A program made the translations under genes and the position numbers. DNA of 64,000 nt from Cyanidium caldarium (lineage: Eukaryota > Rhodophyta > Bangiophyceae > Cyanidiales > Cyanidiaceae): the NCBI GenBank assembly GCA_026184775.1, contig JANCYW010000005.1:1-64000 (forward strand). The letters are read 5' to 3'. The notes below the pieces were generated by a model that saw nothing but the letters and a program-made list of their open reading frames with translations, was not told where the DNA came from and did no database searches. Numbering within the stretch: the stretch's first letter is position 1; each line of letters starts with the position of its first letter. Below, one piece after another: positions 1 to 64,000 of the stretch.

Positions 1-196
1 CCCCATTCCCCCCCCATTCCCCCCCATTCCCCCCCATTCCCCCCCATTCCCCCCCATTCCCCCCCATTCCCCCCCATTCCCCCCCATTCCCCCCCATTCC
101 CCCCCATTCCCCCCCATTCCCCCCCATTCCCCCCCCATTCCCCCCCATTCCCCCCCATTCCCCCCCTATTCCCCCCCATTCCCGCCCATTCCCCCC
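1..196. repeat. Telomeric repeat array
   Basis: The window opens with about 19 units of ATT followed by seven (sometimes eight) Cs, period 10 bp; read on the other strand the unit is AATGGGGGGG. C-rich strand running inward from position 1 is what a left chromosome end should show. C. merolae is known to use AATGGGGGG (9 bp), so this is the same telomere type with a longer G run. The innermost units (about 165-196) are degenerate, with an extra T or a G, as usual where telomerase-made repeats give way to subtelomere. Confidence 0.93.
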
Positions 197-197
197 T

Positions 198-320
198 AAC
201 TCACACCCGTTCGCCCGATCCCACCCAACTCACACCCCTTCGCCCGATCCCCCCCTAACTCACACCCGCTCGCCCGATCTCACCCAACTCACACCCCTTC
301 GCCCGATCCCACCCAACGCA
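198..320. repeat. Subtelomeric ~29-bp tandem repeat
   Basis: Four units plus a partial fifth begin with AACTCACACC at about 198, 227, 257 and 286, spaced 29, 30 and 29 bp. Each carries TCGCCCGATC in its second half. The array directly abuts the degenerate telomere repeats. Nothing suggests coding. It is probably a telomere-associated repeat that would recur at other chromosome ends. Confidence 0.8.
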
Positions 321-2760
321 CACGCGACACCACTCCCAATCCGCCCCAAACGCTCTCTCCCGTGCGCACGATCGCGCGCGCTCACGTCGATCCCCAATAA
401 AAAACAAATAACGAAAACACATTCCCGACATGCGCCGCCCCACTCCCCATGCCCGTTCCCCACCGCTCCAACAAGCCACACACGCTACACTCCCGGGCAG
501 GGCACGGCGCCGATCGGCGATACACATCCACCAAAACGCAATTGCGGCTTGCCATGCCACATCCATTCCATTCAGGTCACGCCACTCCCACACACACACA
601 CACTCCCAGCCACAACACCCGCTCCCACACATACACCTTCCACACGCTTCATCATCGTCACCGTTCTCGGACTCGTTACATACACCCTGCAACAGCAACA
701 ACACTACCCACATAGACACCGTAACCGCCGCCGCGCTGCCCACCACCACCATCGCTCTCTCTCACTTTCACCGACGCTTTCCCACCAGGTGGCGCCCACA
801 CCGCATCCACCACTCCGCGCCATCGCCGCGATCGCCGCCTCTTGTCTACTGTTCTCGATCGACACAATCAACGCGCACCCTCACCTGCGCGCCGCCGCCG
901 ATCGGCACACACACACCCACAAGGCGCCGCCGCTCCCACAACCGTCACCGATCTGTGCGCATCCACACAAAAGGCGACTCCATTCCATACACTTCCACTC
1001 CACTCCATACGCTTCCATACACTCGGCACTCCCCTCGTCTACAACCAGCCGCAACAACACCGACTCCTCTCGCACCCGCCAACACACCGAAACGCTTTTC
1101 CCACCTCCCGCCACCGTCCCACCGTCCCACCGTCCGGCACACACACACACCCACACCAACGATCCACCCCAGTAACACCCACTCAGGCAACACACGCTCA
1201 TCCCACTCACACACGCATCCACCCACCACAACCAGCCACTCACTCCCAAACGCATACACTCACTTACACAAGCGCACACACACTCACAGCCGCCCTCCAA
1301 CTTCACTCCACCAACACTCCCACATCCACCAACACCAACACCTCCATACACACCGCACTCCAACCCACCACCAACCACCAACAATCATTCACCTCCATCA
1401 ACACCCCATCCCACACACACCCATACTCACCCATACTCACCCATCTCACTTCACCTGCCCCGCTCGTTCCCCTGTAGCCAACCACCACCATCACAACACT
1501 CACACACATGCACTCAAACACACGCCTCCCGACGCTGCGTAACGCTGCGCAACGCCCATCCCACACGCTCACCCCATCAATCGCTCATTCCTTCATTCCT
1601 TCCATCGATCCAGAGCTCTCAGCGTTCTTTTACACTCCCAGACGCACGCGCAGCCACCGCTCCCCGCTTCCGCTTCCAACCACCCCAACACACTCCCAAC
1701 ACTCCCAACACCCACCAACCAACGCTCCCGCACGCCCATGACCCCTCTCCCACCACCACCGATCATCAACCCATCAGGCGCTCACCCGCCAACACTCCCC
1801 CAGCTCCCAGCTCCCAACCGACCCGCTGGCCGTTCCCGCCCCAAACCGACCCCAACACCCAACACACACTCATGAACACTCCAAACACTCCCAACACTCC
1901 CAACACCCACCAACCAACGCTCCCGCACGCCCATGACCCCTCTCCCACCACCACCGATCATCAACCCATCAGGCGCTCACCCGCCAACACTCCCCCAGCT
2001 CCCAGCTCCCAACCGACCCGCTGGCCGTTCCCGCCCCAAACCGGTCGTCACTCGCCCCAACACCCACCAACCAACCAACACACCCAAACACTCCCATCAC
2101 CACCACCACCCGACCAGGCGCTCACCCGCCAACACCCCACCACCCTCGAAACCCAACACCCCGCAGTTCAACATTTCTATAGCTCGCCAAGCGGCCCCAA
2201 ACCCACTTCCATCTGCGCTGCCCCAGATCGCCTCATTTCGATTCCACACATTAACACAGAGACGCACCAGTGCCCGATTTCCTCAACAACAACAACAATC
2301 ACACAGCGTTCCGATGCGGCCACCGTAACCGGAACGACCGCCGCAACACCACCCCCACTCCCTGACATTCACGCATCCCCCGCACTACCTCTCTCACTCA
2401 CACTCACACTCACACTCCAATAACGACAGTACAAAGAATACCCACTTGTCTCTCCATCTCTCCCGCATCCCCGGCGCGCCCCACAACGTATTACATCCAC
2501 TACCAACAACTCCCGCGCCATGCCCACATGCTCTGCGGCCAACCGACTCACCACCACCAACCACCACCACCACCTCATCTTCATCATCACCATCGCTCCG
2601 TGGTGCCTCGACGACGACGACCACCCTCCAACAGAAGGCACCGCTGTCCCGGTGCCCTGCTGCCCCCTATCCACCACCAAACATCCGGTCCACACACGCC
2701 AACCGCGCGGCCAGCCGCGCATCCGCCGCTTCACCTGCCTCTCCCAGGGATGCTGCTACG
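321..2760. other. Low-complexity, G-poor subtelomeric DNA
   Basis: About 2.4 kb in which the + strand is dominated by C and A (runs of CACA, CCA, ACTCC), with G rare. Long reading frames exist on both strands, but they translate to His/Thr/Pro-rich or Gly/Val/Cys-rich strings with no domain and follow from the base skew alone. I see no gene, tRNA or transposon here. Embedded is an exact 158-bp duplication (1691-1848 and 1886-2043). Confidence 0.75.
1691..2043. repeat. Exact 158-bp direct duplication
   Basis: Positions 1691-1848 recur without a mismatch at 1886-2043, an offset of 195 bp. Both copies run from CACTCCCAAC to CCCCAAACCG. The lack of divergence in non-coding DNA implies a recent duplication or gene conversion. 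Confidence 0.9.
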
Positions 2761-2806
2761 ACGCTAACACCACACCGAATACCTCTCCAAACCGTACTGT
2801 TACCAG

Positions 2807-3286
2807 GCAGAGCACACCTGTGCGGTGCCGCAGTTGCAACGACAGCCCCGTCACCCACAGCACCACTGTTCAACGATAACACCTGCGGTGCAGCAGTGTC
2901 TGCAGGCGGGCTGTTGCGTGGGCTACGGCGGCGAGTGCTATCAGAAGGTGCCGCAGTTTGTGTGTCAGTCGGCGGGGTCAACGACGGCCACCGACAGCAC
3001 CCGTTCGGGAACGAGCAACTCTACCACGTATGTGCCATGCGGTCCCGAGTGCTGCAACACCGCCACCCAGGACTGCGCCTACACCGCGGGAGCCAGCGGC
3101 AACTCGGCGTTATCATCATCCACCACCACCACCTACGGCACTGCGACCTCGTTCTGCGTGTGCCGGGACCCCTCCAAGCAGTGCGGCACCTACACCATAC
3201 CTTCGGACAACTTTGTGAACAAGGCGCGCTGTTGCACCGACGACGAGGTGTGTGTCAACGATACAGAGTGTGTGGCCATACGTTAG
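2807..3286 (+). CDS. Cysteine-rich protein, 5' end unresolved
   Basis: An open frame to TAG at 3284-3286 encodes a Cys- and Ser/Thr-rich protein with repeated CC pairs (GCCVGYGGECY, PCGPECC, ARCCTDDEVC) and spaced single cysteines, the look of a disulfide-rich extracellular protein. The frame contains no ATG and is closed upstream by TAA at 2765-2767, so this is not a complete single-exon gene. A CTAAC at 2764-2768 followed by a pyrimidine-containing stretch and CAG at 2804-2806 could be a branch point and 3' splice site, with the exon starting at 2807. Another frame just upstream (2520-2879) has a hydrophobic stretch and further CC motifs and might hold a first exon, but I cannot pick a donor. 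A degraded gene is equally possible. Family not recognised. Confidence 0.45.
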   Translation, partial: AEHTCAVPQLQRQPRHPQHHCSTITPAVQQCLQAGCCVGYGGECYQKVPQFVCQSAGSTTATDSTRSGTSNSTTYVPCGPECCNTATQDCAYTAGASGNSALSSSTTTTYGTATSFCVCRDPSKQCGTYTIPSDNFVNKARCCTDDEVCVNDTECVAIR

Positions 3287-4210
3287 CGTGGGAGAAGGGA
3301 GACTGGGGAGCGCGCACGGACCGACGGCGCTGGGGCAGCGGGAACGGAAGCGGGACAGCACATTGCATGCGAGGAACGGCAACGACCAGAATGCACCCAG
3401 GAAAGACACATATGAATGAGGACAGCATCGAATGCATACAGAGAGAGCACCATCGCCATAAACACCGAATCATAAACTTGAGTGTTGTTGGAAAGCAGGT
3501 AAGAGACAGAATTCACCCACTAGGTCATCGTTGACCCTCGGTAAAGTGGATGACGCAGAGTCACACGTGTTGTTGCTCTTCTCGACATACGACGACACCG
3601 ACAGATCCATCGCTCTACGTAGTTGACATGGGCCTCCCGGTGATGAACAGTCGGTTGCATACGGCGTTCTCGTCGCGGTGCAGTATGCGGCGACAACGGG
3701 TATTCCGACACCGCAACCGCGGCCACGCACAGCGTTTCTGGTCGGTGTGTTCGTTACGGCGCAGCTGACAGTGCCCGATCTCACCTGCACAAACGCTGCG
3801 GGAAGCACAAGAATACATGCGTAGGATGGCGTCTGCTGCAGTGTCAGCACACGAAGTGTAAGCGGATACACAACCGCGACATCACTATCGTATTCACCCT
3901 GCTGCAAATCAGGTTGACCATTTCGCACGGACCTCCACACCCGGCCAATCTAGGTGGTCCCCGTGTAGGTTCTACAAAGAAGAAATCTGCACCTGCCTCA
4001 GCGCAACGGTCAGCGCGTGGACGCCACCACACGATCGAGCCCAACTCTCTAACGTTGTCATGATCGGGTACTGCAGAGTCCGAACGGCCAGTCACACCGC
4101 GAATGAAGTCTCTTCGTGACCAAGCCTCGTTAGACTCATACGTGGCAATCAGGTCTCTCGGGCAGCCTGGAGGAGAGCGTGGGTTGAAGAGGGGCATACC
4201 TGTGTGGTTA
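3287..4210. other. Subtelomeric gap, no clear gene
   Basis: Between the cysteine-rich frame and the Ala-rich fragment I see no recognisable gene. A minus-strand frame at 3470-3940 (156 codons) contains scattered cysteines and could be a decayed relative of the cysteine-rich gene, but it has no domain. No tRNA-like fold was found. Confidence 0.5.
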
Positions 4211-4211
4211 A

Positions 4212-4709
4212 AGGGCGCTGATCGAGACCGTCGCCGTCGCCGTGGCCGAGCTCGTGGCAGAAGCGGTAGCCGACAACATCGCCGTCGCCGAGGCGCGCTC
4301 CGGCAATGACCCCGACGCCGATGCGCTTGTCGAAGCATTCACCGAGGCAGTCGCCACCGTAACGCCCGAAACCGTCGTAACCGCCTCAACCGGGAGCGCA
4401 GCTGCCGCCAAACACACACCCATGCCAGTCTCGCAAAGCAAACTCTCATCCGACGTAGCAGCGGCAAAAGTTCCTGCGGTGTTCGTTGACAGGGTGTCAG
4501 CAGCGGCGCGACACCCTCACAACGTCAATGAGGCGGGGCATCGCTTCCGAGGAAAAAAGGATCCGAGCCGCAGGCATTTTGAATTTCTGCGCCTCTCGAA
4601 GGGAAAACACGCTGCGAAAGCCCACATCAGTCGAGTAGTTTCGGTTTGGGAGACGCTTCGCAAGAGTCGCCTCCTCGCGCAGATCTCCACTCGTGCCAAG
4701 CGTCGCTGA
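4212..4709 (+). pseudogene. Alanine-rich protein fragment
   Basis: The frame opens after TAA at 4209-4211 and ends at TGA 4707-4709. Its first ~60 residues are a regular Ala/Val/Glu alternation (AELVAEAVADNIAVAEA and similar), unlike the basic, irregular second half. There is no ATG before about 4422, so either the 5' part is missing or it is an exon. The periodic composition looks like part of a longer repetitive protein. I do not recognise the family; this may be a gene remnant of the subtelomere rather than an active gene. Confidence 0.3.
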
Positions 4710-4849
4710 GCCACTATGGTCTGGCGAGAAGAGATCCTTACGGAATGCGCGCATCCCATGATGCTTGCAGGCATCTGTGCAACGTGAAAACCTGCATCGT
4801 GTCTGGCACTGCCGGTGACGCCCGCCATGAATCGAACGCTCGCTCTTAA

Positions 4850-5176
4850 CGCCCATTCCGAGGGCCAAAGATCCGTGTCGCCAACGCCGAAGCCGAGCAC
4901 ACGGCGGGGACGTCTCTCATACAGAGGCCCTGCGTCCCAGCCTCCGCGTCAAGTGCACCAACTGTGTGCGCACGGCCGGTGCTGGCCGGCACCGCCGCGC
5001 TTCTGGGACTGTTCGGTGCCGGGATTGTTGGCGCGTATCATACCCGCGGTAGACCGCCGAACATGAGCAAGAAGCGCTGCGACCTGTGGCTGCGATGCCG
5101 CCCGTCCGCCGCGACTCGTTTCGTTGTTCGTCAAAGCGCTGGCAGCGGTCGTTTTCGTGTTCAAGCGCTCCATTGA
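4850..5176 (+). pseudogene. Membrane-protein C-terminal fragment
   Basis: Open from the stop TAA at 4847-4849 to TGA at 5174-5176. It encodes one hydrophobic segment of about 20 residues (starting near 4979, core VLAGTAALLGLFGAGIVGAY) followed by a basic tail, as in the C-terminus of a single-pass protein. No ATG precedes the membrane segment. It may belong with the Ala-rich fragment upstream, which lies in a different frame; that link is inference only. It ends 65 bp before the DPE2 start codon. Confidence 0.3.
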
Positions 5177-5241
5177 ACACTTCATCCGCTTGATCCATCG
5201 ACTCCACCCCACCCATCCACTCTCCCATTCCTCGTCTCTCC

Positions 5242-7944
5242 ATGGAAGTCACCTTTCGAGTGCGCTGTCCGACCGTTCCGGGCCAGGATCTGCTCATCTC
5301 CGGCTCGCACCCGTCCCTGGGCGACAACACCGCCGCGCACGCGCCGCGCCTCGTGTACACGCCCACCTATTGGGAGCTCACCGTGCGCGATCTGCCGCCA
5401 TCCACCCGCATCCACTACCGGTACCTTTTCTCCGAAGACAGCGGCCGCAGGCGTTTCTGGGAGCGCGGCGCGCCGCGCGAACTCCTCACGCCGCCCCGCG
5501 GTGGCAGCGCGCTCATCAGCGACGACGGTGCCTTTCGCTCCGATCCCAGCCTGGAAGACGAGGTTTTCAACACCCTGGCGTTTCGCGACGTGGTGTACCG
5601 GCGACTAGCCGACGGGACCGCCGCTCCCGCGCCACCCTCCCGGCCCTTTCTGCATCTGCAGACGCTGCAAGTGCGGGTGGCGCCCGGTGAGGAAGTGTGC
5701 GCCCGGCTCGGAGACCGCAAACTGATCGTCCTATCGGCAGCCCGCTTCCCGCTCTGGGAGGCGTTCGTGCCGTGGACGGAGCTGGCTCTCGGACGCGCCG
5801 CGGACGCTCCCGTCACTCTGCAGTATCAGCTGCTCATTCGCCGCATCAAATCCAAGGCGGTCATCGCCGGCGACAACAACCCGCCTAGCGTGGTCATGGT
5901 GGATCCGGACCGGTCGTTGCACGTCTGCGACTACACCCCCATCACCCCGGCCGAGGGCATTACCCGCCTGGCCGGCCTGGCCATTCCGGTGTTCTCGTTG
6001 CGCAGTCGCACCTCCTGCGGGGTGGGCGAGTTCGTGGACCTCGAACCGCTGGTGGACCTGGCGGTGCAGCTGAACTTGTCGCTCATTCAGCTGCTGCCGC
6101 TCAACGACACCTGCGTGTTCGGCAACTGGCGTGACTGCTACCCGTACTCGTCGCTATCGGTGCACGCGCTGCATCCGCAGTACCTCAACTTTGACGAGCT
6201 GAAACCGCCGGCGGACGTGGCGCAAGCACTGGACGAGGCGCGCTCCCGCCTGAACGCGCTTCCGCATATCGACTACGATGCCATGATCCGCGTCAAGATG
6301 CGCTTGGCGCGGCGCATGTATCTGCACGACAAAGAGCGCTTCCTGCGCGACCCGGACTTTCTCAAGTTCTTCAACGACAACCAGGCGTGGCTGGTGCCGT
6401 ACGCGGCGATCCGCTTTCTGGCCGACGTGAATGGCACCGCCGATTTCACCCATTGGGGCCGGCGCCAGCACGTCACCATGGCCGAGCTGGAGGAGCTCGC
6501 CTCGCCCGACTCGCTCCATTTCGACCACGTCGCCATGTACTATTACCTGCAGTATCACCTGCACCGGCAGTTGAAACGTGCCAGCGAGTATGCCGCCAGC
6601 AACGCGGTGATCCTCAAAGGCGATCTGCCCATCGGGGTGCACGCCAACAGCGTCGACGCGTGGATGCAGCCGCATCTCTTCCACCTGGACCGCCAGACCG
6701 GCGCGCCACCCGATCAGTTCGCCGAGTTCGGTCAGAACTGGGGCTTTCCCACCTACAACTGGGACGCCATGGCGCAGGACGACTATAGCTGGTGGCGCGG
6801 CCGCCTGCGCACCATGGCCAAGTACTTCCACGCCTATCGCATCGACCACATCCTGGGCTTTTTCCGCATTTGGGAGATACCGGGCACCGCCAGGTCCGGC
6901 CTGGCCGGCCGCTTCCGCCCGGTGCTACCGCTGCAGCGCCACGAGCTGGAGAGCCGCGGCCTGTGGGATATTGAGCGCCTCTGCGAACCGTACATCTCAG
7001 ACAAGGTGTTGCGGGAATTGTTCGGCGATCAGCGCCTGCAGGCCATCCGCCAAAAGTACTTCGAGCCGTGGTACGACCGTTTGCGCTTCAAACCGGCCTA
7101 CGCCACCGAAAAGCAGCTGACGCGCGCTCTGGAAGCCGAGGAGCCGCAGCCCGATGACGTGGAGCAGCTCCGCACCACCCTGCTGCACCTGTTGAACAAC
7201 GTGGTGCTGCTGCGCGATTTCGACCGCCCCGGCGACGCCTTCCATCCGCGCATCGAGATGTGGCGCACGTCCTCGTTCACCGAACTGAACGGCAACTGGC
7301 AACACAAGCTGCGCCAGCTGTACGAAGACTACTTCTTCCGGCGGCAGGAGGATCTGTGGCGCCGCAAGGCACTCGAAAAACTGCCCATGATGAAGTCCGC
7401 CACCGAGATGCTCGTGTGTGGCGAGGATCTGGGTATGCTGCCCAACTGCGTGTTCGACGTGCTGGACGGTCTGTCCATCCTCGGCCTGCGGGTGCAGCGT
7501 ATGCCCGACGATGGCGAGTTTGGCGACTGCGCCACCTACCCGTACCTGACGGTGGCCACGCCCAGCTCGCACGACACCAGCACTGTGCGCGGCTGGTGGG
7601 AGGAAATGCCCGCCGACCAGCGGCAGCGGTTCTGGGACAAGGTCATGCAACGCGACGGCGACGCGGTGCCCGAGTGCACGCCGGACATCGTGCAGTGGAT
7701 TGTGCGTGACCATCTGCAGGCGCCCAGCGTCCTGGCCATCTTCCCGCTGCAAGATCTGCTGGGCGTGGACGGCAAGCTGCGTCGCCCGGTGGCCTCCGAG
7801 GAGCAGATCAACGTGCCCGCCGATCCCAACCACTATTGGCGCTTCCGCCTGCACTTGTCGCTGGAGCAGTTGCTGGACAGCAAGCGCTGGCTGAATCAGA
7901 TCGCCCAAATGGTGACCGACGCCAACCGCGCGCGCCCGCAATGA
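5242..7944 (+). CDS. DPE2: 4-alpha-glucanotransferase, DPE2 type
   Basis: 900 aa, ATG at 5242. It transfers glucan chains from maltose or maltodextrin to other glucans, in plants in the cytosol. The N-terminal ~230 residues look like two starch-binding (CBM20-type) modules, the first with GSHPSLGDN and IHYRYLF; the rest is a GH77 catalytic domain. Catalytic residues are present: nucleophile Asp535 in RIDHILGFFRIWEIP, acid/base Glu728 in CGEDLGMLP, and Asp778 in SSHDTSTVRGWW. A long insertion between catalytic motifs and the tandem CBMs distinguish DPE2 from plastid DPE1 or bacterial MalQ. No transit peptide is visible, which fits cytosolic floridean starch in red algae. It is the first confident gene inward from the telomere and converges on ELP4, with stop codons 34 bp apart. 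Confidence 0.93.
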   Translation: MEVTFRVRCPTVPGQDLLISGSHPSLGDNTAAHAPRLVYTPTYWELTVRDLPPSTRIHYRYLFSEDSGRRRFWERGAPRELLTPPRGGSALISDDGAFRSDPSLEDEVFNTLAFRDVVYRRLADGTAAPAPPSRPFLHLQTLQVRVAPGEEVCARLGDRKLIVLSAARFPLWEAFVPWTELALGRAADAPVTLQYQLLIRRIKSKAVIAGDNNPPSVVMVDPDRSLHVCDYTPITPAEGITRLAGLAIPVFSLRSRTSCGVGEFVDLEPLVDLAVQLNLSLIQLLPLNDTCVFGNWRDCYPYSSLSVHALHPQYLNFDELKPPADVAQALDEARSRLNALPHIDYDAMIRVKMRLARRMYLHDKERFLRDPDFLKFFNDNQAWLVPYAAIRFLADVNGTADFTHWGRRQHVTMAELEELASPDSLHFDHVAMYYYLQYHLHRQLKRASEYAASNAVILKGDLPIGVHANSVDAWMQPHLFHLDRQTGAPPDQFAEFGQNWGFPTYNWDAMAQDDYSWWRGRLRTMAKYFHAYRIDHILGFFRIWEIPGTARSGLAGRFRPVLPLQRHELESRGLWDIERLCEPYISDKVLRELFGDQRLQAIRQKYFEPWYDRLRFKPAYATEKQLTRALEAEEPQPDDVEQLRTTLLHLLNNVVLLRDFDRPGDAFHPRIEMWRTSSFTELNGNWQHKLRQLYEDYFFRRQEDLWRRKALEKLPMMKSATEMLVCGEDLGMLPNCVFDVLDGLSILGLRVQRMPDDGEFGDCATYPYLTVATPSSHDTSTVRGWWEEMPADQRQRFWDKVMQRDGDAVPECTPDIVQWIVRDHLQAPSVLAIFPLQDLLGVDGKLRRPVASEEQINVPADPNHYWRFRLHLSLEQLLDSKRWLNQIAQMVTDANRARPQ

Positions 7945-7978
7945 ATACGCCTGTACGAGTGGAAATATAACGCAGCGC

Positions 7979-9001
7979 TCACCAATCCACCGCCGTAGCC
8001 GTTTTCTCCTTGTCCGCCTCGGGCACCGAATGCGCTCGCTCCACCACAAACTGTCGCCGCGCCCATCGAAACACCCACATCGACGTGCGAGCGGTGTCAC
8101 CTGACGCATTCGCCGTCGGCATCGCCTCCCAAGGCCGCAGCGCGCCCGGCAGTCGTGGCGCCAAGACGGTATACAACACGCCGTGGTACTCACCCAGACC
8201 CAGATGCGCCGTGCCGCCGCCGCCAAAGCTGTTCACATCGATCAGGTGATCGAGTACGTGCTGCAGCTCCGGTCGCAAGCACCACCATCGCGGCAGCGTG
8301 AGCAGCACCGTGGCGCCGCCCTGCCGACACAGCGCACGCAAGTGATGACAGTAGGCCCACAGCCGGCGCACGCAGCGGGACTCGTCCGCATTGTCGCGGC
8401 CATGGCCGTCCAGATCCAGAAACCACCGCTGCAAAGAGCGCACGGCCACGCAGGCGCGGCGTCCGCGGCGGGCGCGTTGCAACCACGGCAACAGCTGCGC
8501 GGGTTCGTCCAGCAACGCCAGTTCGGTGGAGCGTTCCATCAGGGTGCGCGGCTCCTCGCGCAACGACAAGTCCAGCGGAGACACCTCCTCCTCCGTTGAC
8601 GTCTTGCTCGCCGCCCGCTCCGGTTCCCGCTGTCCATACCGCCAGGCCACGCGAAAGCGCTCCACCGCCTCCGCGCTGTACCGCTCCACCGCCGTGCGCG
8701 TGCTCAGCGGCACCTCGCGCACCAACGATCCCGGCAACAGCGCCACAGCGTTGTCTACCGCCAGCTGCTGCGCGACGAACATGTTCTGAAACTCCAGCGC
8801 GTACCGGGTCGGCTCGTCCTCCACCAGCGCGCACACCGTGCCCGGCGCCAGCCGCAGCGCGTACCGTTCGCACCGACGACCGGAAGTGTCACTGTGACCA
8901 CCACCCAGCGGCAACAGGAACGGCGTGGTGGATGCATGAAGAGCGTGTGGTCGAATGGCATTGACCTGCTGCTTGTCCGGTGCCCGTCTCACGAAACTCA
9001 T
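7979..9001 (-). CDS. ELP4: Elongator complex subunit 4
   Basis: 340 aa from the ATG at 9001. ELP4 is one of the three RecA-fold subunits (ELP4-6) of Elongator, which is needed for U34 modification of tRNA wobble positions. Family hallmarks in order: a PGTVCALVEDEPTRYALEF segment near the N-terminus (degenerate ATP-site region), FRVAWRYG in the middle, then DVNSFGGGG, YHGVLYTVLAPRLPGALRP and FRWARRQFVVERAHSVPE, which match the conserved SF.GS, YHGL.HI..IPRL and FTIERLHLPPD blocks of animal ELP4. An in-frame ATG at 9196 would add 65 residues including 11 serines encoded by a (GCT)11 repeat, but it would overlap the divergent SbcDC start region, so I prefer 9001. Confidence 0.85.
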   Translation of the reverse strand: MSFVRRAPDKQQVNAIRPHALHASTTPFLLPLGGGHSDTSGRRCERYALRLAPGTVCALVEDEPTRYALEFQNMFVAQQLAVDNAVALLPGSLVREVPLSTRTAVERYSAEAVERFRVAWRYGQREPERAASKTSTEEEVSPLDLSLREEPRTLMERSTELALLDEPAQLLPWLQRARRGRRACVAVRSLQRWFLDLDGHGRDNADESRCVRRLWAYCHHLRALCRQGGATVLLTLPRWWCLRPELQHVLDHLIDVNSFGGGGTAHLGLGEYHGVLYTVLAPRLPGALRPWEAMPTANASGDTARTSMWVFRWARRQFVVERAHSVPEADKEKTATAVDW

Positions 9002-9096
9002 TCGCCTCGCCCTTGCCAGCGTGATGGGACGGTGAGCGCACGTCGTGTACGGGCCAGCGCCCGAGATCGACAGGGCGCATCGCGTTCCGCCTCCTG

Positions 9097-9097
<1 letters not shown>

Positions 9098-9130
<33 letters not shown>
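9098..9130. repeat. (GCT)11 microsatellite
   Basis: Eleven perfect GCT units in the divergent promoter between ELP4 and the SbcDC gene. If ELP4 began at 9196 it would encode a serine run; otherwise it lies in the 5' leader region. Confidence 0.9.
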
Positions 9131-9131
<1 letters not shown>

Positions 9132-9243
9132 GACGCGGTGCGGTGGAGGCGTGCGAGGGACTTGCGCACGCACCGGCTCGGCGTGGGATATGACATACGA
9201 AGTATGGCACGACTTGGTTGATTCTTCGACTGGGTGCGCTTTT

Positions 9244-12200
9244 ATGACTTGGTGTGCCTGGTCGTCTGTTGTGAGGCGGTCGTTCTCCCCGGCAGGTCGC
9301 CGCTCGCCCATACCGCCGGAGAGCGCGTGGCGATGTCGTGGACGAGCACACTTTTCACTGCGCCGGTTGCCATCACCACGTTGGTTGACAACCGCCCATA
9401 CCAACCGCCGCCCAGTGCAAACCTTGCAGTGTCGATACCGTGAGCCGGATGCCACGGCGCTGCGCACCGCCACGGAGCAGCGCTTTGCCGCGGTGGAGCG
9501 ATACGTCGTCTTCAGCGACCTGCACGTGGAGCGGTCGCGGTTGCACACATGTCTGGAGGTGTTGCGCACGGTGCACGATTGCGCCGTCAACCTGGACGCC
9601 GGCATCGTGTTTTTGGGCGATTTCTGGCACACGCGCGGCAGTCTGCCGGTGCCGTGTCTGAACGGCGTCATCGACGTGATGAAGACGTTCACTCGTCCGA
9701 CGGTGATGATACCGGGTAACCACGACCAGGTATCGCTGGGTGGCTTGGAGCACGCGCTCACGCCCATTGCGGCGGCCATGCCGGCCGGTTTGGTCAAGGT
9801 GATCGACCGGCCGCAGGTGTTTCTGAACGCGCTCTGGCTGCCGTACCGCCGCGATACGACGGAGGTGTTGCAAGCACTGCGAGAACACGGGCCGCACGTC
9901 CGAGCAGTGTTCTGCCATGCGGAGATCCTGGGTGCGCTGCTGAACAGCAACGCATGGGTGTCGGCGCTGGACGGACTGGACCCGGCGGTGTTCCCGGCGG
10001 CGCCCATCCCCACTTACTCCGGCCACTACCACCGGCCGCATGCGGTGCCCCATCACGCGCACATCGTGTACTGCGGCTCGCCGTATCAAGTGACGCTGGC
10101 GGAAGAGCGACAACAGAAACGCCTGTTGGTGCTGGACACGGCCAGCTGGCGCGTGCAACAGCAAGTGCCGCTGGATGTGGGCACACGCTATTTCCGGGTG
10201 CACCTGTCCACAGTGCTGACGAGTATGTCATCATCGACGGAGGCGATGGACCGTGGGGTGTTGCGCATCGAGCAGGAGCCGGTGCGCCCCGGCGACGTGC
10301 TGGTGATCGAGTATGCGACGGGCGACCATGCCACCGAGGCGGCGGAGCGTGCTTCGGAGTGGTTGCGAGCGCACGGCCTTCGGGTGCGGTGGCAAGAGCG
10401 GCGCCCGGACGATGGCGCTTCCGAGCGGCCGCAGCGGCACGTGCCCCGCATCGAGGACGCCGAGCAGTTGGATCCACGACAGATTCTGCGCCTGTACGCC
10501 GAACAGCGTCCGTCAGAGCTGAGCGCCGCGGCGGTTGACTGCGGCGTCGCATTGCTGACGGAGCTGGCCAGTGCGCCGACCACGCCCAACGCGGCGTCGG
10601 CGTCGCAGCAGGTGCGCGTGGCTTTTCAGCGGGTGCGCCTGCGCAATTTCGGATCGTTTGCCGAACCGATCGCCGCTGTCGCCAGAGCCCAAACGGAAGC
10701 CGACGCCGAGGAGTCGGCACCGACCACCGGACCGGACGAGCCGCCCACCGACGCGCACACCACCGTATACCCACTGGCCCGGCGCGGCATTGTGTTCCTG
10801 ACCGGGCGCAACCTGGACGAGGACGGCTTCGAATCCAATGCCGCCGGCAAGACCACCTTGGCCATGTCGGCGCTGTGGGCGCTCACCGGCCAGATGGAGC
10901 CGCGGCACCGCGCCCGTCGCAACACCGCACAGCTGCGCATTCTGAACCAGAACGCGCAACAGGGCTACGTGGAGCTGGAGGCGCTGGTGAACGAGCGGCC
11001 GCTGCGGGTGCGCCGTGAGGTACACCGGCGGGGACGGGCGCGCGACCGCCTCGAACAGCGCTTGCGGGTGTGGTACGCGGAGCAGGAGCTGACGTGCCAG
11101 GGACTGGAAGAGACGCAACAGCGTTTGAGTGAAATTGTGAACCCGGCGCTGCTGCTGCAGACGGTGTTTTTCGGGCAGCACCTCACCAACGACCTGCTGG
11201 TGGCCACCGACAAGGAGTTCAAGGATGCGCTGGAGGGCGTGGTGCCGCTGGCCATCTGGAACGAGGCGGTGGTGCGTGCGAGCGCACGGGAGCGCGGCGC
11301 CGCCGAGGATGCCGAGCGGGCGCGGCGGGATGCGGTCGACCACGAGGCCGCCGCCGGCCGGGAACGCCACCGGGCGCAGGAGCTGCGCCACAACGCCGCG
11401 GCCGCCGTGCAGCATCTGGAGGCGCGGCTGCAGCAAGTGTCGGCGGAATTGGAGGCGATGGGCGGGGTGGATGAGAACGCTGCGGCCACCGCGGCGAGCA
11501 CGGCAGTGCCCGCGGAGAATCCCGACGAGGCGCAGCAGCGGGTGCGACAGCACGAACAGGAGGTGCGTCTGCTGTCGGAAGCGTTGCATGCGCTGGGTGG
11601 TCATCTGGCGCAACACGAGCAAGAGCTGCAACTCGCCGAGCGCGCACGCGCCCTGCACGCGGAGGCGGCCGTCGAGACGCAGCGCGCCCTGGCGGCGTTC
11701 CCCGGCGATCTGGCCGAGCGCAAAACGGCGGCGGAGGCGTCGTTGCGGGCGGCCGAGCAGCGCGTCCACGAGGCCCTGCAACGGGCGGCGCATCTGGAGG
11801 CGCGCCAGGCGCAACTGAACGAGTGGCTGCACAAGCACGAACAGCACGTACAGTCCAATGCCGCGGACGACGCCACCTGTGCGCTGTGTCTGCAGCCGGT
11901 GGATACGCAGGCGTACGCCCGACGCTTGGGGGATCTGCAGCGCTCGCGCCAGCAACTTTGTACCGAACTGAGCGCCGCCCAGGACGAATGCACCAGCCGG
12001 AGCGCCGAGGTGGAGCGACTCCGGCAGCAGCGTCGCGAGCTGGAGCAGCAAGTGGACCGACAGCGAGCGCTGCTGCATTGGGTCAATCCGTACGAGCGGT
12101 CGTGCGTGCCGGACACGCGTCTGGAACAGATGCGGCAGGAGCGGCAGCGGGCAGCGGAAGAGCAGGGCAGGCTGCGCACTCGCCTGGAGCAAGCGCGAAC

Positions 12201-13038
12201 GCAGTGTCACACCGCCAAAGCGGCTCAGGAGCGCGTCCGCCTGGAACACGAACGCCAACAGTATCAGCGACAGTTGGCGCAGCGGCTGCGCCAAGAGTGG
12301 CACCAGCTGCGGCAACAGATGCAGTCGGCACTGCAGCCGCTGCAACAGGCCGCCGATCAGGCCGAACAGCACGCCCGACAACTGGAGGTGCAAGCGGCCG
12401 CCGCCCGCACGCACGCCGCCACAGCGCAACAGGACGTCGCGCTGTTCAGCCAACTGAAGAATGCCTTTCACCGCGGTGGCATTCAGAGTTTTATCATCGA
12501 CCAGGCGCTGTCGGATATCGAACGACTGTGCGCGCGCTACCTCGACGCGCTCAGCGACGGCGCACTGCAACTGCATGTGGAGCGGCGCGTGCGCGAATGG
12601 TCCACCAGTGCCGCTAACAGTGATGATACACCCACGCTGAATGTCCACGCGCCCACCGTTGAAGCGCTGGCGCTGTGTGTGCGTGTGCTAGACCCGAAAT
12701 CCGGCCAGATGCGCGAACGCGACGTGCCGCTGCTGAGCGGTGGCCAGTTCCGGCGCGTCAGCCTGGCGCTCACGCTGGCCTTTGCCGAGTTCGCCTGTCA
12801 CCGCACCGGCTACGAGTGCAACCTGATCGTGCTGGACGAAGTGCTGCAACATCTGGATCGCGAGGGCGTGCGCCGCCTCGCCGCGGTGTTGCGCATGATC
12901 CGGCGCGACACCGTGCTGGTCATCGCGCACGAGCACGCCCGACACGTAGCCGATGTAGCGCACGCCCACGACCTGGTCGAGCGTTGCGACGGTCGCAGTC
13001 AGGTGCGCGTGAGCGTATCCAGTGCGGTATGGTCATAA
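9244..13038 (+). CDS. Fused SbcD-SbcC (Mre11-Rad50-like) nuclease/ATPase
   Basis: 1264 aa from ATG 9244 (an earlier ATG at 9190 is possible). Two normally separate subunits lie in one chain. Residues ~85-330 are a calcineurin-like nuclease with all metal motifs: DLH (92-94), GDFWH (D126, H129), GNHD (159-161), CHAEI and SGHYH. From ~460 a Rad50/SbcC ATPase follows: Walker A ESNAAGKTT (530-538), two Gln/Ala/Arg-rich coiled-coil arms around a zinc-hook CALC (879-882), then LLSGGQFRR and Walker B LIVLDEV. SbcCD/Mre11-Rad50 opens blocked DNA ends and hairpins. The first ~80 residues are rich in Arg and Ser and poor in acidic residues, like an organelle transit peptide, so a role in plastid or mitochondrial DNA maintenance is inferred. 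The nuclear MRE11/RAD50 pair would be separate genes. Confidence 0.88.
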   Translation: MTWCAWSSVVRRSFSPAGRRSPIPPESAWRCRGRAHFSLRRLPSPRWLTTAHTNRRPVQTLQCRYREPDATALRTATEQRFAAVERYVVFSDLHVERSRLHTCLEVLRTVHDCAVNLDAGIVFLGDFWHTRGSLPVPCLNGVIDVMKTFTRPTVMIPGNHDQVSLGGLEHALTPIAAAMPAGLVKVIDRPQVFLNALWLPYRRDTTEVLQALREHGPHVRAVFCHAEILGALLNSNAWVSALDGLDPAVFPAAPIPTYSGHYHRPHAVPHHAHIVYCGSPYQVTLAEERQQKRLLVLDTASWRVQQQVPLDVGTRYFRVHLSTVLTSMSSSTEAMDRGVLRIEQEPVRPGDVLVIEYATGDHATEAAERASEWLRAHGLRVRWQERRPDDGASERPQRHVPRIEDAEQLDPRQILRLYAEQRPSELSAAAVDCGVALLTELASAPTTPNAASASQQVRVAFQRVRLRNFGSFAEPIAAVARAQTEADAEESAPTTGPDEPPTDAHTTVYPLARRGIVFLTGRNLDEDGFESNAAGKTTLAMSALWALTGQMEPRHRARRNTAQLRILNQNAQQGYVELEALVNERPLRVRREVHRRGRARDRLEQRLRVWYAEQELTCQGLEETQQRLSEIVNPALLLQTVFFGQHLTNDLLVATDKEFKDALEGVVPLAIWNEAVVRASARERGAAEDAERARRDAVDHEAAAGRERHRAQELRHNAAAAVQHLEARLQQVSAELEAMGGVDENAAATAASTAVPAENPDEAQQRVRQHEQEVRLLSEALHALGGHLAQHEQELQLAERARALHAEAAVETQRALAAFPGDLAERKTAAEASLRAAEQRVHEALQRAAHLEARQAQLNEWLHKHEQHVQSNAADDATCALCLQPVDTQAYARRLGDLQRSRQQLCTELSAAQDECTSRSAEVERLRQQRRELEQQVDRQRALLHWVNPYERSCVPDTRLEQMRQERQRAAEEQGRLRTRLEQARTQCHTAKAAQERVRLEHERQQYQRQLAQRLRQEWHQLRQQMQSALQPLQQAADQAEQHARQLEVQAAAARTHAATAQQDVALFSQLKNAFHRGGIQSFIIDQALSDIERLCARYLDALSDGALQLHVERRVREWSTSAANSDDTPTLNVHAPTVEALALCVRVLDPKSGQMRERDVPLLSGGQFRRVSLALTLAFAEFACHRTGYECNLIVLDEVLQHLDREGVRRLAAVLRMIRRDTVLVIAHEHARHVADVAHAHDLVERCDGRSQVRVSVSSAVWS

Positions 13039-13303
13039 ACAGAGCGGAGGCGATGCGCGTGGATGTGGGTGGCATCGGGCGGGGCGCGAGGGAACCGGCG
13101 ATGCGCGCGCGGAATTCGCAACACGCACACGGGCGCGATCGATCGATCGATCGTGTGTGCGGGTCGGTCGTGGACACGCGCACACGCATCCTTTCGGAGA
13201 CAGGCTCGTGCGACCGGGTCATTCGACGGTGGAGCTCTTTCAGGGGACGTGATTGCTCTCCCTCGCCCCCACGCTTCACTGGTTCACTTCTTGTCCCTCT
13301 TTC

Positions 13304-13744
13304 ATGCGGAGGGGAGCGGTGGGTGCGTTCGACGACCACCGCAACGCCCGGGACCGTGCCGCACTCCTCTCCTCCTCCGCTCGCTCCTCCTCGGGTGTGA
13401 TGACGTCTCGTGCGGGTGCTCGGGGGCAAGCGCCCACCGGGGCCGACACCTACGAGTACGTGGCCGCGTACGAACAGCAGAACAACCGACAGGTGGACGC
13501 GCTGTCCGGTAAAGTCCACGCCATGCGGGAGGTGGCGCTGCAGATCAACGACGAGGCGACCTCCCAGAATCGGTACCTCGACCAACAGATGGTGGGGGTG
13601 TTTGACCGCGCGTCGGTCTCCCTGCGGCAAACCATGCAGCAGCTGGATCACCTGGTGCGGTCGGGCAGCGGACGACATCTATGTTACATGGTGGCGGGCG
13701 TGGTCGCCCTGCTGTTCCTGCTTTACCTCCTCTTTCCGCGGTGA
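13304..13744 (+). CDS. BET1: Bet1-type Qc-SNARE
   Basis: 146 aa from ATG 13304; a second ATG at 13400 would give 114 aa. Bet1 is a tail-anchored SNARE in ER-to-Golgi transport. The protein has a coiled SNARE segment beginning NNRQVDALSGKVHAMREVAL with a glutamine at the central layer region (NRYLDQQM), a short polar linker and a single C-terminal membrane helix (YMVAGVVALLFLLYLLF) ending in PR. The N-terminal RNARDRAALLS resembles the RNNRTALF start of plant Bet1-like proteins, which favours the longer start. Its stop codon is 3 bp from that of the convergent RPN1 gene. Confidence 0.82.
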   Translation: MRRGAVGAFDDHRNARDRAALLSSSARSSSGVMTSRAGARGQAPTGADTYEYVAAYEQQNNRQVDALSGKVHAMREVALQINDEATSQNRYLDQQMVGVFDRASVSLRQTMQQLDHLVRSGSGRHLCYMVAGVVALLFLLYLLFPR

Positions 13745-13747
13745 GCA

Positions 13748-16543
13748 TCAGTGGCGCTTGCGCACCAGCACCACCCCCTCCAGCACCGCCGCGTCGCCCG
13801 TCCAGTCGTCGGTGGCGAGCTCGGCGCGCTCTCCAGCGCTCAGCAGCACCGGCGTGGTGTGCGTCTGAAAGCCGGTGATGGTTTTCGGACGGCCGGCTTG
13901 TCCCACCGTGTCCACCGCCTGTCCGACGCGCACCGGCAGCGGCACCGGCTCTTCGGTGTCCGCATCGAGGGTGATGAGGAACCGCGGTCGCACCGTCAGC
14001 GCCAGCGCATACATCAGGTAGTGGTACCGCCCCAGTAGCGTCTGTTTCAGGGCGTTGGGACCGACGCCCACCGCCAGCACCGTAAGCAGTCCGGCGGCGG
14101 CCACCGGATTCAGCAGCGCGCCCTCGGAATAATACGGCGACAGGGTGTACAGACCGCGCCCCAGATGCGTCAATCCCTGCGCCAGCCGCACCATAAACAA
14201 CAGACTCGCGTCATCCGCATAAAACGCCGACAGCTGCCGCAACAGGCCGGCGACGCGGGAGTTATTGGTGCCGGCCGCCGCCAGCCCCATACCCAGCACC
14301 GCTGCCGCCGCCACCTCAGTGTCGTGGTCGTGCGACAGCTTGCTCAGCGCATCGATCACCTCCAGCCGCGGATCGGAGACGCACAGCGCACCGAGCGCCA
14401 GCGGCACCGTGCGCTTCTGCTCCTCGTTGCCGTACTGTTGGAGGTGCTCGAACAGGCGCAGCGCCATGCGCTGGCCGATCTCCTCGCCGCCAGACACCAA
14501 CGCCACCGCCAGCGGTGTCCACTCGGTGCCGCCGGCCAGGAACTTTTGCACCGTCAGCACATCGCCGCTGCCGTAGTGCGCACACACCTCCAGCACCTCG
14601 GTGGATACGCTGCCGCCGCCCATGGCCTCCGCCGCCTCGATGACCGCGTCGATGGACGCACCGCCGCAGCGCAGATACAGCAGGCCGAGCGCCAGCGGGA
14701 ACAGATGAGAGAGTGGATGCACCGGCCGTGGCGGCGGCGGTGGTCGCGGTGTCGAGGAGGCGGCGGCAGCCGTTTCGGTGGTGCTGCTCTCGGTCGCCGC
14801 CGCCGTCGCATTCGACGTGGCCTCCTCTACTGGCCGCTTCTTGGCATCGCCATCGCCTCGGTCGCCCGCCTCCGCCGACTCGACGCCATCCACCGTCTGC
14901 ATCGGCTCGGCAGCGTCGCCCTCGTTCGGCGCTTCCCCCGGGCTCAGGTGATCGGCCATGGCCTGGATCAGCGTGGCCGTCAAATCCGGATCCGCCGACG
15001 ACACGAACACCAGCCCGAGCGCTAGCGCCGCCACCGCTGCCGTCTCCGTGGTGGTGGCAGCGTCGGCCACAATGGGTATCAGCGTCTCGGATACTTGAGC
15101 GTTTCGCGTGCCCGCGTACGCCAGGCCCAACCCCAGAATCGCACACAGCCGCGTGTAACCGGTGCTCTGCTCGGCCGGCTCCGACAGCAGCGCCAGCGCG
15201 GTATCGAACTCGTCCTCGACGCGCCCGCCGCCCAACATGCCGATGGCCAGCATGGCACCGGCGCGCACAAACTCCTCCGGCGAGTCCAGGTACTTGTTGA
15301 TCTCGGCCACGCCGCCGTCGCGATCGTAGAGGAAGATCAGCCCGAGCGACGCCGTCGCCGACAACAGCCCGTGCGACTTGTTGCGAAAGATCCAGTTGGG
15401 CGCATCGGCCGCCACCGGCTCCACGATCAACTTGTCGGTGGAGAAGCCGCAGTTGACCAACGCGTTCACCAGCGTGGCCGCCAGATTCTGGCGCGCCGAG
15501 TCCATCTGCGCCGCCCCGCCAGCGCTACCGAAACGACGCATCGACTCCACCAGGTGCGACTTGTAGATGTCCTCGGGGGTTTTGGCTTCGTGAATTTCCA
15601 GCTCGCGCGCCACCCGTTTCAGGTGCTCGGACAAGTCAGGCGGATGCAGCATCAACTCCAGCTGCCGTTTGGCAGCGCTGCGGGCGGGCGCGGCGGCCAT
15701 CACTTCCGCCTGCGCCTCGGCGTCGCCCATCATCAGCGCCACCCGTAGCGCCCGTGCGTACGCGCCGGCCCGCAGATACACTCGGTACGCCACGCGCAGC
15801 GCGTGTCGATCTTCCGGCTCCGGCAGGTACTGCGCGCACGACACCAGATACAGACAGACGCGCTCGTGCTTGGCGCGCTCGATGAGGCCCGGCTGCAGCA
15901 ACCGCTCCAGCTGGTCCACCTCCATGCACAGGTCGCACGCCTCCGGCTCGGCGTTGTTGCGCATCAGCACCGGCAGGATGTCGTCCATCAACCCGCTCAC
16001 CTCCGCCAGCTGCATGGCACCGCTGTTCACCGCCTCACCGATCTCGCCCGCCAGCGTGCGCACGTACTCGTGTCCCCAGTGGGAGACCGCGCACGTCTCC
16101 GTCCCGCGCAGCTTGAACCGCAGACACTCCAGCGAGCCGGTCTCGGACATAGTCATGGCCATCACCGACAGCACGTCCCAGAGGAACGAGTGCCCGCCCA
16201 GCTCCTCGGCGCGCCGCTGCAGCACCACGTAGTGCGGCCGCAGAAACTTGAGCGGTTTCGGCACCGAGGTCATCGACGACGTCGCCGACCGTATCGCATC
16301 CGCTATGGCCTGCAGTGCCGCCTCCCCGGTAGTCCCATCGGTCAGCACCCGCTCCACCAACAGATCCAGCCGCTCCTTCATCTCGGCGTCCTCGGGCGAC
16401 AAGTGGCCGTCGGCGGTGTCCGCTGTCCCGTTCACCGCCGCCGATGCCGTCTTGTCCGGTGAGCGGTGTCCGTTGCTGCCGCTCTCGTCGGGCATCATCT
16501 TCTCCGGTGCTGACGCTCCACCAGCAGGCGGCACCGGTGCCAT
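13748..16543 (-). CDS. RPN1: 26S proteasome regulatory subunit RPN1
   Basis: 931 aa; start chosen at the ATG 16543, giving MAPVPPAGG, because upstream codons are basic and unlike the family. RPN1 (PSMD2/S2) is the largest base subunit of the 19S particle; it binds ubiquitin-like shuttle factors and UBP6. Conserved blocks include LKFLRPHYVVLQ with LWDVLSVMAMTMSETGSLECL near the N-terminus and a central series of PC/cyclosome helical repeats (ASLGLIFLYDRDGG, AGAMLAIGMLGGG, AILGLGLAYAGTRN, VLGMGLAAAGTNNSRV). An acidic, low-complexity insert (about 15.0-14.7 kb, Thr/Ala/Glu rich) interrupts the repeats, as in other RPN1 proteins. Confidence 0.93.
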   Translation of the reverse strand: MAPVPPAGGASAPEKMMPDESGSNGHRSPDKTASAAVNGTADTADGHLSPEDAEMKERLDLLVERVLTDGTTGEAALQAIADAIRSATSSMTSVPKPLKFLRPHYVVLQRRAEELGGHSFLWDVLSVMAMTMSETGSLECLRFKLRGTETCAVSHWGHEYVRTLAGEIGEAVNSGAMQLAEVSGLMDDILPVLMRNNAEPEACDLCMEVDQLERLLQPGLIERAKHERVCLYLVSCAQYLPEPEDRHALRVAYRVYLRAGAYARALRVALMMGDAEAQAEVMAAAPARSAAKRQLELMLHPPDLSEHLKRVARELEIHEAKTPEDIYKSHLVESMRRFGSAGGAAQMDSARQNLAATLVNALVNCGFSTDKLIVEPVAADAPNWIFRNKSHGLLSATASLGLIFLYDRDGGVAEINKYLDSPEEFVRAGAMLAIGMLGGGRVEDEFDTALALLSEPAEQSTGYTRLCAILGLGLAYAGTRNAQVSETLIPIVADAATTTETAAVAALALGLVFVSSADPDLTATLIQAMADHLSPGEAPNEGDAAEPMQTVDGVESAEAGDRGDGDAKKRPVEEATSNATAAATESSTTETAAAASSTPRPPPPPRPVHPLSHLFPLALGLLYLRCGGASIDAVIEAAEAMGGGSVSTEVLEVCAHYGSGDVLTVQKFLAGGTEWTPLAVALVSGGEEIGQRMALRLFEHLQQYGNEEQKRTVPLALGALCVSDPRLEVIDALSKLSHDHDTEVAAAAVLGMGLAAAGTNNSRVAGLLRQLSAFYADDASLLFMVRLAQGLTHLGRGLYTLSPYYSEGALLNPVAAAGLLTVLAVGVGPNALKQTLLGRYHYLMYALALTVRPRFLITLDADTEEPVPLPVRVGQAVDTVGQAGRPKTITGFQTHTTPVLLSAGERAELATDDWTGDAAVLEGVVLVRKRH

Positions 16544-17300
16544 GGTGATGCGTGTGTAAACGTGCCCGGAGAACGCGGCGGAGTGCACGGCGGAAGAGAC
16601 GGCGTCGCACGGAGCGGCGGAAACAACCGTGCGCGCGCGCGCGCACGAAAGACAAGGCGCCTGGCGACGGCCTGCAGGGACGCGTTGCCCCGTCGGCGAG
16701 TGCGTGTCAGACGTCGCCGAGTGATGAGAAGAGAAGGATGGAGAGGGACGGCTGGTGGGCACTTTTCCGTAGTAGGCATCGGGAGTGTGGAAAACCGGTC
16801 AGGGCGTGGCCAAGGTTAGAGCCGCGGGGACAAGCGTGATGGACGGCGAACTGTGGCCGGAAGGACGCCGCTCAGGGCACGTTCGGCGTCGATGGTGACC
16901 GATTCGGTGACACCGATCTCCGGGTACATACTTGCTGTTTGACATCCGCTACTGGGTGCCGCTGCGTGCACGGGGCATGACCACGCGGAGGGAAGTTTCC
17001 GCTGTTGCCTTCGAATCGAGCCCGTCGGGGGGATCGGTCGGCGGGGCGCTCGCCGGGTAGCGCCCGCGTCGGCACACGTGGAGGCGGAAGTGATGTGAAT
17101 TGCTGGCGGCACTTTTCCAGCGGATAGCTCTCGCCCCTTGTCTGGAACGAACCCTCCAGAGCCAGGCGGTTGTAGCCATGCCGCTCAACTCCCTGCCGCC
17201 CGACTGATCCGCCTCCCCGCCTAGAATGCGCGTCGGTCGGTGCCGACCGCGTCGTCCACCCCGTTATCTGCCGACTCGACTGCGTCTCGCCGTCTGCCAC
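16544..17300. other. Intergenic region upstream of RPN1
   Basis: 757 bp between the RPN1 start and the stop of the transporter gene, both on the minus strand. It should contain the RPN1 promoter and the transporter 3' UTR. Short frames present show no domain. A (CG/GC)-rich stretch with alternating GCGCGCGC lies near 16630. I see no tRNA or other RNA gene. Confidence 0.5.
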
Positions 17301-19139
17301 CTAGAATATTCGCTTGCCGGTGCCGAACGCGGTGTACACCACGCTGCCCAGCAGGTAGAAAAAGATGGCGGTGGAGAACACCACCGACCAGGAGCCGCCA
17401 GTGACATCCAGCAGCCAGCCGGTCAACGCCACCCCGGTGATACCCGGTATGGTGGCCACGGTGTTGCTCAGCGCCAGCAACGAACCGGCGTATTGCGGCC
17501 CGATGTCGGCGTGATTGCTGTAAATGCCCGACTGCGAGAACGACGCCAGCCCCAACGCGGTGGCCATGTACACCACCGCCAACCGCGCATCATGCGTGCC
17601 GGCCACCAGCGCCAAGAACGCCGCCGGCCCCAGGAACCCGATCAGCTGCATGATCTTGCGCACCACGGTGGTGCTGAAACGGCCCGACGCCAGCATAGCA
17701 TCGGCTATCCAGCCGCTCGCGTTGGCGCCCAGAAACATGGTCAGCCACGGCATCACGCACAGCAGCGCCGACTGGTGCAGATCGAAACCCAGCGCCTGGT
17801 TAAAGTAGGTCGGCAACCACGCCAACAGCAGAAAGTACCCCCAGGTGCAACAGAAATGCCCGATCATAATCGCCCAGGTGGCCCGCTCACTCAGCAGCCG
17901 ACGCCACGGCACGTGCTGCTTGCGGGTGGCACCGACATCGGTCGCCGTCCCATCTCCACCACCATCAGCACTGCTGGGCGCGCGTCGTTGCATCTCCTGC
18001 TCCAAGTACCGCAGCTCGGTGTTGTCGATGGTCACGCTGTCTTGCGGCCGCGACGCGTTGGTGAATATCTCCCAGCAGACGTACCAGATCAGACCGGTCA
18101 TGCCGAAGATGTAGAACACGCTCTGCCAGCCGTTGGCGGCGATCATCCGCGGACACGCCAACAGCCCAATCACGCTGCCCATATACATCCCGCTGTAGAT
18201 GAGGCTGAGGGAGCGGGAGCGCTCCCGATCGGGCACCCACTGCGATATGAGGTTGTTCATGGCGGGCATCGCCACGCCCTCGCCCACACCCAGCAAAGCC
18301 CGCGCCAGCAACAGGCTTGGCAGGCCGAGCGAGGACGCCGCCGGCGTCAGGAAGGTCATGGCGCTCCAGGCGATCACGCCTGCCGCCAACACGCTGCGTC
18401 CGCCGAAGCGGTCGGCCAGGTAGCCGCCCGGCAACTGGGTCAGCATGTAGCCCCAGAAGAACGCCGACTGGATCAGGCCCACGGTGGTGGACGACCAGTG
18501 GAAGACGCTGCGCATCGGCAGGATCGCCACCGACAGGTTGATGCGATCGATGCTGTTGACCATAAACGCCAGGAAACAGAGGATGGTGATGCGGATGCGT
18601 TCCGGCACGCGTCCAAAGTCGTCGGGCGGCTGGGCGAGCCTACGGAGGTGGCGCTGACGGCGCTCCGGCGCTCCGTTGTGCTCCGCAGCGGCCAGTTCAG
18701 GGGGAGACGGAGAGGTGTCGGTGGGGGTGGCGTCCGTGCGGGCGGAGTCCGACTCGTCGCGCATGCACAGAGAACGGGTGGCGCGCCCCCAGGCGGGTGC
18801 GGGCGGCGTTGTCGGCCGCGCGAACCGCCCCCACCATCGTAAGGAAGCGTTGGAGATGAAGGCAGCTGACCGAGACGTTCGCAGAATCGGAAACACGCGA
18901 CCACCATTCCCAGCGCAGACGGATCGAGCGCGGTCGCGTTCCCCACCGCTACGGCAGCGGCGGCTTCCCGCCTCCCGGGAAACGCCACCCGCCGCCGCCA
19001 GGGACCAACCGCCGGTGTGGAGGAAGGCCGCAGTCGACCGCTGTCTGTGACTGTCACCGGTGCTCGTTGCCACGCACTGACTGTACATTCGTCTGAAGCT
19101 GCTCGTTTCTCTCAAGGTGTGCGGCATTTTCGCTTCCAT
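17301..19139 (-). CDS. Anion/phosphate transporter of the PHT4/ANTR (SLC17-like) family
   Basis: 612 aa from ATG 19139. A major-facilitator protein of the SLC17-related plant group, which moves phosphate or organic anions across plastid and other membranes. After a ~190-residue Arg/Ser-rich extension, compatible with a plastid transit peptide, the first membrane helix region carries MVNSIDRINLSVAILPM, then GYMLTQLPGGYLADRFGGR (the MFS loop 2-3 motif), ARALLGVGEGVAMPAMNNLI and WVPDRERSRSLSLIYSGMY, all typical of PHT4/ANTR proteins. About twelve hydrophobic segments are split by a hydrophilic central loop. Substrate and membrane cannot be settled from sequence. Confidence 0.85.
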   Translation of the reverse strand: MEAKMPHTLRETSSFRRMYSQCVATSTGDSHRQRSTAAFLHTGGWSLAAAGGVSREAGSRRCRSGGERDRARSVCAGNGGRVFPILRTSRSAAFISNASLRWWGRFARPTTPPAPAWGRATRSLCMRDESDSARTDATPTDTSPSPPELAAAEHNGAPERRQRHLRRLAQPPDDFGRVPERIRITILCFLAFMVNSIDRINLSVAILPMRSVFHWSSTTVGLIQSAFFWGYMLTQLPGGYLADRFGGRSVLAAGVIAWSAMTFLTPAASSLGLPSLLLARALLGVGEGVAMPAMNNLISQWVPDRERSRSLSLIYSGMYMGSVIGLLACPRMIAANGWQSVFYIFGMTGLIWYVCWEIFTNASRPQDSVTIDNTELRYLEQEMQRRAPSSADGGGDGTATDVGATRKQHVPWRRLLSERATWAIMIGHFCCTWGYFLLLAWLPTYFNQALGFDLHQSALLCVMPWLTMFLGANASGWIADAMLASGRFSTTVVRKIMQLIGFLGPAAFLALVAGTHDARLAVVYMATALGLASFSQSGIYSNHADIGPQYAGSLLALSNTVATIPGITGVALTGWLLDVTGGSWSVVFSTAIFFYLLGSVVYTAFGTGKRIF

Positions 19140-19689
19140 TCACCAACGCGATAGGTGCCCGCCCAACACCGCCGGAGTGCCGCGAATCGGCCGGTGCGAC
19201 GCCATGCCGAGGCGTTGCACAGCGTGGAGCACCCCCGAAGAGGAGACAGGAAGGGGAATGTGTGCGTGCCCCATAGAAGAGACAGAGGCCCGCTGGAAGC
19301 GAGCGGGCAATAGTCGGCGGCTCTATGAGTGGCTCTGGGAACTCTCCGCGACCAACTCGAGGTATATCATCGCAACCGGGAAGGGACGGGCGTCCAACGC
19401 TGTGGAGCCGCATCGTTGGGTGTCTCAACCGACTCGAGTGACCCTCCATCTTTTCGTAGTCGGTCTGCTCTGGTGGCATTCGCATGCTGGGATGCACGGT
19501 GGGAAACGCCTCAGCGACGCCGGTCGGCTGCAGTCGTCTGGAACGGCACGTGTCGGCGGTCGGTCGAGATGGGAGAGGGCAGTTGCACAATTTTCAGACG
19601 CTAATCAGTGGGGAAGCCTCTTTATCGTACGTGCCTGAACTGCTGGTGTGGGCGCTTGTACGCGCCGGTTCCCCCTCTTCCTCACGGCT
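19140..19689. other. Divergent promoter region, PHT4-like / HSCB
   Basis: About 550 bp separating two divergent start codons. Frames on both strands are short and composition-driven. Nothing else recognisable. Confidence 0.5.
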
Positions 19690-20622
19690 ATGCAAACCGC
19701 CGGTCGAAGGTGGGCCGCGGCGGCGCGACGAGGTCGCCTCTTCCCGCGGGCGCGACCACTGCACCGTTACGTGTCGCCCAGAGAGTGCTTCAGAGCGTCT
19801 TTTTTAGCGGAACAAGCTACTCTACGCTCATTTTCGACTAGCGTTCCCACAGGGTACGCCCCCCATTTGTTGGCGACGCGTCTCGTTCCCCCCACGCTGC
19901 ACCGACGATCTCTCGTCCGCTTCGCAACGCACGAGGCGCCCCGGTCGGCTCCGGCGAGCTGCTGGAGCTGCGGGCAGCAACGCACACCCGAGACGCGCGC
20001 CCAGACTGCGCCCCTGGACCTCTTCACTTGTGCGCGCTGCGGACGGGTGCAACCGACGCCGCCAGAGTGGGCGGACTTTTTCGCCGTCTTCCGACTGCCG
20101 CGCTCGTTCCGAGTGGACGTGGAGCTTTTGCAATCGCGCCACAAAGAACTGCAACGGGCACTGCATCCGGACATTTTCCTACAACGACGGCAGGGCGACG
20201 CGGACCCGCAGGTGGATGCCACCGAGCGCGACGTGGCCCAGCAGGCGTCCGCGCTGGTCAATGCTGCCCTGGACATTCTGCGCACACCGCACCTGCGGGC
20301 CAAGTACATGCTCGCGGCGCATGGCATCTCGCTAGACGACGAACACGCGGAGACCGACATGCAGCGTCCACTGCCAGTAGACTTTTTACACGAGGTGATG
20401 GAGTTTCGGGAGGAGATGGAAGAGGCGAGCGAGGAGCCGGAACGCCTGCGGGCACTGCTGAACATCAACGACGGCAAGATGCACGCCGTGTGTGAACAGT
20501 TACAGGAGGCGTTTGCGCGGGCCGAGCACGACGCCCCCGAGTCACTGGAGACGTGCCGCAGCCTCACGGCGCGCTTGCAGTTTTTGCACACCATCCGAGC
20601 CGAGCTGGTGGAGCGGTTGTGA
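19690..20622 (+). CDS. HSCB: Fe-S cluster co-chaperone HscB (Jac1)
   Basis: 310 aa from the first ATG, 19690. HscB recruits the mitochondrial Hsp70 to the Isu scaffold for Fe-S cluster transfer. The first ~90 residues are basic and Ser/Arg-rich with FATHE, fitting a mitochondrial presequence. Then come two CxxC pairs (SCWSCGQQ and FTCARCGR), the zinc-binding domain seen in eukaryotic HSCB, followed by a J domain containing DFFAVFRLPRSF and the invariant HPD in ALHPDIFLQ. The C-terminal helical domain (LPVDFLHEVMEFREEMEEA) is the ISCU-binding part and resembles LP..FLMEVLELRE of the family. Confidence 0.92.
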   Translation: MQTAGRRWAAAARRGRLFPRARPLHRYVSPRECFRASFLAEQATLRSFSTSVPTGYAPHLLATRLVPPTLHRRSLVRFATHEAPRSAPASCWSCGQQRTPETRAQTAPLDLFTCARCGRVQPTPPEWADFFAVFRLPRSFRVDVELLQSRHKELQRALHPDIFLQRRQGDADPQVDATERDVAQQASALVNAALDILRTPHLRAKYMLAAHGISLDDEHAETDMQRPLPVDFLHEVMEFREEMEEASEEPERLRALLNINDGKMHAVCEQLQEAFARAEHDAPESLETCRSLTARLQFLHTIRAELVERL

Positions 20623-20672
20623 ACCGGATATGGAATAGGGACCGGGACGCCGCACGAATGCCTCTCCACTCC

Positions 20673-21059
20673 TCATAGCGGCCCGACCGCAACGGCCTCG
20701 ATGCGTTCCGACTCTGTTGGCGGCGACTCGTGTAGTCGCAGCACGTGCGCTCGTCGCTCGTGCAGCTGCATCATGTACTGGAGTTCGGGCCAGCGATTGG
20801 GCGACACCTGTCGGGTCGCCGCCACCGGCTGCCGTCCGCGTCCCCGTTCGCGATCCGCCACCGCTGCACCGATGGCATCCTCCATTTTGTCCCGCCGTCG
20901 CTGCCGTCGCTGACACCACGCAGCCGGCGACAAGCGTTGACCCATCACGCAGTGAAAACGTGCGTCGGAGGCGTTGCCGTCATCGTCTACCCGTCGCCAA
21001 AACGACGCCTCCCCTGCAAAACAAACCGCGTGCACCTGCCCCCTGGAAACGTTCACCAT
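20673..21059 (-). CDS. Possible small protein, unknown
   Basis: A 128-codon frame from ATG 21059 (open upstream to an ATG at 21377) lies between HSCB and MCM4 on the opposite strand. It is Arg/Gln-rich with a central RRQRRRDKMEDAIG and ends in a short helical stretch (RWPELQYMMQLHERRAH). No domain or signal is recognised. It fills what would otherwise be a 758-bp gap and would be divergent from MCM4, which is the only contextual support; a chance frame is possible. Confidence 0.3.
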   Translation of the reverse strand: MVNVSRGQVHAVCFAGEASFWRRVDDDGNASDARFHCVMGQRLSPAAWCQRRQRRRDKMEDAIGAAVADRERGRGRQPVAATRQVSPNRWPELQYMMQLHERRAHVLRLHESPPTESERIEAVAVGPL

Positions 21060-21380
21060 CGTGCGCAAGCGACAAGCGCGCCCGATCGCCGACGAACGGG
21101 GCCGCGCCCGCTGGAAGATTGCGCGCGATGGTGAGCACTGCGGAACGCGGGCACCGCCGAACGTCCCCTGCGAACACGAAGGGAAGCAGTGTCCCTTTCC
21201 GAATCCACCGAATCGCCGATTTCCCTTATCGCCCAGCTGAAGGCACGGATTCGGCGAAAGTGCCGGCGCATCCGGCGCTGGCGGGAGCGTTGGCGGGAAG
21301 AGCCGCTCCCCGGGCCACGCCGCTTTGCACAGACGCAAAGCGCCGGCAGCCGCGACCATCGCCACCATTTTGCGCACGTC

Positions 21381-24173
21381 ATGAGCACGCCCAATTCATC
21401 GGACACGGGTCCGTCTGATGCAGCGGCGGCGAATGCCACGCCGTCCAGCCAGGAGCCAACACCGACGACCGGAGCGTGGGTGATGCCCACCTCGCCTGGC
21501 CATGGCGGCGGCAGCGCCTCGGACGCTTCCCAATTGCGCCTGTCGTCGGTGCCCCTGAGCGGCACCGAGGCGTGGGCGCTGTCTTCGGCTGGACCCAGTG
21601 GCAGACGCCCTGCAGCGGTCACACCGCACGGCACCTCGAGCGCGGTGGTGAGCGCCACCCCGGCCAGGCTGTCGAGCGGACGTCGCGAACTGGGCGAGGC
21701 GCCGTTTGGGGCGCGCGCCCCTGCCGCGGCAGCGTCCGCCGCCTCGTTGACGCCGCGGGTGCTGCATATGCCCTCCGAGTCGGAGTTGAGTGTCATTGCG
21801 GGCGGCGCTCGCGGGCCCTCTAGCGACGAGGGCGCGGCGCCGACGCGGGTGCTTTGGGGCACCGACCTGTCTGTAGACGAGGTGCACGCCCGCCTGCTGG
21901 CGTTTTTGCGCGAGTATCGCGACACCGAGGACACCACCGTAGCGCTGTACACGCGGGCGCTGTACCGCCTGCACGAGACCGAGTCGTACACCCTGAACGT
22001 AGACCTGCAGCACCTGCGCGCCCACGATGCCGACCTGTACAAGAAGGCAGTGCGCTATCCGTCCGACGTGATCAACCTGTTCGATCTGGCGGTGAACAAC
22101 CTGTACACTGAGATGTTTCCCGGCACCGCCGCGGACGAACGGCCGCAACGCCTGCTGGTGCGGGTCTACCACCTGGGCGCGTGCCACTCGCTGCGCACCC
22201 TGGAGCCGGCCCAGCTGGATCAGTTGGCGTCGCTGCAGGGCATGGTCATTCGCAGCAGTCATGTCATTCCCGACCTGGTGGACGCGTTCTACCGCTGCGT
22301 GCACTGTCAGCACACGACGCATGTGCCGGTGGAGCACGGTCGCATCCAGGAGCCGCCGTCGTGCGCGCGCTGCGGCCTCAAGTCGGCCTACCAGCTGGTG
22401 CACAATCGGTGCGGCTTCTCCGACAAGCAGGTGGTACGGTTGCAGGAAGCGCCCGAGCACGTGCCGCAGGGCGAGACGCCCGCCTCCATCACCCTGGTCA
22501 CGTACGAGGACATGGTGGACGCGGTGAAACCCGGCGACCGCATCGAGGTGACCGGCATTTATCGCGCCGCCCCTATCCGCCTCAACCCGCGCATGCGCAA
22601 CGTGCGCTCGGTGTACCGCACCTACCTGGACGTGGTGCACATCAAGCACTCGGATCGGCGGCGGCTGACAGACGTGCCCGACGCTACCGATGTGGACGCG
22701 CTGCCGCCGGCCGAGACTGCCGAGGCACCCGCCGCCAGCTCGAGTGCGGCAACCGAATACGCCAACCCACCCGAGAGCAATCCGCTGCCGGAACTCACCG
22801 CCAGCATGCAAGCGCACATCCGCCAGCTGGCCGCACAGCCCCACATCTACGAGCGTCTGGTGGCCTCGCTGGCGCCGTCCATCTGGGGCATGGAGGACGT
22901 GAAGCGGGGCGTGCTGCTGCAGCTGTTCGGCGGCACCAAGAAAGACTTTTCAGAGGCGGGCGGCACGCGATTCCGCTCGGAGATCAACGTGCTGCTGGTG
23001 GGCGACCCGGGCGTGTCCAAATCGCAACTGCTCGGCTACGTACACCGCATTGCCCCGCGCGGCATCTACACCTCGGGGCGCGGCTCCTCGGCGGTCGGCC
23101 TCACCGCCTACGTGACGCGCGACCCGGACACCCGCGAGATGGTGCTCGAGTCCGGCGCGCTGGTGCTGTCGGATCGCGGCATCTGCTGCATCGATGAATT
23201 CGACAAGATGAGCGAACAGTCGCGCACCATCATGCACGAGGCGATGGAGCAGCAGACCATCTCCATCGCCAAGGCCGGCATCATCGCCACGCTGAACGCG
23301 CGCACGGCGGTGCTGGCCGCGGCCAATCCCGTCGAGTCGCGCTACAACCCGCGCCTGTCGGTGATCGATAACATCCAGATGCCGCCGACGCTGCTGTCGC
23401 GCTTTGACCTCATCTACCTGGTGCTGGACAAGCCGTCCGCCGACGAGGACCGCCGCCTCGCCCGCCACATCGTGTCGCTGTTCTATGACCGCGAGGACGG
23501 CCACGACAGCGACGCCAACGACGCCGTTGTTGTGGGTGGCTCGGACGAGTCACTGCCGTTGATGGACTTGCCCACGTTGGCGGCGTACATTTCCTACGCG
23601 CGCGAGCACGTGCATCCGCGGCTGTCGGCCGCGGCCAGCGAGCGTCTCATCTCCGGCTATCTGGATATGCGGCGGTTGGGATCGGCGGGCGCCTCCTTCG
23701 GCGGCCAAAAAACCATCACCGCCACCCCGCGGCAGTTGGAGGCGTTGGTGCGGCTGTCGGAGGCGCACGCCAAAGCGCGCCTGTCGGAAACAGTGGAGTT
23801 GGCGGATGTGGACGAAGCGCTGCGGCTGATGCGCGTGGCCACGCAGCAGGCCGCCACCGACCCGGTCACCGGCACCATCGACATGGACCTGCTGGCCACC
23901 GGGCGCAGTGCGGCCTCGCGCGCTCGCATCACCGAGCTGGCGCGGTCCGTGTGGGAGCTGCTGCAGGCGCGCGACGGCCTCGGGCCGTTCCGCAAGCACG
24001 CCCTCCTGCACGAACTGCGACAACAGGCGGCGGCGGCGGCGGCGGGTAGCGGGTCCGGTGACACGTCCGATATTAGCGAGCAGGATTTCGACGACGCCCT
24101 CCGTCGCCTGCAGGATGAAGAGCGGGTGCGCCTCCAGGCTGGCGGCAGCAGCATCGTCAAAGTGCGCGGATGA
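21381..24173 (+). CDS. MCM4: DNA replication licensing factor MCM4
   Basis: 930 aa from ATG 21381. MCM4 is one of six subunits of the replicative helicase MCM2-7. After a ~140-residue Ser/Thr/Pro-rich tail (typical of MCM4, a target of DDK and CDK) follows the N-terminal domain with zinc-finger cysteines 306/309 and 328/331, then MCM4-specific strings such as VYHLGACHSLRTL, IRSSHVIPDLVDAF, CGFSDKQVVRLQEAP and TYLDVVHIKHS. The AAA+ core has Walker A GDPGVSKSQ (541-549), Walker B CIDEFDKM (D605, E606) and the arginine finger SRFDL (R674). A C-terminal winged-helix segment ends in VRLQAGGSSIVKV. The stop is 11 bp from the convergent TCAIM-like gene. Confidence 0.94.
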   Translation: MSTPNSSDTGPSDAAAANATPSSQEPTPTTGAWVMPTSPGHGGGSASDASQLRLSSVPLSGTEAWALSSAGPSGRRPAAVTPHGTSSAVVSATPARLSSGRRELGEAPFGARAPAAAASAASLTPRVLHMPSESELSVIAGGARGPSSDEGAAPTRVLWGTDLSVDEVHARLLAFLREYRDTEDTTVALYTRALYRLHETESYTLNVDLQHLRAHDADLYKKAVRYPSDVINLFDLAVNNLYTEMFPGTAADERPQRLLVRVYHLGACHSLRTLEPAQLDQLASLQGMVIRSSHVIPDLVDAFYRCVHCQHTTHVPVEHGRIQEPPSCARCGLKSAYQLVHNRCGFSDKQVVRLQEAPEHVPQGETPASITLVTYEDMVDAVKPGDRIEVTGIYRAAPIRLNPRMRNVRSVYRTYLDVVHIKHSDRRRLTDVPDATDVDALPPAETAEAPAASSSAATEYANPPESNPLPELTASMQAHIRQLAAQPHIYERLVASLAPSIWGMEDVKRGVLLQLFGGTKKDFSEAGGTRFRSEINVLLVGDPGVSKSQLLGYVHRIAPRGIYTSGRGSSAVGLTAYVTRDPDTREMVLESGALVLSDRGICCIDEFDKMSEQSRTIMHEAMEQQTISIAKAGIIATLNARTAVLAAANPVESRYNPRLSVIDNIQMPPTLLSRFDLIYLVLDKPSADEDRRLARHIVSLFYDREDGHDSDANDAVVVGGSDESLPLMDLPTLAAYISYAREHVHPRLSAAASERLISGYLDMRRLGSAGASFGGQKTITATPRQLEALVRLSEAHAKARLSETVELADVDEALRLMRVATQQAATDPVTGTIDMDLLATGRSAASRARITELARSVWELLQARDGLGPFRKHALLHELRQQAAAAAAGSGSGDTSDISEQDFDDALRRLQDEERVRLQAGGSSIVKVRG

Positions 24174-24184
24174 GGCAGACCGAA

Positions 24185-25879
24185 TCACCTCCCGATAAAG
24201 TGGTCCACACGCAGCACCAGTTCGCCCTCCTCATTCACCGCATCCCGATCACCGATACGCACCGCTTGGCCGTCCAGCCACGGTCGCAACGCCGCGCTGT
24301 GCGTCAGCAGGTGGCGACAGCAGCACGCAAAGGTGTCCGCATCCACACAGCGCTCATCGCGCCGCAGATACTCCATGCGATACCGTTGCAGCAGCGTGCG
24401 ATACAGGGATAGCTGCGCCGCCTGTTGCTGAGCGTGCTGGCGGGCCGCAGCGGCCGCCGTGGGCGCCTGCATCCGCAGATACTCCACGATCGCCGCCGCG
24501 CTGGCGTACAGCGGGTATTGCAGAATGCCCAGCGGGCGCAGATGCCGGAACGGGTGCTGCGGTGTGGCCGCCATGAGCGACACCTGCGCGGCATCGGCGC
24601 GCGTCGTGTCGCTGTCCCACAACGGTGTGCGGCTCGCGGTCACATACTGCAGCAGGCGGTTCAGTTGACAGACGTACAGCGGTGACGGTTCCACCGCGCG
24701 CGAGGCGTACACGTGGCGGATGCCGAGCGCCTGCGCCACGCTCGCCTCCGCCGCCGGACGTACTTGTCGTTGCACGCGCCGCCGCTGACAGGCGGCCGCG
24801 AACGCCGCGCCGTGCAGACGGCGTTGCCACAACTCGCGGGGATGTTCATCGCCCACCAAATGCAGTTGATCATGCGCGTCCACAAACTCGTCGCCGAGCG
24901 TGGCATCCGCCGGCAGTGTGTCGGCATGCTGATGCAGGACGATCGTCCCGCCGTCTGTGGTGCTGGAGAAAGGCCCTGGGGGGCGGCGCAATGCGGCCCG
25001 CATATCCGTCTCCAGGGCGTCCGCCAGCTGGCGGAACAATTGCAACCGCTCGGCAGCATCGGTGCGGGCAGCAGTGACCGGGTCAATGCTAACGCACAGT
25101 CCGTGCACTCGCTGCAGTGTCTGGTGGTAGAGGCGCTCCTCCAGATGCGCGCCGCTGACGTGCGGATGCGTGCCGACCAGCATCGACGTGCGCACCGTCT
25201 GACGGCGCATCCGCGCAGCCGGTGCGTAATGCCGCAAAAAGTACAACAGCGAGTGGCCGTCGTCGTCGTCGTCGGGCCGGACCGGGCTCGCCATGGGACG
25301 CACCGTGGCACGTCCAGCATCGTTCTCCAGCGCCGCCAGCGGCATCGCTTGCCACGGCTGTAGCGGCGGCAGATTGAGCGCTGCGTACACGCTGGTCAGC
25401 GCCCGCCAAAACTCCTCCGGTCGCCGATACCGTAGCAGGAAGCGTCGCGGCGATGCGACCATGGCCGCCGTATCGCTCTCTGCAGGCGCACCGCGTGCAC
25501 GCCGCATGGCATACAGCTCTAGTTGATGCGGCCGGCGGGCAAACTCGTCCCGCCAGCGCGCCCACTCCGCACGCACCCGCGATGTCTCTCCGTCGCCGGA
25601 TATCCGCACCGACCACTGCCCCAGCTGCTCCACAGTGGCTCGCAGCTGCGACAGTGTCGTGCCGTTGACCCGCGCCTCACTGGGGTACTGTTGCAACAGC
25701 AGATCGGGGTGTGTCAGGCGATACAGCGGCCGCAGACACCGCCGCATCGCTTCCACCGCATTGAGGCCGCCCACGGACGCCGCCGCCGCCGACTGTTGTG
25801 CACTGAGCGCCCGGACGGGAATTGAGAAACGTGCTCCAAAAGTCGGATAACGGCTCGGTTGCAGCTGCAGCCACTTCAT
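24185..25879 (-). CDS. TCAIM-like mitochondrial protein (DUF4460/DUF4461)
   Basis: 564 aa from ATG 25879. Homologous to animal TCAIM, a mitochondrial matrix protein named after a T-cell phenotype whose biochemical role in other lineages is unclear. The start, MKWLQLQPSRYPTFGARF, is a good mitochondrial presequence. The N-terminal domain has AMRRCLRPLYRLTHPDLLLQ and VNGTTLSQLRATVEQL, matching the LRPFYFAVHPD and VNENSL blocks of DUF4460 (a J-domain-like fold). The C-terminus VDADTFACCCRHLLTHSAALRPWL matches the CCKRLLEQSLPYL block of DUF4461. The rest is long, helical and Arg/Gln-rich. Function in a red alga is unknown. Confidence 0.8.
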   Translation of the reverse strand: MKWLQLQPSRYPTFGARFSIPVRALSAQQSAAAASVGGLNAVEAMRRCLRPLYRLTHPDLLLQQYPSEARVNGTTLSQLRATVEQLGQWSVRISGDGETSRVRAEWARWRDEFARRPHQLELYAMRRARGAPAESDTAAMVASPRRFLLRYRRPEEFWRALTSVYAALNLPPLQPWQAMPLAALENDAGRATVRPMASPVRPDDDDDGHSLLYFLRHYAPAARMRRQTVRTSMLVGTHPHVSGAHLEERLYHQTLQRVHGLCVSIDPVTAARTDAAERLQLFRQLADALETDMRAALRRPPGPFSSTTDGGTIVLHQHADTLPADATLGDEFVDAHDQLHLVGDEHPRELWQRRLHGAAFAAACQRRRVQRQVRPAAEASVAQALGIRHVYASRAVEPSPLYVCQLNRLLQYVTASRTPLWDSDTTRADAAQVSLMAATPQHPFRHLRPLGILQYPLYASAAAIVEYLRMQAPTAAAAARQHAQQQAAQLSLYRTLLQRYRMEYLRRDERCVDADTFACCCRHLLTHSAALRPWLDGQAVRIGDRDAVNEEGELVLRVDHFIGR

Positions 25880-26204
25880 GGCCAGCGGGAGCACCAGTCG
25901 TCGCAGTGCCGACGCTCTCCCAGACCGAGTACCGAAGCGGTCACCCTTTCCAGACCATCACCTCTCCTGAGCGTGTGCTCTCGGACTAACAGCCTCTTCG
26001 CGCTCACACACAACTGCAGCAACCCTTCATCCCTCTCGTCACCCACTCCCCCATACTTTCACCGCGCTCAAGTCCATCCCTCCCCTCCGCTCCACCGGCT
26101 GCAACCCGCCTCGTTCGCCACCGACACCGATTCTGTCCTGCTCTCGGTCGCGCGTTATTCCCGTCAGCCGCTGCCGACACTCCACAGCTGACGACGGCTC
26201 CTTC
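25880..26204. other. Divergent promoter, TCAIM-like / MetRS
   Basis: 325 bp between two divergent ATGs, pyrimidine-rich on the + strand. It contains an ACTAAC near 25985 followed by CTGCAG near 26018, which could be branch and acceptor of a 5'-leader intron of MetRS, but no good donor is evident. Confidence 0.45.
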
Positions 26205-28628
26205 ATGGACGCGGGAAATGGCCAGTTGCCGACGACGTTGGAGCAGGTGTCGATACACGCAACGCTGCCGACACCGATAGCCGGTGAGCGGAACGTGCTG
26301 GTGACTTCTGCCCTCCCCTACGTGAATAACGTGCCGCACCTGGGCAATCTGATCGGGTCGGTGCTGTCGGCGGACGTGTACGCCCGCTACTTGCGACAGA
26401 CCGGGGTGAACGTGTTGTTCATCTGCGGCACGGATGAGTACGGCACGGCCACCGAGACCAAGGCGGCCGAGGAGGGCGTCACACCACGACAACTGTGCGA
26501 CAAGTACCACCGGCTGCACCGGGACATTTATCGCTGGTTCGACTTGGGTTTCGACCATTTTGGGCGCACCTCGACGCCGCGCCAGACCGAGATATGTCAG
26601 GAGATCTTCTGGCAGGTATACCACAATGGGTACTGCACGGAGCAGACCGTGGCGCAGTTGTATGATGTGGAGGCGGGCAAGTTTTTGGCCGACCGCTACG
26701 TGCACGGCACCTGTCCGCGTTGCGGCTACGAGGACGCCCAGGGCGATCAGTGCGACCAGTGCGGCAACCTGCTGAACCCGACCGAGCTGGTGCGACCGCG
26801 ATCGGCGCTGACCGGCAGTGTGCCCGAGGTGCGTACCTCGCGCCACCTCTTCCTGGAGCTGCCGCGCCTGGCCGATGCGCTGCAGCGATGGGTCGACGCG
26901 GCAGCCGAGCGCGGCGGCTGGAGCGACAACGCGCTGACCATGACCCGCAGCTGGTTGCGCGACGGCCTGAAACCGCGCTGCATCACCCGCGATCTGCAAT
27001 GGGGCGTTCCGGTGCCGCTGGACGGTTTCACCGACAAGGTGTTCTATGTGTGGTTCGACGCGCCCATCGGTTACCTCAGCATCACCGCGGCGGCATGGAG
27101 TGATAGGGATAGATGGCGCGCCTGGTGGCAGCATCCCGAACAGGTGGAACTGGTGCAGTTCATGGGCAAGGACAATACGCCCTTTCACACGGTCATCTTC
27201 CCGTGCACCCTGTTGGCGACGCAACGGCCGTGGACGATGCTACAGCGCATCTCCACCACCGAGTATTTGAATTACGAGGGCGGCAAGTTCAGCAAGCGGC
27301 GCGGCACCGGCGTGTTCGGGGACAGCGCCGCCGACACCGGCATACCCGCGTATGTGTGGCGGTACTATCTGGTGGCCAACCGGCCGGAGCAGTCGGATTC
27401 GGTGTTCACCTGGGACGACTTGGCCGCCAAGAACAACAACGAACTGCTGGCCAATGTGGGTAACCTGGTGAATCGGACGGTATCGCTGGTGAAGAGCGGC
27501 TTTCAAGGTGTGCTGCCGGCGTTGACGGACGCTCCGGGGTATCAGGCGCGGGAGCGGCGCCTGTTCGCTGCGGTGACCGACGAGCTGCGCGAGTATCACC
27601 GCTGCTTCGGTGACATCGCCCTCAAGGCGGCACTGCGCTGTGCGATGGCGATCGGCAAGCTGGGCAATCAGTACTTGCAGGAGAGCAAGCCGTGGGATCT
27701 GCTGAAAGAGCCGGCGTCGGGACGTGAGCGGGCGCGCACGGTGCTGGCGGTGGCCGCCGGCGTGGTGCGCCTGCTGGCGATCTGCATGGAGCCGTTTATG
27801 GGCGGTGCCTTTGCCGACCGTATCCTACAACAAGTGGGGGTGGTGATCGAGCGTGTTGATGATCGATCGGAAGTGCACCGCATTCCCCACCAGTTGGATG
27901 CGGCGCTGGTGGAGCGGTGGTTCGGCGGGGCGCGAGCGCACCGCTTTGGCGAGCCGTCGCTGTTGTTCCGCAAAATGCTGCCGGAGCAGGTGGCGCAGTG
28001 GCGAGCGCGTTTCGCGGGCGACGCCGCCGCCCGCGCCGAGTCGAAACCGCCGGCGGACGTGTTTCCGCTGGATTTGCGCATCGGTCGCATTACCCGATGC
28101 GAGCCGCATCCGGCGTCGGATCGATTGTACGTGCTGCGCGTTCAACTGGATGAGGCGCAAGGCGAGCGCACCGTGGTGGCCGGTCTGCGCATCGCCTACC
28201 CTGCGGCCGACTCGCTGCTGCAGCGACGGGTGCTGCTGTGCTGCAACATGGAGGAGGCGACGCTGGCCGGCGTGCCCAGTGAGGCGATGCTGTTGGTGGC
28301 CGAGAAGCACGACCACCAACGAGTATTGTGCTGTGACGGGAGTGACGGCGGGGATGAGGCGGCGTGCGGCACCCGAGTATATCCCTACGACGAGGGCGCG
28401 GAGAGCGAGTCGGCGGTGGCGATGAATAGGAGCACGGAAGAGAAACTGGATCGCAAGCGATTTCAGGCGGTGAGCAAGGCGTTACGCATCGACGCCACCG
28501 GCCGCTTGCGGTACCAGAATCGGTACGTGCTGCGCACCGATCCCGGTGGCCAGGCCATCCACGTGGACACCGGCGCACGGGAGGGCGATGAAGAGGCGAT
28601 GCGCTGGCAAGGTGCGAAAATCAAGTAG
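26205..28628 (+). CDS. Methionyl-tRNA synthetase with C-terminal tRNA-binding domain
   Basis: 807 aa from ATG 26205. It charges tRNA-Met, a class I synthetase. The HIGH-type motif is VNNVPHLGNLIG, and the KMSKS motif is represented by GKFSKRRGTG. A zinc knuckle CPRCGYEDAQGDQCDQCG sits between the catalytic halves. After the anticodon-binding helical domain there is an EMAPII/Arc1p/Trbp111-like OB fold starting FPLDLRIGRITRCEPHP and including LRVQLDEAQGERTVVAGL and MLLVAEK. This arrangement, and the lack of a transit peptide, fits the cytosolic enzyme. The gene lies divergent to the TCAIM homolog and its stop is about 60 bp from the permuted tRNA-Lys transcript. Confidence 0.94.
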   Translation: MDAGNGQLPTTLEQVSIHATLPTPIAGERNVLVTSALPYVNNVPHLGNLIGSVLSADVYARYLRQTGVNVLFICGTDEYGTATETKAAEEGVTPRQLCDKYHRLHRDIYRWFDLGFDHFGRTSTPRQTEICQEIFWQVYHNGYCTEQTVAQLYDVEAGKFLADRYVHGTCPRCGYEDAQGDQCDQCGNLLNPTELVRPRSALTGSVPEVRTSRHLFLELPRLADALQRWVDAAAERGGWSDNALTMTRSWLRDGLKPRCITRDLQWGVPVPLDGFTDKVFYVWFDAPIGYLSITAAAWSDRDRWRAWWQHPEQVELVQFMGKDNTPFHTVIFPCTLLATQRPWTMLQRISTTEYLNYEGGKFSKRRGTGVFGDSAADTGIPAYVWRYYLVANRPEQSDSVFTWDDLAAKNNNELLANVGNLVNRTVSLVKSGFQGVLPALTDAPGYQARERRLFAAVTDELREYHRCFGDIALKAALRCAMAIGKLGNQYLQESKPWDLLKEPASGRERARTVLAVAAGVVRLLAICMEPFMGGAFADRILQQVGVVIERVDDRSEVHRIPHQLDAALVERWFGGARAHRFGEPSLLFRKMLPEQVAQWRARFAGDAAARAESKPPADVFPLDLRIGRITRCEPHPASDRLYVLRVQLDEAQGERTVVAGLRIAYPAADSLLQRRVLLCCNMEEATLAGVPSEAMLLVAEKHDHQRVLCCDGSDGGDEAACGTRVYPYDEGAESESAVAMNRSTEEKLDRKRFQAVSKALRIDATGRLRYQNRYVLRTDPGGQAIHVDTGAREGDEEAMRWQGAKIK

Positions 28629-28680
28629 AGCCTCGCGTGTTTTTCGACCTCTCCCACGGAGACCGATATCTTCACGCCCG

Positions 28681-28685
28681 AAAAA
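28681..28685 (-). terminator. Pol III terminator of the permuted tRNA
   Basis: Five Ts on the minus strand, 5 nt after the end of the tRNA 5' half (28691). This is where a Pol III transcript reading the 3' half first and the 5' half second should stop. Confidence 0.7.
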
Positions 28686-28690
28686 GAACA

Positions 28691-28834
28691 CTCGAACCCA
28701 CGACCATCTGATTAAAAGTCAGATGCTCTCCCGACTGAGCTACGTTGGCTGCGCAGGTGCCCGCTCCATCAGCCGAGAGCACCTCACACGACCCGCCTGA
28801 CCTGAGCGCGCGCGCCACACCGCCAACGGTGGGG
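28691..28834 (-). tRNA. Circularly permuted tRNA-Lys(UUU)
   Basis: The two halves of one tRNA lie in reversed order on the minus strand. The 14-nt 3' half (28834-28821: C, CCCAC, CGTTGGC, G73) comes first, then a 71-nt spacer, then the 59-nt 5' half (28749-28691: GCCAACG, TA, D arm GCTC-AGTCGGGA-GAGC, anticodon arm TCTGA-CTTTTAA-TCAGA, variable TGGTC, GTGGG, TTCGAG). Joined, they give exactly 73 nt with a perfect 7-bp acceptor stem, a perfect 5-bp T stem and the 7-nt T loop TTCGAGC. The ends can form a bulge-helix-bulge: 4-bp TTCG/CGAA flanked by 3-nt bulges AGT and TTC, with cuts after two bulge nucleotides giving that loop; the outermost helix is weak. CCA is not encoded. The break lies in the T loop, as in several C. 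merolae permuted tRNAs. Confidence 0.93.
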
Positions 28835-28867
28835 AATTCGTGCGACGATGGGCCGCGCTGAAAACGG

Positions 28868-28875
28868 CATATAAA
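28868..28875 (-). promoter_or_regulatory. TATA-like element upstream of the permuted tRNA
   Basis: Minus-strand TTTATATG about 34-41 nt upstream of the 3' half, the position where plant-like Pol III tRNA genes carry a TATA element. The A box and B box both lie in the downstream 5' half, so upstream signals may matter more than usual here. Positional inference only. Confidence 0.4.
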
Positions 28876-29123
28876 GCACATTGGGAGGAGGCACGGAACC
28901 CGAGTCTCGTTTGGCCGCTCAAGGACCCCAGGCACACACGACGCAGCGGTGGGAGCGCGGACATATTTCGTCGCACCATAACGTGTCACAGAAAGCAACG
29001 TGAAGCTCCACTCGACCTGCCCACCTCTGCAACCGCTGCGTGCCTGCAGAACGTCGTCGGTGCACCGCTAGCGTCTTTTCGCGTTGGCGCCCACGCCCTC
29101 CACCCGCATTCCCCGTTCAGAAA

Positions 29124-30158
29124 ATGGCACTGGCGGGACAGGGCGATCCGCGATGGATCGTTAGGGACATGGGCACGGAGGGCACCAACGTCGGACAGTG
29201 GCACTGGCAGGAGCGGGACGTGTCGCGCTCGGTACAAGAGCGGCTGCGCGCGGAATGGCGCGCAGCGATGAAGGCGCTGGGCGACGGCACCGACTACCAG
29301 TACGAGCTGCTGGAGCCGGTGACCGTGGAGGGCGACTGCGCCCTCTACTGCCGTAAGAGACAGTGGAAGGCGGTGTACGACTGGCACGGCGAAGCGCAGT
29401 GGCGAGTGCAAGGTGCGGAGGCGGAATCTTGCGGCTCCGGTCGGTGCCGCTTTGAGTGGCTGGAACCGGATCCCGAAGTGCAGTTTACGTACGAAGGCGG
29501 CGTGCCGGACGTCTGCCGGGAACGCCTGGAGACGCAAGGCCGAGCGAGCATCACCGCGGCCATGCGGACCGTCTTGGAGAATGTATTGGCGGAGGCACAG
29601 GCCAGCACTGCGGACGGCAACGACGACAATCGCGCAGAGAAGCGCGCCGCGCCCGTTACGCGCGAGTCAGCTACGCCAGCGCCCGTAGCATCGAGGGATA
29701 CCACCGCCGCCGTCGCCGCCGCCTCTGCGCAACCTGGCACCGGTCAGTTCACGTTGCGTGAGACGTTTTTCGCGCCGCGCGCCCTCGTCTTCGACATGCT
29801 CACGCGCCCCGATCTCATCCAACGTTACACCCAGTCCGAGGCGGTATGCACTGCGCCCGAGCGCGGCGGCGCCTTGGCGCTGCTCCACGGCCAAGTGGTC
29901 GGCGAGAACCTGGAATGGCAGCCGCCCGAACGGCTGGTGCAGCGATGGCGCATGAGCGACTGGACGCCCGCCGACCACTACTCCATCGTGCACATGACCC
30001 TCACGGAGCGCCCCGGCGGCGAGACGCAGCTCGAGCTGATGCACGAGAACGTACCCGATGACGCGCTGGAACGCACCCGCATCGGTTGGGTGCAGCAGAT
30101 CTTTGGACGCATGCGCGTGGTGTTCAACTTGGGCGGCACACCGCTTCCCATCGAGTAG
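29124..30158 (+). CDS. AHA1: Activator of Hsp90 ATPase (Aha1)
   Basis: 344 aa from ATG 29124, the usual Aha1 length. Aha1 binds the middle and N-domains of Hsp90 and stimulates its ATP turnover. N-terminal Aha1 domain: VGQWHWQERDVSRSVQERL (the family has NNWHW.E.D), then AVYDWHGEAQW, FEWLEPDPEVQFTYEG. A Thr/Ala-rich linker leads to a C-terminal START/AHSA1 domain: FTLRETFFAPRALVFDML, WQPPERLVQRWRMSDW, HYSIVHMTL and ERTRIGWVQQIFGRM. Both halves are intact. Confidence 0.93.
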   Translation: MALAGQGDPRWIVRDMGTEGTNVGQWHWQERDVSRSVQERLRAEWRAAMKALGDGTDYQYELLEPVTVEGDCALYCRKRQWKAVYDWHGEAQWRVQGAEAESCGSGRCRFEWLEPDPEVQFTYEGGVPDVCRERLETQGRASITAAMRTVLENVLAEAQASTADGNDDNRAEKRAAPVTRESATPAPVASRDTTAAVAAASAQPGTGQFTLRETFFAPRALVFDMLTRPDLIQRYTQSEAVCTAPERGGALALLHGQVVGENLEWQPPERLVQRWRMSDWTPADHYSIVHMTLTERPGGETQLELMHENVPDDALERTRIGWVQQIFGRMRVVFNLGGTPLPIE

Positions 30159-30600
30159 TTTGCCTGAAGGGGATATCGGTGAATGTACACGGAAAGACGC
30201 TTGCACGCTTTATGTTTCCTCAAACACGACACCGCCACTTCACCCTCCCTCTGTCTCGCAGTGCTCCTGGGTGTGCGGCGATGCGAGCGCCCCCCACAGA
30301 CCGAGCGCGGAAAGCAGTGGCAACGCCGCCCGCGATTCGTGTGCCCTACCACGCGCGGTGTCGAGGGCTGTCTGCACAGAGCATCCGTGTTCCGACTCAT
30401 CAGGTAAAGTGGAAGGCCAGTTGGTTGTGTTGAGGGCATTCGATGCCACGGCAGCCAAGCATCGGTAAGTGGCGCTGAGGGAGTGCACCGAGGAGGCGTG
30501 CCGCCAGGGATCCACACGTCGGGCAAGACCGGGCAGGAGGTCCGGCCAACGGCGCTGCACTCTGTGCGAGCAGCGTCGCCACTCTGGGGGTGGCTGAGGT
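30159..30600. other. Intergenic region AHA1 - SPT7-like
   Basis: 440 bp between two genes on the same strand; it should hold the AHA1 3' UTR and the SPT7-like promoter. A GTAAGT at 30465 follows a short ATG frame, but no branch point or pyrimidine tract precedes the candidate acceptor at 30598. No RNA gene seen. Confidence 0.45.
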
Positions 30601-32940
30601 ATGGGCGGTCAGCAGCCGCACTCGATGCCCGTGGGGGAATCGGGCGTACCGGTGGACAATCCGAGGTTGGCGGCTACCTACGCGTGGTACGGCGACGTGG
30701 AGCAGTGGTACGACCGCGAATGGCAGGAGGCTGCCCGAGATGAGCAGGCAGAGGCGGGCGGCAAGGGGCAGGAAGATGATGCGGGGCACGGAGAGACGGG
30801 CCAGTCATCGTGTGCGGCACTGCCGGCGGTCAAGTGGTATCAAGAGTGTCCGTACGTGTTGCTGGATGAGGAGAGTGCGGATGAAGCGAGGGACGCGCTG
30901 CTCTCGCGCACTGCAGCGTCCACCGTTGCGAAGCATCCGCCCCCCGAGCGCAGTGGTGAGCATATCGGCGGTGAACCGGGTCGCAAGGCCACCAAACGCC
31001 GACGAACGGGCGCGCTGAATGCGGCCGCTACGAATGCCCACCTGCACGCGGTGTTGGATGGGCTGCATGGATACAGCGAGCAACGACAGCAGGAGATGGA
31101 GCGCGCGGACGGGACTGCATCGTCCGCTATTCTGTCGGAACCGCGCACACCACCGCGCAAGAGCCGGCGACGAGCGGCCGCTGCTGTTGCTGCCGACTCG
31201 CGGGCGTCCAGTCCGGAACGCCGCTCGGCATCGCCGCGGGAGTCGGACGGTGGCAGCAGCAGCAGCAACCGTGGAGTAGCGGCAGCATATGCGAGTGTGT
31301 GGAATTACCGCGAGCTGGTGCGCCGCGTCGATGCGGGCAAGTACGATTCGACGGATGCGTTTGCCGCCGACTTGTCGCTGATGCTCAGCAGCAGCAGCAG
31401 CAGCAGCAGCAGCCACGGCCATCGCGCCAAAGCAAGTGAGGAGGGCACGCCCCGGCCGACGCGAGAGGCGTTGCGTCAAGCCGCCGACGACTTGCGGCAT
31501 CGATTGTTTCAGTTGTTGCGGCGGCCGCCCGGCAAGGCGGAGCCGTTGGCCAAGGCGTCGGTGACTCCGTCTCCGGCCGCCACCGGCACGACACCGGGTG
31601 CTGCGGCACTGTCGGCGCTGCGGCAACTCCACCGACAGCATCAGGCGTACGTAACGCAGCAGATGCAGCTCGCCTTTGCCGAACGCGACGCCGCCCCCGA
31701 TCCTCGGCTCGCCTGGCACCTGGACGACGTTGAGAGCACCGAGGTGGAGCGCGCCTGGCCGGAGATGTTTATGGGGCCGTGTCTGCCCGACCTGCATCGC
31801 GCCATACGGCCACCGTCGCCGTCGCGGGCCGCGGACACGAATGAGGGAGAGGGAGAGGTGTCGCTGATGTACCGCGAGGATGTGGAATGCGTGACTCGCA
31901 TCCACCGCTTGCGATCCCGCATTCTGCAGGCGGTGGCCGAGTTGCAAACACGAACGCACCCGTCAGTGGATGCAAAAGCGGCATCGGACATGATTCACGA
32001 GGTGCCCGCCGAACGCAAGCCGGTCATCACGCCCGTGCCGCTGATGATTGACACCGACCACGACGCGGCGGATGCGTGGGAGGCGCCGGACCACCGACAA
32101 CCCACGCGACCGGATGGCGTCGCCAATCATCTGGTCGAGGACGTCAGCGATGACCACGAAGCGGCACTCCCACTGCAACCACGCTGCCCGCCGCCACCGC
32201 CACCGTCGTTATCGGCACCCGACACCGAACAGCTGCCACTGGAGTGGTATCGACTGCGACAGGCGGTCGCAGCAGTATTGTACCTGGGTGGATTTGCCCG
32301 TGGGCAACGCAGCGCCTTGGATACGCTGACAGAGACGGCAGTCGACTATCTGCAGCGACTGGGACGCGCGCTCACCGCCCACCGAGATGCCCGCGAGGCT
32401 GCCGACGGGCCGGCCCCGTCCGTTCGCCGCGGTCGATGTTTCCCCGCCGCGACCGCGGCATCCGCCGATGCGTTGGCGCAACTGGCCACCGAGGTGGGCG
32501 CGTCCGGTCTGCGCGGCGGCTTCGCCAGCTTGATGCGATATCGAGAGGTGGAGGTGCCGGCCATGCGGGCAGCCTTGCGCGCCAGCGAGAAGCTGCTGCA
32601 ACAGCGGTGGCAACACGTGCAGGCCATGGCGCAAGAGGCGGGCGTGGAGGTGGAGCGTTCGGCAGATGGCGACGGCCCGCACACGGCAACATGCGCGACC
32701 GAGGCCGTGCAACACATCGACGAGCATGCGGCGCTGCGTCTCTTCGGTGCCGCGTCGGATCGGTTGGTGGTGAATGTGTTGCAGTTGGATCGCGTCGGAG
32801 CGCCGACGGCCGCCGTGCCGTACGCCCTGGCCGCCGCGGTGTGTCATCGGATGGAGGCAGCGGCGAGAGGCTCTCATCCGAATCGGGTGATGGATCGGCC
32901 GCCTCCACCTACCCACACAGAGGCAGACGTGCCCGAGTGA
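30601..32940 (+). CDS. SPT7-like SAGA subunit with histone fold
   Basis: 779 aa from ATG 30601. The best-supported part is a histone-fold near residues 545-600, EWYRLRQAVAAVLYLGGF followed by SALDTLTETAVDYLQRLGRAL, which matches the SPT7/SUPT7L (bromodomain-associated) histone fold that pairs with TAF10 in SAGA. Around residue 235, WNYRELVRRVDAGKYDSTDAF resembles the C-terminal part of a bromodomain as found in fungal Spt7, but the preceding half and the acetyl-lysine Asn are not evident. Long Ser/Ala/Arg-rich stretches, a basic KRRRTG and an (AGC) run link the parts. The N-terminus (YAWYGDVEQWYDREWQ) is Trp/Tyr-rich. The SAGA assignment is inferred from the fold. Confidence 0.6.
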   Translation: MGGQQPHSMPVGESGVPVDNPRLAATYAWYGDVEQWYDREWQEAARDEQAEAGGKGQEDDAGHGETGQSSCAALPAVKWYQECPYVLLDEESADEARDALLSRTAASTVAKHPPPERSGEHIGGEPGRKATKRRRTGALNAAATNAHLHAVLDGLHGYSEQRQQEMERADGTASSAILSEPRTPPRKSRRRAAAAVAADSRASSPERRSASPRESDGGSSSSNRGVAAAYASVWNYRELVRRVDAGKYDSTDAFAADLSLMLSSSSSSSSSHGHRAKASEEGTPRPTREALRQAADDLRHRLFQLLRRPPGKAEPLAKASVTPSPAATGTTPGAAALSALRQLHRQHQAYVTQQMQLAFAERDAAPDPRLAWHLDDVESTEVERAWPEMFMGPCLPDLHRAIRPPSPSRAADTNEGEGEVSLMYREDVECVTRIHRLRSRILQAVAELQTRTHPSVDAKAASDMIHEVPAERKPVITPVPLMIDTDHDAADAWEAPDHRQPTRPDGVANHLVEDVSDDHEAALPLQPRCPPPPPPSLSAPDTEQLPLEWYRLRQAVAAVLYLGGFARGQRSALDTLTETAVDYLQRLGRALTAHRDAREAADGPAPSVRRGRCFPAATAASADALAQLATEVGASGLRGGFASLMRYREVEVPAMRAALRASEKLLQQRWQHVQAMAQEAGVEVERSADGDGPHTATCATEAVQHIDEHAALRLFGAASDRLVVNVLQLDRVGAPTAAVPYALAAAVCHRMEAAARGSHPNRVMDRPPPPTHTEADVPE

Positions 32941-32943
32941 CCT

Positions 32944-34728
32944 TTATCCATTCGTCTCGGCTTCACACTGCACCCCATTTCGGTGACCGAATCCGTGCAC
33001 GACGTCCAGCGACCAGCCGAGGTGATGACAGCGGGCGAAGAAGGACGCGGTGCGCGGCGGTGCCACCGCCGCTATCGCTTCGGATTCGGTGGCCTGCGGG
33101 CACCGCAGCAAGTACAGCGACGCCATCAGCGCGCGTAGCGTGTCGGTGGCGCTGGCGTCGGTTTTCATCGCGAAACCGACGCGCGGCCGATCCCCAAACG
33201 GGAACAGGCCGGGGGTGATGGAGGGAGACAGGCGGCCGACCACGAAACGCTCCCGATGGCACGCACTCCATATTCGTTGGAGCGAGGATGCGCCCCGATG
33301 AAGTGACTCCGACTCACCGTCAAACGCCGATAACGGTACGTCCGGTCGGATGCCGCGCACCGGAGACCACAGCGTACGCCAGTGCAGTACGCGTTCGCGT
33401 GCAGCGACCTCCGTCGGCGACGGGACCGCCGCCTCCGCATCGCCGCCACCGCCCGATAACACCGCCTGCACGTAGGCATCCGCCAGTAAAACCGCGCGTT
33501 GGAAATTCAACGACGGCAGCACCAGCACCCGCATCGACTGATACCGACACACCAACTGCATCGCCACCACCGCCGTGAACGCCGTCCAAGCGGTCGCGGC
33601 GCCGTGCTCGGCGATGGCGTGGTTGACGGCGATGCCGCCGGCGATGCCCAACAGCTCGGCGGCGATCGACTGGGCGTCGCCCTTGGCGGTGACGTCGCCG
33701 ATGTTGGAGGCGGTGGCCAGCGTGCGGTGAATGGTGCTGCGCGTGGACGAGAACACCACGTGGGCCATGCCTTTCAGGGCGTTGCCGCCCGACGCCAGCA
33801 ACAGGAACCAGTCGGGACGCAGCCGGCACAGCAGCTCCAGGGCGGTGCCTGCGTGCCACAGCACGTCGCCGAGCATGCGGAAGCGTTTCAGGTCGCCGTC
33901 AAAGGCGTGGCCGTAGCGCGAGGCGTACAGGAGGCGTGCCAAGTGGCCCACGCCATCCTTGAGCACCCACAAGGTGGCCGCAGTGACCGGGATGGAGGCC
34001 ACCGTGGCCGCCGGCGCGGACGCGCTGAGGTCGGTACGGCCGAGGCCGGCGGCAAACAGCAACGACGTGGTGGCCAGCACCGCATTGCAGGCGGTGAGCG
34101 CATTGTGAACGAAATGCCACTGCGCGTAAGCGGCATAACAGTCGGCCACGGTATGCGGGTAGTTGCGCGGCAGGAACAGACGATGGAGTGCCCAGGTGAG
34201 CGGGGCGAGCAGACTCCACCGGGGCTGGGCGGATGTAGATGAGGTCGAATCCGCGCAGGCGGCCTGGTCATCGGCCGTCGTCAGGGGACGGCACCAGGTG
34301 ACGAGCCGACCGTCCGCATCCACCCCGTACACTCGCAACTGCTCCCGGCCTGAAAGGGTGCCTGTTCGTTGACGCGCCAGAATATGGGCGGAAGGTGGCG
34401 CGGTCGTATCCGGCGAGCGCACCACCCCGTTCCCCTCAGCGACGGTGCCGCCGGGTGGGTGTGCGTCGGTGATTGTGTGAACGGAAACGTTTTTCGAGGG
34501 TGCTGCGTCATTTCGCGGCTCCCATTGACAACAACGCACATACCTCTTTCTTCTCGCACGAATCGGGGCGTGCGCGACGGAGCGCCGACTTGTTCGGCAC
34601 CCATCCCACCTCCTCCGCCCATTCCTCCTGTCCGGTCGCCAAGCGCCCCGCCATACACCCGCCCACGCCACCACCCTATTCGCATATCGCTCCTCACTTC
34701 TTGATGCTGCCGGACTCCTCTCTGACAT
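32944..34728 (-). CDS. RUS (root UV-B sensitive)/DUF647 family protein
   Basis: 594 aa from ATG 34728, the only ATG before the domain. RUS proteins (human RUSF1/C16orf58) are membrane-associated; some plant members sit in plastids and affect auxin and vitamin B6-linked growth, but the molecular activity is unknown. Signature blocks: FLPRNYPHTVADCYAAYAQW, TLWVLKDGVGHLARLLYASRYG, FDGDLKRFRMLGDVL, FLLLASGGNALKGMAHVVFSSTR and NIGDVTAKGDAQSIAAELLGIAGGI. The ~150-residue N-terminal extension is Arg-rich and could be a plastid transit peptide. The stop is 3 bp from the stop of the convergent SPT7-like gene. Confidence 0.88.
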   Translation of the reverse strand: MSERSPAASRSEERYANRVVAWAGVWRGAWRPDRRNGRRRWDGCRTSRRSVAHAPIRARRKRYVRCCQWEPRNDAAPSKNVSVHTITDAHPPGGTVAEGNGVVRSPDTTAPPSAHILARQRTGTLSGREQLRVYGVDADGRLVTWCRPLTTADDQAACADSTSSTSAQPRWSLLAPLTWALHRLFLPRNYPHTVADCYAAYAQWHFVHNALTACNAVLATTSLLFAAGLGRTDLSASAPAATVASIPVTAATLWVLKDGVGHLARLLYASRYGHAFDGDLKRFRMLGDVLWHAGTALELLCRLRPDWFLLLASGGNALKGMAHVVFSSTRSTIHRTLATASNIGDVTAKGDAQSIAAELLGIAGGIAVNHAIAEHGAATAWTAFTAVVAMQLVCRYQSMRVLVLPSLNFQRAVLLADAYVQAVLSGGGGDAEAAVPSPTEVAARERVLHWRTLWSPVRGIRPDVPLSAFDGESESLHRGASSLQRIWSACHRERFVVGRLSPSITPGLFPFGDRPRVGFAMKTDASATDTLRALMASLYLLRCPQATESEAIAAVAPPRTASFFARCHHLGWSLDVVHGFGHRNGVQCEAETNG

Positions 34729-34931
34729 ACAGAGCCTGTTCCGGTACTTAGTCGTCCACGGACCCCTTGGCGCTCGCCTCCATCACACGGTCCCGTCGTT
34801 GACGGCTCCCGCGAAAAAAAAACGCCCCCGTCGGCTGCGAGAACCGGTGGGCTCGCGCGATGCGCCCGACGACGAACCGACGCTTCCTCCCAGCGGACCA
34901 CCTCCCTCTCCACCTTCATCCCCTCGCTTCT

Positions 34932-36554
34932 TTATACGGAGAAATTCGACTTGTCCTCCAATATCGACTCCAACTGCTCCACGTTGGACACCGGCTCGAT
35001 GCGACAACGCTCGCCGTAGTGCGCCTCGATCTGCCGCAGCAGCGCGGCACTGCGGGCGTCGTACACGAAATTGATGGCCACGCCTTTGCGGCCAAAGCGG
35101 CCGGTGCGGCCGACCCGATGCAGATAGTTCTCGGCGTCGGCGTGGCCGGTGCGGTCGCGCGGCAGGTCGTAGTTGATCACCACGGTGGTGGCCAGTACGT
35201 CGACGCCGCGCGATAACACTGCGGTGCTGATCAGGATGCGGTCGGTGCCGGCGCGGAACGAGTCGATCACCCGGTCGCGCTCTTCGGGCGTCATGTCGCC
35301 GCCGTGCAGCAGTGCCACGGAGTGGCCGTCGGCGCGCATGCGTCGCGCCAGCTCGGAGGCGTCGCGTCGCCGCTCCACGAAGATGATCGATTGGCCGATC
35401 TGCAACGAGCCGTAAATATCGCTGAGCACTTGGAAACGGCCGTCGGCCGACGCGCAGTCGATGTAGAACTGCTTCACGTGCTCCAGGCTCAGCTGCTCGC
35501 GCTTCACGACGATCTGGTTGGCGTGCGGCACCACCCGGAGGGCGAATTCTCGCACGTGGTCCGGATAGGTGGCCGAGAAGAGCAGCGTCAGCACGTCGGG
35601 CGGCAACACTTTCTTGATGCGCAGCGTCTGGTCGCCCATGCCTTGCGTGTCGATCATCTCGTCGGCCTCGTCCAGCACCAGGATGCGGACGTGTCGCCCG
35701 TTGAACACCCGGTGCCGCAACAAGTCCATCACCCGGCCGGGCGTACCGACGACGATGTGGTCGGTGATGGCGGTGAGGCGCGCCTGCAGCCGCTCCTCAT
35801 CGCCTTGTTTCACCGCCAAAAACACCCGACACCCGGTGTATTTGCCCAAATTCATGATCACGTCACGTATCTGCCGCGCCAGCTCTCGCGTCGGCACCAG
35901 ACACAGCGCCTGCGGCAGGTCGCGCTTCGGGTCGATGCGCGCCAACATGCCCAGCACGAAGCAGGCCGTCTTGCCCGAGCCGTTGTGCGCCTGGGCGATG
36001 AGGTTCCGCGGATCTTTGGCTAGGATGAGCGGCAGCGACGCCGCCTGCACCTTGCTCGGTTTGGAGAACTTCATCGAGTACACCCCTTGCAGCAGCTCCA
36101 CCGACAGGCCCAACTCCTCGAAGCTGGTGGCAGAGGTGTACGGCGGGCTGCTGGCGTCCGCGTACAGCACTTCCACTTGATCCGTGCCGTCGCCTTCATT
36201 CAGACCGCGCAACGGCAGTGGTTCATCCACGTCCTCCTCCTCCTCCTTGTCGTCGTCGTCGTCGTCTGCCTCGTTCAACACGCCTCTCTTCTGGTCTCCC
36301 TTGGACTGGTGCTTGCCACCGGCACTGAGCTCTTTCAGCGGTTGCAACAGCGCGTCCGCCGTGCCATTATCCTCGTCGGCTCCTTTTGCGGTCTCCTCAC
36401 TCTCTGACGCCTGCCCCTCCCGGCCGTCCGTGGCGACTTTCTGTCCGGCGTCCGTCGCCGTCTCCGGTGTCCGGTCGTCCCGGCCACCGCCGTCGTCCCC
36501 CTTGAATTCCTTTTCCCCGGCGGTTGCCGTCGCGTCCGTCTCCTCGCCAGCCAT
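34932..36554 (-). CDS. DBP5: DEAD-box RNA helicase DBP5 (DDX19) type
   Basis: 540 aa from ATG 36554. DBP5 remodels mRNPs on the cytoplasmic face of the nuclear pore during mRNA export. A ~130-residue acidic N-terminus with Asp/Glu runs precedes the core. Motifs: SFEELGLSVELLQGVYSM, Q-motif glutamine in KPSKVQAASLPLIL, AHNGSGKT (I), PTRELA (Ia), GTPGRV (Ib), LDEADEM (II), SAT (III), then IIFVERR, VSRGVDV-type LSRGVDV (V) and HRVGRTGRFGRKG (VI). The SATYPDHVREFA and ENYLHRVGRTGRFGR context and the C-terminal EPVSNVEQLE are characteristic of DBP5/DDX19 rather than eIF4A. Confidence 0.9.
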   Translation of the reverse strand: MAGEETDATATAGEKEFKGDDGGGRDDRTPETATDAGQKVATDGREGQASESEETAKGADEDNGTADALLQPLKELSAGGKHQSKGDQKRGVLNEADDDDDDKEEEEDVDEPLPLRGLNEGDGTDQVEVLYADASSPPYTSATSFEELGLSVELLQGVYSMKFSKPSKVQAASLPLILAKDPRNLIAQAHNGSGKTACFVLGMLARIDPKRDLPQALCLVPTRELARQIRDVIMNLGKYTGCRVFLAVKQGDEERLQARLTAITDHIVVGTPGRVMDLLRHRVFNGRHVRILVLDEADEMIDTQGMGDQTLRIKKVLPPDVLTLLFSATYPDHVREFALRVVPHANQIVVKREQLSLEHVKQFYIDCASADGRFQVLSDIYGSLQIGQSIIFVERRRDASELARRMRADGHSVALLHGGDMTPEERDRVIDSFRAGTDRILISTAVLSRGVDVLATTVVINYDLPRDRTGHADAENYLHRVGRTGRFGRKGVAINFVYDARSAALLRQIEAHYGERCRIEPVSNVEQLESILEDKSNFSV

Positions 36555-36821
36555 AACCAGCGCCTACAGAGTGTCTCGGCGCGCTCCTCTCTGGTGCCTC
36601 GTGTTAAAAAGTTGTTCGCAATCCTCCTCCTCCTCCGCCACCACAGCACGCGCTGCCGAACGGGACTCGGCGACAAACCGCAACCCGCGACGCGCCGAGC
36701 CATCGCGCGCACGAACGAGGCGTTCGTCGCGCCCTCTGTCGGCAACAGCATCCGGTCTCTCGACACACACCCACACACACCATCCGTTTAGGCCACCCTA
36801 CCCTCACCCGATGCACTCTCA

Positions 36822-37811
36822 TCACCGCTCTTCCTCCACGGGATACACTGCGCGATGGGCAAACTCGGGCAGCACAAACGCCGCCTGGTGCACGCGACTG
36901 TTGTAGTATCGCAGCTGCTGGCGCATCGCCTTGGGTGGCTCGCGCGCAGGCACGCTGGCGGTGCGGCGTTGCCGCCAGCAGTCGCCCTTGCCGCAGATGA
37001 TAAACCCGATCTGACCGCTCGGATACGTCGGCACGCTGGCGCACGCGTACTCCACCATGTCGAACACCCGTCGCAGCGCCTGCATGGTGACGGTGATCCA
37101 CTCCAGATGCAGCCACAAGCATTCGCCTTGCACGCACACCAGCCCGCCGTCTCGTAGCGATGCGTGCACCGCTTGATAAAACGGCAGCTCGAACAGCACT
37201 TGCGCCGGACCGACCGGGTCCGATGCATCGGTGATGATCACGTCGAACGATTCGACCGCCTGGCGCATAAACTCCGCCCCGTCGCGCACCTCCAACCGCA
37301 CCTTGGGGTGGGTGCCGTCCAGTGCGCCGGCCGATACCGACGGCAACAGGCGGCGCGACACGTCCATCACCTGCGCATCCAGCTCGCACAACACCACCTG
37401 CTCCAACTCCGCGCCGTGTCCGTCGTGTCGCAGCACCTCGCGCAACACTCCGCCGTCGCCGCCGCCCACCACCAACACCCGCCGCGGTTGCGAGTGCGCG
37501 AACATGGGCAGGTGCGCCAGCATCTCCTGGTAGGCGAACTCGTCGCGCTCGGTCAGCTGGATCGCCCCGTCCAGCACCAGCACCCGCCCGTGCGCCCGCG
37601 ACTCGAACACCAGCACGTCCTGGTACGCCGAACGGGAGTGATGCAACACCCGATCCACCTGTAGCGTCATAGCCTGGCCGGGCCACAGCGCGCCGCGCTC
37701 GTGAAACCAGCCATCGACGATGAGCGGCGCCGCAGCTGGAATGACGTGGTTGGTGTCTGTGGGCAGGTGGGCAGAGGGATGGACACCGCCATCGGCGATC
37801 TCTTCGTTCAT
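36822..37811 (-). CDS. Spermidine synthase
   Basis: 329 aa from ATG 37811. It transfers the aminopropyl group of decarboxylated SAM to putrescine. The N-terminal beta domain has DGWFHERGALWPGQAMTLQV; the binding residues lie in VLVLDGAIQLTERDEFAYQEM; the SAM-type motif is VLVVGGGDGGVLREVLRH; the catalytic Asp is in DVIITDASDPVGPAQVLF; and LVCVQGECLWLHLEWI and PTYPSGQIGFIICGKG complete the family pattern. Spermine or thermospermine synthase activity cannot be excluded, but the motif set is closest to plant and animal spermidine synthases. No transit peptide is evident. Confidence 0.92.
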   Translation of the reverse strand: MNEEIADGGVHPSAHLPTDTNHVIPAAAPLIVDGWFHERGALWPGQAMTLQVDRVLHHSRSAYQDVLVFESRAHGRVLVLDGAIQLTERDEFAYQEMLAHLPMFAHSQPRRVLVVGGGDGGVLREVLRHDGHGAELEQVVLCELDAQVMDVSRRLLPSVSAGALDGTHPKVRLEVRDGAEFMRQAVESFDVIITDASDPVGPAQVLFELPFYQAVHASLRDGGLVCVQGECLWLHLEWITVTMQALRRVFDMVEYACASVPTYPSGQIGFIICGKGDCWRQRRTASVPAREPPKAMRQQLRYYNSRVHQAAFVLPEFAHRAVYPVEEER

Positions 37812-38241
37812 GTCGATGTGGGTGCCGCCTTTCCGATCACGTCCTGCACCGGCGTGCGGGCGATCCCGCGTTTGGGAGTGCTGGGCGGCGCCAGGCGCAG
37901 AACCGGCCTCCCCCCGCGCGCCCGCCGGGTTGCGGGTCCGGCGAACGTGAACTCGCGGGGTCGAGTCGGCTCGTCAGGCGGTCGCGTGGACACTGGGTCA
38001 TGGAAAGGTCGCAGTGGAACCAGTCGAGACTGAAAGCGTGGTAGGTGGTGTGGAGAGTACAACAAGCTTGCGCGCGCCCGCTCGGTGGCCGCGCTGGGGT
38101 ATGCGGTCGAGAAGAATCCGTTGTTCCTCCTGCGACGGGAGTCGGCGTTCCGCTGGCCGCTCGCCCTGTTCGTGAGCGCCCGAGCGGGGGGCAATCCACC
38201 CACGTCAAAAGGAGGATCTTCCCCATCTCGGACCTCTGCCC
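37812..38241. promoter_or_regulatory. Divergent promoter region, spermidine synthase / unknown gene
   Basis: 430 bp between two divergent ATGs. GC-rich; no reading frame with a domain, no tRNA-like fold and no clear TATA element. Confidence 0.45.
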
Positions 38242-39564
38242 ATGAACTTTGACGCCCTTGAAAGCGCCTTCGTTCGGGCGTGTGCCGCTGGTGCTGCGGA
38301 GGCGCTCGCGGCACCGACCGCCGACCCCCCGTCTGCACCGCTGGCTATGGCGGATCGTCGCACCGCACGGCAGTTGCTGCTCCAAGCGCTGCTCAGCGAT
38401 GCCCTCTTGGCAGTTTGTGTGACGCGAACACCCACTCGACCATCACCGGCATCGACGGAACCCGATAGCGTGATGCCCGCCGTCGCCCAGGCGTTTGCCG
38501 CGGCGGTCGGGGAGCATCACCGCATCCCACCGCCTCCACTGGGCAGTGTGGCGCTGGTGAGCGCCGCCACCCTTTCCTACCAGCAACTGGTGCGGGATAT
38601 GGTCGATGAGCACAGTGCCTCGCGCGCCGAGTCGCTGGCGCTGTGGCGCTTCCTCAACGACCGATGGGGCGCGTCGCCGATGCCGCACCGGTTCATGCGC
38701 CTGCTGCACGCCTACCGCGAACTGTTCGCGCACATCATCCACGACGATCTGCCGCCAGCGCCAGTGCAGCCAAACGCCTGGAATGCGGAGGTGGTGGACG
38801 AGCTGGTGCAGCAGTTTTTCAGTGTCGCGCGCCGCTGCCGCTACTCGTGGATGATATTCCGGCCGGCGGCGTCGACGGCCAGCGCCGATGTGGAGCGGTT
38901 GTCTCACCTGTGGCGAGAGGCCTGCGTACGCAGCGGTATTCGGCCAGGCGTCACCGAATGGCCGCAGGAGGCGACGCGCCTGGCGCTCGGTCGTCTGCTG
39001 TATCGAGTGGCGTGCTGGGTTACCGAGGGCGATTCGCGAGCAGCGGACGGCGCGTCGAGCCAGCGCTCGGGACCTCGGCAGCGGTGTCCGTGGTGGTTGC
39101 CGTTCGTGCCACCGGCGGCCATCGCGCAACAAGTGTACCTCGCGTTGATCGACGAAGAGACGCGGCAAGTGTGTGAGATGGCGATGTTGTTGCGGGAGTT
39201 CGGCCCGCCCGCATCCGACGCGCCGGCGGAAGCGGATGCCGATGCATCCGCAGTGGACGATCCATCCGCGTATGTTGCTCGCAAAATGCGACACGCCGCT
39301 CGAACGCTGGAGGGCACGTCGATATCCCATCGCAGCGCCGTGGCACCCGCTGACGTGCATGAGGGCAGCGAGGCGATGGAGACCGCCTCGAACGCGACAG
39401 TCGCCAGTGACACACCTGCCGACTCCGAGCTGTCCGCTGCGCTGCCTACGCTTGCAGAGGCCGGCGCGGATGCTGTCGCCGCCCACGTGCAACTGCGTTT
39501 TGCCAACGGCACGTGTCACCTGCAAGGAGACGGCATCACGCCCATCCGCCTCCACCTCGATTGA
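38242..39564 (+). CDS. Unknown protein, helical
   Basis: 440 aa from ATG 38242. I do not recognise it. The N-terminal and central parts are predicted helical with conserved-looking aromatic clusters (ESLALWRFLNDRWGASP, HRFMRLLHAYRELFAHIIHDD, RRCRYSWMIFRP, LLYRVACWVTEGD, WWLPFVPPAAIAQQVY). The last ~130 residues are Ala/Asp/Ser-rich and probably disordered. There is no signal peptide or membrane helix. Amino-acid use and the ATG context match neighbouring genes, so it is likely a real gene specific to the group or too diverged to place. Confidence 0.7.
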   Translation: MNFDALESAFVRACAAGAAEALAAPTADPPSAPLAMADRRTARQLLLQALLSDALLAVCVTRTPTRPSPASTEPDSVMPAVAQAFAAAVGEHHRIPPPPLGSVALVSAATLSYQQLVRDMVDEHSASRAESLALWRFLNDRWGASPMPHRFMRLLHAYRELFAHIIHDDLPPAPVQPNAWNAEVVDELVQQFFSVARRCRYSWMIFRPAASTASADVERLSHLWREACVRSGIRPGVTEWPQEATRLALGRLLYRVACWVTEGDSRAADGASSQRSGPRQRCPWWLPFVPPAAIAQQVYLALIDEETRQVCEMAMLLREFGPPASDAPAEADADASAVDDPSAYVARKMRHAARTLEGTSISHRSAVAPADVHEGSEAMETASNATVASDTPADSELSAALPTLAEAGADAVAAHVQLRFANGTCHLQGDGITPIRLHLD

Positions 39565-39806
39565 CGGCCAGCAAGACGCGCCCACGGCACTGGAGATGTT
39601 TTGCGTCGACGCGGGCGGGGCGTCGGTTCGGAATGCATCCGCTCTGCTCGCACCATCGCGCCCCTCACGAGCCAATCTACAACTACCGAGTTTACCATCT
39701 ACCCTCCGGGCAGCGACAGCGATGCGGGTCAGCGCTAGCCCCGGCTCTATCCGGCCTTTCCCGGCTGCGCATCCTGGGCACAACATCACCGTCCGGCCGC
39801 CCCGAC

Positions 39807-40290
39807 CTACCCCCCATTCCGAGGCACCGCCTCCAAAAATCCGTACGCCTGCAGCACTCGCTCCAGTTGCTCTTCGCGCCAAGTTTCCACATCCAGCACC
39901 ACCAGCTCGGTGGCATTAGCGCTGTACAGCTTCAGCTGTGGCTTGTCGCGGGTGTAGTCGCGCAGCAGCGGCTTGCGAAACGCGTGCCGCTTCTCCTCAA
40001 ACGCGCTGACCACAAACGAACGGAGCGGCGGGTACCTCGCCAAAGCCTATACAGAGCAACCGGCAGACGCCGGAATGCACCAGCCCACCAGCGTCGCCAC
40101 GGTTAGTGTCCTGTGTTCGGGATATCAGATGCGTCTGCGATGCACGCAGACCGTGACTCACCACAGAGGTGGCGAATAGGCCTGCCAGGGTCGGCGCGCC
40201 CGCCCGCCACTCGTCTGCCAATGCAGATAAGGTGTTTCCGTCGTCGTTGCTCAACGTCGTCATCATCTCCCACGTCGTGCACTTACTCAT
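39807..40290 (-). CDS. L51/S25/CI-B8-domain protein (mS25-like), one intron
   Basis: Two exons: 40290-40162 (43 codons from ATG) and 40046-39807 (79 codons plus stop), 122 aa. The 115-bp intron has donor GTGAGT, branch ACTAACC (about 40107-40101) and acceptor TATAG, and keeps the frame in phase 0. Exon 2 alone has no ATG and starts right after an in-frame TAG that belongs to the acceptor. The encoded LRSFVVSAFEEK, PQLKLYSANATELVVLDVET and EEQLERVLQAYGF match the pattern of the thioredoxin-like L51/S25/CI-B8 domain, closest in wording to mitoribosomal mS25 (LVDVET then a helix). NDUFA2 or a selenoprotein-M-like fold are alternatives; the CxxC of the latter is absent. A later ATG in exon 1 (40266) is possible. 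Confidence 0.6.
40047..40161 (-). other. Spliceosomal intron
   Basis: 115 nt, GTGAGT to TATAG on the minus strand, with ACTAACC about 55 nt before the 3' splice site. The branch sequence matches the strict consensus expected for intron-poor cyanidialean genomes. It is the only intron in the window I can support. Confidence 0.7.
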
Positions 40291-40946
40291 CTGCTCGGAG
40301 CGTACAGCACGCCGCGCTCCACGCGAGCGGCCTCGGCAGCACTGACGCTGACCGCGCGCCGATAGGCTGCATCACCGGCGTCCGTCGCCGCCGTGCCCGA
40401 CTGAGCGCTGGCATCGGTGATACTGGGCATAGTGAGCTGGTTGCCGACGTACAGCATGCCCCAGGTGAACAGCGCGATGGCCGTGACCACCAGCACCAGC
40501 CGCGCGGCGCCCCACGCCAATCCGCGGCGGGCGCCCAGCCGTGCCCGCCGCCCGCTCTGGGACGATCGCGAGACCGGCAACGACTCGGTAGCCATGCCGC
40601 GCTCCACATCCATCGTGCCGCCGTGGCGCACCGAAGACAACGCGCTCATAGCACCGACGTGCGACGGCGACGTGTTGAACACGGCGGCCGAGCCGAGGCG
40701 TCGCTCCAACCATCTCGGATGGCCCGCCGGATCGCCACGCGAAGAGCGCCCAGTACACAAGAGGAGAGCGTCGTCGACCGAAACCAGTTGCCGTGTTACT
40801 TGTTGGGACGTGTGCCCGTATCCACTGACTCTCTCGCTCTTTACAGGTATCTCCGTTCGATCCGTAGGCGGCGACTTGAACCCGGCAGCCGCCTTTCCCG
40901 TGGTACGACCACCCCCTCTGAACATCCCGCCCGCCCCACTGTACAT
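40287..40946 (-). CDS. Small single-pass membrane protein, unknown
   Basis: 219 aa from ATG 40946, or 120 aa from ATG 40649. One clear membrane helix (VLVVTAIALFTWGMLYVG) lies ~60 residues from the C-terminus and is preceded by an Arg-rich stretch (GRRARLGARRG), suggesting the N-terminus stays in the cytosol. The tail is Ala/Ser-rich. Family not recognised. The long version would start only 35 bp after the fibrillin stop, so the shorter start may be the real one. Its TGA overlaps the ATG of the mS25-like gene (ATGA). Confidence 0.45.
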   Translation of the reverse strand: MYSGAGGMFRGGGRTTGKAAAGFKSPPTDRTEIPVKSERVSGYGHTSQQVTRQLVSVDDALLLCTGRSSRGDPAGHPRWLERRLGSAAVFNTSPSHVGAMSALSSVRHGGTMDVERGMATESLPVSRSSQSGRRARLGARRGLAWGAARLVLVVTAIALFTWGMLYVGNQLTMPSITDASAQSGTAATDAGDAAYRRAVSVSAAEAARVERGVLYAPSR

Positions 40947-40981
40947 CACGCCCGCACCGACGCTTCCTTCTCCCCGCTCTT

Positions 40982-41713
40982 CTACTCCCGCACCAGCACA
41001 AACACGTTGGACAGGTTGCCGCGCGATATGCGCATGTCCTCGTCCAAGTAGGTGATATCCAACCAGCCGCGGGCGGTGCGCGGCGCTCGGGCCTTTATCG
41101 GCCCCAACCGAAACTCCTGAAACTGCACCTCCACGCGACGCGGCGGCTTGACGGTGAACGTGGCCCGCACTTTGTTGGGTATCAGACCGAGCATGCGCTC
41201 CTCGTTGATGACCATGCCCTGCTCCAACAAGATCGTCTGATACACCGAGTTGCCTGCCGGACGAATGAACGGCGGTCGATCCATACCCAACACATTCTTC
41301 GAGTTGCTGTACACCAGGCGCCACCGACCGCCCAGCAGCGGTGAGTCCACCGGGTACCGCGTCGGATTCTGCGCCTCCAGCGGTCTGATAAAGTACTCGT
41401 CGATAACACGGTCCTGCTCAGGCGAGTACCCGCGGCGACCCAAATCCAGATCGGCCACTCGGTCCAACAGTTTCTGTTTCAGCTCCGCCGTCGTCGGCGA
41501 CGTGAGAAACACGTTCATCTGCAGCGCCGGCGGGGCGACCCGCCGAGGCGGGGTCGCCGCCAGAGACGGCGCCGCGGAACGTCGCACCGCCAACGACCTA
41601 CAAGCGTCTCCCCGAAACGCACTATGCCGCAATGCACTGCGCGCACCCGTCGAAGCACGCCAAGTTGCCCAGGACGACGACGACGACGACGACGACGACG
41701 ACAACACAAACAT
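40982..41713 (-). CDS. Plastid fibrillin (PAP/plastoglobulin)
   Basis: 243 aa from ATG 41713, a start that leaves a typical Ser/Arg-rich plastid transit peptide (with a serine run encoded by a GAC/GTC repeat) before the mature region at about residue 55-60. Fibrillins are lipocalin-like proteins of plastoglobules and thylakoids. Matching blocks: TAELKQKLLDRVADLDLGRRGYS, NPTRYPVDSPLLGGRWRLVYSNSKNVLG, GNSVYQTIL, RVEVQFQEFRLGPIKAR and the C-terminal WLDITYLDEDMRISRGNLSNVFVLVR, which is the PAP/fibrillin signature. Confidence 0.9.
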   Translation of the reverse strand: MFVLSSSSSSSSSSWATWRASTGARSALRHSAFRGDACRSLAVRRSAAPSLAATPPRRVAPPALQMNVFLTSPTTAELKQKLLDRVADLDLGRRGYSPEQDRVIDEYFIRPLEAQNPTRYPVDSPLLGGRWRLVYSNSKNVLGMDRPPFIRPAGNSVYQTILLEQGMVINEERMLGLIPNKVRATFTVKPPRRVEVQFQEFRLGPIKARAPRTARGWLDITYLDEDMRISRGNLSNVFVLVRE

Positions 41714-41876
41714 TGTGTTCGCGACGGAGGTCGGGAAGCGCGACGAGCGTGAACACCCGACCGCCGCGAATCGGAACGGCGCATCGCGGCGCGACTCCCC
41801 GAACGCATGCGCGCGGCCGATGGAGAGGCGAGGGAAGTGTCGCGGAGGGGCGTTTCGGGAAACGCGTGCGCACCGC

Positions 41877-42254
41877 ATGCCAGCGTCCAGTGACGAAGAG
41901 GGCGGCACGGAGGAGTCCGTGGGGCAGTTGATGGATGCGTTGGAAAAGGATATATTGGCGCTGCGGGAGGCGCTGCACGCGGTGAGCGGCTCGGGCGCCG
42001 TCGACAACCACCAAAGCGAGCGAGCGGTAACGCAGGCCTACGCCGCCTGCTGCTCTCGCCTGCAGCAACTGAATGCACGGCTGCGTGCCTCGTTCACCCA
42101 CGAGGAGTGGCTGCGGGGCGTAGAAGAGGAGGCCGGTCGAGATGAAGCTGCCGAGACGGACACCGACTGGGCGGCGAGGCGGTTGGCGTTGGACGCTGCG
42201 TGGGCGCGCATGCGGGCCGTGGCCACCTTGACGCCCTCGCATCCGCCCCGATGA
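41877..42254 (+). CDS. Small coiled-coil protein, unknown
   Basis: 125 aa from ATG 41877 (an ATG at 41820 would add 19 residues). Acidic N-terminus, then heptad-like VGQLMDALEKDILALREALHAV, QAYAACCSRLQQLNARL and a charged C-terminal helix. The size and helix pattern resemble small Mediator or adaptor-complex subunits (for example MED22), but no motif is decisive. It is divergent from fibrillin and converges on the USP gene. Confidence 0.45.
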   Translation: MPASSDEEGGTEESVGQLMDALEKDILALREALHAVSGSGAVDNHQSERAVTQAYAACCSRLQQLNARLRASFTHEEWLRGVEEEAGRDEAAETDTDWAARRLALDAAWARMRAVATLTPSHPPR

Positions 42255-42336
42255 CGCGGTCGAGAAAATGGGGCAGGCGCGATGATGCGCCCACCGGTAG
42301 ATCCTTCCCTACAAGACCGCCGACCCATATTTCCAT

Positions 42337-44229
42337 TTACATCCGCTGGTATGCCAGGAGATACGCCGGCCGGGCGAGCACCGCACGCACCGGCACCGGA
42401 TACACCTGCACGTCGTCACAGCAGAGCCATCGATACGTCTGGTCTTCCGCGCCCGTCCCGCCATTCATTCGTGCTGTCGCTTCCTCTTGCGACACGGCCA
42501 CGTCCGCGATGTAGTGGCCGCCGACCCACTCCGCGCCGAGATGCGTCACCACCGCCACCAACCGATACCGCCGGGCACCCCATTCGGTATGTCGCGCTGC
42601 CGCATGCACCCATGCCGGATCGATGTCCAGACACAGCGGAAAAGCGACGTGATGATCCAGTTTGCGCGGTTGCGCGCCGGCGCGGCTCCACCCGAACCGC
42701 TTCAGATGGAACAGCAGCACCGGCGGCAGCGGCACGTCCCAGGTGATGCGTCTGCACACCGACATGTCGGGCATGCGCGATGCACGCCCCAGCAGCCCGG
42801 TTGCGGACATCAAGTCTTTTGGTGATGCATCCGCCACCCGCTCCGGCTCCATGAAGTGCTGAATGGCCTCGGGCAACGAGCGCGCCCGTCGCGGATCGAT
42901 ATCGATCGACATGACCAGAAACGGCTCTTTCACGATCGAGCGCTTGCTGCCCTTGCGGTGCACGTCGCTGCACAGCAGACCGCCGAAAATGGTCGACACA
43001 AAACTCGGCGCCGTGCCGTGGATGCGCAAGCGCGCGGTGCGGCCGCGGCGGTCCACCGTGGTCCACTCGCCGTCGCCAGTTGTGGACGACGAGTCGCCCG
43101 CCGCGATGCGATGTTCCGCCTCGCGGGCATCCCGCAGCGCCTGCACGCGGTCGGCGATGCGCTCGTCACGGAGCGGCACCGCCTCGTGCAGCGCCTGCAA
43201 CAGCTGCACGGCCTCGTCATGCAGGCCGTCCAACAATAAAGTGAGCAGCTCTTGCGCGTCTTCCTGACCGCCGCGCGCCAGCGACTGCAACAGCCCACCA
43301 GCGCCGTCCCAGAAGTAGTCCGGCACCAGGTACGGCGCCGGTCGCGATGCGGTCCGTGCGGCCGTCGTAGCGTGCAGTCGTCGCCACGCCCGCCACTCCG
43401 ACAGCAGTCGCATAAAGCCGGACAAGAGCGGACAGCTGTATGCATTGGCCAGCACCGTCGGCGTTGGCAACACGTGCGCCAACGCGGTGCACGTATCCGC
43501 GAATGGGCGCACCGCCAGCAGCGCCTGCAGCACCGCGTTGAGGAAACACGAGTTGCCCGTGTTGGCCAGACCTGGTCGCGCCGACGGGTGGCTCATCGGG
43601 CCCGATGGTGATGGATGTTCATCGGGCGTATGTCGGTGGTTCGGATGCGCGCTCGGTGGTGCGTCCGGTTGCCCCTCGCGATGACCGTAACGCAGCAGTG
43701 CCCTGGCCGCCGGCCAGTCCACCAATTGGGTATCGCTGTCCGTTCCGTTTTCCGGTACAAACGGTACGGCCTCGCTGGCGGGTGGCGATCCGGCGGGCGA
43801 CGGCACGGAAGTAGCTTCGTCTCCAGCTCGATGCACCCCGCCGGCCACCGCCGACCACGGCAGGGTACCCGATGGAGCCAGCGCCGCTGCGCCATTTGCT
43901 TCTTGATTCGATGTCAGCGGCGTGCTCGATGTCGTCGCCCGTTCCTCATCCACCGCGTGGCACTCGGGCACTCCACTCGATGGGGTGCACCCGGGTGCTC
44001 CAGCGTCAGCACTCACCTGGCACCCGCTCAACGCCCGTCGCACCTCGTCCACAGCACTGCTATCCACTTTCGGCGGTTCGTCTCCCCGCCGTCGCCACGG
44101 TCCACGTCGTTGAGCCCCTCGCGCCGCCCCGCCATCTCGCCGCTGTCTCCGCGGTGTCCTCCCCCCACCGTTCTCATTCCCCCGTCGGCGGGGGTGCCGT
44201 CCCACAACTTCCCACCCCTCCCCGTTCAT
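42337..44229 (-). CDS. Ubiquitin-specific protease, USP10/UBP3-like
   Basis: 630 aa from ATG 44229. A cysteine protease removing ubiquitin. A ~215-residue low-complexity, probably disordered N-terminus precedes the USP domain. Cys box: GLANTGNSCFLNAVLQALL; QEDAQELLTLLLDGLHDE follows; then FGGLLCSDVHRKGSKRSIVKEPFLVMSIDI, LPPVLLFHLKRFGW, the catalytic His in WVGGHYIADVAV and the terminal YRWLCCDDVQVYPVP, ending in AYLLAYQRM. The order and the S..FGG.. and PF..L.LDI blocks are closest to USP10/Ubp3, which act on vesicle coat proteins and ribosomes. The usual zinc CxxC pairs of the fingers are not evident. Confidence 0.88.
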   Translation of the reverse strand: MNGEGWEVVGRHPRRRGNENGGGRTPRRQRRDGGAARGAQRRGPWRRRGDEPPKVDSSAVDEVRRALSGCQVSADAGAPGCTPSSGVPECHAVDEERATTSSTPLTSNQEANGAAALAPSGTLPWSAVAGGVHRAGDEATSVPSPAGSPPASEAVPFVPENGTDSDTQLVDWPAARALLRYGHREGQPDAPPSAHPNHRHTPDEHPSPSGPMSHPSARPGLANTGNSCFLNAVLQALLAVRPFADTCTALAHVLPTPTVLANAYSCPLLSGFMRLLSEWRAWRRLHATTAARTASRPAPYLVPDYFWDGAGGLLQSLARGGQEDAQELLTLLLDGLHDEAVQLLQALHEAVPLRDERIADRVQALRDAREAEHRIAAGDSSSTTGDGEWTTVDRRGRTARLRIHGTAPSFVSTIFGGLLCSDVHRKGSKRSIVKEPFLVMSIDIDPRRARSLPEAIQHFMEPERVADASPKDLMSATGLLGRASRMPDMSVCRRITWDVPLPPVLLFHLKRFGWSRAGAQPRKLDHHVAFPLCLDIDPAWVHAAARHTEWGARRYRLVAVVTHLGAEWVGGHYIADVAVSQEEATARMNGGTGAEDQTYRWLCCDDVQVYPVPVRAVLARPAYLLAYQRM

Positions 44230-44559
44230 GAACGCTTCCAGTGCCCGTGCCTCATAGCGGACATTACACGCTGTTCATTCCCACACTCGCCCACGGCGCC
44301 ATGGTCCACCGTCGTCGCGCAACCCCGGCACCCGACACCCCCCCGACGCGCCCCGCTGCGCGCTTCATCCCGTCGGGCGCCCATTCTGACTCGTTCGCTC
44401 GCTCGCTTCACGGCGCACGCAACGTCGTCCGCAACACGCCACGAGTCGGTCGTTGAGACCGGGATTATGCGCTGATTGGGCTGACACTAGTGCTGCCAGA
44501 CACAGCACAGTGCAGTTTGTACCCATTGGCGGCGCGCACGGCACGTTACAACCTCCGAA
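44230..44559. other. Divergent promoter region, USP / TIM14
   Basis: 330 bp between two divergent start codons. No gene-like frame, tRNA fold or obvious core promoter motif; C-rich on the + strand. Confidence 0.45.
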
Positions 44560-44901
44560 ATGGCCACCCCGGTGATGGTGGGGTTGGCGGCGGCGGGCGC
44601 GGCGTTGGCGGCGCGGGCGGCGGTGCGGGCGTGGCAGGCGTTGCAGGGTATGCCGGCGCGACCGAGCTTTCCGCGAGCGTTTTTACAGAACGGATTTGAG
44701 GCGACCATGTCGCGCGCCGAGGCGCTGCACATTTTGGGGCTGCGCGAGGGCGCCAGCCGCGACAAGATACGCGAGGCGCACCGACGACTGATGCGGATCA
44801 ACCACCCGGACGCGGGCGGGAGTGCATACTTGGCCACCAAGGTGAACGAGGCGAAGGACGTGTTGCTGGGCGCTGGGCGCCGGGCGACCAGCGGTTTTTG
44901 A
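44560..44901 (+). CDS. PAM18: Mitochondrial import J-protein TIM14 (PAM18)
   Basis: 113 aa from ATG 44560, the normal size. PAM18 sits in the inner membrane and stimulates mtHsp70 in the import motor. An N-terminal Ala-rich membrane helix (GLAAAGAALAARAAVRAW) is followed by PSFPRAFLQNGFEATMSRAEALHILGL and a J domain with the HPD motif in RRLMRINHPDAGGSAYLATKVNEAKDVLL. The F...GFE..M...EA..IL.. wording is diagnostic of PAM18/TIM14. Confidence 0.94.
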   Translation: MATPVMVGLAAAGAALAARAAVRAWQALQGMPARPSFPRAFLQNGFEATMSRAEALHILGLREGASRDKIREAHRRLMRINHPDAGGSAYLATKVNEAKDVLLGAGRRATSGF

Positions 44902-45020
44902 AGGAGTCGACGCGCTGGTGTAATGTAGGGATGCAGACGGTCGAGGGACGGGCCTCCGAGCGCCCGCTCGCTCGCGGGAAACACTTGGTGCCACCCGCCT
45001 TCCATATCGTCCTCCGTTGT

Positions 45021-45446
45021 CTAGATCAACAATTGCTCAATCTTCGTCCGCAAGGCCAGAATCTGGTTCCGCAACTGACTCAGGTCGGCACTGAGCACCG
45101 AGCAGGCGATCACCGGGCGCGACACCCCGCACGCCCGCCCCAGCGCTGCCTTGGACGACACGAACACGTAGGGGCAGGCCTTGTCCTCGGCCACCAGCGG
45201 CGCCGACAGCAGGATCTCCAACGGCTGCGTGTCCGCCGCCAACACCACAAACTCTGCCAGACCGCGATTCATCGACTTGAGCACCTCGTTCAGTCCCTTC
45301 TTCACCTGCTTGTACTGGCTGGCTTGTCGCACCAGATCCAGAATTTCCACCGTCAAGTCGGCCGGCGCCAACGGGAACGCTCGCGGGTCCGCCACCGCCG
45401 CTTTGGACGCGCCAGTCGGCGCTTCGGACAGCGCGTCCACGTCCAT
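45021..45446 (-). CDS. SNU13: SNU13/15.5K RNA-binding protein
   Basis: 141 aa from ATG 45446. SNU13 (NHP2L1) binds kink-turns in U4 snRNA and box C/D snoRNAs. It is an L7Ae-family protein: ASQYKQVKKGLNEVLKSMNRGLAEFVVLAADTQPLEI, then LVAEDKACPYVFVSSKAALGRACGVSRPVIACSV, and LRNQILALRTKIEQLLI at the C-terminus, a near-complete match to the SNU13 pattern. The first ~25 residues are a variable extension. Presence of SNU13 is consistent with the reduced but functional spliceosome implied by the intron in this window. Confidence 0.95.
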   Translation of the reverse strand: MDVDALSEAPTGASKAAVADPRAFPLAPADLTVEILDLVRQASQYKQVKKGLNEVLKSMNRGLAEFVVLAADTQPLEILLSAPLVAEDKACPYVFVSSKAALGRACGVSRPVIACSVLSADLSQLRNQILALRTKIEQLLI

Positions 45447-45920
45447 GGCGGCAAGGGAGAGAGCGGGGCGGGACGCGTTGCCCAGGCAAACGCGTGAGAA
45501 CGGGCCGACCGAAGACGAGAGCCGTGCGGACCCTTCAGCCCCTCAGTTTGCACCTTGCAGCGAGAAAATACCCTCTTCGAATGAACAGAGACCACTGTCG
45601 AATGCCGTTGTCGCACTATGCAGTCCCTCGTGGCAACGTCAGCGTCTATTCGTGGTGATGTCCCCGTCGACCGACCGCAACCGCCGAGACCGCCGCAGCC
45701 GCCGGCGCGCATCAATCGCTGCCCGCATGCCGCTGGGCGCGCGTGCACACACCGATCCAACACCGTCGCACCTCGAGCCGTCCGGGTCGGTCAGGCATTA
45801 CGGACACCTCTATATTCTCTCATACCTTTCAGCCTTCATCACCGCCACCTTGCCGATACTCTTTATATTCTCCGTGCTTTTCCCTCCTCTGTCCGCCCTT
45901 CTCCCAACGGCCTCACCGCT
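45447..45920. other. Intergenic region upstream of SNU13
   Basis: 474 bp holding the SNU13 promoter and the 3' UTR of the RsmB-like gene (both on the minus strand). No supported reading frame or RNA gene. Confidence 0.45.
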
Positions 45921-47828
45921 CTAGGCACCTTCCGGCGGCTGTGTGCGCATGATGAGCGCGCCGTAACCGCCGTCGCGATAGTCCGGATCGGGATATATGA
46001 GACGTTGCCAGACCAGCTCAAAACCGGGTGTAGCCGCCAGCACCTCGCGCACCACATCTTCGCCCTCCTCGCGCAGCACCGAGCAGGTGCTGTACAGCAC
46101 GGCCACGCGCGCCAGGTGCAGCGCGCGCTCCAGGATGGCCTTTTGCCGGGCGATGATTTTCGGCAACGCCGACTTGAAGTTGTGCTTACGGAGCCGCCAG
46201 CGCGCTTCCGGGCGGCGCGATAGCACACCGGTGTTGGTGCACGGCACATCGGCGATGACCACGTCGAAGCGCGGCGTGTGCGACGCGTTCTGACTGCTCA
46301 GGTAACGGTTGCCGTCGGTGTCCGCCAGGTGCTCGGCGCGCCCGACGACATAGTTCACGCTGATGTCGGTTAGGTCCGCGTGTCGAAATGCGCCGCTCTG
46401 CATCTGCTTCAGCCGCAGCGGGGACACATCCAGCGCCACGTACTCCATCGGCTGCGGCGCCGACAGCACCGATCGCACGTAGTCGTGCAGCGCTCGCAAT
46501 TTGCCACCGGGCGCCGCACACAGGTCGACCACCCGACGCAAACGCTGGGCGGGCCAGCGCTCGAAAAGCCGCCTACACTGCTGACCGATGAGCTCCGCCT
46601 GCGCAGCACACTGTATCGGATACCGCTCACCGAGCTGTCGCGCGGTCTGACGGGCGCTGCTCGCCGCATCCGTCAGCGGCAATGACATCTCCACCGACTC
46701 GGGACCCAGCGACAGCGACATGCGCATGCGCAGCATTTGCCAGGGCAACGATGCGGGCGGCGGCTCCGGGGTGGTCGTGGTGGCATCGGCGGCAGCGGCA
46801 GCCGCATCCTCGGACGGAATGGGCGTCTCCCAGAGGGCCACCTGCATTTCCAGCGCTCGCTGCACCAGCGGCGCGTCAACGTCCGTGAGCGGCACCCGCA
46901 GCTGCGTGACCGGCGACAGATTGCTCGCCAATAGGATACGCTCCATCTGCGCCTCGTCGTTCACTTGCGACGACAGTCGCTGCACGAACGCGCCCGGAAA
47001 AGAGTAACGCACCGATAACGAGTCCAGCGGGAACGGCAGCGGCCGCAGGATGTACGGCGCCGGTCGCGTCATTACACCCGACTCCGCCTCATGCAGCGCG
47101 TACTTCTCCAAATTGCGCAGCAGTGCGTTCACAAACGCGCCAAAGCGCTTGTCGAAATGCCGCTTGGCCAACTCCACCGTCGAATTCACGATGGCATACA
47201 TCGGCACGCGATCCAAAAAGGCGTACTGCGCCAGCGCCATGTGCAGAAGCGCCCGCTTCCGCCGCTCCAGGCGGAAAGTGCGGCGGGCATCGCGCGTCTC
47301 CGCATCGGTCTTGTGGCCGTCCAGATCGTTGACCGCCATCGCCCGCAGGGCGTAGTCGAACAGGCGCCGCTGGCGCACGGCGTGCGAGGCCGTGGTCATG
47401 GCCAACGCGTAATCGGCACGGCTCGGGCGCACCATCTCGTTCCATTCTGCCAGCGTCTCCCACACGTAATACACCTCGTGCCGGCCACTGCCATCGCCGG
47501 CCTCGTAGCGATACTCCTCCTCCGGCAGCAGTGTCTTCTCGATGGCCAGAAACGCTGCCTCGCGCGCCGCCATCGTACTCATAACGCCGTTGACGGAGCG
47601 CTTGTGTCGGTCATACGATGATGTGGGTGCCTCATCTGCCGTGGCGGTGGGCGCGACGGTGTCCGTCGGCCCCGGCTCGGACACCGTCAACCACAGCGGC
47701 CGGCGCGCCGACCGCACCGGAGTTCGCGCCGCTGGACGCGCCCACGGCAGCGCAGGCGCCCGCACCAGCGATGGTCGCATAGCGGGATTGCGCGCACAGG
47801 GTCCCAGCCATGGCAGTTGCACAAACAT
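45921..47828 (-). CDS. RsmB-like rRNA m5C methyltransferase (NusB + Nol1/Nop2/Sun)
   Basis: 635 aa from ATG 47828; ATGs at 47912 and 47783 are alternatives. RsmB methylates C967 of bacterial 16S rRNA. The N-terminal ~80 residues (MFVQLPWLGPCARNP, then Arg/Pro/Ala-rich) look like a transit peptide. A NusB-like domain follows (ALAQYAFLDRVPMYAIVNSTVELAK, FGAFVNALLRNLEK), then the methyltransferase with VVDLCAAPGGKLRALHDY (SAM motif), DVVIADVPCTNTGVLSRRPEARWR (motif IV, P-C) and VLYSTCSVLREEGEDVV (motif VI catalytic Cys). The NusB-plus-methyltransferase order is that of bacterial RsmB rather than eukaryotic NOP2, which supports an organellar, most likely plastid, enzyme. Confidence 0.87.
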   Translation of the reverse strand: MFVQLPWLGPCARNPAMRPSLVRAPALPWARPAARTPVRSARRPLWLTVSEPGPTDTVAPTATADEAPTSSYDRHKRSVNGVMSTMAAREAAFLAIEKTLLPEEEYRYEAGDGSGRHEVYYVWETLAEWNEMVRPSRADYALAMTTASHAVRQRRLFDYALRAMAVNDLDGHKTDAETRDARRTFRLERRKRALLHMALAQYAFLDRVPMYAIVNSTVELAKRHFDKRFGAFVNALLRNLEKYALHEAESGVMTRPAPYILRPLPFPLDSLSVRYSFPGAFVQRLSSQVNDEAQMERILLASNLSPVTQLRVPLTDVDAPLVQRALEMQVALWETPIPSEDAAAAAADATTTTPEPPPASLPWQMLRMRMSLSLGPESVEMSLPLTDAASSARQTARQLGERYPIQCAAQAELIGQQCRRLFERWPAQRLRRVVDLCAAPGGKLRALHDYVRSVLSAPQPMEYVALDVSPLRLKQMQSGAFRHADLTDISVNYVVGRAEHLADTDGNRYLSSQNASHTPRFDVVIADVPCTNTGVLSRRPEARWRLRKHNFKSALPKIIARQKAILERALHLARVAVLYSTCSVLREEGEDVVREVLAATPGFELVWQRLIYPDPDYRDGGYGALIMRTQPPEGA

Positions 47829-48451
47829 CCAGCCGGCGCGACCGCCGCGACGCGTCCGAAACGATGCAACGCCCGGCGCGCCGCTCCCCGTAGTACAACA
47901 CTCTAAATCCATACCGTGGTGCTCCGTCCAGTAGCACCAAGCGGTGTAACGACCGACACAGCAGTGTGGTGGAGGCGTACGTGTCACTCCCCGGCTACGC
48001 TCCGTGTACCCGCTCCCGCAGCTCAGCCGACGCGTTGCCGTTTCCACCTTTCTGACACTCGCGAAACGCGTCAGAAACGTGACGGCTCCCCGTCGACTCC
48101 TTCAATGTCCTCGCTCGCACGATCGGCAACTTGTTCAGTGCCACTGCGCCCGCTGCCACTCCATTCTGCGTCCGTCCACCCGCAGCACGCGCTCCACGCC
48201 GCCGACGTCGACGTTCGGACCGGCCGACCGGCCGGCCGGTGAAGCGGCGCGCCGATCGCCGCGCGCCTTCGGATTCCGCACACGACCGCACACGGCTCGC
48301 TCCGGTGCTCCGTCGGGGGTGGCCGGCTTGTCGGTGGGGTAACGTCGGTGGCCCACGGATGGGTGTCACCTGCACATTCCAGAATTTATAGTGACGGATC
48401 GATAAGGCTACGAACGGCTTAACGGAGTGGAGCAGATCCGAAACCTCTGAT
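47829..48451. other. Divergent promoter region, RsmB-like / ValRS
   Basis: 623 bp between two divergent ATGs. It contains a GGCCGGCC-rich palindromic patch near 48220-48240 and an AATTTATAG near 48383, about 70 bp before the ValRS ATG, which could act as a TATA-like element. No RNA gene or domain-bearing frame seen. Confidence 0.45.
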
Positions 48452-51400
48452 ATGCCCGCGGCGGGACCGAATGGTGCGGAGGTCGGCTTGGCCGATTACC
48501 TCGCTATGAGCGAGGAGCAGCGAGCACAGCTGCCCAAAGCGCGACAGAAGAAACTGGCGCGACTGGCACAGCAAGCTGAACAGAAGGCGCTCAAGGCACG
48601 GGCAGCAGCGGCGGTGGCAGTGGCACTGCCCACCGCCGCTGACGACGACGCCGTGGCGCCCGCGCGATCGGGCACTGCCGCCGTCGGCGATCGTTCCGGT
48701 GCGGTCCCATCCGACAGCAAACGCGTTCCTGAAGAGTATGTCGACCGCACTCCTCGCGGCGACTACAAAGAGCTGTTGCGCAAGCCGATGGCGCCGGCGT
48801 ATTACCCGAGTTCGGTCGAGGCCGCGTGGAACGACTGGTGGGAGGCGAGCGGTTACTACGGCGCCTCTGTGGAGGCGGCGCAGCAGGTCACCGACGCGCA
48901 GCACAAGTTTGTGATGGTGATACCGCCGCCCAATGTCACTGGATCGCTGCATCTGGGGCACGCGCTCACCTGCGCCATCCAGGACTGTCTCACGCGATGG
49001 CACCGTATGCTCGGTCACGTGACGTTGTGGCTGCCGGGCACCGACCACGCCGGCATCGCCACCCAGACGGTGGTGGAGCGGAAGCTGTTGCGAGAGCGCG
49101 ACAAGACGCGACACGACCTGGGGCGCGAGTCGTTTATAGAGGAGGTGTGGAGGTACAAGGAGGAGTACGGCGGCCGCATCTGTCAACAGTTGCGGCGGCT
49201 GGGCGCGTCGGTGGATTGGAGTCGCGAGCAGTTCACCATGAATCGGCGGCTGTCACGCGCGGTCACCGAGGCGTTTGTGCGGCTGTATGAGCGCGGCCTG
49301 ATCTATCGCGGCACGCGCCTGGTCAACTGGTGCTGTCGTCTGCGCACGGCGCTCAGCGACATCGAGGTGGAGTATGTGGATATTGCCGGGCGCGAGATGC
49401 GGCGGGTGCCCGGCCACGACCGGGAGGTGGAGTTTGGGGTGCTGACGCAGTTCGCCTACCCGCTGCGTCACGAGCCGGACACCGAGGAGCAGCCGACTGA
49501 GTTGGTGGTGGCCACCACGCGCCTGGAGACCATGCTGGGCGATGTGGCGGTGGCCGTGCACCCCGACGACGCCCGTTACAGGCATCTGATCGGGCGGCGG
49601 CTGCTGCACCCGCTGATCCCAGAGCGTGATCTGGTGGTTATCGGCGACGCGCAGTTGGTGGATATGACGTTCGGCACCGGCTGCGTCAAGGTGACGCCGG
49701 CGCACGACCCCAACGATTACGAGTGCGGCCAGCGACACCGCCTGCCGCAGATTACCGTCATCGGTGAGGACGGGCGCATGAACGCCCACGCCGGCGAATT
49801 TGCCGGTCTGATGCGCTACGACGCGCGTGTGGCGGTGGAGCAGGCACTCGGCGAGCGCGGCCTCATGCGCGGCAAGCACAGCCACCCGATGCGGTTGGGA
49901 GTGTGTTCGCGCACCGGTGACGTCATCGAGCCGCTGCTCAAGCCGCAGTGGTGGATGCGCTGCGACCACATGGCGCAGCGGGCGCTGGAAGCGGTGCGCG
50001 ATGGCCGCATCACCATTCTGCCGGAGTTTCACCGCGAGACTTGGTATCGATGGCTGGAAAACATCCGCGATTGGTGCATCTCGCGCCAGCTCTGGTGGGG
50101 CCACCGCATTCCCGCCTGGCGCTACGTGGACGCGGATGGCGGTGAGGAGCGCTGGATCGTGGCCCGCAGCGAGTCGGAGGCGCGCGCCCAGGCGCCGGCG
50201 GCGGTGCGCGACGCCCTCCACCAGGATGAAGACGTGTTGGACACGTGGTTCTCCTCGGGGCTGTTCCCGTTTTCGGTGTTCGGCTGGCCGGCGGACGCGG
50301 ACGCCGACCCCGCCGCCTCCGAGCTGCGCGCCTTCTACCCGGGCACCCTGCTGGAGACCGGCCACGACATTCTCTTCTTCTGGGTGGCGCGTATGGTGAT
50401 GCTGGGGTTGGAGTTGACCGACACCGAACCGTTCCGCACCGTGTACTTGCACGCCATCATCCGCGACAAGTACGGTCGCAAAATGTCCAAGTCGCTCGGC
50501 AACGTCATCGACCCGATTGAGGTGATCGAGGGCGCCTCGCTGCAACAGCTGCACGCCAAGCTGCTGGAGGGCAATCTGGATGCGCGCGAGGTGGAGCGCG
50601 CACGGCAAGGACAGAAGATGGACTTTGGCGAGGGCGGCATCCCCGAGTGTGGCGCGGATGCGTTGCGGTTCGGGCTGCTGGCGTACACGCTGCAGGGCCG
50701 CGACATCAATCTGGACGTGGCGCGCGTGGCGGCGTATCGGCATTTCTGCAACAAGCTGTGGAATGCCGCCCGTTTCGCGCTGCACCTGCTGGAAGCGGAG
50801 GAGGAGCGGGGGATGCGAGAGGCGACCGATGGCCACGCGGCGACCGAGGCATTCGCGCTGGAGGATCGCTGGGTCCGTTCGCGGGCGTCGGCCTGTGCGG
50901 CCGCCTGCAACAGCTCCCTGCAGCAGTTTCTGTTCGCGGAGGCGGTCACGGCGCTGTACAATTTCTGGCTGTACGAGTTGTGCGACGTGTACCTGGAGGC
51001 GATCAAGCCGCGCGTCTACAACGCCGACACTTCCGCGGCGAGCGCTGCAGCCGCGCGTCGCACCCTGCTGGAATGTCTGGACGTCGGTCTGCGGCTGCTG
51101 CATCCGATGATGCCGTTCGTGACCGAAGAGCTGTACCAGCGGCTGCCGGTGAAGCGGCGGTGCGCGTCGATCATGATTGCGCCCTATCCGCAACCGTTTG
51201 GTAGCGACCCGGAGGCGGAGACGGCGATGGAACAGGTGTTGTTGCTGGTGCGGACGGTGCGTTCGATGAGGGCCACGTATCAGGTGAAACGCAGCGCGCG
51301 GCCGTCGGTGTCGGTGCAGGGCGTGATGGCGGCAGCTGCCGAGGCCGACGCGATGCGGCGGCTGGTGCGCACGCTAACTCAGTGCGGCAGCGTAGAGCTG

Positions 51401-51709
51401 CTGGCACAGCCGCCGTCCGCGGTGGCGCAGTGTGCCACTCAGGTGGCTGCGCCTGGCATCACGGTGTACCTCAATTTGGCCGGACTGATCGATGTGCGCG
51501 CCGAGTTGGCCAAACTGCACGTCAAGGCCGATGAAGCGCAGCGGCTGGCGCAACGGTACCGCACGCAGTTGCAGTCGTTCGATGCGCGCGTGCCCGACGC
51601 GGTGCGTCGTCGGGCGGCGGAGGCGCTCGAGCGTGCCGACGAGGAGGCGCGCACCGTGCACGAGGCCATCGGACGGTTGCAGCGGTTGAAGTTGGAGGAC
51701 CAGCAGTAG
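48452..51709 (+). CDS. Valyl-tRNA synthetase
   Basis: 1085 aa from ATG 48452. Class I synthetase for tRNA-Val with an editing domain. An N-terminal basic, Ala-rich extension with PKARQKKLARLAQQAEQ precedes YYPSSVEAAWNDWW. HIGH motif: PPPNVTGSLHLGHALT (around residue 165); the editing domain contains FAYPLRH, TTRLETMLGDVAVAVHP and GTGCVKVTPAHDPNDYECG; KMSKS: YGRKMSKSLGNVIDPIEVIEG (around 677). WCISRQLWWGHRIPAW and DEDVLDTWFSSGLFPFSVFGW are also canonical. A C-terminal coiled coil (LAKLHVKADEAQRLAQRY) is usual for ValRS. One gene may serve more than one compartment; no strong transit peptide is seen. Confidence 0.95.
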   Translation: MPAAGPNGAEVGLADYLAMSEEQRAQLPKARQKKLARLAQQAEQKALKARAAAAVAVALPTAADDDAVAPARSGTAAVGDRSGAVPSDSKRVPEEYVDRTPRGDYKELLRKPMAPAYYPSSVEAAWNDWWEASGYYGASVEAAQQVTDAQHKFVMVIPPPNVTGSLHLGHALTCAIQDCLTRWHRMLGHVTLWLPGTDHAGIATQTVVERKLLRERDKTRHDLGRESFIEEVWRYKEEYGGRICQQLRRLGASVDWSREQFTMNRRLSRAVTEAFVRLYERGLIYRGTRLVNWCCRLRTALSDIEVEYVDIAGREMRRVPGHDREVEFGVLTQFAYPLRHEPDTEEQPTELVVATTRLETMLGDVAVAVHPDDARYRHLIGRRLLHPLIPERDLVVIGDAQLVDMTFGTGCVKVTPAHDPNDYECGQRHRLPQITVIGEDGRMNAHAGEFAGLMRYDARVAVEQALGERGLMRGKHSHPMRLGVCSRTGDVIEPLLKPQWWMRCDHMAQRALEAVRDGRITILPEFHRETWYRWLENIRDWCISRQLWWGHRIPAWRYVDADGGEERWIVARSESEARAQAPAAVRDALHQDEDVLDTWFSSGLFPFSVFGWPADADADPAASELRAFYPGTLLETGHDILFFWVARMVMLGLELTDTEPFRTVYLHAIIRDKYGRKMSKSLGNVIDPIEVIEGASLQQLHAKLLEGNLDAREVERARQGQKMDFGEGGIPECGADALRFGLLAYTLQGRDINLDVARVAAYRHFCNKLWNAARFALHLLEAEEERGMREATDGHAATEAFALEDRWVRSRASACAAACNSSLQQFLFAEAVTALYNFWLYELCDVYLEAIKPRVYNADTSAASAAAARRTLLECLDVGLRLLHPMMPFVTEELYQRLPVKRRCASIMIAPYPQPFGSDPEAETAMEQVLLLVRTVRSMRATYQVKRSARPSVSVQGVMAAAAEADAMRRLVRTLTQCGSVELLAQPPSAVAQCATQVAAPGITVYLNLAGLIDVRAELAKLHVKADEAQRLAQRYRTQLQSFDARVPDAVRRRAAEALERADEEARTVHEAIGRLQRLKLEDQQ

Positions 51710-51853
51710 GAGGAGTAGGAGGACGGTAAAAGCGCCCCGTGAAGCGAGGTATCATGTGGGTGCCGTGGTGAGCGTGGCTCGTTCGTCGTCCCCCGACGAT
51801 GTCCTTTACGTCCACTCCACGCTCGCGTCCTGTTCGCTGCAACCATGCGCCCG

Positions 51854-53545
51854 CTACGGCTGTCCTGGTCGTTGTTGTTGCCATTGCCATTGTTGTCGAT
51901 GTTGGTGCCAGGTGCGCCAGGCATCGGTCTCCGCCGACGATTCCGTCGTTGTCGTCGCCGCGTCGCCGGCATCGCGCCCCCCGGCACCAGTGTCGTCGTC
52001 GGCGGCGGCGGCGGCGGCCGCGAATTCGGTCTCCAACGCCTGTTGATATTCGCTCTGCGACTGTCGCCACGCCGCCCAGACATGGGCCGCGCCCTCGTCC
52101 GCCAGGTCGGCAAAATCGCCCGCACCTTTCGCGGTCGTCGATACGGCGTCGGCCGCGATGGAGGACGACGACGATGTGGATGATGATTGTTCTACGGACA
52201 AGTGCTCGGTGAGTTCGCGCGCAGTGCCGCGCCAAAAGTCGGTGTCCGCCTTGGGATCGCGCGGTTTGAATCCGCGACGTTGCAACTCCTCCGTCATTCG
52301 CTCCGCCTCACCAGCACCGGTGTCCGTCGAGCTGGAGGCGGGAGATGTTGTCGCCGAGGTAAACGGCGGCGATGGAGACGTTTCCGGCTCGCTTGCGGTC
52401 GGCTCCGTCGGCACCTGACTCATCAAGTCGCGCGCAGTGCCGCGCCAAAAGTCGGTGTCCGCCTTGGGATCGCGCGGTTTGAATCCGCGACGTTGCAACT
52501 CCTCCGTCATTCGCTCCGCCTCACCAGCACCGGTGTCCGTCGAGCTGGAGGCGGGAGATGTTGTCGCCGAGGTAAACGGCGGCGGCGGCGGCGGCGCCTC
52601 TGCGGGATACGACGGCGCTGACCCCGCCACCGGTGCCGCCGTCGATCCATCCTCCAGCTCCGGCACCTCCTGTTCCATCGTTTCCCAGTTGAAATCGCGC
52701 ATCATCTCCGGCGTGACCTCCTCCAGTTGCTGCTGCGCCTCTGCAGACGCGCTCTCCACCAGATCCGGGTACTGCAGCCAGGAGGTGTCCGGATCCCATT
52801 CGCTGGCGAAGCGCCGTCCGCTCGACGAGGACGCAAAGGGAGTGGAGGTGACTTCGGTGCTGCCGCTGGGGCGCATCGGCTGCGCCCGCTCCGCTACGGT
52901 CGGATCCGTGAAAGCAGTCGGCGGTGTCGGCGATTCGGTGCTCCCAATCGGTTCCGCCGACAATGCGGCCGCACTGCTCGATGCCCCCACGTCCGGCACT
53001 TGGTCCGCAGTGCCTGACGACGCCACTGTGCTGCCGTCCGCCGGGATGTTGGTGATCAACTCCGCCGCCGCCGACTGCCAAAACTGTCGCTCCTTCTTGG
53101 CGTCGCGCACTTGCTCCCCGCGGCGCAACCGTTGCTGCACCTCTTGCATCTCCACTTCCGCATCGTACGCCGCCATGCGCCACTCTACCCACGACGCGCT
53201 GCGCGTATCCGGCATCTCCAGCCCCGGCGGCGGCGGCTTCCACTGCGGCGGCGGTCGCTCACGTCCCCGACCGCCCCCCTGCGCCAACGTCTCGCGCACC
53301 TCTGGCGGCAACGTCTCGCGCACCGCGTCCATCCACGAGGACGCATGGCCCTCTTGATGGCCTTGGCCAGCACCGTCACCCGCCTCGGACGCGGCCTGCA
53401 GGCGGAGCGCCGCTGCTCGCAGCGCGGCAGCCGGCGGATGCCGTTGTCGACCGTGCGTGGTGCTTCCTCCCCACGCTGACCGCCCCGAACTGCCTGCTCG
53501 CCATAACCGCGTCCCCGGCAATGTCACAAACACCAGACACGGCAT
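51854..53545 (-). CDS. Repeat protein with DxxFWxxxAxEL motifs, unknown
   Basis: 563 aa from ATG 53545. The first ~70 residues are Arg/Gly/Ala/Ser-rich with few acids, plausibly a plastid transit peptide. The body is acidic, Ser/Thr/Pro/Glu-rich and low in hydrophobics, so probably largely disordered. A short motif recurs at least three times: ERQFWQSAAAELITNIP, DTDFWRGTARDLMSQVP and DTDFWRGTARELTEHL, the last two within an exact duplication that also repeats AERMTEELQRRGFKPRDPKAD. The end is Trp/Gln-rich (WRTWHQHRQQWQWQQQ). No known family is recognised. Repeated short FW motifs in a flexible chain suggest multivalent binding to a partner; that is inference. Confidence 0.7.
   Translation of the reverse strand: MPCLVFVTLPGTRLWRAGSSGRSAWGGSTTHGRQRHPPAAALRAAALRLQAASEAGDGAGQGHQEGHASSWMDAVRETLPPEVRETLAQGGGRGRERPPPQWKPPPPGLEMPDTRSASWVEWRMAAYDAEVEMQEVQQRLRRGEQVRDAKKERQFWQSAAAELITNIPADGSTVASSGTADQVPDVGASSSAAALSAEPIGSTESPTPPTAFTDPTVAERAQPMRPSGSTEVTSTPFASSSSGRRFASEWDPDTSWLQYPDLVESASAEAQQQLEEVTPEMMRDFNWETMEQEVPELEDGSTAAPVAGSAPSYPAEAPPPPPPFTSATTSPASSSTDTGAGEAERMTEELQRRGFKPRDPKADTDFWRGTARDLMSQVPTEPTASEPETSPSPPFTSATTSPASSSTDTGAGEAERMTEELQRRGFKPRDPKADTDFWRGTARELTEHLSVEQSSSTSSSSSIAADAVSTTAKGAGDFADLADEGAAHVWAAWRQSQSEYQQALETEFAAAAAAADDDTGAGGRDAGDAATTTTESSAETDAWRTWHQHRQQWQWQQQRPGQP
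52215..52584 (-). repeat. Exact in-frame duplication inside the FW-repeat gene
   Basis: Positions 52215-52371 recur identically at 52428-52584, 157 bp with an offset of 213 bp (71 codons), so the frame is kept. Perfect identity, including third codon positions, points to a recent duplication or gene conversion. Confidence 0.92.
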
Positions 53546-53785
53546 CCCAGCCGGTCGATGAGGACTCTGTGCCCGTCGTGGACACCCGCTGCAGTGCAAC
53601 CGCAGCTCGCACCCGTCGCGGTGGTTGTCCTCGCGTGAATCGGCTCGCCGCGCGGGACGCTCCGCCCGGGGGAGGGCCACCGCATGGTCGCTCAACGCAA
53701 AGTCGACATCGCGCTCCGCGGGGAAGCCGCTTCCATTATGAACATCCCGGTGAATTCCAGTGGGTGATACGGCCATCTCCTCGGA

Positions 53786-54514
53786 ATGAATGGCGCGCCG
53801 ACTTCCATCGGACGCGCTTTTGTGGCCGAGACGTTGTCGCCGCCCGAGTCGTTCGGCATCGTAGAGCCGCAGGTGTACCGCTCCAACCTGCCAAACCCGC
53901 TGAATTTCTCTTTCCTGCGGCAACTGTCGTTGCGGACGGTGTTGCTGTTGTCGCAGGAGATCCCCACCCGCGTCGTCACGCAGTTCTTCGACGAAAACGG
54001 CATCGAGCTGGTGCACCTGGGTCTGCGCGCGTACAAGACGCCCGAGAGCACGTGGCGACCGTGTCCGGAGGAGCTGGTCAAGGACGCGTTGGAGCTGGTG
54101 TTGACGCGGTCGACCCACCCGTTGCTGGTGTGTGACGCCAGCGGGATCCATGCGGTCGGTGTGCTGGTGGGCTGTCTGCGCAAGCTGTTGGGGTGGAATC
54201 TGAACTCCATCGTGAACGAATATCGCAGCTACGCGGGCACCAAGACGCGTTACGTGGACGAGCAGTTTATCGAACTGTTCGACACCGACTTGGTGCATCC
54301 GCCGTTCGATCCGGACGATGCCCGACAGCGTTCACTGCTGCCGCCGTGGTACGTAGACGCGCTGCAGTGGGATCGCGACGACCGACGACAGTACGCCGAT
54401 GCGCGGCAACGCGGAGCGCTGCGCCCGGATCACACTACGGACGATCAGGTGGCGGCGTATCAGCGATACTATTTCGCCTTGGCCGCCGCACCGCTGTGTT
54501 CGGAGGAGGAGTAA
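53786..54514 (+). CDS. OCA/SIW14-like tyrosine phosphatase homolog, probably inactive
   Basis: 242 aa from ATG 53786. Belongs to the plant and fungal atypical dual-specificity phosphatase family (SIW14, OCA1-6): FGIVEPQVYRSNLPNPLNFSFLRQL and LRTVLLLSQEIP are hallmark strings, and VGVLVGCLRKLLGWNLNSIVNEYRSYAG follows the active site. At the P-loop the CX5R signature reads C116-DASGI-H122: the catalytic cysteine is there but the phosphate-binding arginine is histidine and the usual preceding His is Val. It is therefore likely a pseudophosphatase, as some yeast OCA proteins are thought to be. The C-terminal ~70 residues are polar. Active family members cleave inositol pyrophosphates. Confidence 0.83.
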   Translation: MNGAPTSIGRAFVAETLSPPESFGIVEPQVYRSNLPNPLNFSFLRQLSLRTVLLLSQEIPTRVVTQFFDENGIELVHLGLRAYKTPESTWRPCPEELVKDALELVLTRSTHPLLVCDASGIHAVGVLVGCLRKLLGWNLNSIVNEYRSYAGTKTRYVDEQFIELFDTDLVHPPFDPDDARQRSLLPPWYVDALQWDRDDRRQYADARQRGALRPDHTTDDQVAAYQRYYFALAAAPLCSEEE

Positions 54515-54548
54515 GGTAGCGGGCGCATGCATCCGGCGCCGCTGCGGG

Positions 54549-56072
54549 TCAGAGGTCACACCGGTCGATCGGGCTGCGAAAAGCGTTGGGCTCGCGGGCC
54601 ACAGTGGATGGCTCGCGGCGCCAGTGTTCGGCGTTCTCTTCGGCAGAGGCCCCATCGGCTTCCGACAGAGGGTCGGCGGGCGCCACTGCGGCGGCGGCGG
54701 CGGCGGCATCCGGCTTGCTCCTGCCGGCCTGCTCGGCACTGCCATCGACGGCATCGGCCGCCTTCCCCGTCTCCCGCCCACTGTGCGGCGCCCGCTGTTC
54801 ACCCGCCTCCTCCTCTACCGCCATACTGCGCTGCATCGGACGCTCGTTCCAGCGCAGACATCGCGACACCGACCGAAACCAATCCTGTGTCTGATCGATA
54901 AAGGTGAGCGTGGCCAGCGGCCACGGCGACAGCCGTATGCGCACCGACTCGCCGCGGCACAGCTCGGTGCGCATGCGCCCGTCAAAACTCACCCACGCCG
55001 AGCCGCGCGCATCCCACGGCACCTTGATGCGCAGCGTCACATAATCCGGAAACAGCACCGGCCGAAACGATAACGAGTGCGGACAGATGGGCGTGAGCAG
55101 AATGGACGGCACCGCCGGATGCACCATCGAGCCGTTGCTGGACAGCGAGTAGGCCGTCGAGCCGGTGGGCGTGGCCAGAATCACCCCGTCGGCTTGAATG
55201 CGCGTCACCGGAAAGTCGTCGCAGAAGCACTCGAGGTTGCTGAGGAACGGCGCCGGCCCGCGATCGATCACCACCTCGTTCAGCACCGTCCGGGTGAGCC
55301 GCGGCCGATTATCGTCGTCGCTGGGGTGAACGGTGCATTTGAGGCGCATACGCAGCGCGACGGTGTTGTCGACGCCGTGCAGCACTCGGTGGATACAGCC
55401 GCGAAAGTCATCGGGCGGGAACGGCGTCAGAAAGCCCAACGAGCCCAGGTGAAAGGGGATCACCGGCGGAACCGCATGCGGGAACAGGGTCGCGCATAAA
55501 TGGAGGATCAGTCCGTCGCCGCCCAGGCTCACCACCAAATCGATCAGGTGCGCGTGCTTGTCGGGTGCGAACACGGTGGCGTGTACGTGCGGCAGTTCGC
55601 GCTCCACAAACACCTGCAGCTCGTCGTGCTCGTCCGCCAACCACGTACACACCGCGATGGCCGCCTGACGGGCGGTCTCAGAGTAGAGCGAGTACACCAC
55701 CAGCACGCACGCCGGCGGCCGTCGCCATCGCAAAAACACGTCGCGCACCGATGCCGGACCGATGTGGCCGCCACCGCCGACGGTGCTGCCAGACGCAGAG
55801 TGCAGCGAGTCCGCCTCGATGCTGTTCCGCTGCCGCGGCGATACCGGATCGGCGTGCCACTCGCTGGAGGTGCGGCCGCTGCTACGCGTCGGCGCCAGCA
55901 CCAACGATGTCAGCGCAGCACTGTGTTCGGAGAGCGGCTCGGTGTGAGCAGCACTGCCCGCCGTGCTGTGCAATGGGGGCGACAGGAGCGGAGGCGAGGC
56001 ACCGGCCACCGTTCTCTGTAGTTCCAGCTGACCACAGCCCAACAGCGGCGCCGTGTGCCGCGTATGTTCCAT
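54549..56072 (-). CDS. NAD kinase
   Basis: 507 aa from ATG 56072. Phosphorylates NAD(H) to NADP(H). An N-terminal ~140 residues of variable sequence precede the kinase domain, where LVVSLGGDGLILHLCATLFP holds the GGDG motif. HLGSLGFLTPF, LNEVVIDRGPAPFLSNLE, VTRIQADGVILATPTGSTAYSLSSNG and HPAVPSILLTPICPHSLSFRPVLFP follow, all signature NADK strings, as does the later SFDGRMRTEL. The last ~80 residues are low complexity. No clear transit peptide; likely cytosolic. Its stop lies 34 bp from the convergent OCA-like gene. Confidence 0.94.
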   Translation of the reverse strand: MEHTRHTAPLLGCGQLELQRTVAGASPPLLSPPLHSTAGSAAHTEPLSEHSAALTSLVLAPTRSSGRTSSEWHADPVSPRQRNSIEADSLHSASGSTVGGGGHIGPASVRDVFLRWRRPPACVLVVYSLYSETARQAAIAVCTWLADEHDELQVFVERELPHVHATVFAPDKHAHLIDLVVSLGGDGLILHLCATLFPHAVPPVIPFHLGSLGFLTPFPPDDFRGCIHRVLHGVDNTVALRMRLKCTVHPSDDDNRPRLTRTVLNEVVIDRGPAPFLSNLECFCDDFPVTRIQADGVILATPTGSTAYSLSSNGSMVHPAVPSILLTPICPHSLSFRPVLFPDYVTLRIKVPWDARGSAWVSFDGRMRTELCRGESVRIRLSPWPLATLTFIDQTQDWFRSVSRCLRWNERPMQRSMAVEEEAGEQRAPHSGRETGKAADAVDGSAEQAGRSKPDAAAAAAAVAPADPLSEADGASAEENAEHWRREPSTVAREPNAFRSPIDRCDL

Positions 56073-56445
56073 AGCGAGACGAGAGGAGAGGGTGGAGAGG
56101 ACGCGTCACTGTCGATAGACTTGCATGGCCCAGAGTGGCGCCGCGACCTGAACGGAGCACGATTCGCCCACGAGTTGCCGGGGATGAGCGCCACGACACG
56201 CAAGTCGTCGCCGACAAGCTTTTGACGTTTGTTGTGTCCGAAGCGGTGGGTTGCTCTTCACTACCGAACGTGTCCACAGTGAGCGCCTCTTCTACTGCTC
56301 ATCCCTCGTCCACAGCCGGTGTGTGTCTCCCGGTCACGGGCGACGGCCACCGGCCACGCCGTGCGCGATGCCCTCCGCGCCGCGCGAAACATCCGCGCGA
56401 CGGGACACGTTGAGGAGGTTGCACACGACACGGATATCCGCACAT
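56073..56445. other. Intergenic region upstream of NADK
   Basis: 373 bp between the NADK start and the stop of the next minus-strand gene. No domain-bearing frame or RNA gene seen. Confidence 0.45.
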
Positions 56446-57714
56446 TTACCGCTGCACCTCGATATGCTTCAAAGCTTGCACGGTGGCGGCGGGAAACTCA
56501 GGCACGAGCTCCGGGTGGTTGGCGAAGAAGCGCACGTCCACCGGGGCGCTCGGGCCCAGCCGTCTCCAACACAGATGCAACAGCGCCAGAAATGGCACTG
56601 CGTCGCGCGGGCACTCGAAAGCATCGCCGGTGACAGGCGGGCGGATGCGCAACTGGTACTGCGTCCAGGAGGCCACTTGGCGGTATAGCGCGCTACGGTC
56701 TTCATTTCCGTTTCGTCGTGCCAGCAACGCCTTCAGCTCGTACAGCAGACGCGAGGCGAGCGCGGGCGGTATGCGCTCGCCGTCGCCAGCCCATCGCATG
56801 AGCAGCGATGCCGCCGTGTGGATCGGGGTGCATGCCGGCACCAATCCGTGGGGCAGCTGCACCAGCACTCGATACAATCGCTCGGCCGGTTCGCGCTGAC
56901 AGCATCGCGCCATGCAGTCGTAGATGGGCGTGAGCGGTTGAAGGTTTTGCTCCGCGAGTGACACCCGGTGCTGCACCGCCGCATCACGAAGCGCCTCCAA
57001 CCACTGCGGAAGATACGGGTGGTAGCTGGCGCTTGGATCCACCGCGACCGCGTCTGACAAGCACTGCAGCGCCTGATGCCATGCGGTCGGCGTCGCATCG
57101 TGCCCGGCTCGTTGGCGTGTGCGCATATGTTGCCAGGCCGCTGCCAACCGCGCCAAGCTGCTCCAATGGCGCGGAATGCCATCGGGCCAAGGCGACCCGT
57201 GGCGCGCGCACTCGGTTCCCCGAAGGGTGGTAGAGAGCATCTCGTCGGAGGCATCGGCTCTCTCGGTCAGCGCCTCGGCCCAGTATTGCGTGGCATAACC
57301 CAGGAGGACCGCACGCCAGATATTTCCGGGGGCAGTCGCCGCAGCCAACAATTGCGCATCCGCTAAAAAAGCGTGCCACTCTGGCGGCGGGTGCCGAACG
57401 TACTCGCCCACGATGTTCTGCAGCACCTCCTGTCGCACGCGCTCACGTCGAACGCCGGGCAACTTGTGCAGGGACTGGAAGCGTAGACGCGCCGCTAGCG
57501 CATCGTTGAGGACATCGACTTTGTCAGCGCAGGGTAACCAGTCCGCAGCACGCATCCACTGCGTTATGACCGGGTCCAGACGGCGCGCGTAGGTGAGCGC
57601 CGCCTCCACCTCTCCGTTGGCGAGGCACTGCTTGACGTGATCGAGCACGTGGTCGGAGTCGTGTGCATCGCCTGCTCGAGCGGCAGGCGCAACACTGTCG
57701 CCCACTGTCGCCAT
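56446..57714 (-). CDS. Unknown helical protein
   Basis: 422 aa from ATG 57714. Not recognised. It is predicted almost wholly helical, with segments such as VLDHVKQCLANGEVEAALTYA (resembling one unit of a TPR-like superhelix), VQEVLQNIVGEYVRH-type runs, and LPQWLEALRDAAVQHRVSL. Cys and Trp are frequent. No signal peptide or membrane helix is visible. The regular 30-40-residue spacing of helix pairs is compatible with an alpha-solenoid scaffold, but no specific repeat family can be assigned. Confidence 0.65.
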   Translation of the reverse strand: MATVGDSVAPAARAGDAHDSDHVLDHVKQCLANGEVEAALTYARRLDPVITQWMRAADWLPCADKVDVLNDALAARLRFQSLHKLPGVRRERVRQEVLQNIVGEYVRHPPPEWHAFLADAQLLAAATAPGNIWRAVLLGYATQYWAEALTERADASDEMLSTTLRGTECARHGSPWPDGIPRHWSSLARLAAAWQHMRTRQRAGHDATPTAWHQALQCLSDAVAVDPSASYHPYLPQWLEALRDAAVQHRVSLAEQNLQPLTPIYDCMARCCQREPAERLYRVLVQLPHGLVPACTPIHTAASLLMRWAGDGERIPPALASRLLYELKALLARRNGNEDRSALYRQVASWTQYQLRIRPPVTGDAFECPRDAVPFLALLHLCWRRLGPSAPVDVRFFANHPELVPEFPAATVQALKHIEVQR

Positions 57715-58320
57715 TCCCCCTTCAGGCGTTTGCCTTGCTCCACAGTTGCACTCTGCTCGCTCGCTCGCTCGAGCGAGGGAGCGACGTCGTCATCGGCGGC
57801 GACCTGAAACCTCGGCGGACGTGGCCAGTCCACAGCTGGGAGACGCGCCTGCTCGAGGACGAAAAGGTCAGACGACGACGACGAGGAGGAGGAGGAGGAG
57901 CGGGCTATGAAAGCAGTATGGAAACTCCCCAAACGTGCACTGACCACCGATGAGAGTCGGAATGGCGTGCGAGCGAGGGGCGTCTTTCTTGTAGGATGGA
58001 CGCTCGCCGGAGCAAGGGGCCTGAGGGGGTCCCCAACTGGGTCACCACTCTCGGCGGTGACGCTCCCCACGGAAACAGGGTCTGCACGACCGCACGCAGC
58101 ATTCGCATAGAGTACACTTAGACTGCTGCGATACGATCGAGCTTTTACGCCGCCAGACCGCGCACCATATGCCTGACGGGGAGACGACCGCCGTCGACCT
58201 GTCACCCGCGACCAACCGCGCGGCCGACACCGCTTCTCGGGTCGATGGACGTCGTCGCGCTCTTATGCCGCCGGCGTGTGCCCCCGAGCATACGCCCTGC
58301 TTCTGCCAGCGCACGACGCT
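57715..58320. other. Divergent region with simple repeats
   Basis: 606 bp between divergent start codons. It contains a palindromic patch of GCTC/GAGC repeats (about 57749-57780, CTCGCTCGAGCGAG core) and a GAC/GAG run (about 57871-57902). The frames present carry no domain. Confidence 0.5.
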
Positions 58321-60216
58321 ATGCAACTGTGGAGCGGGTCGCATCCGTTATCGTGGGCCTCACTCCGGCCGGGGTCATCGGCTCAGCGGGCGATGGCTCG
58401 TTGCCAACGATGCCGGACGTTGCGCGCCGTGCACATCGTACTGGCGGTGACCTTCTCCCTGAGCCTACTCTGGCTGATCAGCCTCGGCCGGCTCGGCTAC
58501 AAGCCACCTCCCCGGACGTATTCTCTATCCTCACCGGCCTGGGTTCCGCATGAGCGACTGCTTCCGCTCCACTTCCTCAGCTGGTCCTCAGACGACTGGG
58601 GCCGTTCCGCCGACGCCGTGCCGCTCTACCGCAGTCTGTTTGCGCGTGAGCACCTGTGGGCGCAGGCGGGCGACGCCATTGCCAACCTATCGCGCGGCAC
58701 GCCGTGGACGCGCGCCACCCTGGACACCCCGCTGGACTTGCGTCGCCTGCGTGCCACACTGGAACGACTCAATGCCGGTGCGGCACATCCGCGGCAACGG
58801 GTGGTGCTGTCGCCCATGTGGGTTGTGGGCGGCCCCGACATTCAACGTATGCAACAGCAGATGCGGGCGCGTATGTCGGGAGGCACTGCGACGAGACGGC
58901 CGACCGGCGTCGCGGACGCGGATGACTCGCGTTCGGCCTCCAACCCCAATGGCAGTCTGGAATCGCCCCTGGTGTATCACGAGGTGCTCTTGCGCCATCG
59001 CTCAGTGAATGAGGAGCGGCTGGTGCCCGGCCACAACGACCTCGAGGCCACTGAGTTGGTGTCGCTGTATCTGGATCTGTGGCATGAACGCCTGTGGCAC
59101 CCGGAGTACCACGGACGCTCGCATTTCCACGTGCGTCAGTGGCTGCAGGAACTGGCCGCGTCAGACAGGCCGTCACCCGGCATTTCCGCGGTGCGGCCAC
59201 TTGCAGCACCCTCTATCGCCAACCGGTCAACCGCCTCGCCCACCACCATATCCCCTGCGCGCACCTGTCTGCAACACGGGTACGTGTGCGGCTCGACGTA
59301 TGCGGCACTGCGGTCGGAGTTTTCCGTCGACGATCACGCGTTTGATCGGCCGTGGCTGGCGGGCGGCTTGCGGGCATTCCGGCAGTTTTGGGGCTATGCG
59401 CCGCGCGTCATGAGTTCGCCACACAACACCTGGTCGCTGCGGATGCTGCGCGAGCTGGAACACCGGTTCGGTGTGGTCGGTGTGGATTTGGGCTCGCAAC
59501 AGGCGCGCCGGTTGCGCTGGCGCCTCCGCGAGCGCTGTCGCTCGGGGCGTGACCCGCGGGCGTGCGGGTCGCAGCTGTCGCTGTTGGACCGAGTGCGCGC
59601 GGACGCATTCTATCAGTATGAATATCGGTGCGGCTCGCGAACAGCGGCGATGGTGCGTCGCGCCCGGATGCACGCGCCCGGTTTCACGGCGCTGATGTGG
59701 CACGCGCAGAATGCGCTGGGCGCAACCTACACCTATGCCGAGCACCGCCGCTGGATGCGCTGTTTTGAACGCACCGTCGAAGCGTTGCGCCAACTGAACC
59801 ACACGGTGATGGTGACCGCGAGCGAGTTGCATCAGCTACGACGTCGCGGGTGGAGCCGTGAAGTGTGGGCCGACGCGCTGGTGTTCCGCAACGCCCGTCA
59901 GCATGACGTATGGGTGCGGGTGCCGTGTCTGGAGCGCCTGTACGATTATGCGGAGGAGTGGTGTGGCCGGGTGCTGCACGTGAGACGGTATCCACCGCTG
60001 GGCGTGTCGGAATGGTTGGAGCGGCCGAGCGAAGCGGTGGAATGTGTCTGCGGGCCGGACACAGAACGGGAGGCGGTGGGGGAAGAGACGATGCGGTACC
60101 CGGAAGCGGAGCCGGATATGGAAGTGGATGATATGGGTACTGGAGACAGCCGCCCCGCGCTGCTGCTACGCGCCGGGGACATGTGGGTGGAGGTGAGCGC
60201 CGATCCGATAGGGTGA
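58321..60216 (+). CDS. Type II membrane protein, polysaccharide-deacetylase-like
   Basis: 631 aa from ATG 58321 (ATG 58393 also possible). A single membrane helix at about residues 37-57 (HIVLAVTFSLSLLWLISLG) follows a basic N-terminus, the topology of Golgi carbohydrate enzymes. The lumenal part begins with SWSSDDWGRSADAVPLY, and about 170 residues later has HPEYHGRSHFHVRQWLQEL. Paired DDWG and HP.(Y/F)HGR.H motifs are what I know from bacterial proteins labelled polysaccharide (de)acetylase, which have a NodB-like barrel using an Asp and histidines. Further on are VMSSPHNTWSLRMLRELEHRFGV and a Cys/Arg-rich C-terminal region. Substrate unknown; the annotation rests on motifs. A bacterial origin by transfer is possible. 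Confidence 0.6.
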   Translation: MQLWSGSHPLSWASLRPGSSAQRAMARCQRCRTLRAVHIVLAVTFSLSLLWLISLGRLGYKPPPRTYSLSSPAWVPHERLLPLHFLSWSSDDWGRSADAVPLYRSLFAREHLWAQAGDAIANLSRGTPWTRATLDTPLDLRRLRATLERLNAGAAHPRQRVVLSPMWVVGGPDIQRMQQQMRARMSGGTATRRPTGVADADDSRSASNPNGSLESPLVYHEVLLRHRSVNEERLVPGHNDLEATELVSLYLDLWHERLWHPEYHGRSHFHVRQWLQELAASDRPSPGISAVRPLAAPSIANRSTASPTTISPARTCLQHGYVCGSTYAALRSEFSVDDHAFDRPWLAGGLRAFRQFWGYAPRVMSSPHNTWSLRMLRELEHRFGVVGVDLGSQQARRLRWRLRERCRSGRDPRACGSQLSLLDRVRADAFYQYEYRCGSRTAAMVRRARMHAPGFTALMWHAQNALGATYTYAEHRRWMRCFERTVEALRQLNHTVMVTASELHQLRRRGWSREVWADALVFRNARQHDVWVRVPCLERLYDYAEEWCGRVLHVRRYPPLGVSEWLERPSEAVECVCGPDTEREAVGEETMRYPEAEPDMEVDDMGTGDSRPALLLRAGDMWVEVSADPIG

Positions 60217-60537
60217 GCGGACCAGAGGGCGAGAGGGAGCGTGTCGAAGGAGGTAGTCTGCGTGGCGTACAGCGAAAGTTGAGGGTGGCTCGTGTATGTG
60301 GAGACACTGTTTACGGTATCGCGACGGTTGCACCGACGAGTATTCGGCAGTATGCCAAGACGGTTGCTCTCTCTCTCTCTATCTCTGTCTGTCGCCTCTG
60401 CCATCTCGTCCTCCAAGGCATCGCGCGAGCGTTACCCTCTCCGCCACTCGCCCTGAACGCCGGCAACCGTGCCGGACGCCTCGTCCCATGTTCCCTCGCG
60501 TTCCCCTCGGGCTCCCCGTGTCTCACGTCATCGGCTC
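60217..60537. other. Intergenic region upstream of APC10
   Basis: 321 bp between two + strand genes, with a (TC)n run near 60369-60385. No gene or RNA seen. Confidence 0.45.
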
Positions 60538-61506
60538 ATGCACCGGTCTCTAGGCGTGTTTGAGGCGACGCGAGGGGACGAGCCGCCGCCGCGTGGTCGA
60601 CGACGACTGCAGGCCGTTCCGGACACGGACCGCCAGGCCCGCACCACGTCATCACCGCGGTGGCCGGCGTGGTTTGCCCCCAGCCCGGCCACTTCCACTG
60701 CCGCTCCCCTGGCGACGGTGAAGCGGTGGCCGCGGCGTGCCGGTGAGCGACATCCCGAACTGTACTGGGCGGTGCGCACGGACGCGCCGCTGAGCCGAGC
60801 GGACAACTGGCGCGCCTCCGGTGGGTCTGCCGACCTCGCGTCCGGCTCGGCGACGGACACCGGCCACAACCCTTGGCCGCACGGTTTGGTGGAGATCGGC
60901 GACGAGGCCGCGTGGTCCGTGTCGTCGGCCAAGGCAGGCAACGGGGTGGATATGCTGCGCGACGGTAACACGCACACTTTTTATCAGAGCGACGGCACGC
61001 AACCGCACACCATCACCATTCAGTTCCAGCGACGGGTGAAGCTGTGTGAGATTCGCCTCTACCTGGACTATCGGTTGGACGAGAGCTACACCCCGAGCCG
61101 CTTGGGCGTGCGCCTGGGCAGCGACGCGCATGATTTGCGCGAGGCGCTGACGTGCACCTTCACCGAACCGCGCGGCTGGGTGAGCATACGCCTGCCGCCA
61201 CCGCCATCGGGCGAATCCGGTGCCGAAGCCGCCGAGACGGGTAGTGAAGTCGAACGATCCCGGCGTCCATCGATGCCATCGCTGCACCACACCTCCACTG
61301 CTGCATCTCCCTCGCAATCGACCTGTCCGTGGGTGGAGACGCTGGCGGTGCAACTGGTGATCTACAGCAACCACCAAAACGGGCGCGACTCGCATATTCG
61401 ACAGGTGGCGCTGTTGGCGCCGCGCGAGCACGGCAGTGACCTGCGCGGCGTGGACGGCCTCTGGTTTCAGACGGTGGAAATGGGCGCCTACGCCACGGTG
61501 CGTTGA
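60538..61506 (+). CDS. APC10: Anaphase-promoting complex subunit 10 (DOC1)
   Basis: 322 aa from ATG 60538. APC10 forms the D-box co-receptor of the APC/C together with CDC20 or CDH1. The DOC jelly-roll is clear: LVEIGDEAAWSVSSAKAGNG, VDMLRDGNTHTFYQSDGTQPH, TITIQFQRRVKLCEIRLYLDY, DESYTPSRLGVRLGS and, after an insertion of ~60 Ser/Pro-rich residues, LVIYSNHQNGRDSHIRQVALLAP. The ~120-residue N-terminal extension is Arg/Pro-rich and variable. The chain ends in VR; the Ile-Arg tail that docks on TPR subunits in other species is not exact. Confidence 0.93.
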   Translation: MHRSLGVFEATRGDEPPPRGRRRLQAVPDTDRQARTTSSPRWPAWFAPSPATSTAAPLATVKRWPRRAGERHPELYWAVRTDAPLSRADNWRASGGSADLASGSATDTGHNPWPHGLVEIGDEAAWSVSSAKAGNGVDMLRDGNTHTFYQSDGTQPHTITIQFQRRVKLCEIRLYLDYRLDESYTPSRLGVRLGSDAHDLREALTCTFTEPRGWVSIRLPPPPSGESGAEAAETGSEVERSRRPSMPSLHHTSTAASPSQSTCPWVETLAVQLVIYSNHQNGRDSHIRQVALLAPREHGSDLRGVDGLWFQTVEMGAYATVR

Positions 61507-61533
61507 GGACGCGGGCAATGGGCACGGGCGGTT

Positions 61534-62910
61534 TTATCGCGCAAGGGAAAAGGGCGCCGGGTGAGCGGGGGCGCCGTGGCCCCAGGCGAACGGAGAGCGC
61601 TGCGACGAGCATTCCCCATCAAGCCGCTCTTTCCCGCATATGCCGTCCGGTGCTTTCCGCTGGGGTCGCCCGCTCCATTCCGCCGCATCCAACTCTTCTT
61701 GCAGTTGCTGCACCAGCTGGCGCCAGGTGCGCGACTCCTCCGCGGCCGCCTCATTCAGTTGCACCTGCTCCTCGAGCGCATCCTGCAGGCGCTGACGCTC
61801 CCGTTCCCCCTCCGCGGCCATCTGCGTCCGCTCGCGCTCCACCTCCTCCGCCATCTGGTGCTGGTAGCGCGCCACTACATCGTTCGCCTCGCGCAACTTC
61901 TGTCGCAGCACCCGCACGCGCTGCCCGTGCGCCTCCATCACCCGATTGGCCTCGACACGGTAGGCTTCAAACTGCGCGTCCAACTCGGCCACGGCGGCCG
62001 CGTGCTGCTGCTCGCACTGCTGGCGTACCGTGGCCGCCACGCGCTCCTCCGCCTCTCGCTGCTGTGTCTGCGCCTCTCGCTGCAGCTGCGCCTGAGCATC
62101 CCAACTGCGCTGCAGCTCGTCCTGCAGCTGTCGTTTCTCGGCCTCGAGTTTGCACACCAAGGTGCGGGCCTCGTCTGCGGCAGCACGATGGCGCGCCTCC
62201 AACCCGCGCACCTCGCTCTCGAGTCGCGGCGGCCACTCGCTGGCGCGCTGTTTCCAGGTAACGTACTTGTCGTGCCATTTGGCGGCCCGCGCGCGCTCCG
62301 CCGTCAGCTCCTCCTCCAGCGTGCGCCGCTCCGCCGCAGCCGCATCCAGCTTCTCTCGGTACGCATCCAGCAGCTGCACCAGTTTTTGATCGTCCTCTCG
62401 GTCGGCTTCCAACTGGCGGCAGCGCTCGGTCAGCGCCGCGATATGGCGGTCGCGCGCCGCCAGCTCGGTGGCGGTGGCGGCGCCGCCATCCCCGCGGTGG
62501 TTGTCGTGGACGAGAGCGTGCAATGCAGGGGATCCGACAAGCAGGTGGGATTTTTCGGGAATGACGGCGGTTGATGGCCGGCCTGGCGAGTGCTGCAACA
62601 AGGCTGCCTGGCCGTTGGGGGTGATGCTGCGTCGTCGCCGCTCTCGGCGTCCGTTCCGCTCCGCCTCGTGCGTTGGGGTCCTCCGCGGGACTGGCGTCGC
62701 CCGGCTGCGCTCCTGCTTTCGCAGCCGCTCCTGTTGGGTGTGCTCTTGAATGAGGAATGAAAGCGTCGGGGACGGCGGCGGCGACAACAATGTCCCAGCG
62801 GCCGCCGCGCTCGTCTCCCGGCTGTCGCTCGCCTCCTCCCGCGTGGCCTCGTCGCTATACAGCAACTTTCGCTGCACCTGTGAGGTGGCCGGCCCGCTGG
62901 ATTGTGACAT
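61534..62910 (-). CDS. Long coiled-coil protein, unknown
   Basis: 458 aa from ATG 62910. After a ~140-residue basic, Ser/Pro-rich head (RRRRSITPNGQ), residues ~150-400 are an almost unbroken heptad coiled coil rich in Glu, Gln, Arg and Ala (HIAALTERCRQLEADREDD, LEEELTAERARAAKWHDKY, VRVLRQKLREANDVVARY). The tail is Ser/Gly/Pro-rich. This architecture suits a cytoskeletal, centrosome-like or vesicle-tethering protein, but nothing specific can be assigned. Its stop codon is 27 bp from the convergent APC10 gene. Confidence 0.7.
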   Translation of the reverse strand: MSQSSGPATSQVQRKLLYSDEATREEASDSRETSAAAAGTLLSPPPSPTLSFLIQEHTQQERLRKQERSRATPVPRRTPTHEAERNGRRERRRRSITPNGQAALLQHSPGRPSTAVIPEKSHLLVGSPALHALVHDNHRGDGGAATATELAARDRHIAALTERCRQLEADREDDQKLVQLLDAYREKLDAAAAERRTLEEELTAERARAAKWHDKYVTWKQRASEWPPRLESEVRGLEARHRAAADEARTLVCKLEAEKRQLQDELQRSWDAQAQLQREAQTQQREAEERVAATVRQQCEQQHAAAVAELDAQFEAYRVEANRVMEAHGQRVRVLRQKLREANDVVARYQHQMAEEVERERTQMAAEGERERQRLQDALEEQVQLNEAAAEESRTWRQLVQQLQEELDAAEWSGRPQRKAPDGICGKERLDGECSSQRSPFAWGHGAPAHPAPFSLAR

Positions 62911-63284
62911 ATTGAGTAGCGCACAAGTGGTGAAGAGTGCCGATTCGAAGCGACGCGTCAGCGGCCGGGCATGAAACCGGTGCAGAACGTGGGTGCTGAA
63001 CGGTCAGAACGTTTGTCCGGCGCGAGACGCGAAACACGCAGATCGGAGCGATGGACCGGGATTTTGAAACGGTTGCTTGTCCGTGTGCCCCACACACCGG
63101 GAGAGCGCCTGCGCGACAAGTACGAGCGCCGCCTGGATGAACGTACCACCAGAGTACTTACGCACTGCAAACGCGGTTCGTCCCGTAACGCAGAACACCG
63201 CCCCTAACTCGTCTCTTCAGACACCCGAATTTACACGCTGTCCCGTCCCGGCACTCGCTCTCACCATCACTCTCCTTTCGCGCC
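62911..63284. other. Intergenic region, coiled-coil gene / desaturase
   Basis: 374 bp; both flanking genes are on the minus strand, so this is the promoter of the coiled-coil gene plus the desaturase 3' UTR. Nothing else recognised. Confidence 0.45.
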
Positions 63285-64000
63285 TCAACGGAGTGCCGCG
63301 TCGGTAGCGTCCTCATCCACCGCCTCCCCTCCGTTCACCTTGCCGTTCCCTTCTTGCCTCTTCTCCCTCCGCTTTTCCCCTGGCTCTTCTCTCTCCTGCT
63401 GTCGGCGCAACTGCTCTTCGCGCTCGCGTTCGGCGGCGGCGAGGTCGGCCTCCCACCGGCTGATCAGGGACCATCGCGGATCCATGATAAACGCCTTGAG
63501 CAGTTGGCGGTACGAGCGGTACGCGTGCAGCGGCTCGTAGTACTCGGGCGCCAGCCGCTTCAGCTCCGGCAGCCGATTCCATGGGATGCTGGGCAGGTCG
63601 TGGTGCTCGTTGTGAAAACCGATGTTGAACGCCACCCGGTTGGCCCAGCCGTAGTACGAGTAGGTGCTCTGGAAGGGCATGGTGGGGTAGTGTTCTTGGA
63701 TCCAGCGTGCGCCCAGAGGATGCAGTCCGACGCTGAAAACGCTCGACGCCAGCAGGTAGGCGACAGCGCGCCAGCCGCCCATCCAGGCGATCACCGATAT
63801 ACCCGCCGCGTTGATCGCCCAGTTGAGTGCCACCCACGACAGTTCGCGCACGCCGGGGATCTTGTGCGAGTAGCTGATCAGCCGCAAACTCTGAAACGCA
63901 AAAAACAGCGCCAACCAAATGGCTTTGCGCACCGCCGAGTTGCCCACCAGACGCGCTTCCCACGCCGCCGGCACGTCGGGATCGCGCTCCACCCGGTTCA
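63285..64000 (-). CDS. Sphingolipid delta-4 desaturase (partial)
   Basis: The gene runs off the right edge; about 238 C-terminal residues are present. Delta-4 desaturases introduce the 4,5 double bond into dihydroceramide in the ER. Seen here are two hydrophobic segments, LNWAINAAGISVIAWMGGW, and the third histidine box FNIGFHNEHHDLPSIPWNRLP, followed by RLAPEYYEPLHAYRSY and AFIMDPRWSLISRW, the wording of DEGS-type enzymes (NEHHDFP, APEYYD.L). The first two histidine boxes and start lie outside the window. The last ~45 residues are a charged Glu/Arg/Lys tail. Confidence 0.9.
   Translation of the reverse strand, partial: NRVERDPDVPAAWEARLVGNSAVRKAIWLALFFAFQSLRLISYSHKIPGVRELSWVALNWAINAAGISVIAWMGGWRAVAYLLASSVFSVGLHPLGARWIQEHYPTMPFQSTYSYYGWANRVAFNIGFHNEHHDLPSIPWNRLPELKRLAPEYYEPLHAYRSYRQLLKAFIMDPRWSLISRWEADLAAAEREREEQLRRQQEREEPGEKRREKRQEGNGKVNGGEAVDEDATDAALR

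Follow-up and report, generated by a model that had tools for sequence, protein, structure and literature searches.

A tRNA-Lys(UUU) gene of the red alga Cyanidium caldarium that is circularly permuted at the T loop

Cyanidioschyzon merolae is a hot-spring red alga related to Cyanidium caldarium. Its permuted tRNA genes, that for tRNA-Lys(UUU) included, were reportedly described by Soma et al. in 2007. Permuted tRNA genes are rare: a 2014 review (PMC3978253) catalogues 34 of them and states that the affected tRNA species are not conserved among organisms. A sequence-only reading of the DNA analysed here had noted that such genes exist in C. merolae, and the table in the same review indeed lists 11 of them, among which are a type IV tRNA-Lys(TTT) gene with the junction at 59/60, a 38-bp spacer and no intron, and an Arg(CCT) gene carrying a 27-bp intron at 14/15. 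The C. merolae genes have an upstream TATA and a T run, their circular intermediates have been detected by RT-PCR, and the mature tRNAs are aminoacylated (PMC3978253). As tabulated there, prasinophyte green algae and the nucleomorph of Bigelowiella also possess permuted genes, 20 of 21 being broken at 37/38 and one at 15/16, with no tRNA-Lys among them; a circular intermediate has been reported for the green algal genes. The archaeon Thermofilum pendens carries permuted iMet and Tyr genes broken at 59/60, with spacers of 7 and 1 bp and additional introns at 37/38 (PMC3978253).

The C. caldarium genome surveyed in this study comprises 8,787,356 bases in 20 contigs. The window, by which we mean the whole 64-kb stretch of DNA analysed, is the start of contig 5 and has a GC content of 65.8%. 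Its first 196 positions are a telomeric array of CCCCCCCATT, with a few variant copies at the inner edge. This repeat is the complement of the telomere repeat AATGGGGGGG, which is given for Cyanidium caldarium 063 E5 in PMC13353863.

Within the window, the minus strand carries the two parts of a tRNA-Lys(UUU) gene in swapped order: a 14-nt 3' part (28834-28821) is followed by a 71-nt spacer (28820-28750) and then by a 59-nt 5' part (28749-28691). The features of the locus, in the order of transcription, and its two neighbours are as follows.

28869..28875, minus strand: TATA-like TTTATAT, probably a Pol III promoter, 41 nt ahead of the first exon base
28834..28840, minus strand: leader side of a relaxed BHB, with CGAA (28840-28837) pairing with TTCG and then a 3-nt bulge TTC (28836-28834); predicted cut before 28834
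28821..28834, minus strand: 3' part of tRNA-Lys(UUU), positions 60-73, with the 3' strands of the T stem and acceptor stem and discriminator G
28750..28820, minus strand: spacer of 71 nt, linking the 3' end of the tRNA to its 5' end; predicted hairpin atop the acceptor stem
28691..28749, minus strand: 5' part of tRNA-Lys(UUU), positions 1-59, with the 5' strand of the acceptor stem, D arm, anticodon arm with TTT, 5' strand of the T stem and T-loop TTCGAG
28681..28690, minus strand: trailer TGTTCTTTTT with a T5 run at 28685-28681; probable Pol III terminator
26205..28628, plus strand: methionyl-tRNA synthetase (Pfam PF09334, PF19303, PF01588), convergent to the tRNA gene and outside it
29124..30158, plus strand: AHSA1-domain protein, Hsp90 ATPase activator-like (Pfam PF08327), divergent from the tRNA gene and outside it

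When 28691 is joined to 28834, a 73-nt sequence results which ARAGORN calls as tRNA-Lys with anticodon ttt. All seven pairs of its acceptor stem and all five of its T stem are Watson-Crick, and its T loop is 7 nt long. No tRNA was called by ARAGORN in the 64-kb window, nor in the linear stretch 28880-28660, and the Rfam tRNA model covers just 28695-28749 (55 bases of sequence against a 71-position model, 38.4 bits), the sole Rfam match of the window at the gathering score. The 3' part thus lies upstream of the 5' part on the same strand, with a spacer linking the acceptor ends, and a canonical tRNA is obtained from the join and none from the linear order. The halves and coordinates proposed in the sequence-only reading are exact, and the canonical join with perfect acceptor and T stems that it described is borne out. 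The halves, the stems and the call on the join confirm that this is a real permuted tRNA-Lys(UUU) gene with a break in the T loop.

The frequency of such layouts by chance was estimated with a scanner that looks for an A-box-like motif, for a piece located 1 to 130 nt upstream that can pair as the acceptor, and for T-arm support. In the 64-kb window the tRNA-Lys gene was the single match. Five 64-kb order-1 simulations and 338,095 reversed real bases yielded no matches. Order-2 Markov sequence modelled on the window (12 Mb, both strands scanned) gave eight matches, each with a 6-pair acceptor and none with 7/7. Chance pairing as the source of the permuted layout was rejected, since the 12-Mb simulation gave weaker matches only.

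At the outer ends of the gene there is a BHB-like motif in a relaxed form, consisting of the T stem, the 4-bp helix TTCG/CGAA and, on the leader side, a 3-nt bulge, with a weak outer helix. The sequence-only reading had described this helix as flanked by two 3-nt bulges. The helix and the leader-side bulge TTC stand, whereas the second 3-nt bulge does not: on the trailer side of the junction no pairing was found across a 3-nt bulge, and in the best fold GTG and CGC form 3 pairs across single-nt bulges. A strict hBHBh', with two 3-nt bulges and both flanking helices, which is optional for the class, was rejected on account of these single-nt bulges and the weak GTG/CGC helix. The predicted position of the cut, after TTCGAG and before CCCCAC, is the one that would yield a 7-nt T loop.

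The pathway published for C. merolae suggests how this gene would be transcribed and how its RNA would be cut, circularised, trimmed at the ends and charged. Guided by the TATA, RNA polymerase III would initiate upstream and terminate in the T run, producing a precursor in the order leader, 3' part, spacer, 5' part and trailer. The two ends of this precursor would be brought together by the T stem and the helix TTCG/CGAA, and the splicing endonuclease for tRNA would cleave after TTCGAG and before CCCCAC. A ligase, perhaps RtcB, would then close the RNA to a circle whose T loop is canonical, from which the spacer would be cut out by RNase P and tRNase Z, followed by addition of CCA. The genome contains two loci of the splicing-endonuclease family PF01974 (E-values of 8.7e-18 and 2.4e-17) and one locus for RtcB (PF01139; 8.1e-162), although the choice of RtcB as the joining enzyme in C. 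caldarium is a guess.

Both elements that had been proposed to frame the unit, a TATA-like element and TTTTT, are present, with TTTATAT running from 28875 and the T5 run occupying 28685-28681. Counting both strands, the window has two occurrences of TTTATAT, one of them the copy upstream of tRNA-Lys. Considering all seven permuted genes recognised in the genome (see below), each has a TATA-like motif 35-66 nt upstream of its first exon. In the 160 bases upstream of 18 other tRNA-model loci, TATA was found at 27 to 107 nt in ten cases and only at 152 nt in one, with none in the remaining seven; the comparison is rough, because introns make the model start differ from the gene start at some of these loci.

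The genome was also searched for an ordinary gene that might supply the same tRNA. The anticodon-arm pattern of tRNA-Lys, allowing up to three mismatches, matched the gene itself and two further places (L024 and L025) with three mismatches each. L024 is by eye a colinear, intron-bearing Thr(TGT) gene. A DNA search of the genome with 28680-28750 returned the self-match only. Neither search turned up a second Lys(UUU) gene, and the notion of a truncated pseudogene accompanied by a copy elsewhere was rejected on these grounds. A further copy with a split anticodon arm or a much diverged sequence may exist. The only other lysine tRNA found is Lys(CTT) (L001). AAA codons are in use, with 21 in five reading frames of the window.

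Examination of the 22 tRNA-model matches, a list of 45 T-arm places and the scanner output revealed at least six more permuted tRNA genes besides that for tRNA-Lys. They are listed below with the lengths of their spacers as placed here and, for comparison, those tabulated for C. merolae (PMC3978253).

L019, C2: Ala(TGC), type IV; spacer 75 against 8 in C. merolae
L095, C9: Arg(CCT), type IV; spacer 24 against 23 in C. merolae; D-arm intron placed at 45 nt
L017/L096, C18: iMet(CAT), type III; spacer 117 against 74 in C. merolae
L052, C10: Leu(CAG), type II; spacer 12 against 9 in C. merolae
L087, C13: Thr(AGT), type II; spacer 73 against 24 in C. merolae
L053, C11: Gln(CTG), type II; spacer 22 against 31 in C. 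merolae

ARAGORN called the expected tRNA from the joined sequence of all seven permuted genes and from none of the seven linear stretches; its acceptance of a join is no proof of the exact base of the cut. The anticodons of the six additional genes were read directly. Their cuts were placed by hand with the C. merolae junction types in mind, so that their match to the precise junctions is in part a product of the placement and is weaker evidence than that of tRNA-Lys. The Arg(CCT) join is 76 nt long with the anticodon at position 37, and the borders of its D-arm intron are therefore probably a few bases off. As placed, the iMet spacer of 117 nt exceeds the longest one in the 2014 review, 74 bp, as tabulated there (PMC3978253). 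The fold energies of the spacers, expressed as z-scores against mononucleotide shuffles, were -1.48 for Lys, which is not clearly beyond the shuffles, 0.48 for Ala, -2.59 for iMet, 0 for Leu, -2.92 for Thr, -0.88 for Gln and -2.49 for Arg; with the scores mixed across the seven genes, no special spacer structure is claimed.

The census was incomplete. All 22 tRNA-model matches and all 45 GGTTCRANYCC places were inspected by eye, and 30 of the 230 CGTTCRANYCG places were screened, by scanner only; a few of the WGTTCRANYCW (51), D-arm (9) and Leu-type D-arm (26) places lie in the surveyed loci. Gln(CTG) and Arg(CCT) were missed by the scanner, which requires an A-box-like motif, and were recognised by eye, Gln(CTG) among the listed T-arm places; Gln(TTG), used as a DNA query, gave the self-match only. 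One of the six distinct genes called by the scanner was false: L093 is by eye a colinear, intron-bearing Phe(GAA) gene whose upstream match is due to chance. By eye, the tRNA genes at L015, L018, L021, L024, L036 and L093 look as if they contain introns, placed in the D arm, in the anticodon arm or in both. Four genes that are permuted in C. merolae, those for Thr(CGT) and Leu(TAA) and two for Gly(CCC), were not found in this incomplete census of the genome.

With the tRNA-Lys(UUU) gene of C. merolae, as described in the table and text of the review, the present gene shares the anticodon, the permutation, the 59/60 junction, the lack of introns, the upstream TATA and the downstream T run (PMC3978253), the cut in C. 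caldarium being placed from the resulting 7-nt T loop. It differs in genus and in the length of the spacer (71 nt versus 38 bp), and expression has been demonstrated for the C. merolae genes, whereas here the gene is known from its DNA. The permuted architecture is common to the prasinophyte and Bigelowiella genes, which differ in the position of the break and in the tRNAs encoded; T. pendens shares the break at 59/60 but differs in the tRNAs affected, the short spacers and the extra introns (PMC3978253). In total, the permuted genes found here match 7 of the 11 in the C. merolae set by anticodon and, as placed, by junction (PMC3978253).

We met no report of permuted tRNA genes in Cyanidium in the open literature, as covered by titles and the beginnings of abstracts. 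Neither tRNA nor permuted occurs as a word in the main text of PMC9812998, which describes the genome, or in that of PMC13062707; in PMC13353863 each occurs once, in the reference to Soma et al. 2007. An earlier report in print is possible. The permuted Lys(UUU) gene itself was already known in C. merolae, whereas a set of permutations common to the two genera was not met in print.

Could the locus be the decayed remnant of a tRNA-Lys gene that was once colinear and now lacks its 3' end, with a coincidental match upstream and an ordinary gene elsewhere supplying the tRNA? The Rfam model does see a truncated tRNA only. However, the two stems shared by the parts hold 12 of 12 Watson-Crick pairs, unequalled in the 12 Mb of simulated sequence, the TATA and the T run bracket the permuted unit, no further Lys(UUU) gene was found, and a Lys(UUU) gene with the identical junction is tabulated for C. 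merolae (PMC3978253), all of which makes decay scarcely credible. We also consider it highly improbable that the gene is permuted yet processed without a circle, the acceptor side being cut first and the parts joined later as separate RNAs. The fold predicted for the precursor already contains the acceptor stem and the spacer hairpin before splicing, which would permit such an order, but circular intermediates have been detected for permuted tRNAs of red and green algae (PMC3978253) and the T arm, which RNase P and tRNase Z recognise, would be complete only after joining.

It is rather unlikely that the gene is truly permuted but that the 59/60 break arose separately in each genus, for example with a T-loop TTCGA favouring a BHB. 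Type IV genes broken at 59/60 in T. pendens indicate that the site has been used repeatedly (PMC3978253), the spacer lengths are unlike, and the comparison with C. merolae draws on a published table. Against this, all seven permuted genes match C. merolae in anticodon and, as placed, in junction (PMC3978253), and separate origin is disfavoured because seven such coincidences are unlikely. Taken as a whole, the locus is very probably a working, type IV (59/60) circularly permuted nuclear tRNA-Lys(UUU) gene of C. caldarium, probably single-copy. Anticodon and junction, compared with the published table, point to its probably being the ortholog of the C. merolae gene.

If this reading is right, the apparent sole gene for reading AAA codons in this alga escapes a tRNA finder that expects colinear order. 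The presence of the identical Lys swap in Cyanidium and C. merolae suggests an ancient origin and retention since then. Whether most of the C. merolae permuted set predates the split of Cyanidium and Cyanidioschyzon, with the breaks fixed since then and the spacers varying in length, appears to us evenly balanced. Were it so, the permutations might have become entrenched, for example through a TATA-driven promoter independent of internal A and B boxes together with a splicing endonuclease of broad specificity; alternatively, they might have been retained for some use of the circle. The main interest thus lies in the apparent conservation of the set of permutations between genera, more than in the Lys gene alone: with seven permutations apparently common to both by anticodon and junction, the genomes of Cyanidiales can test whether permuted tRNA genes are accidents or a stable feature.
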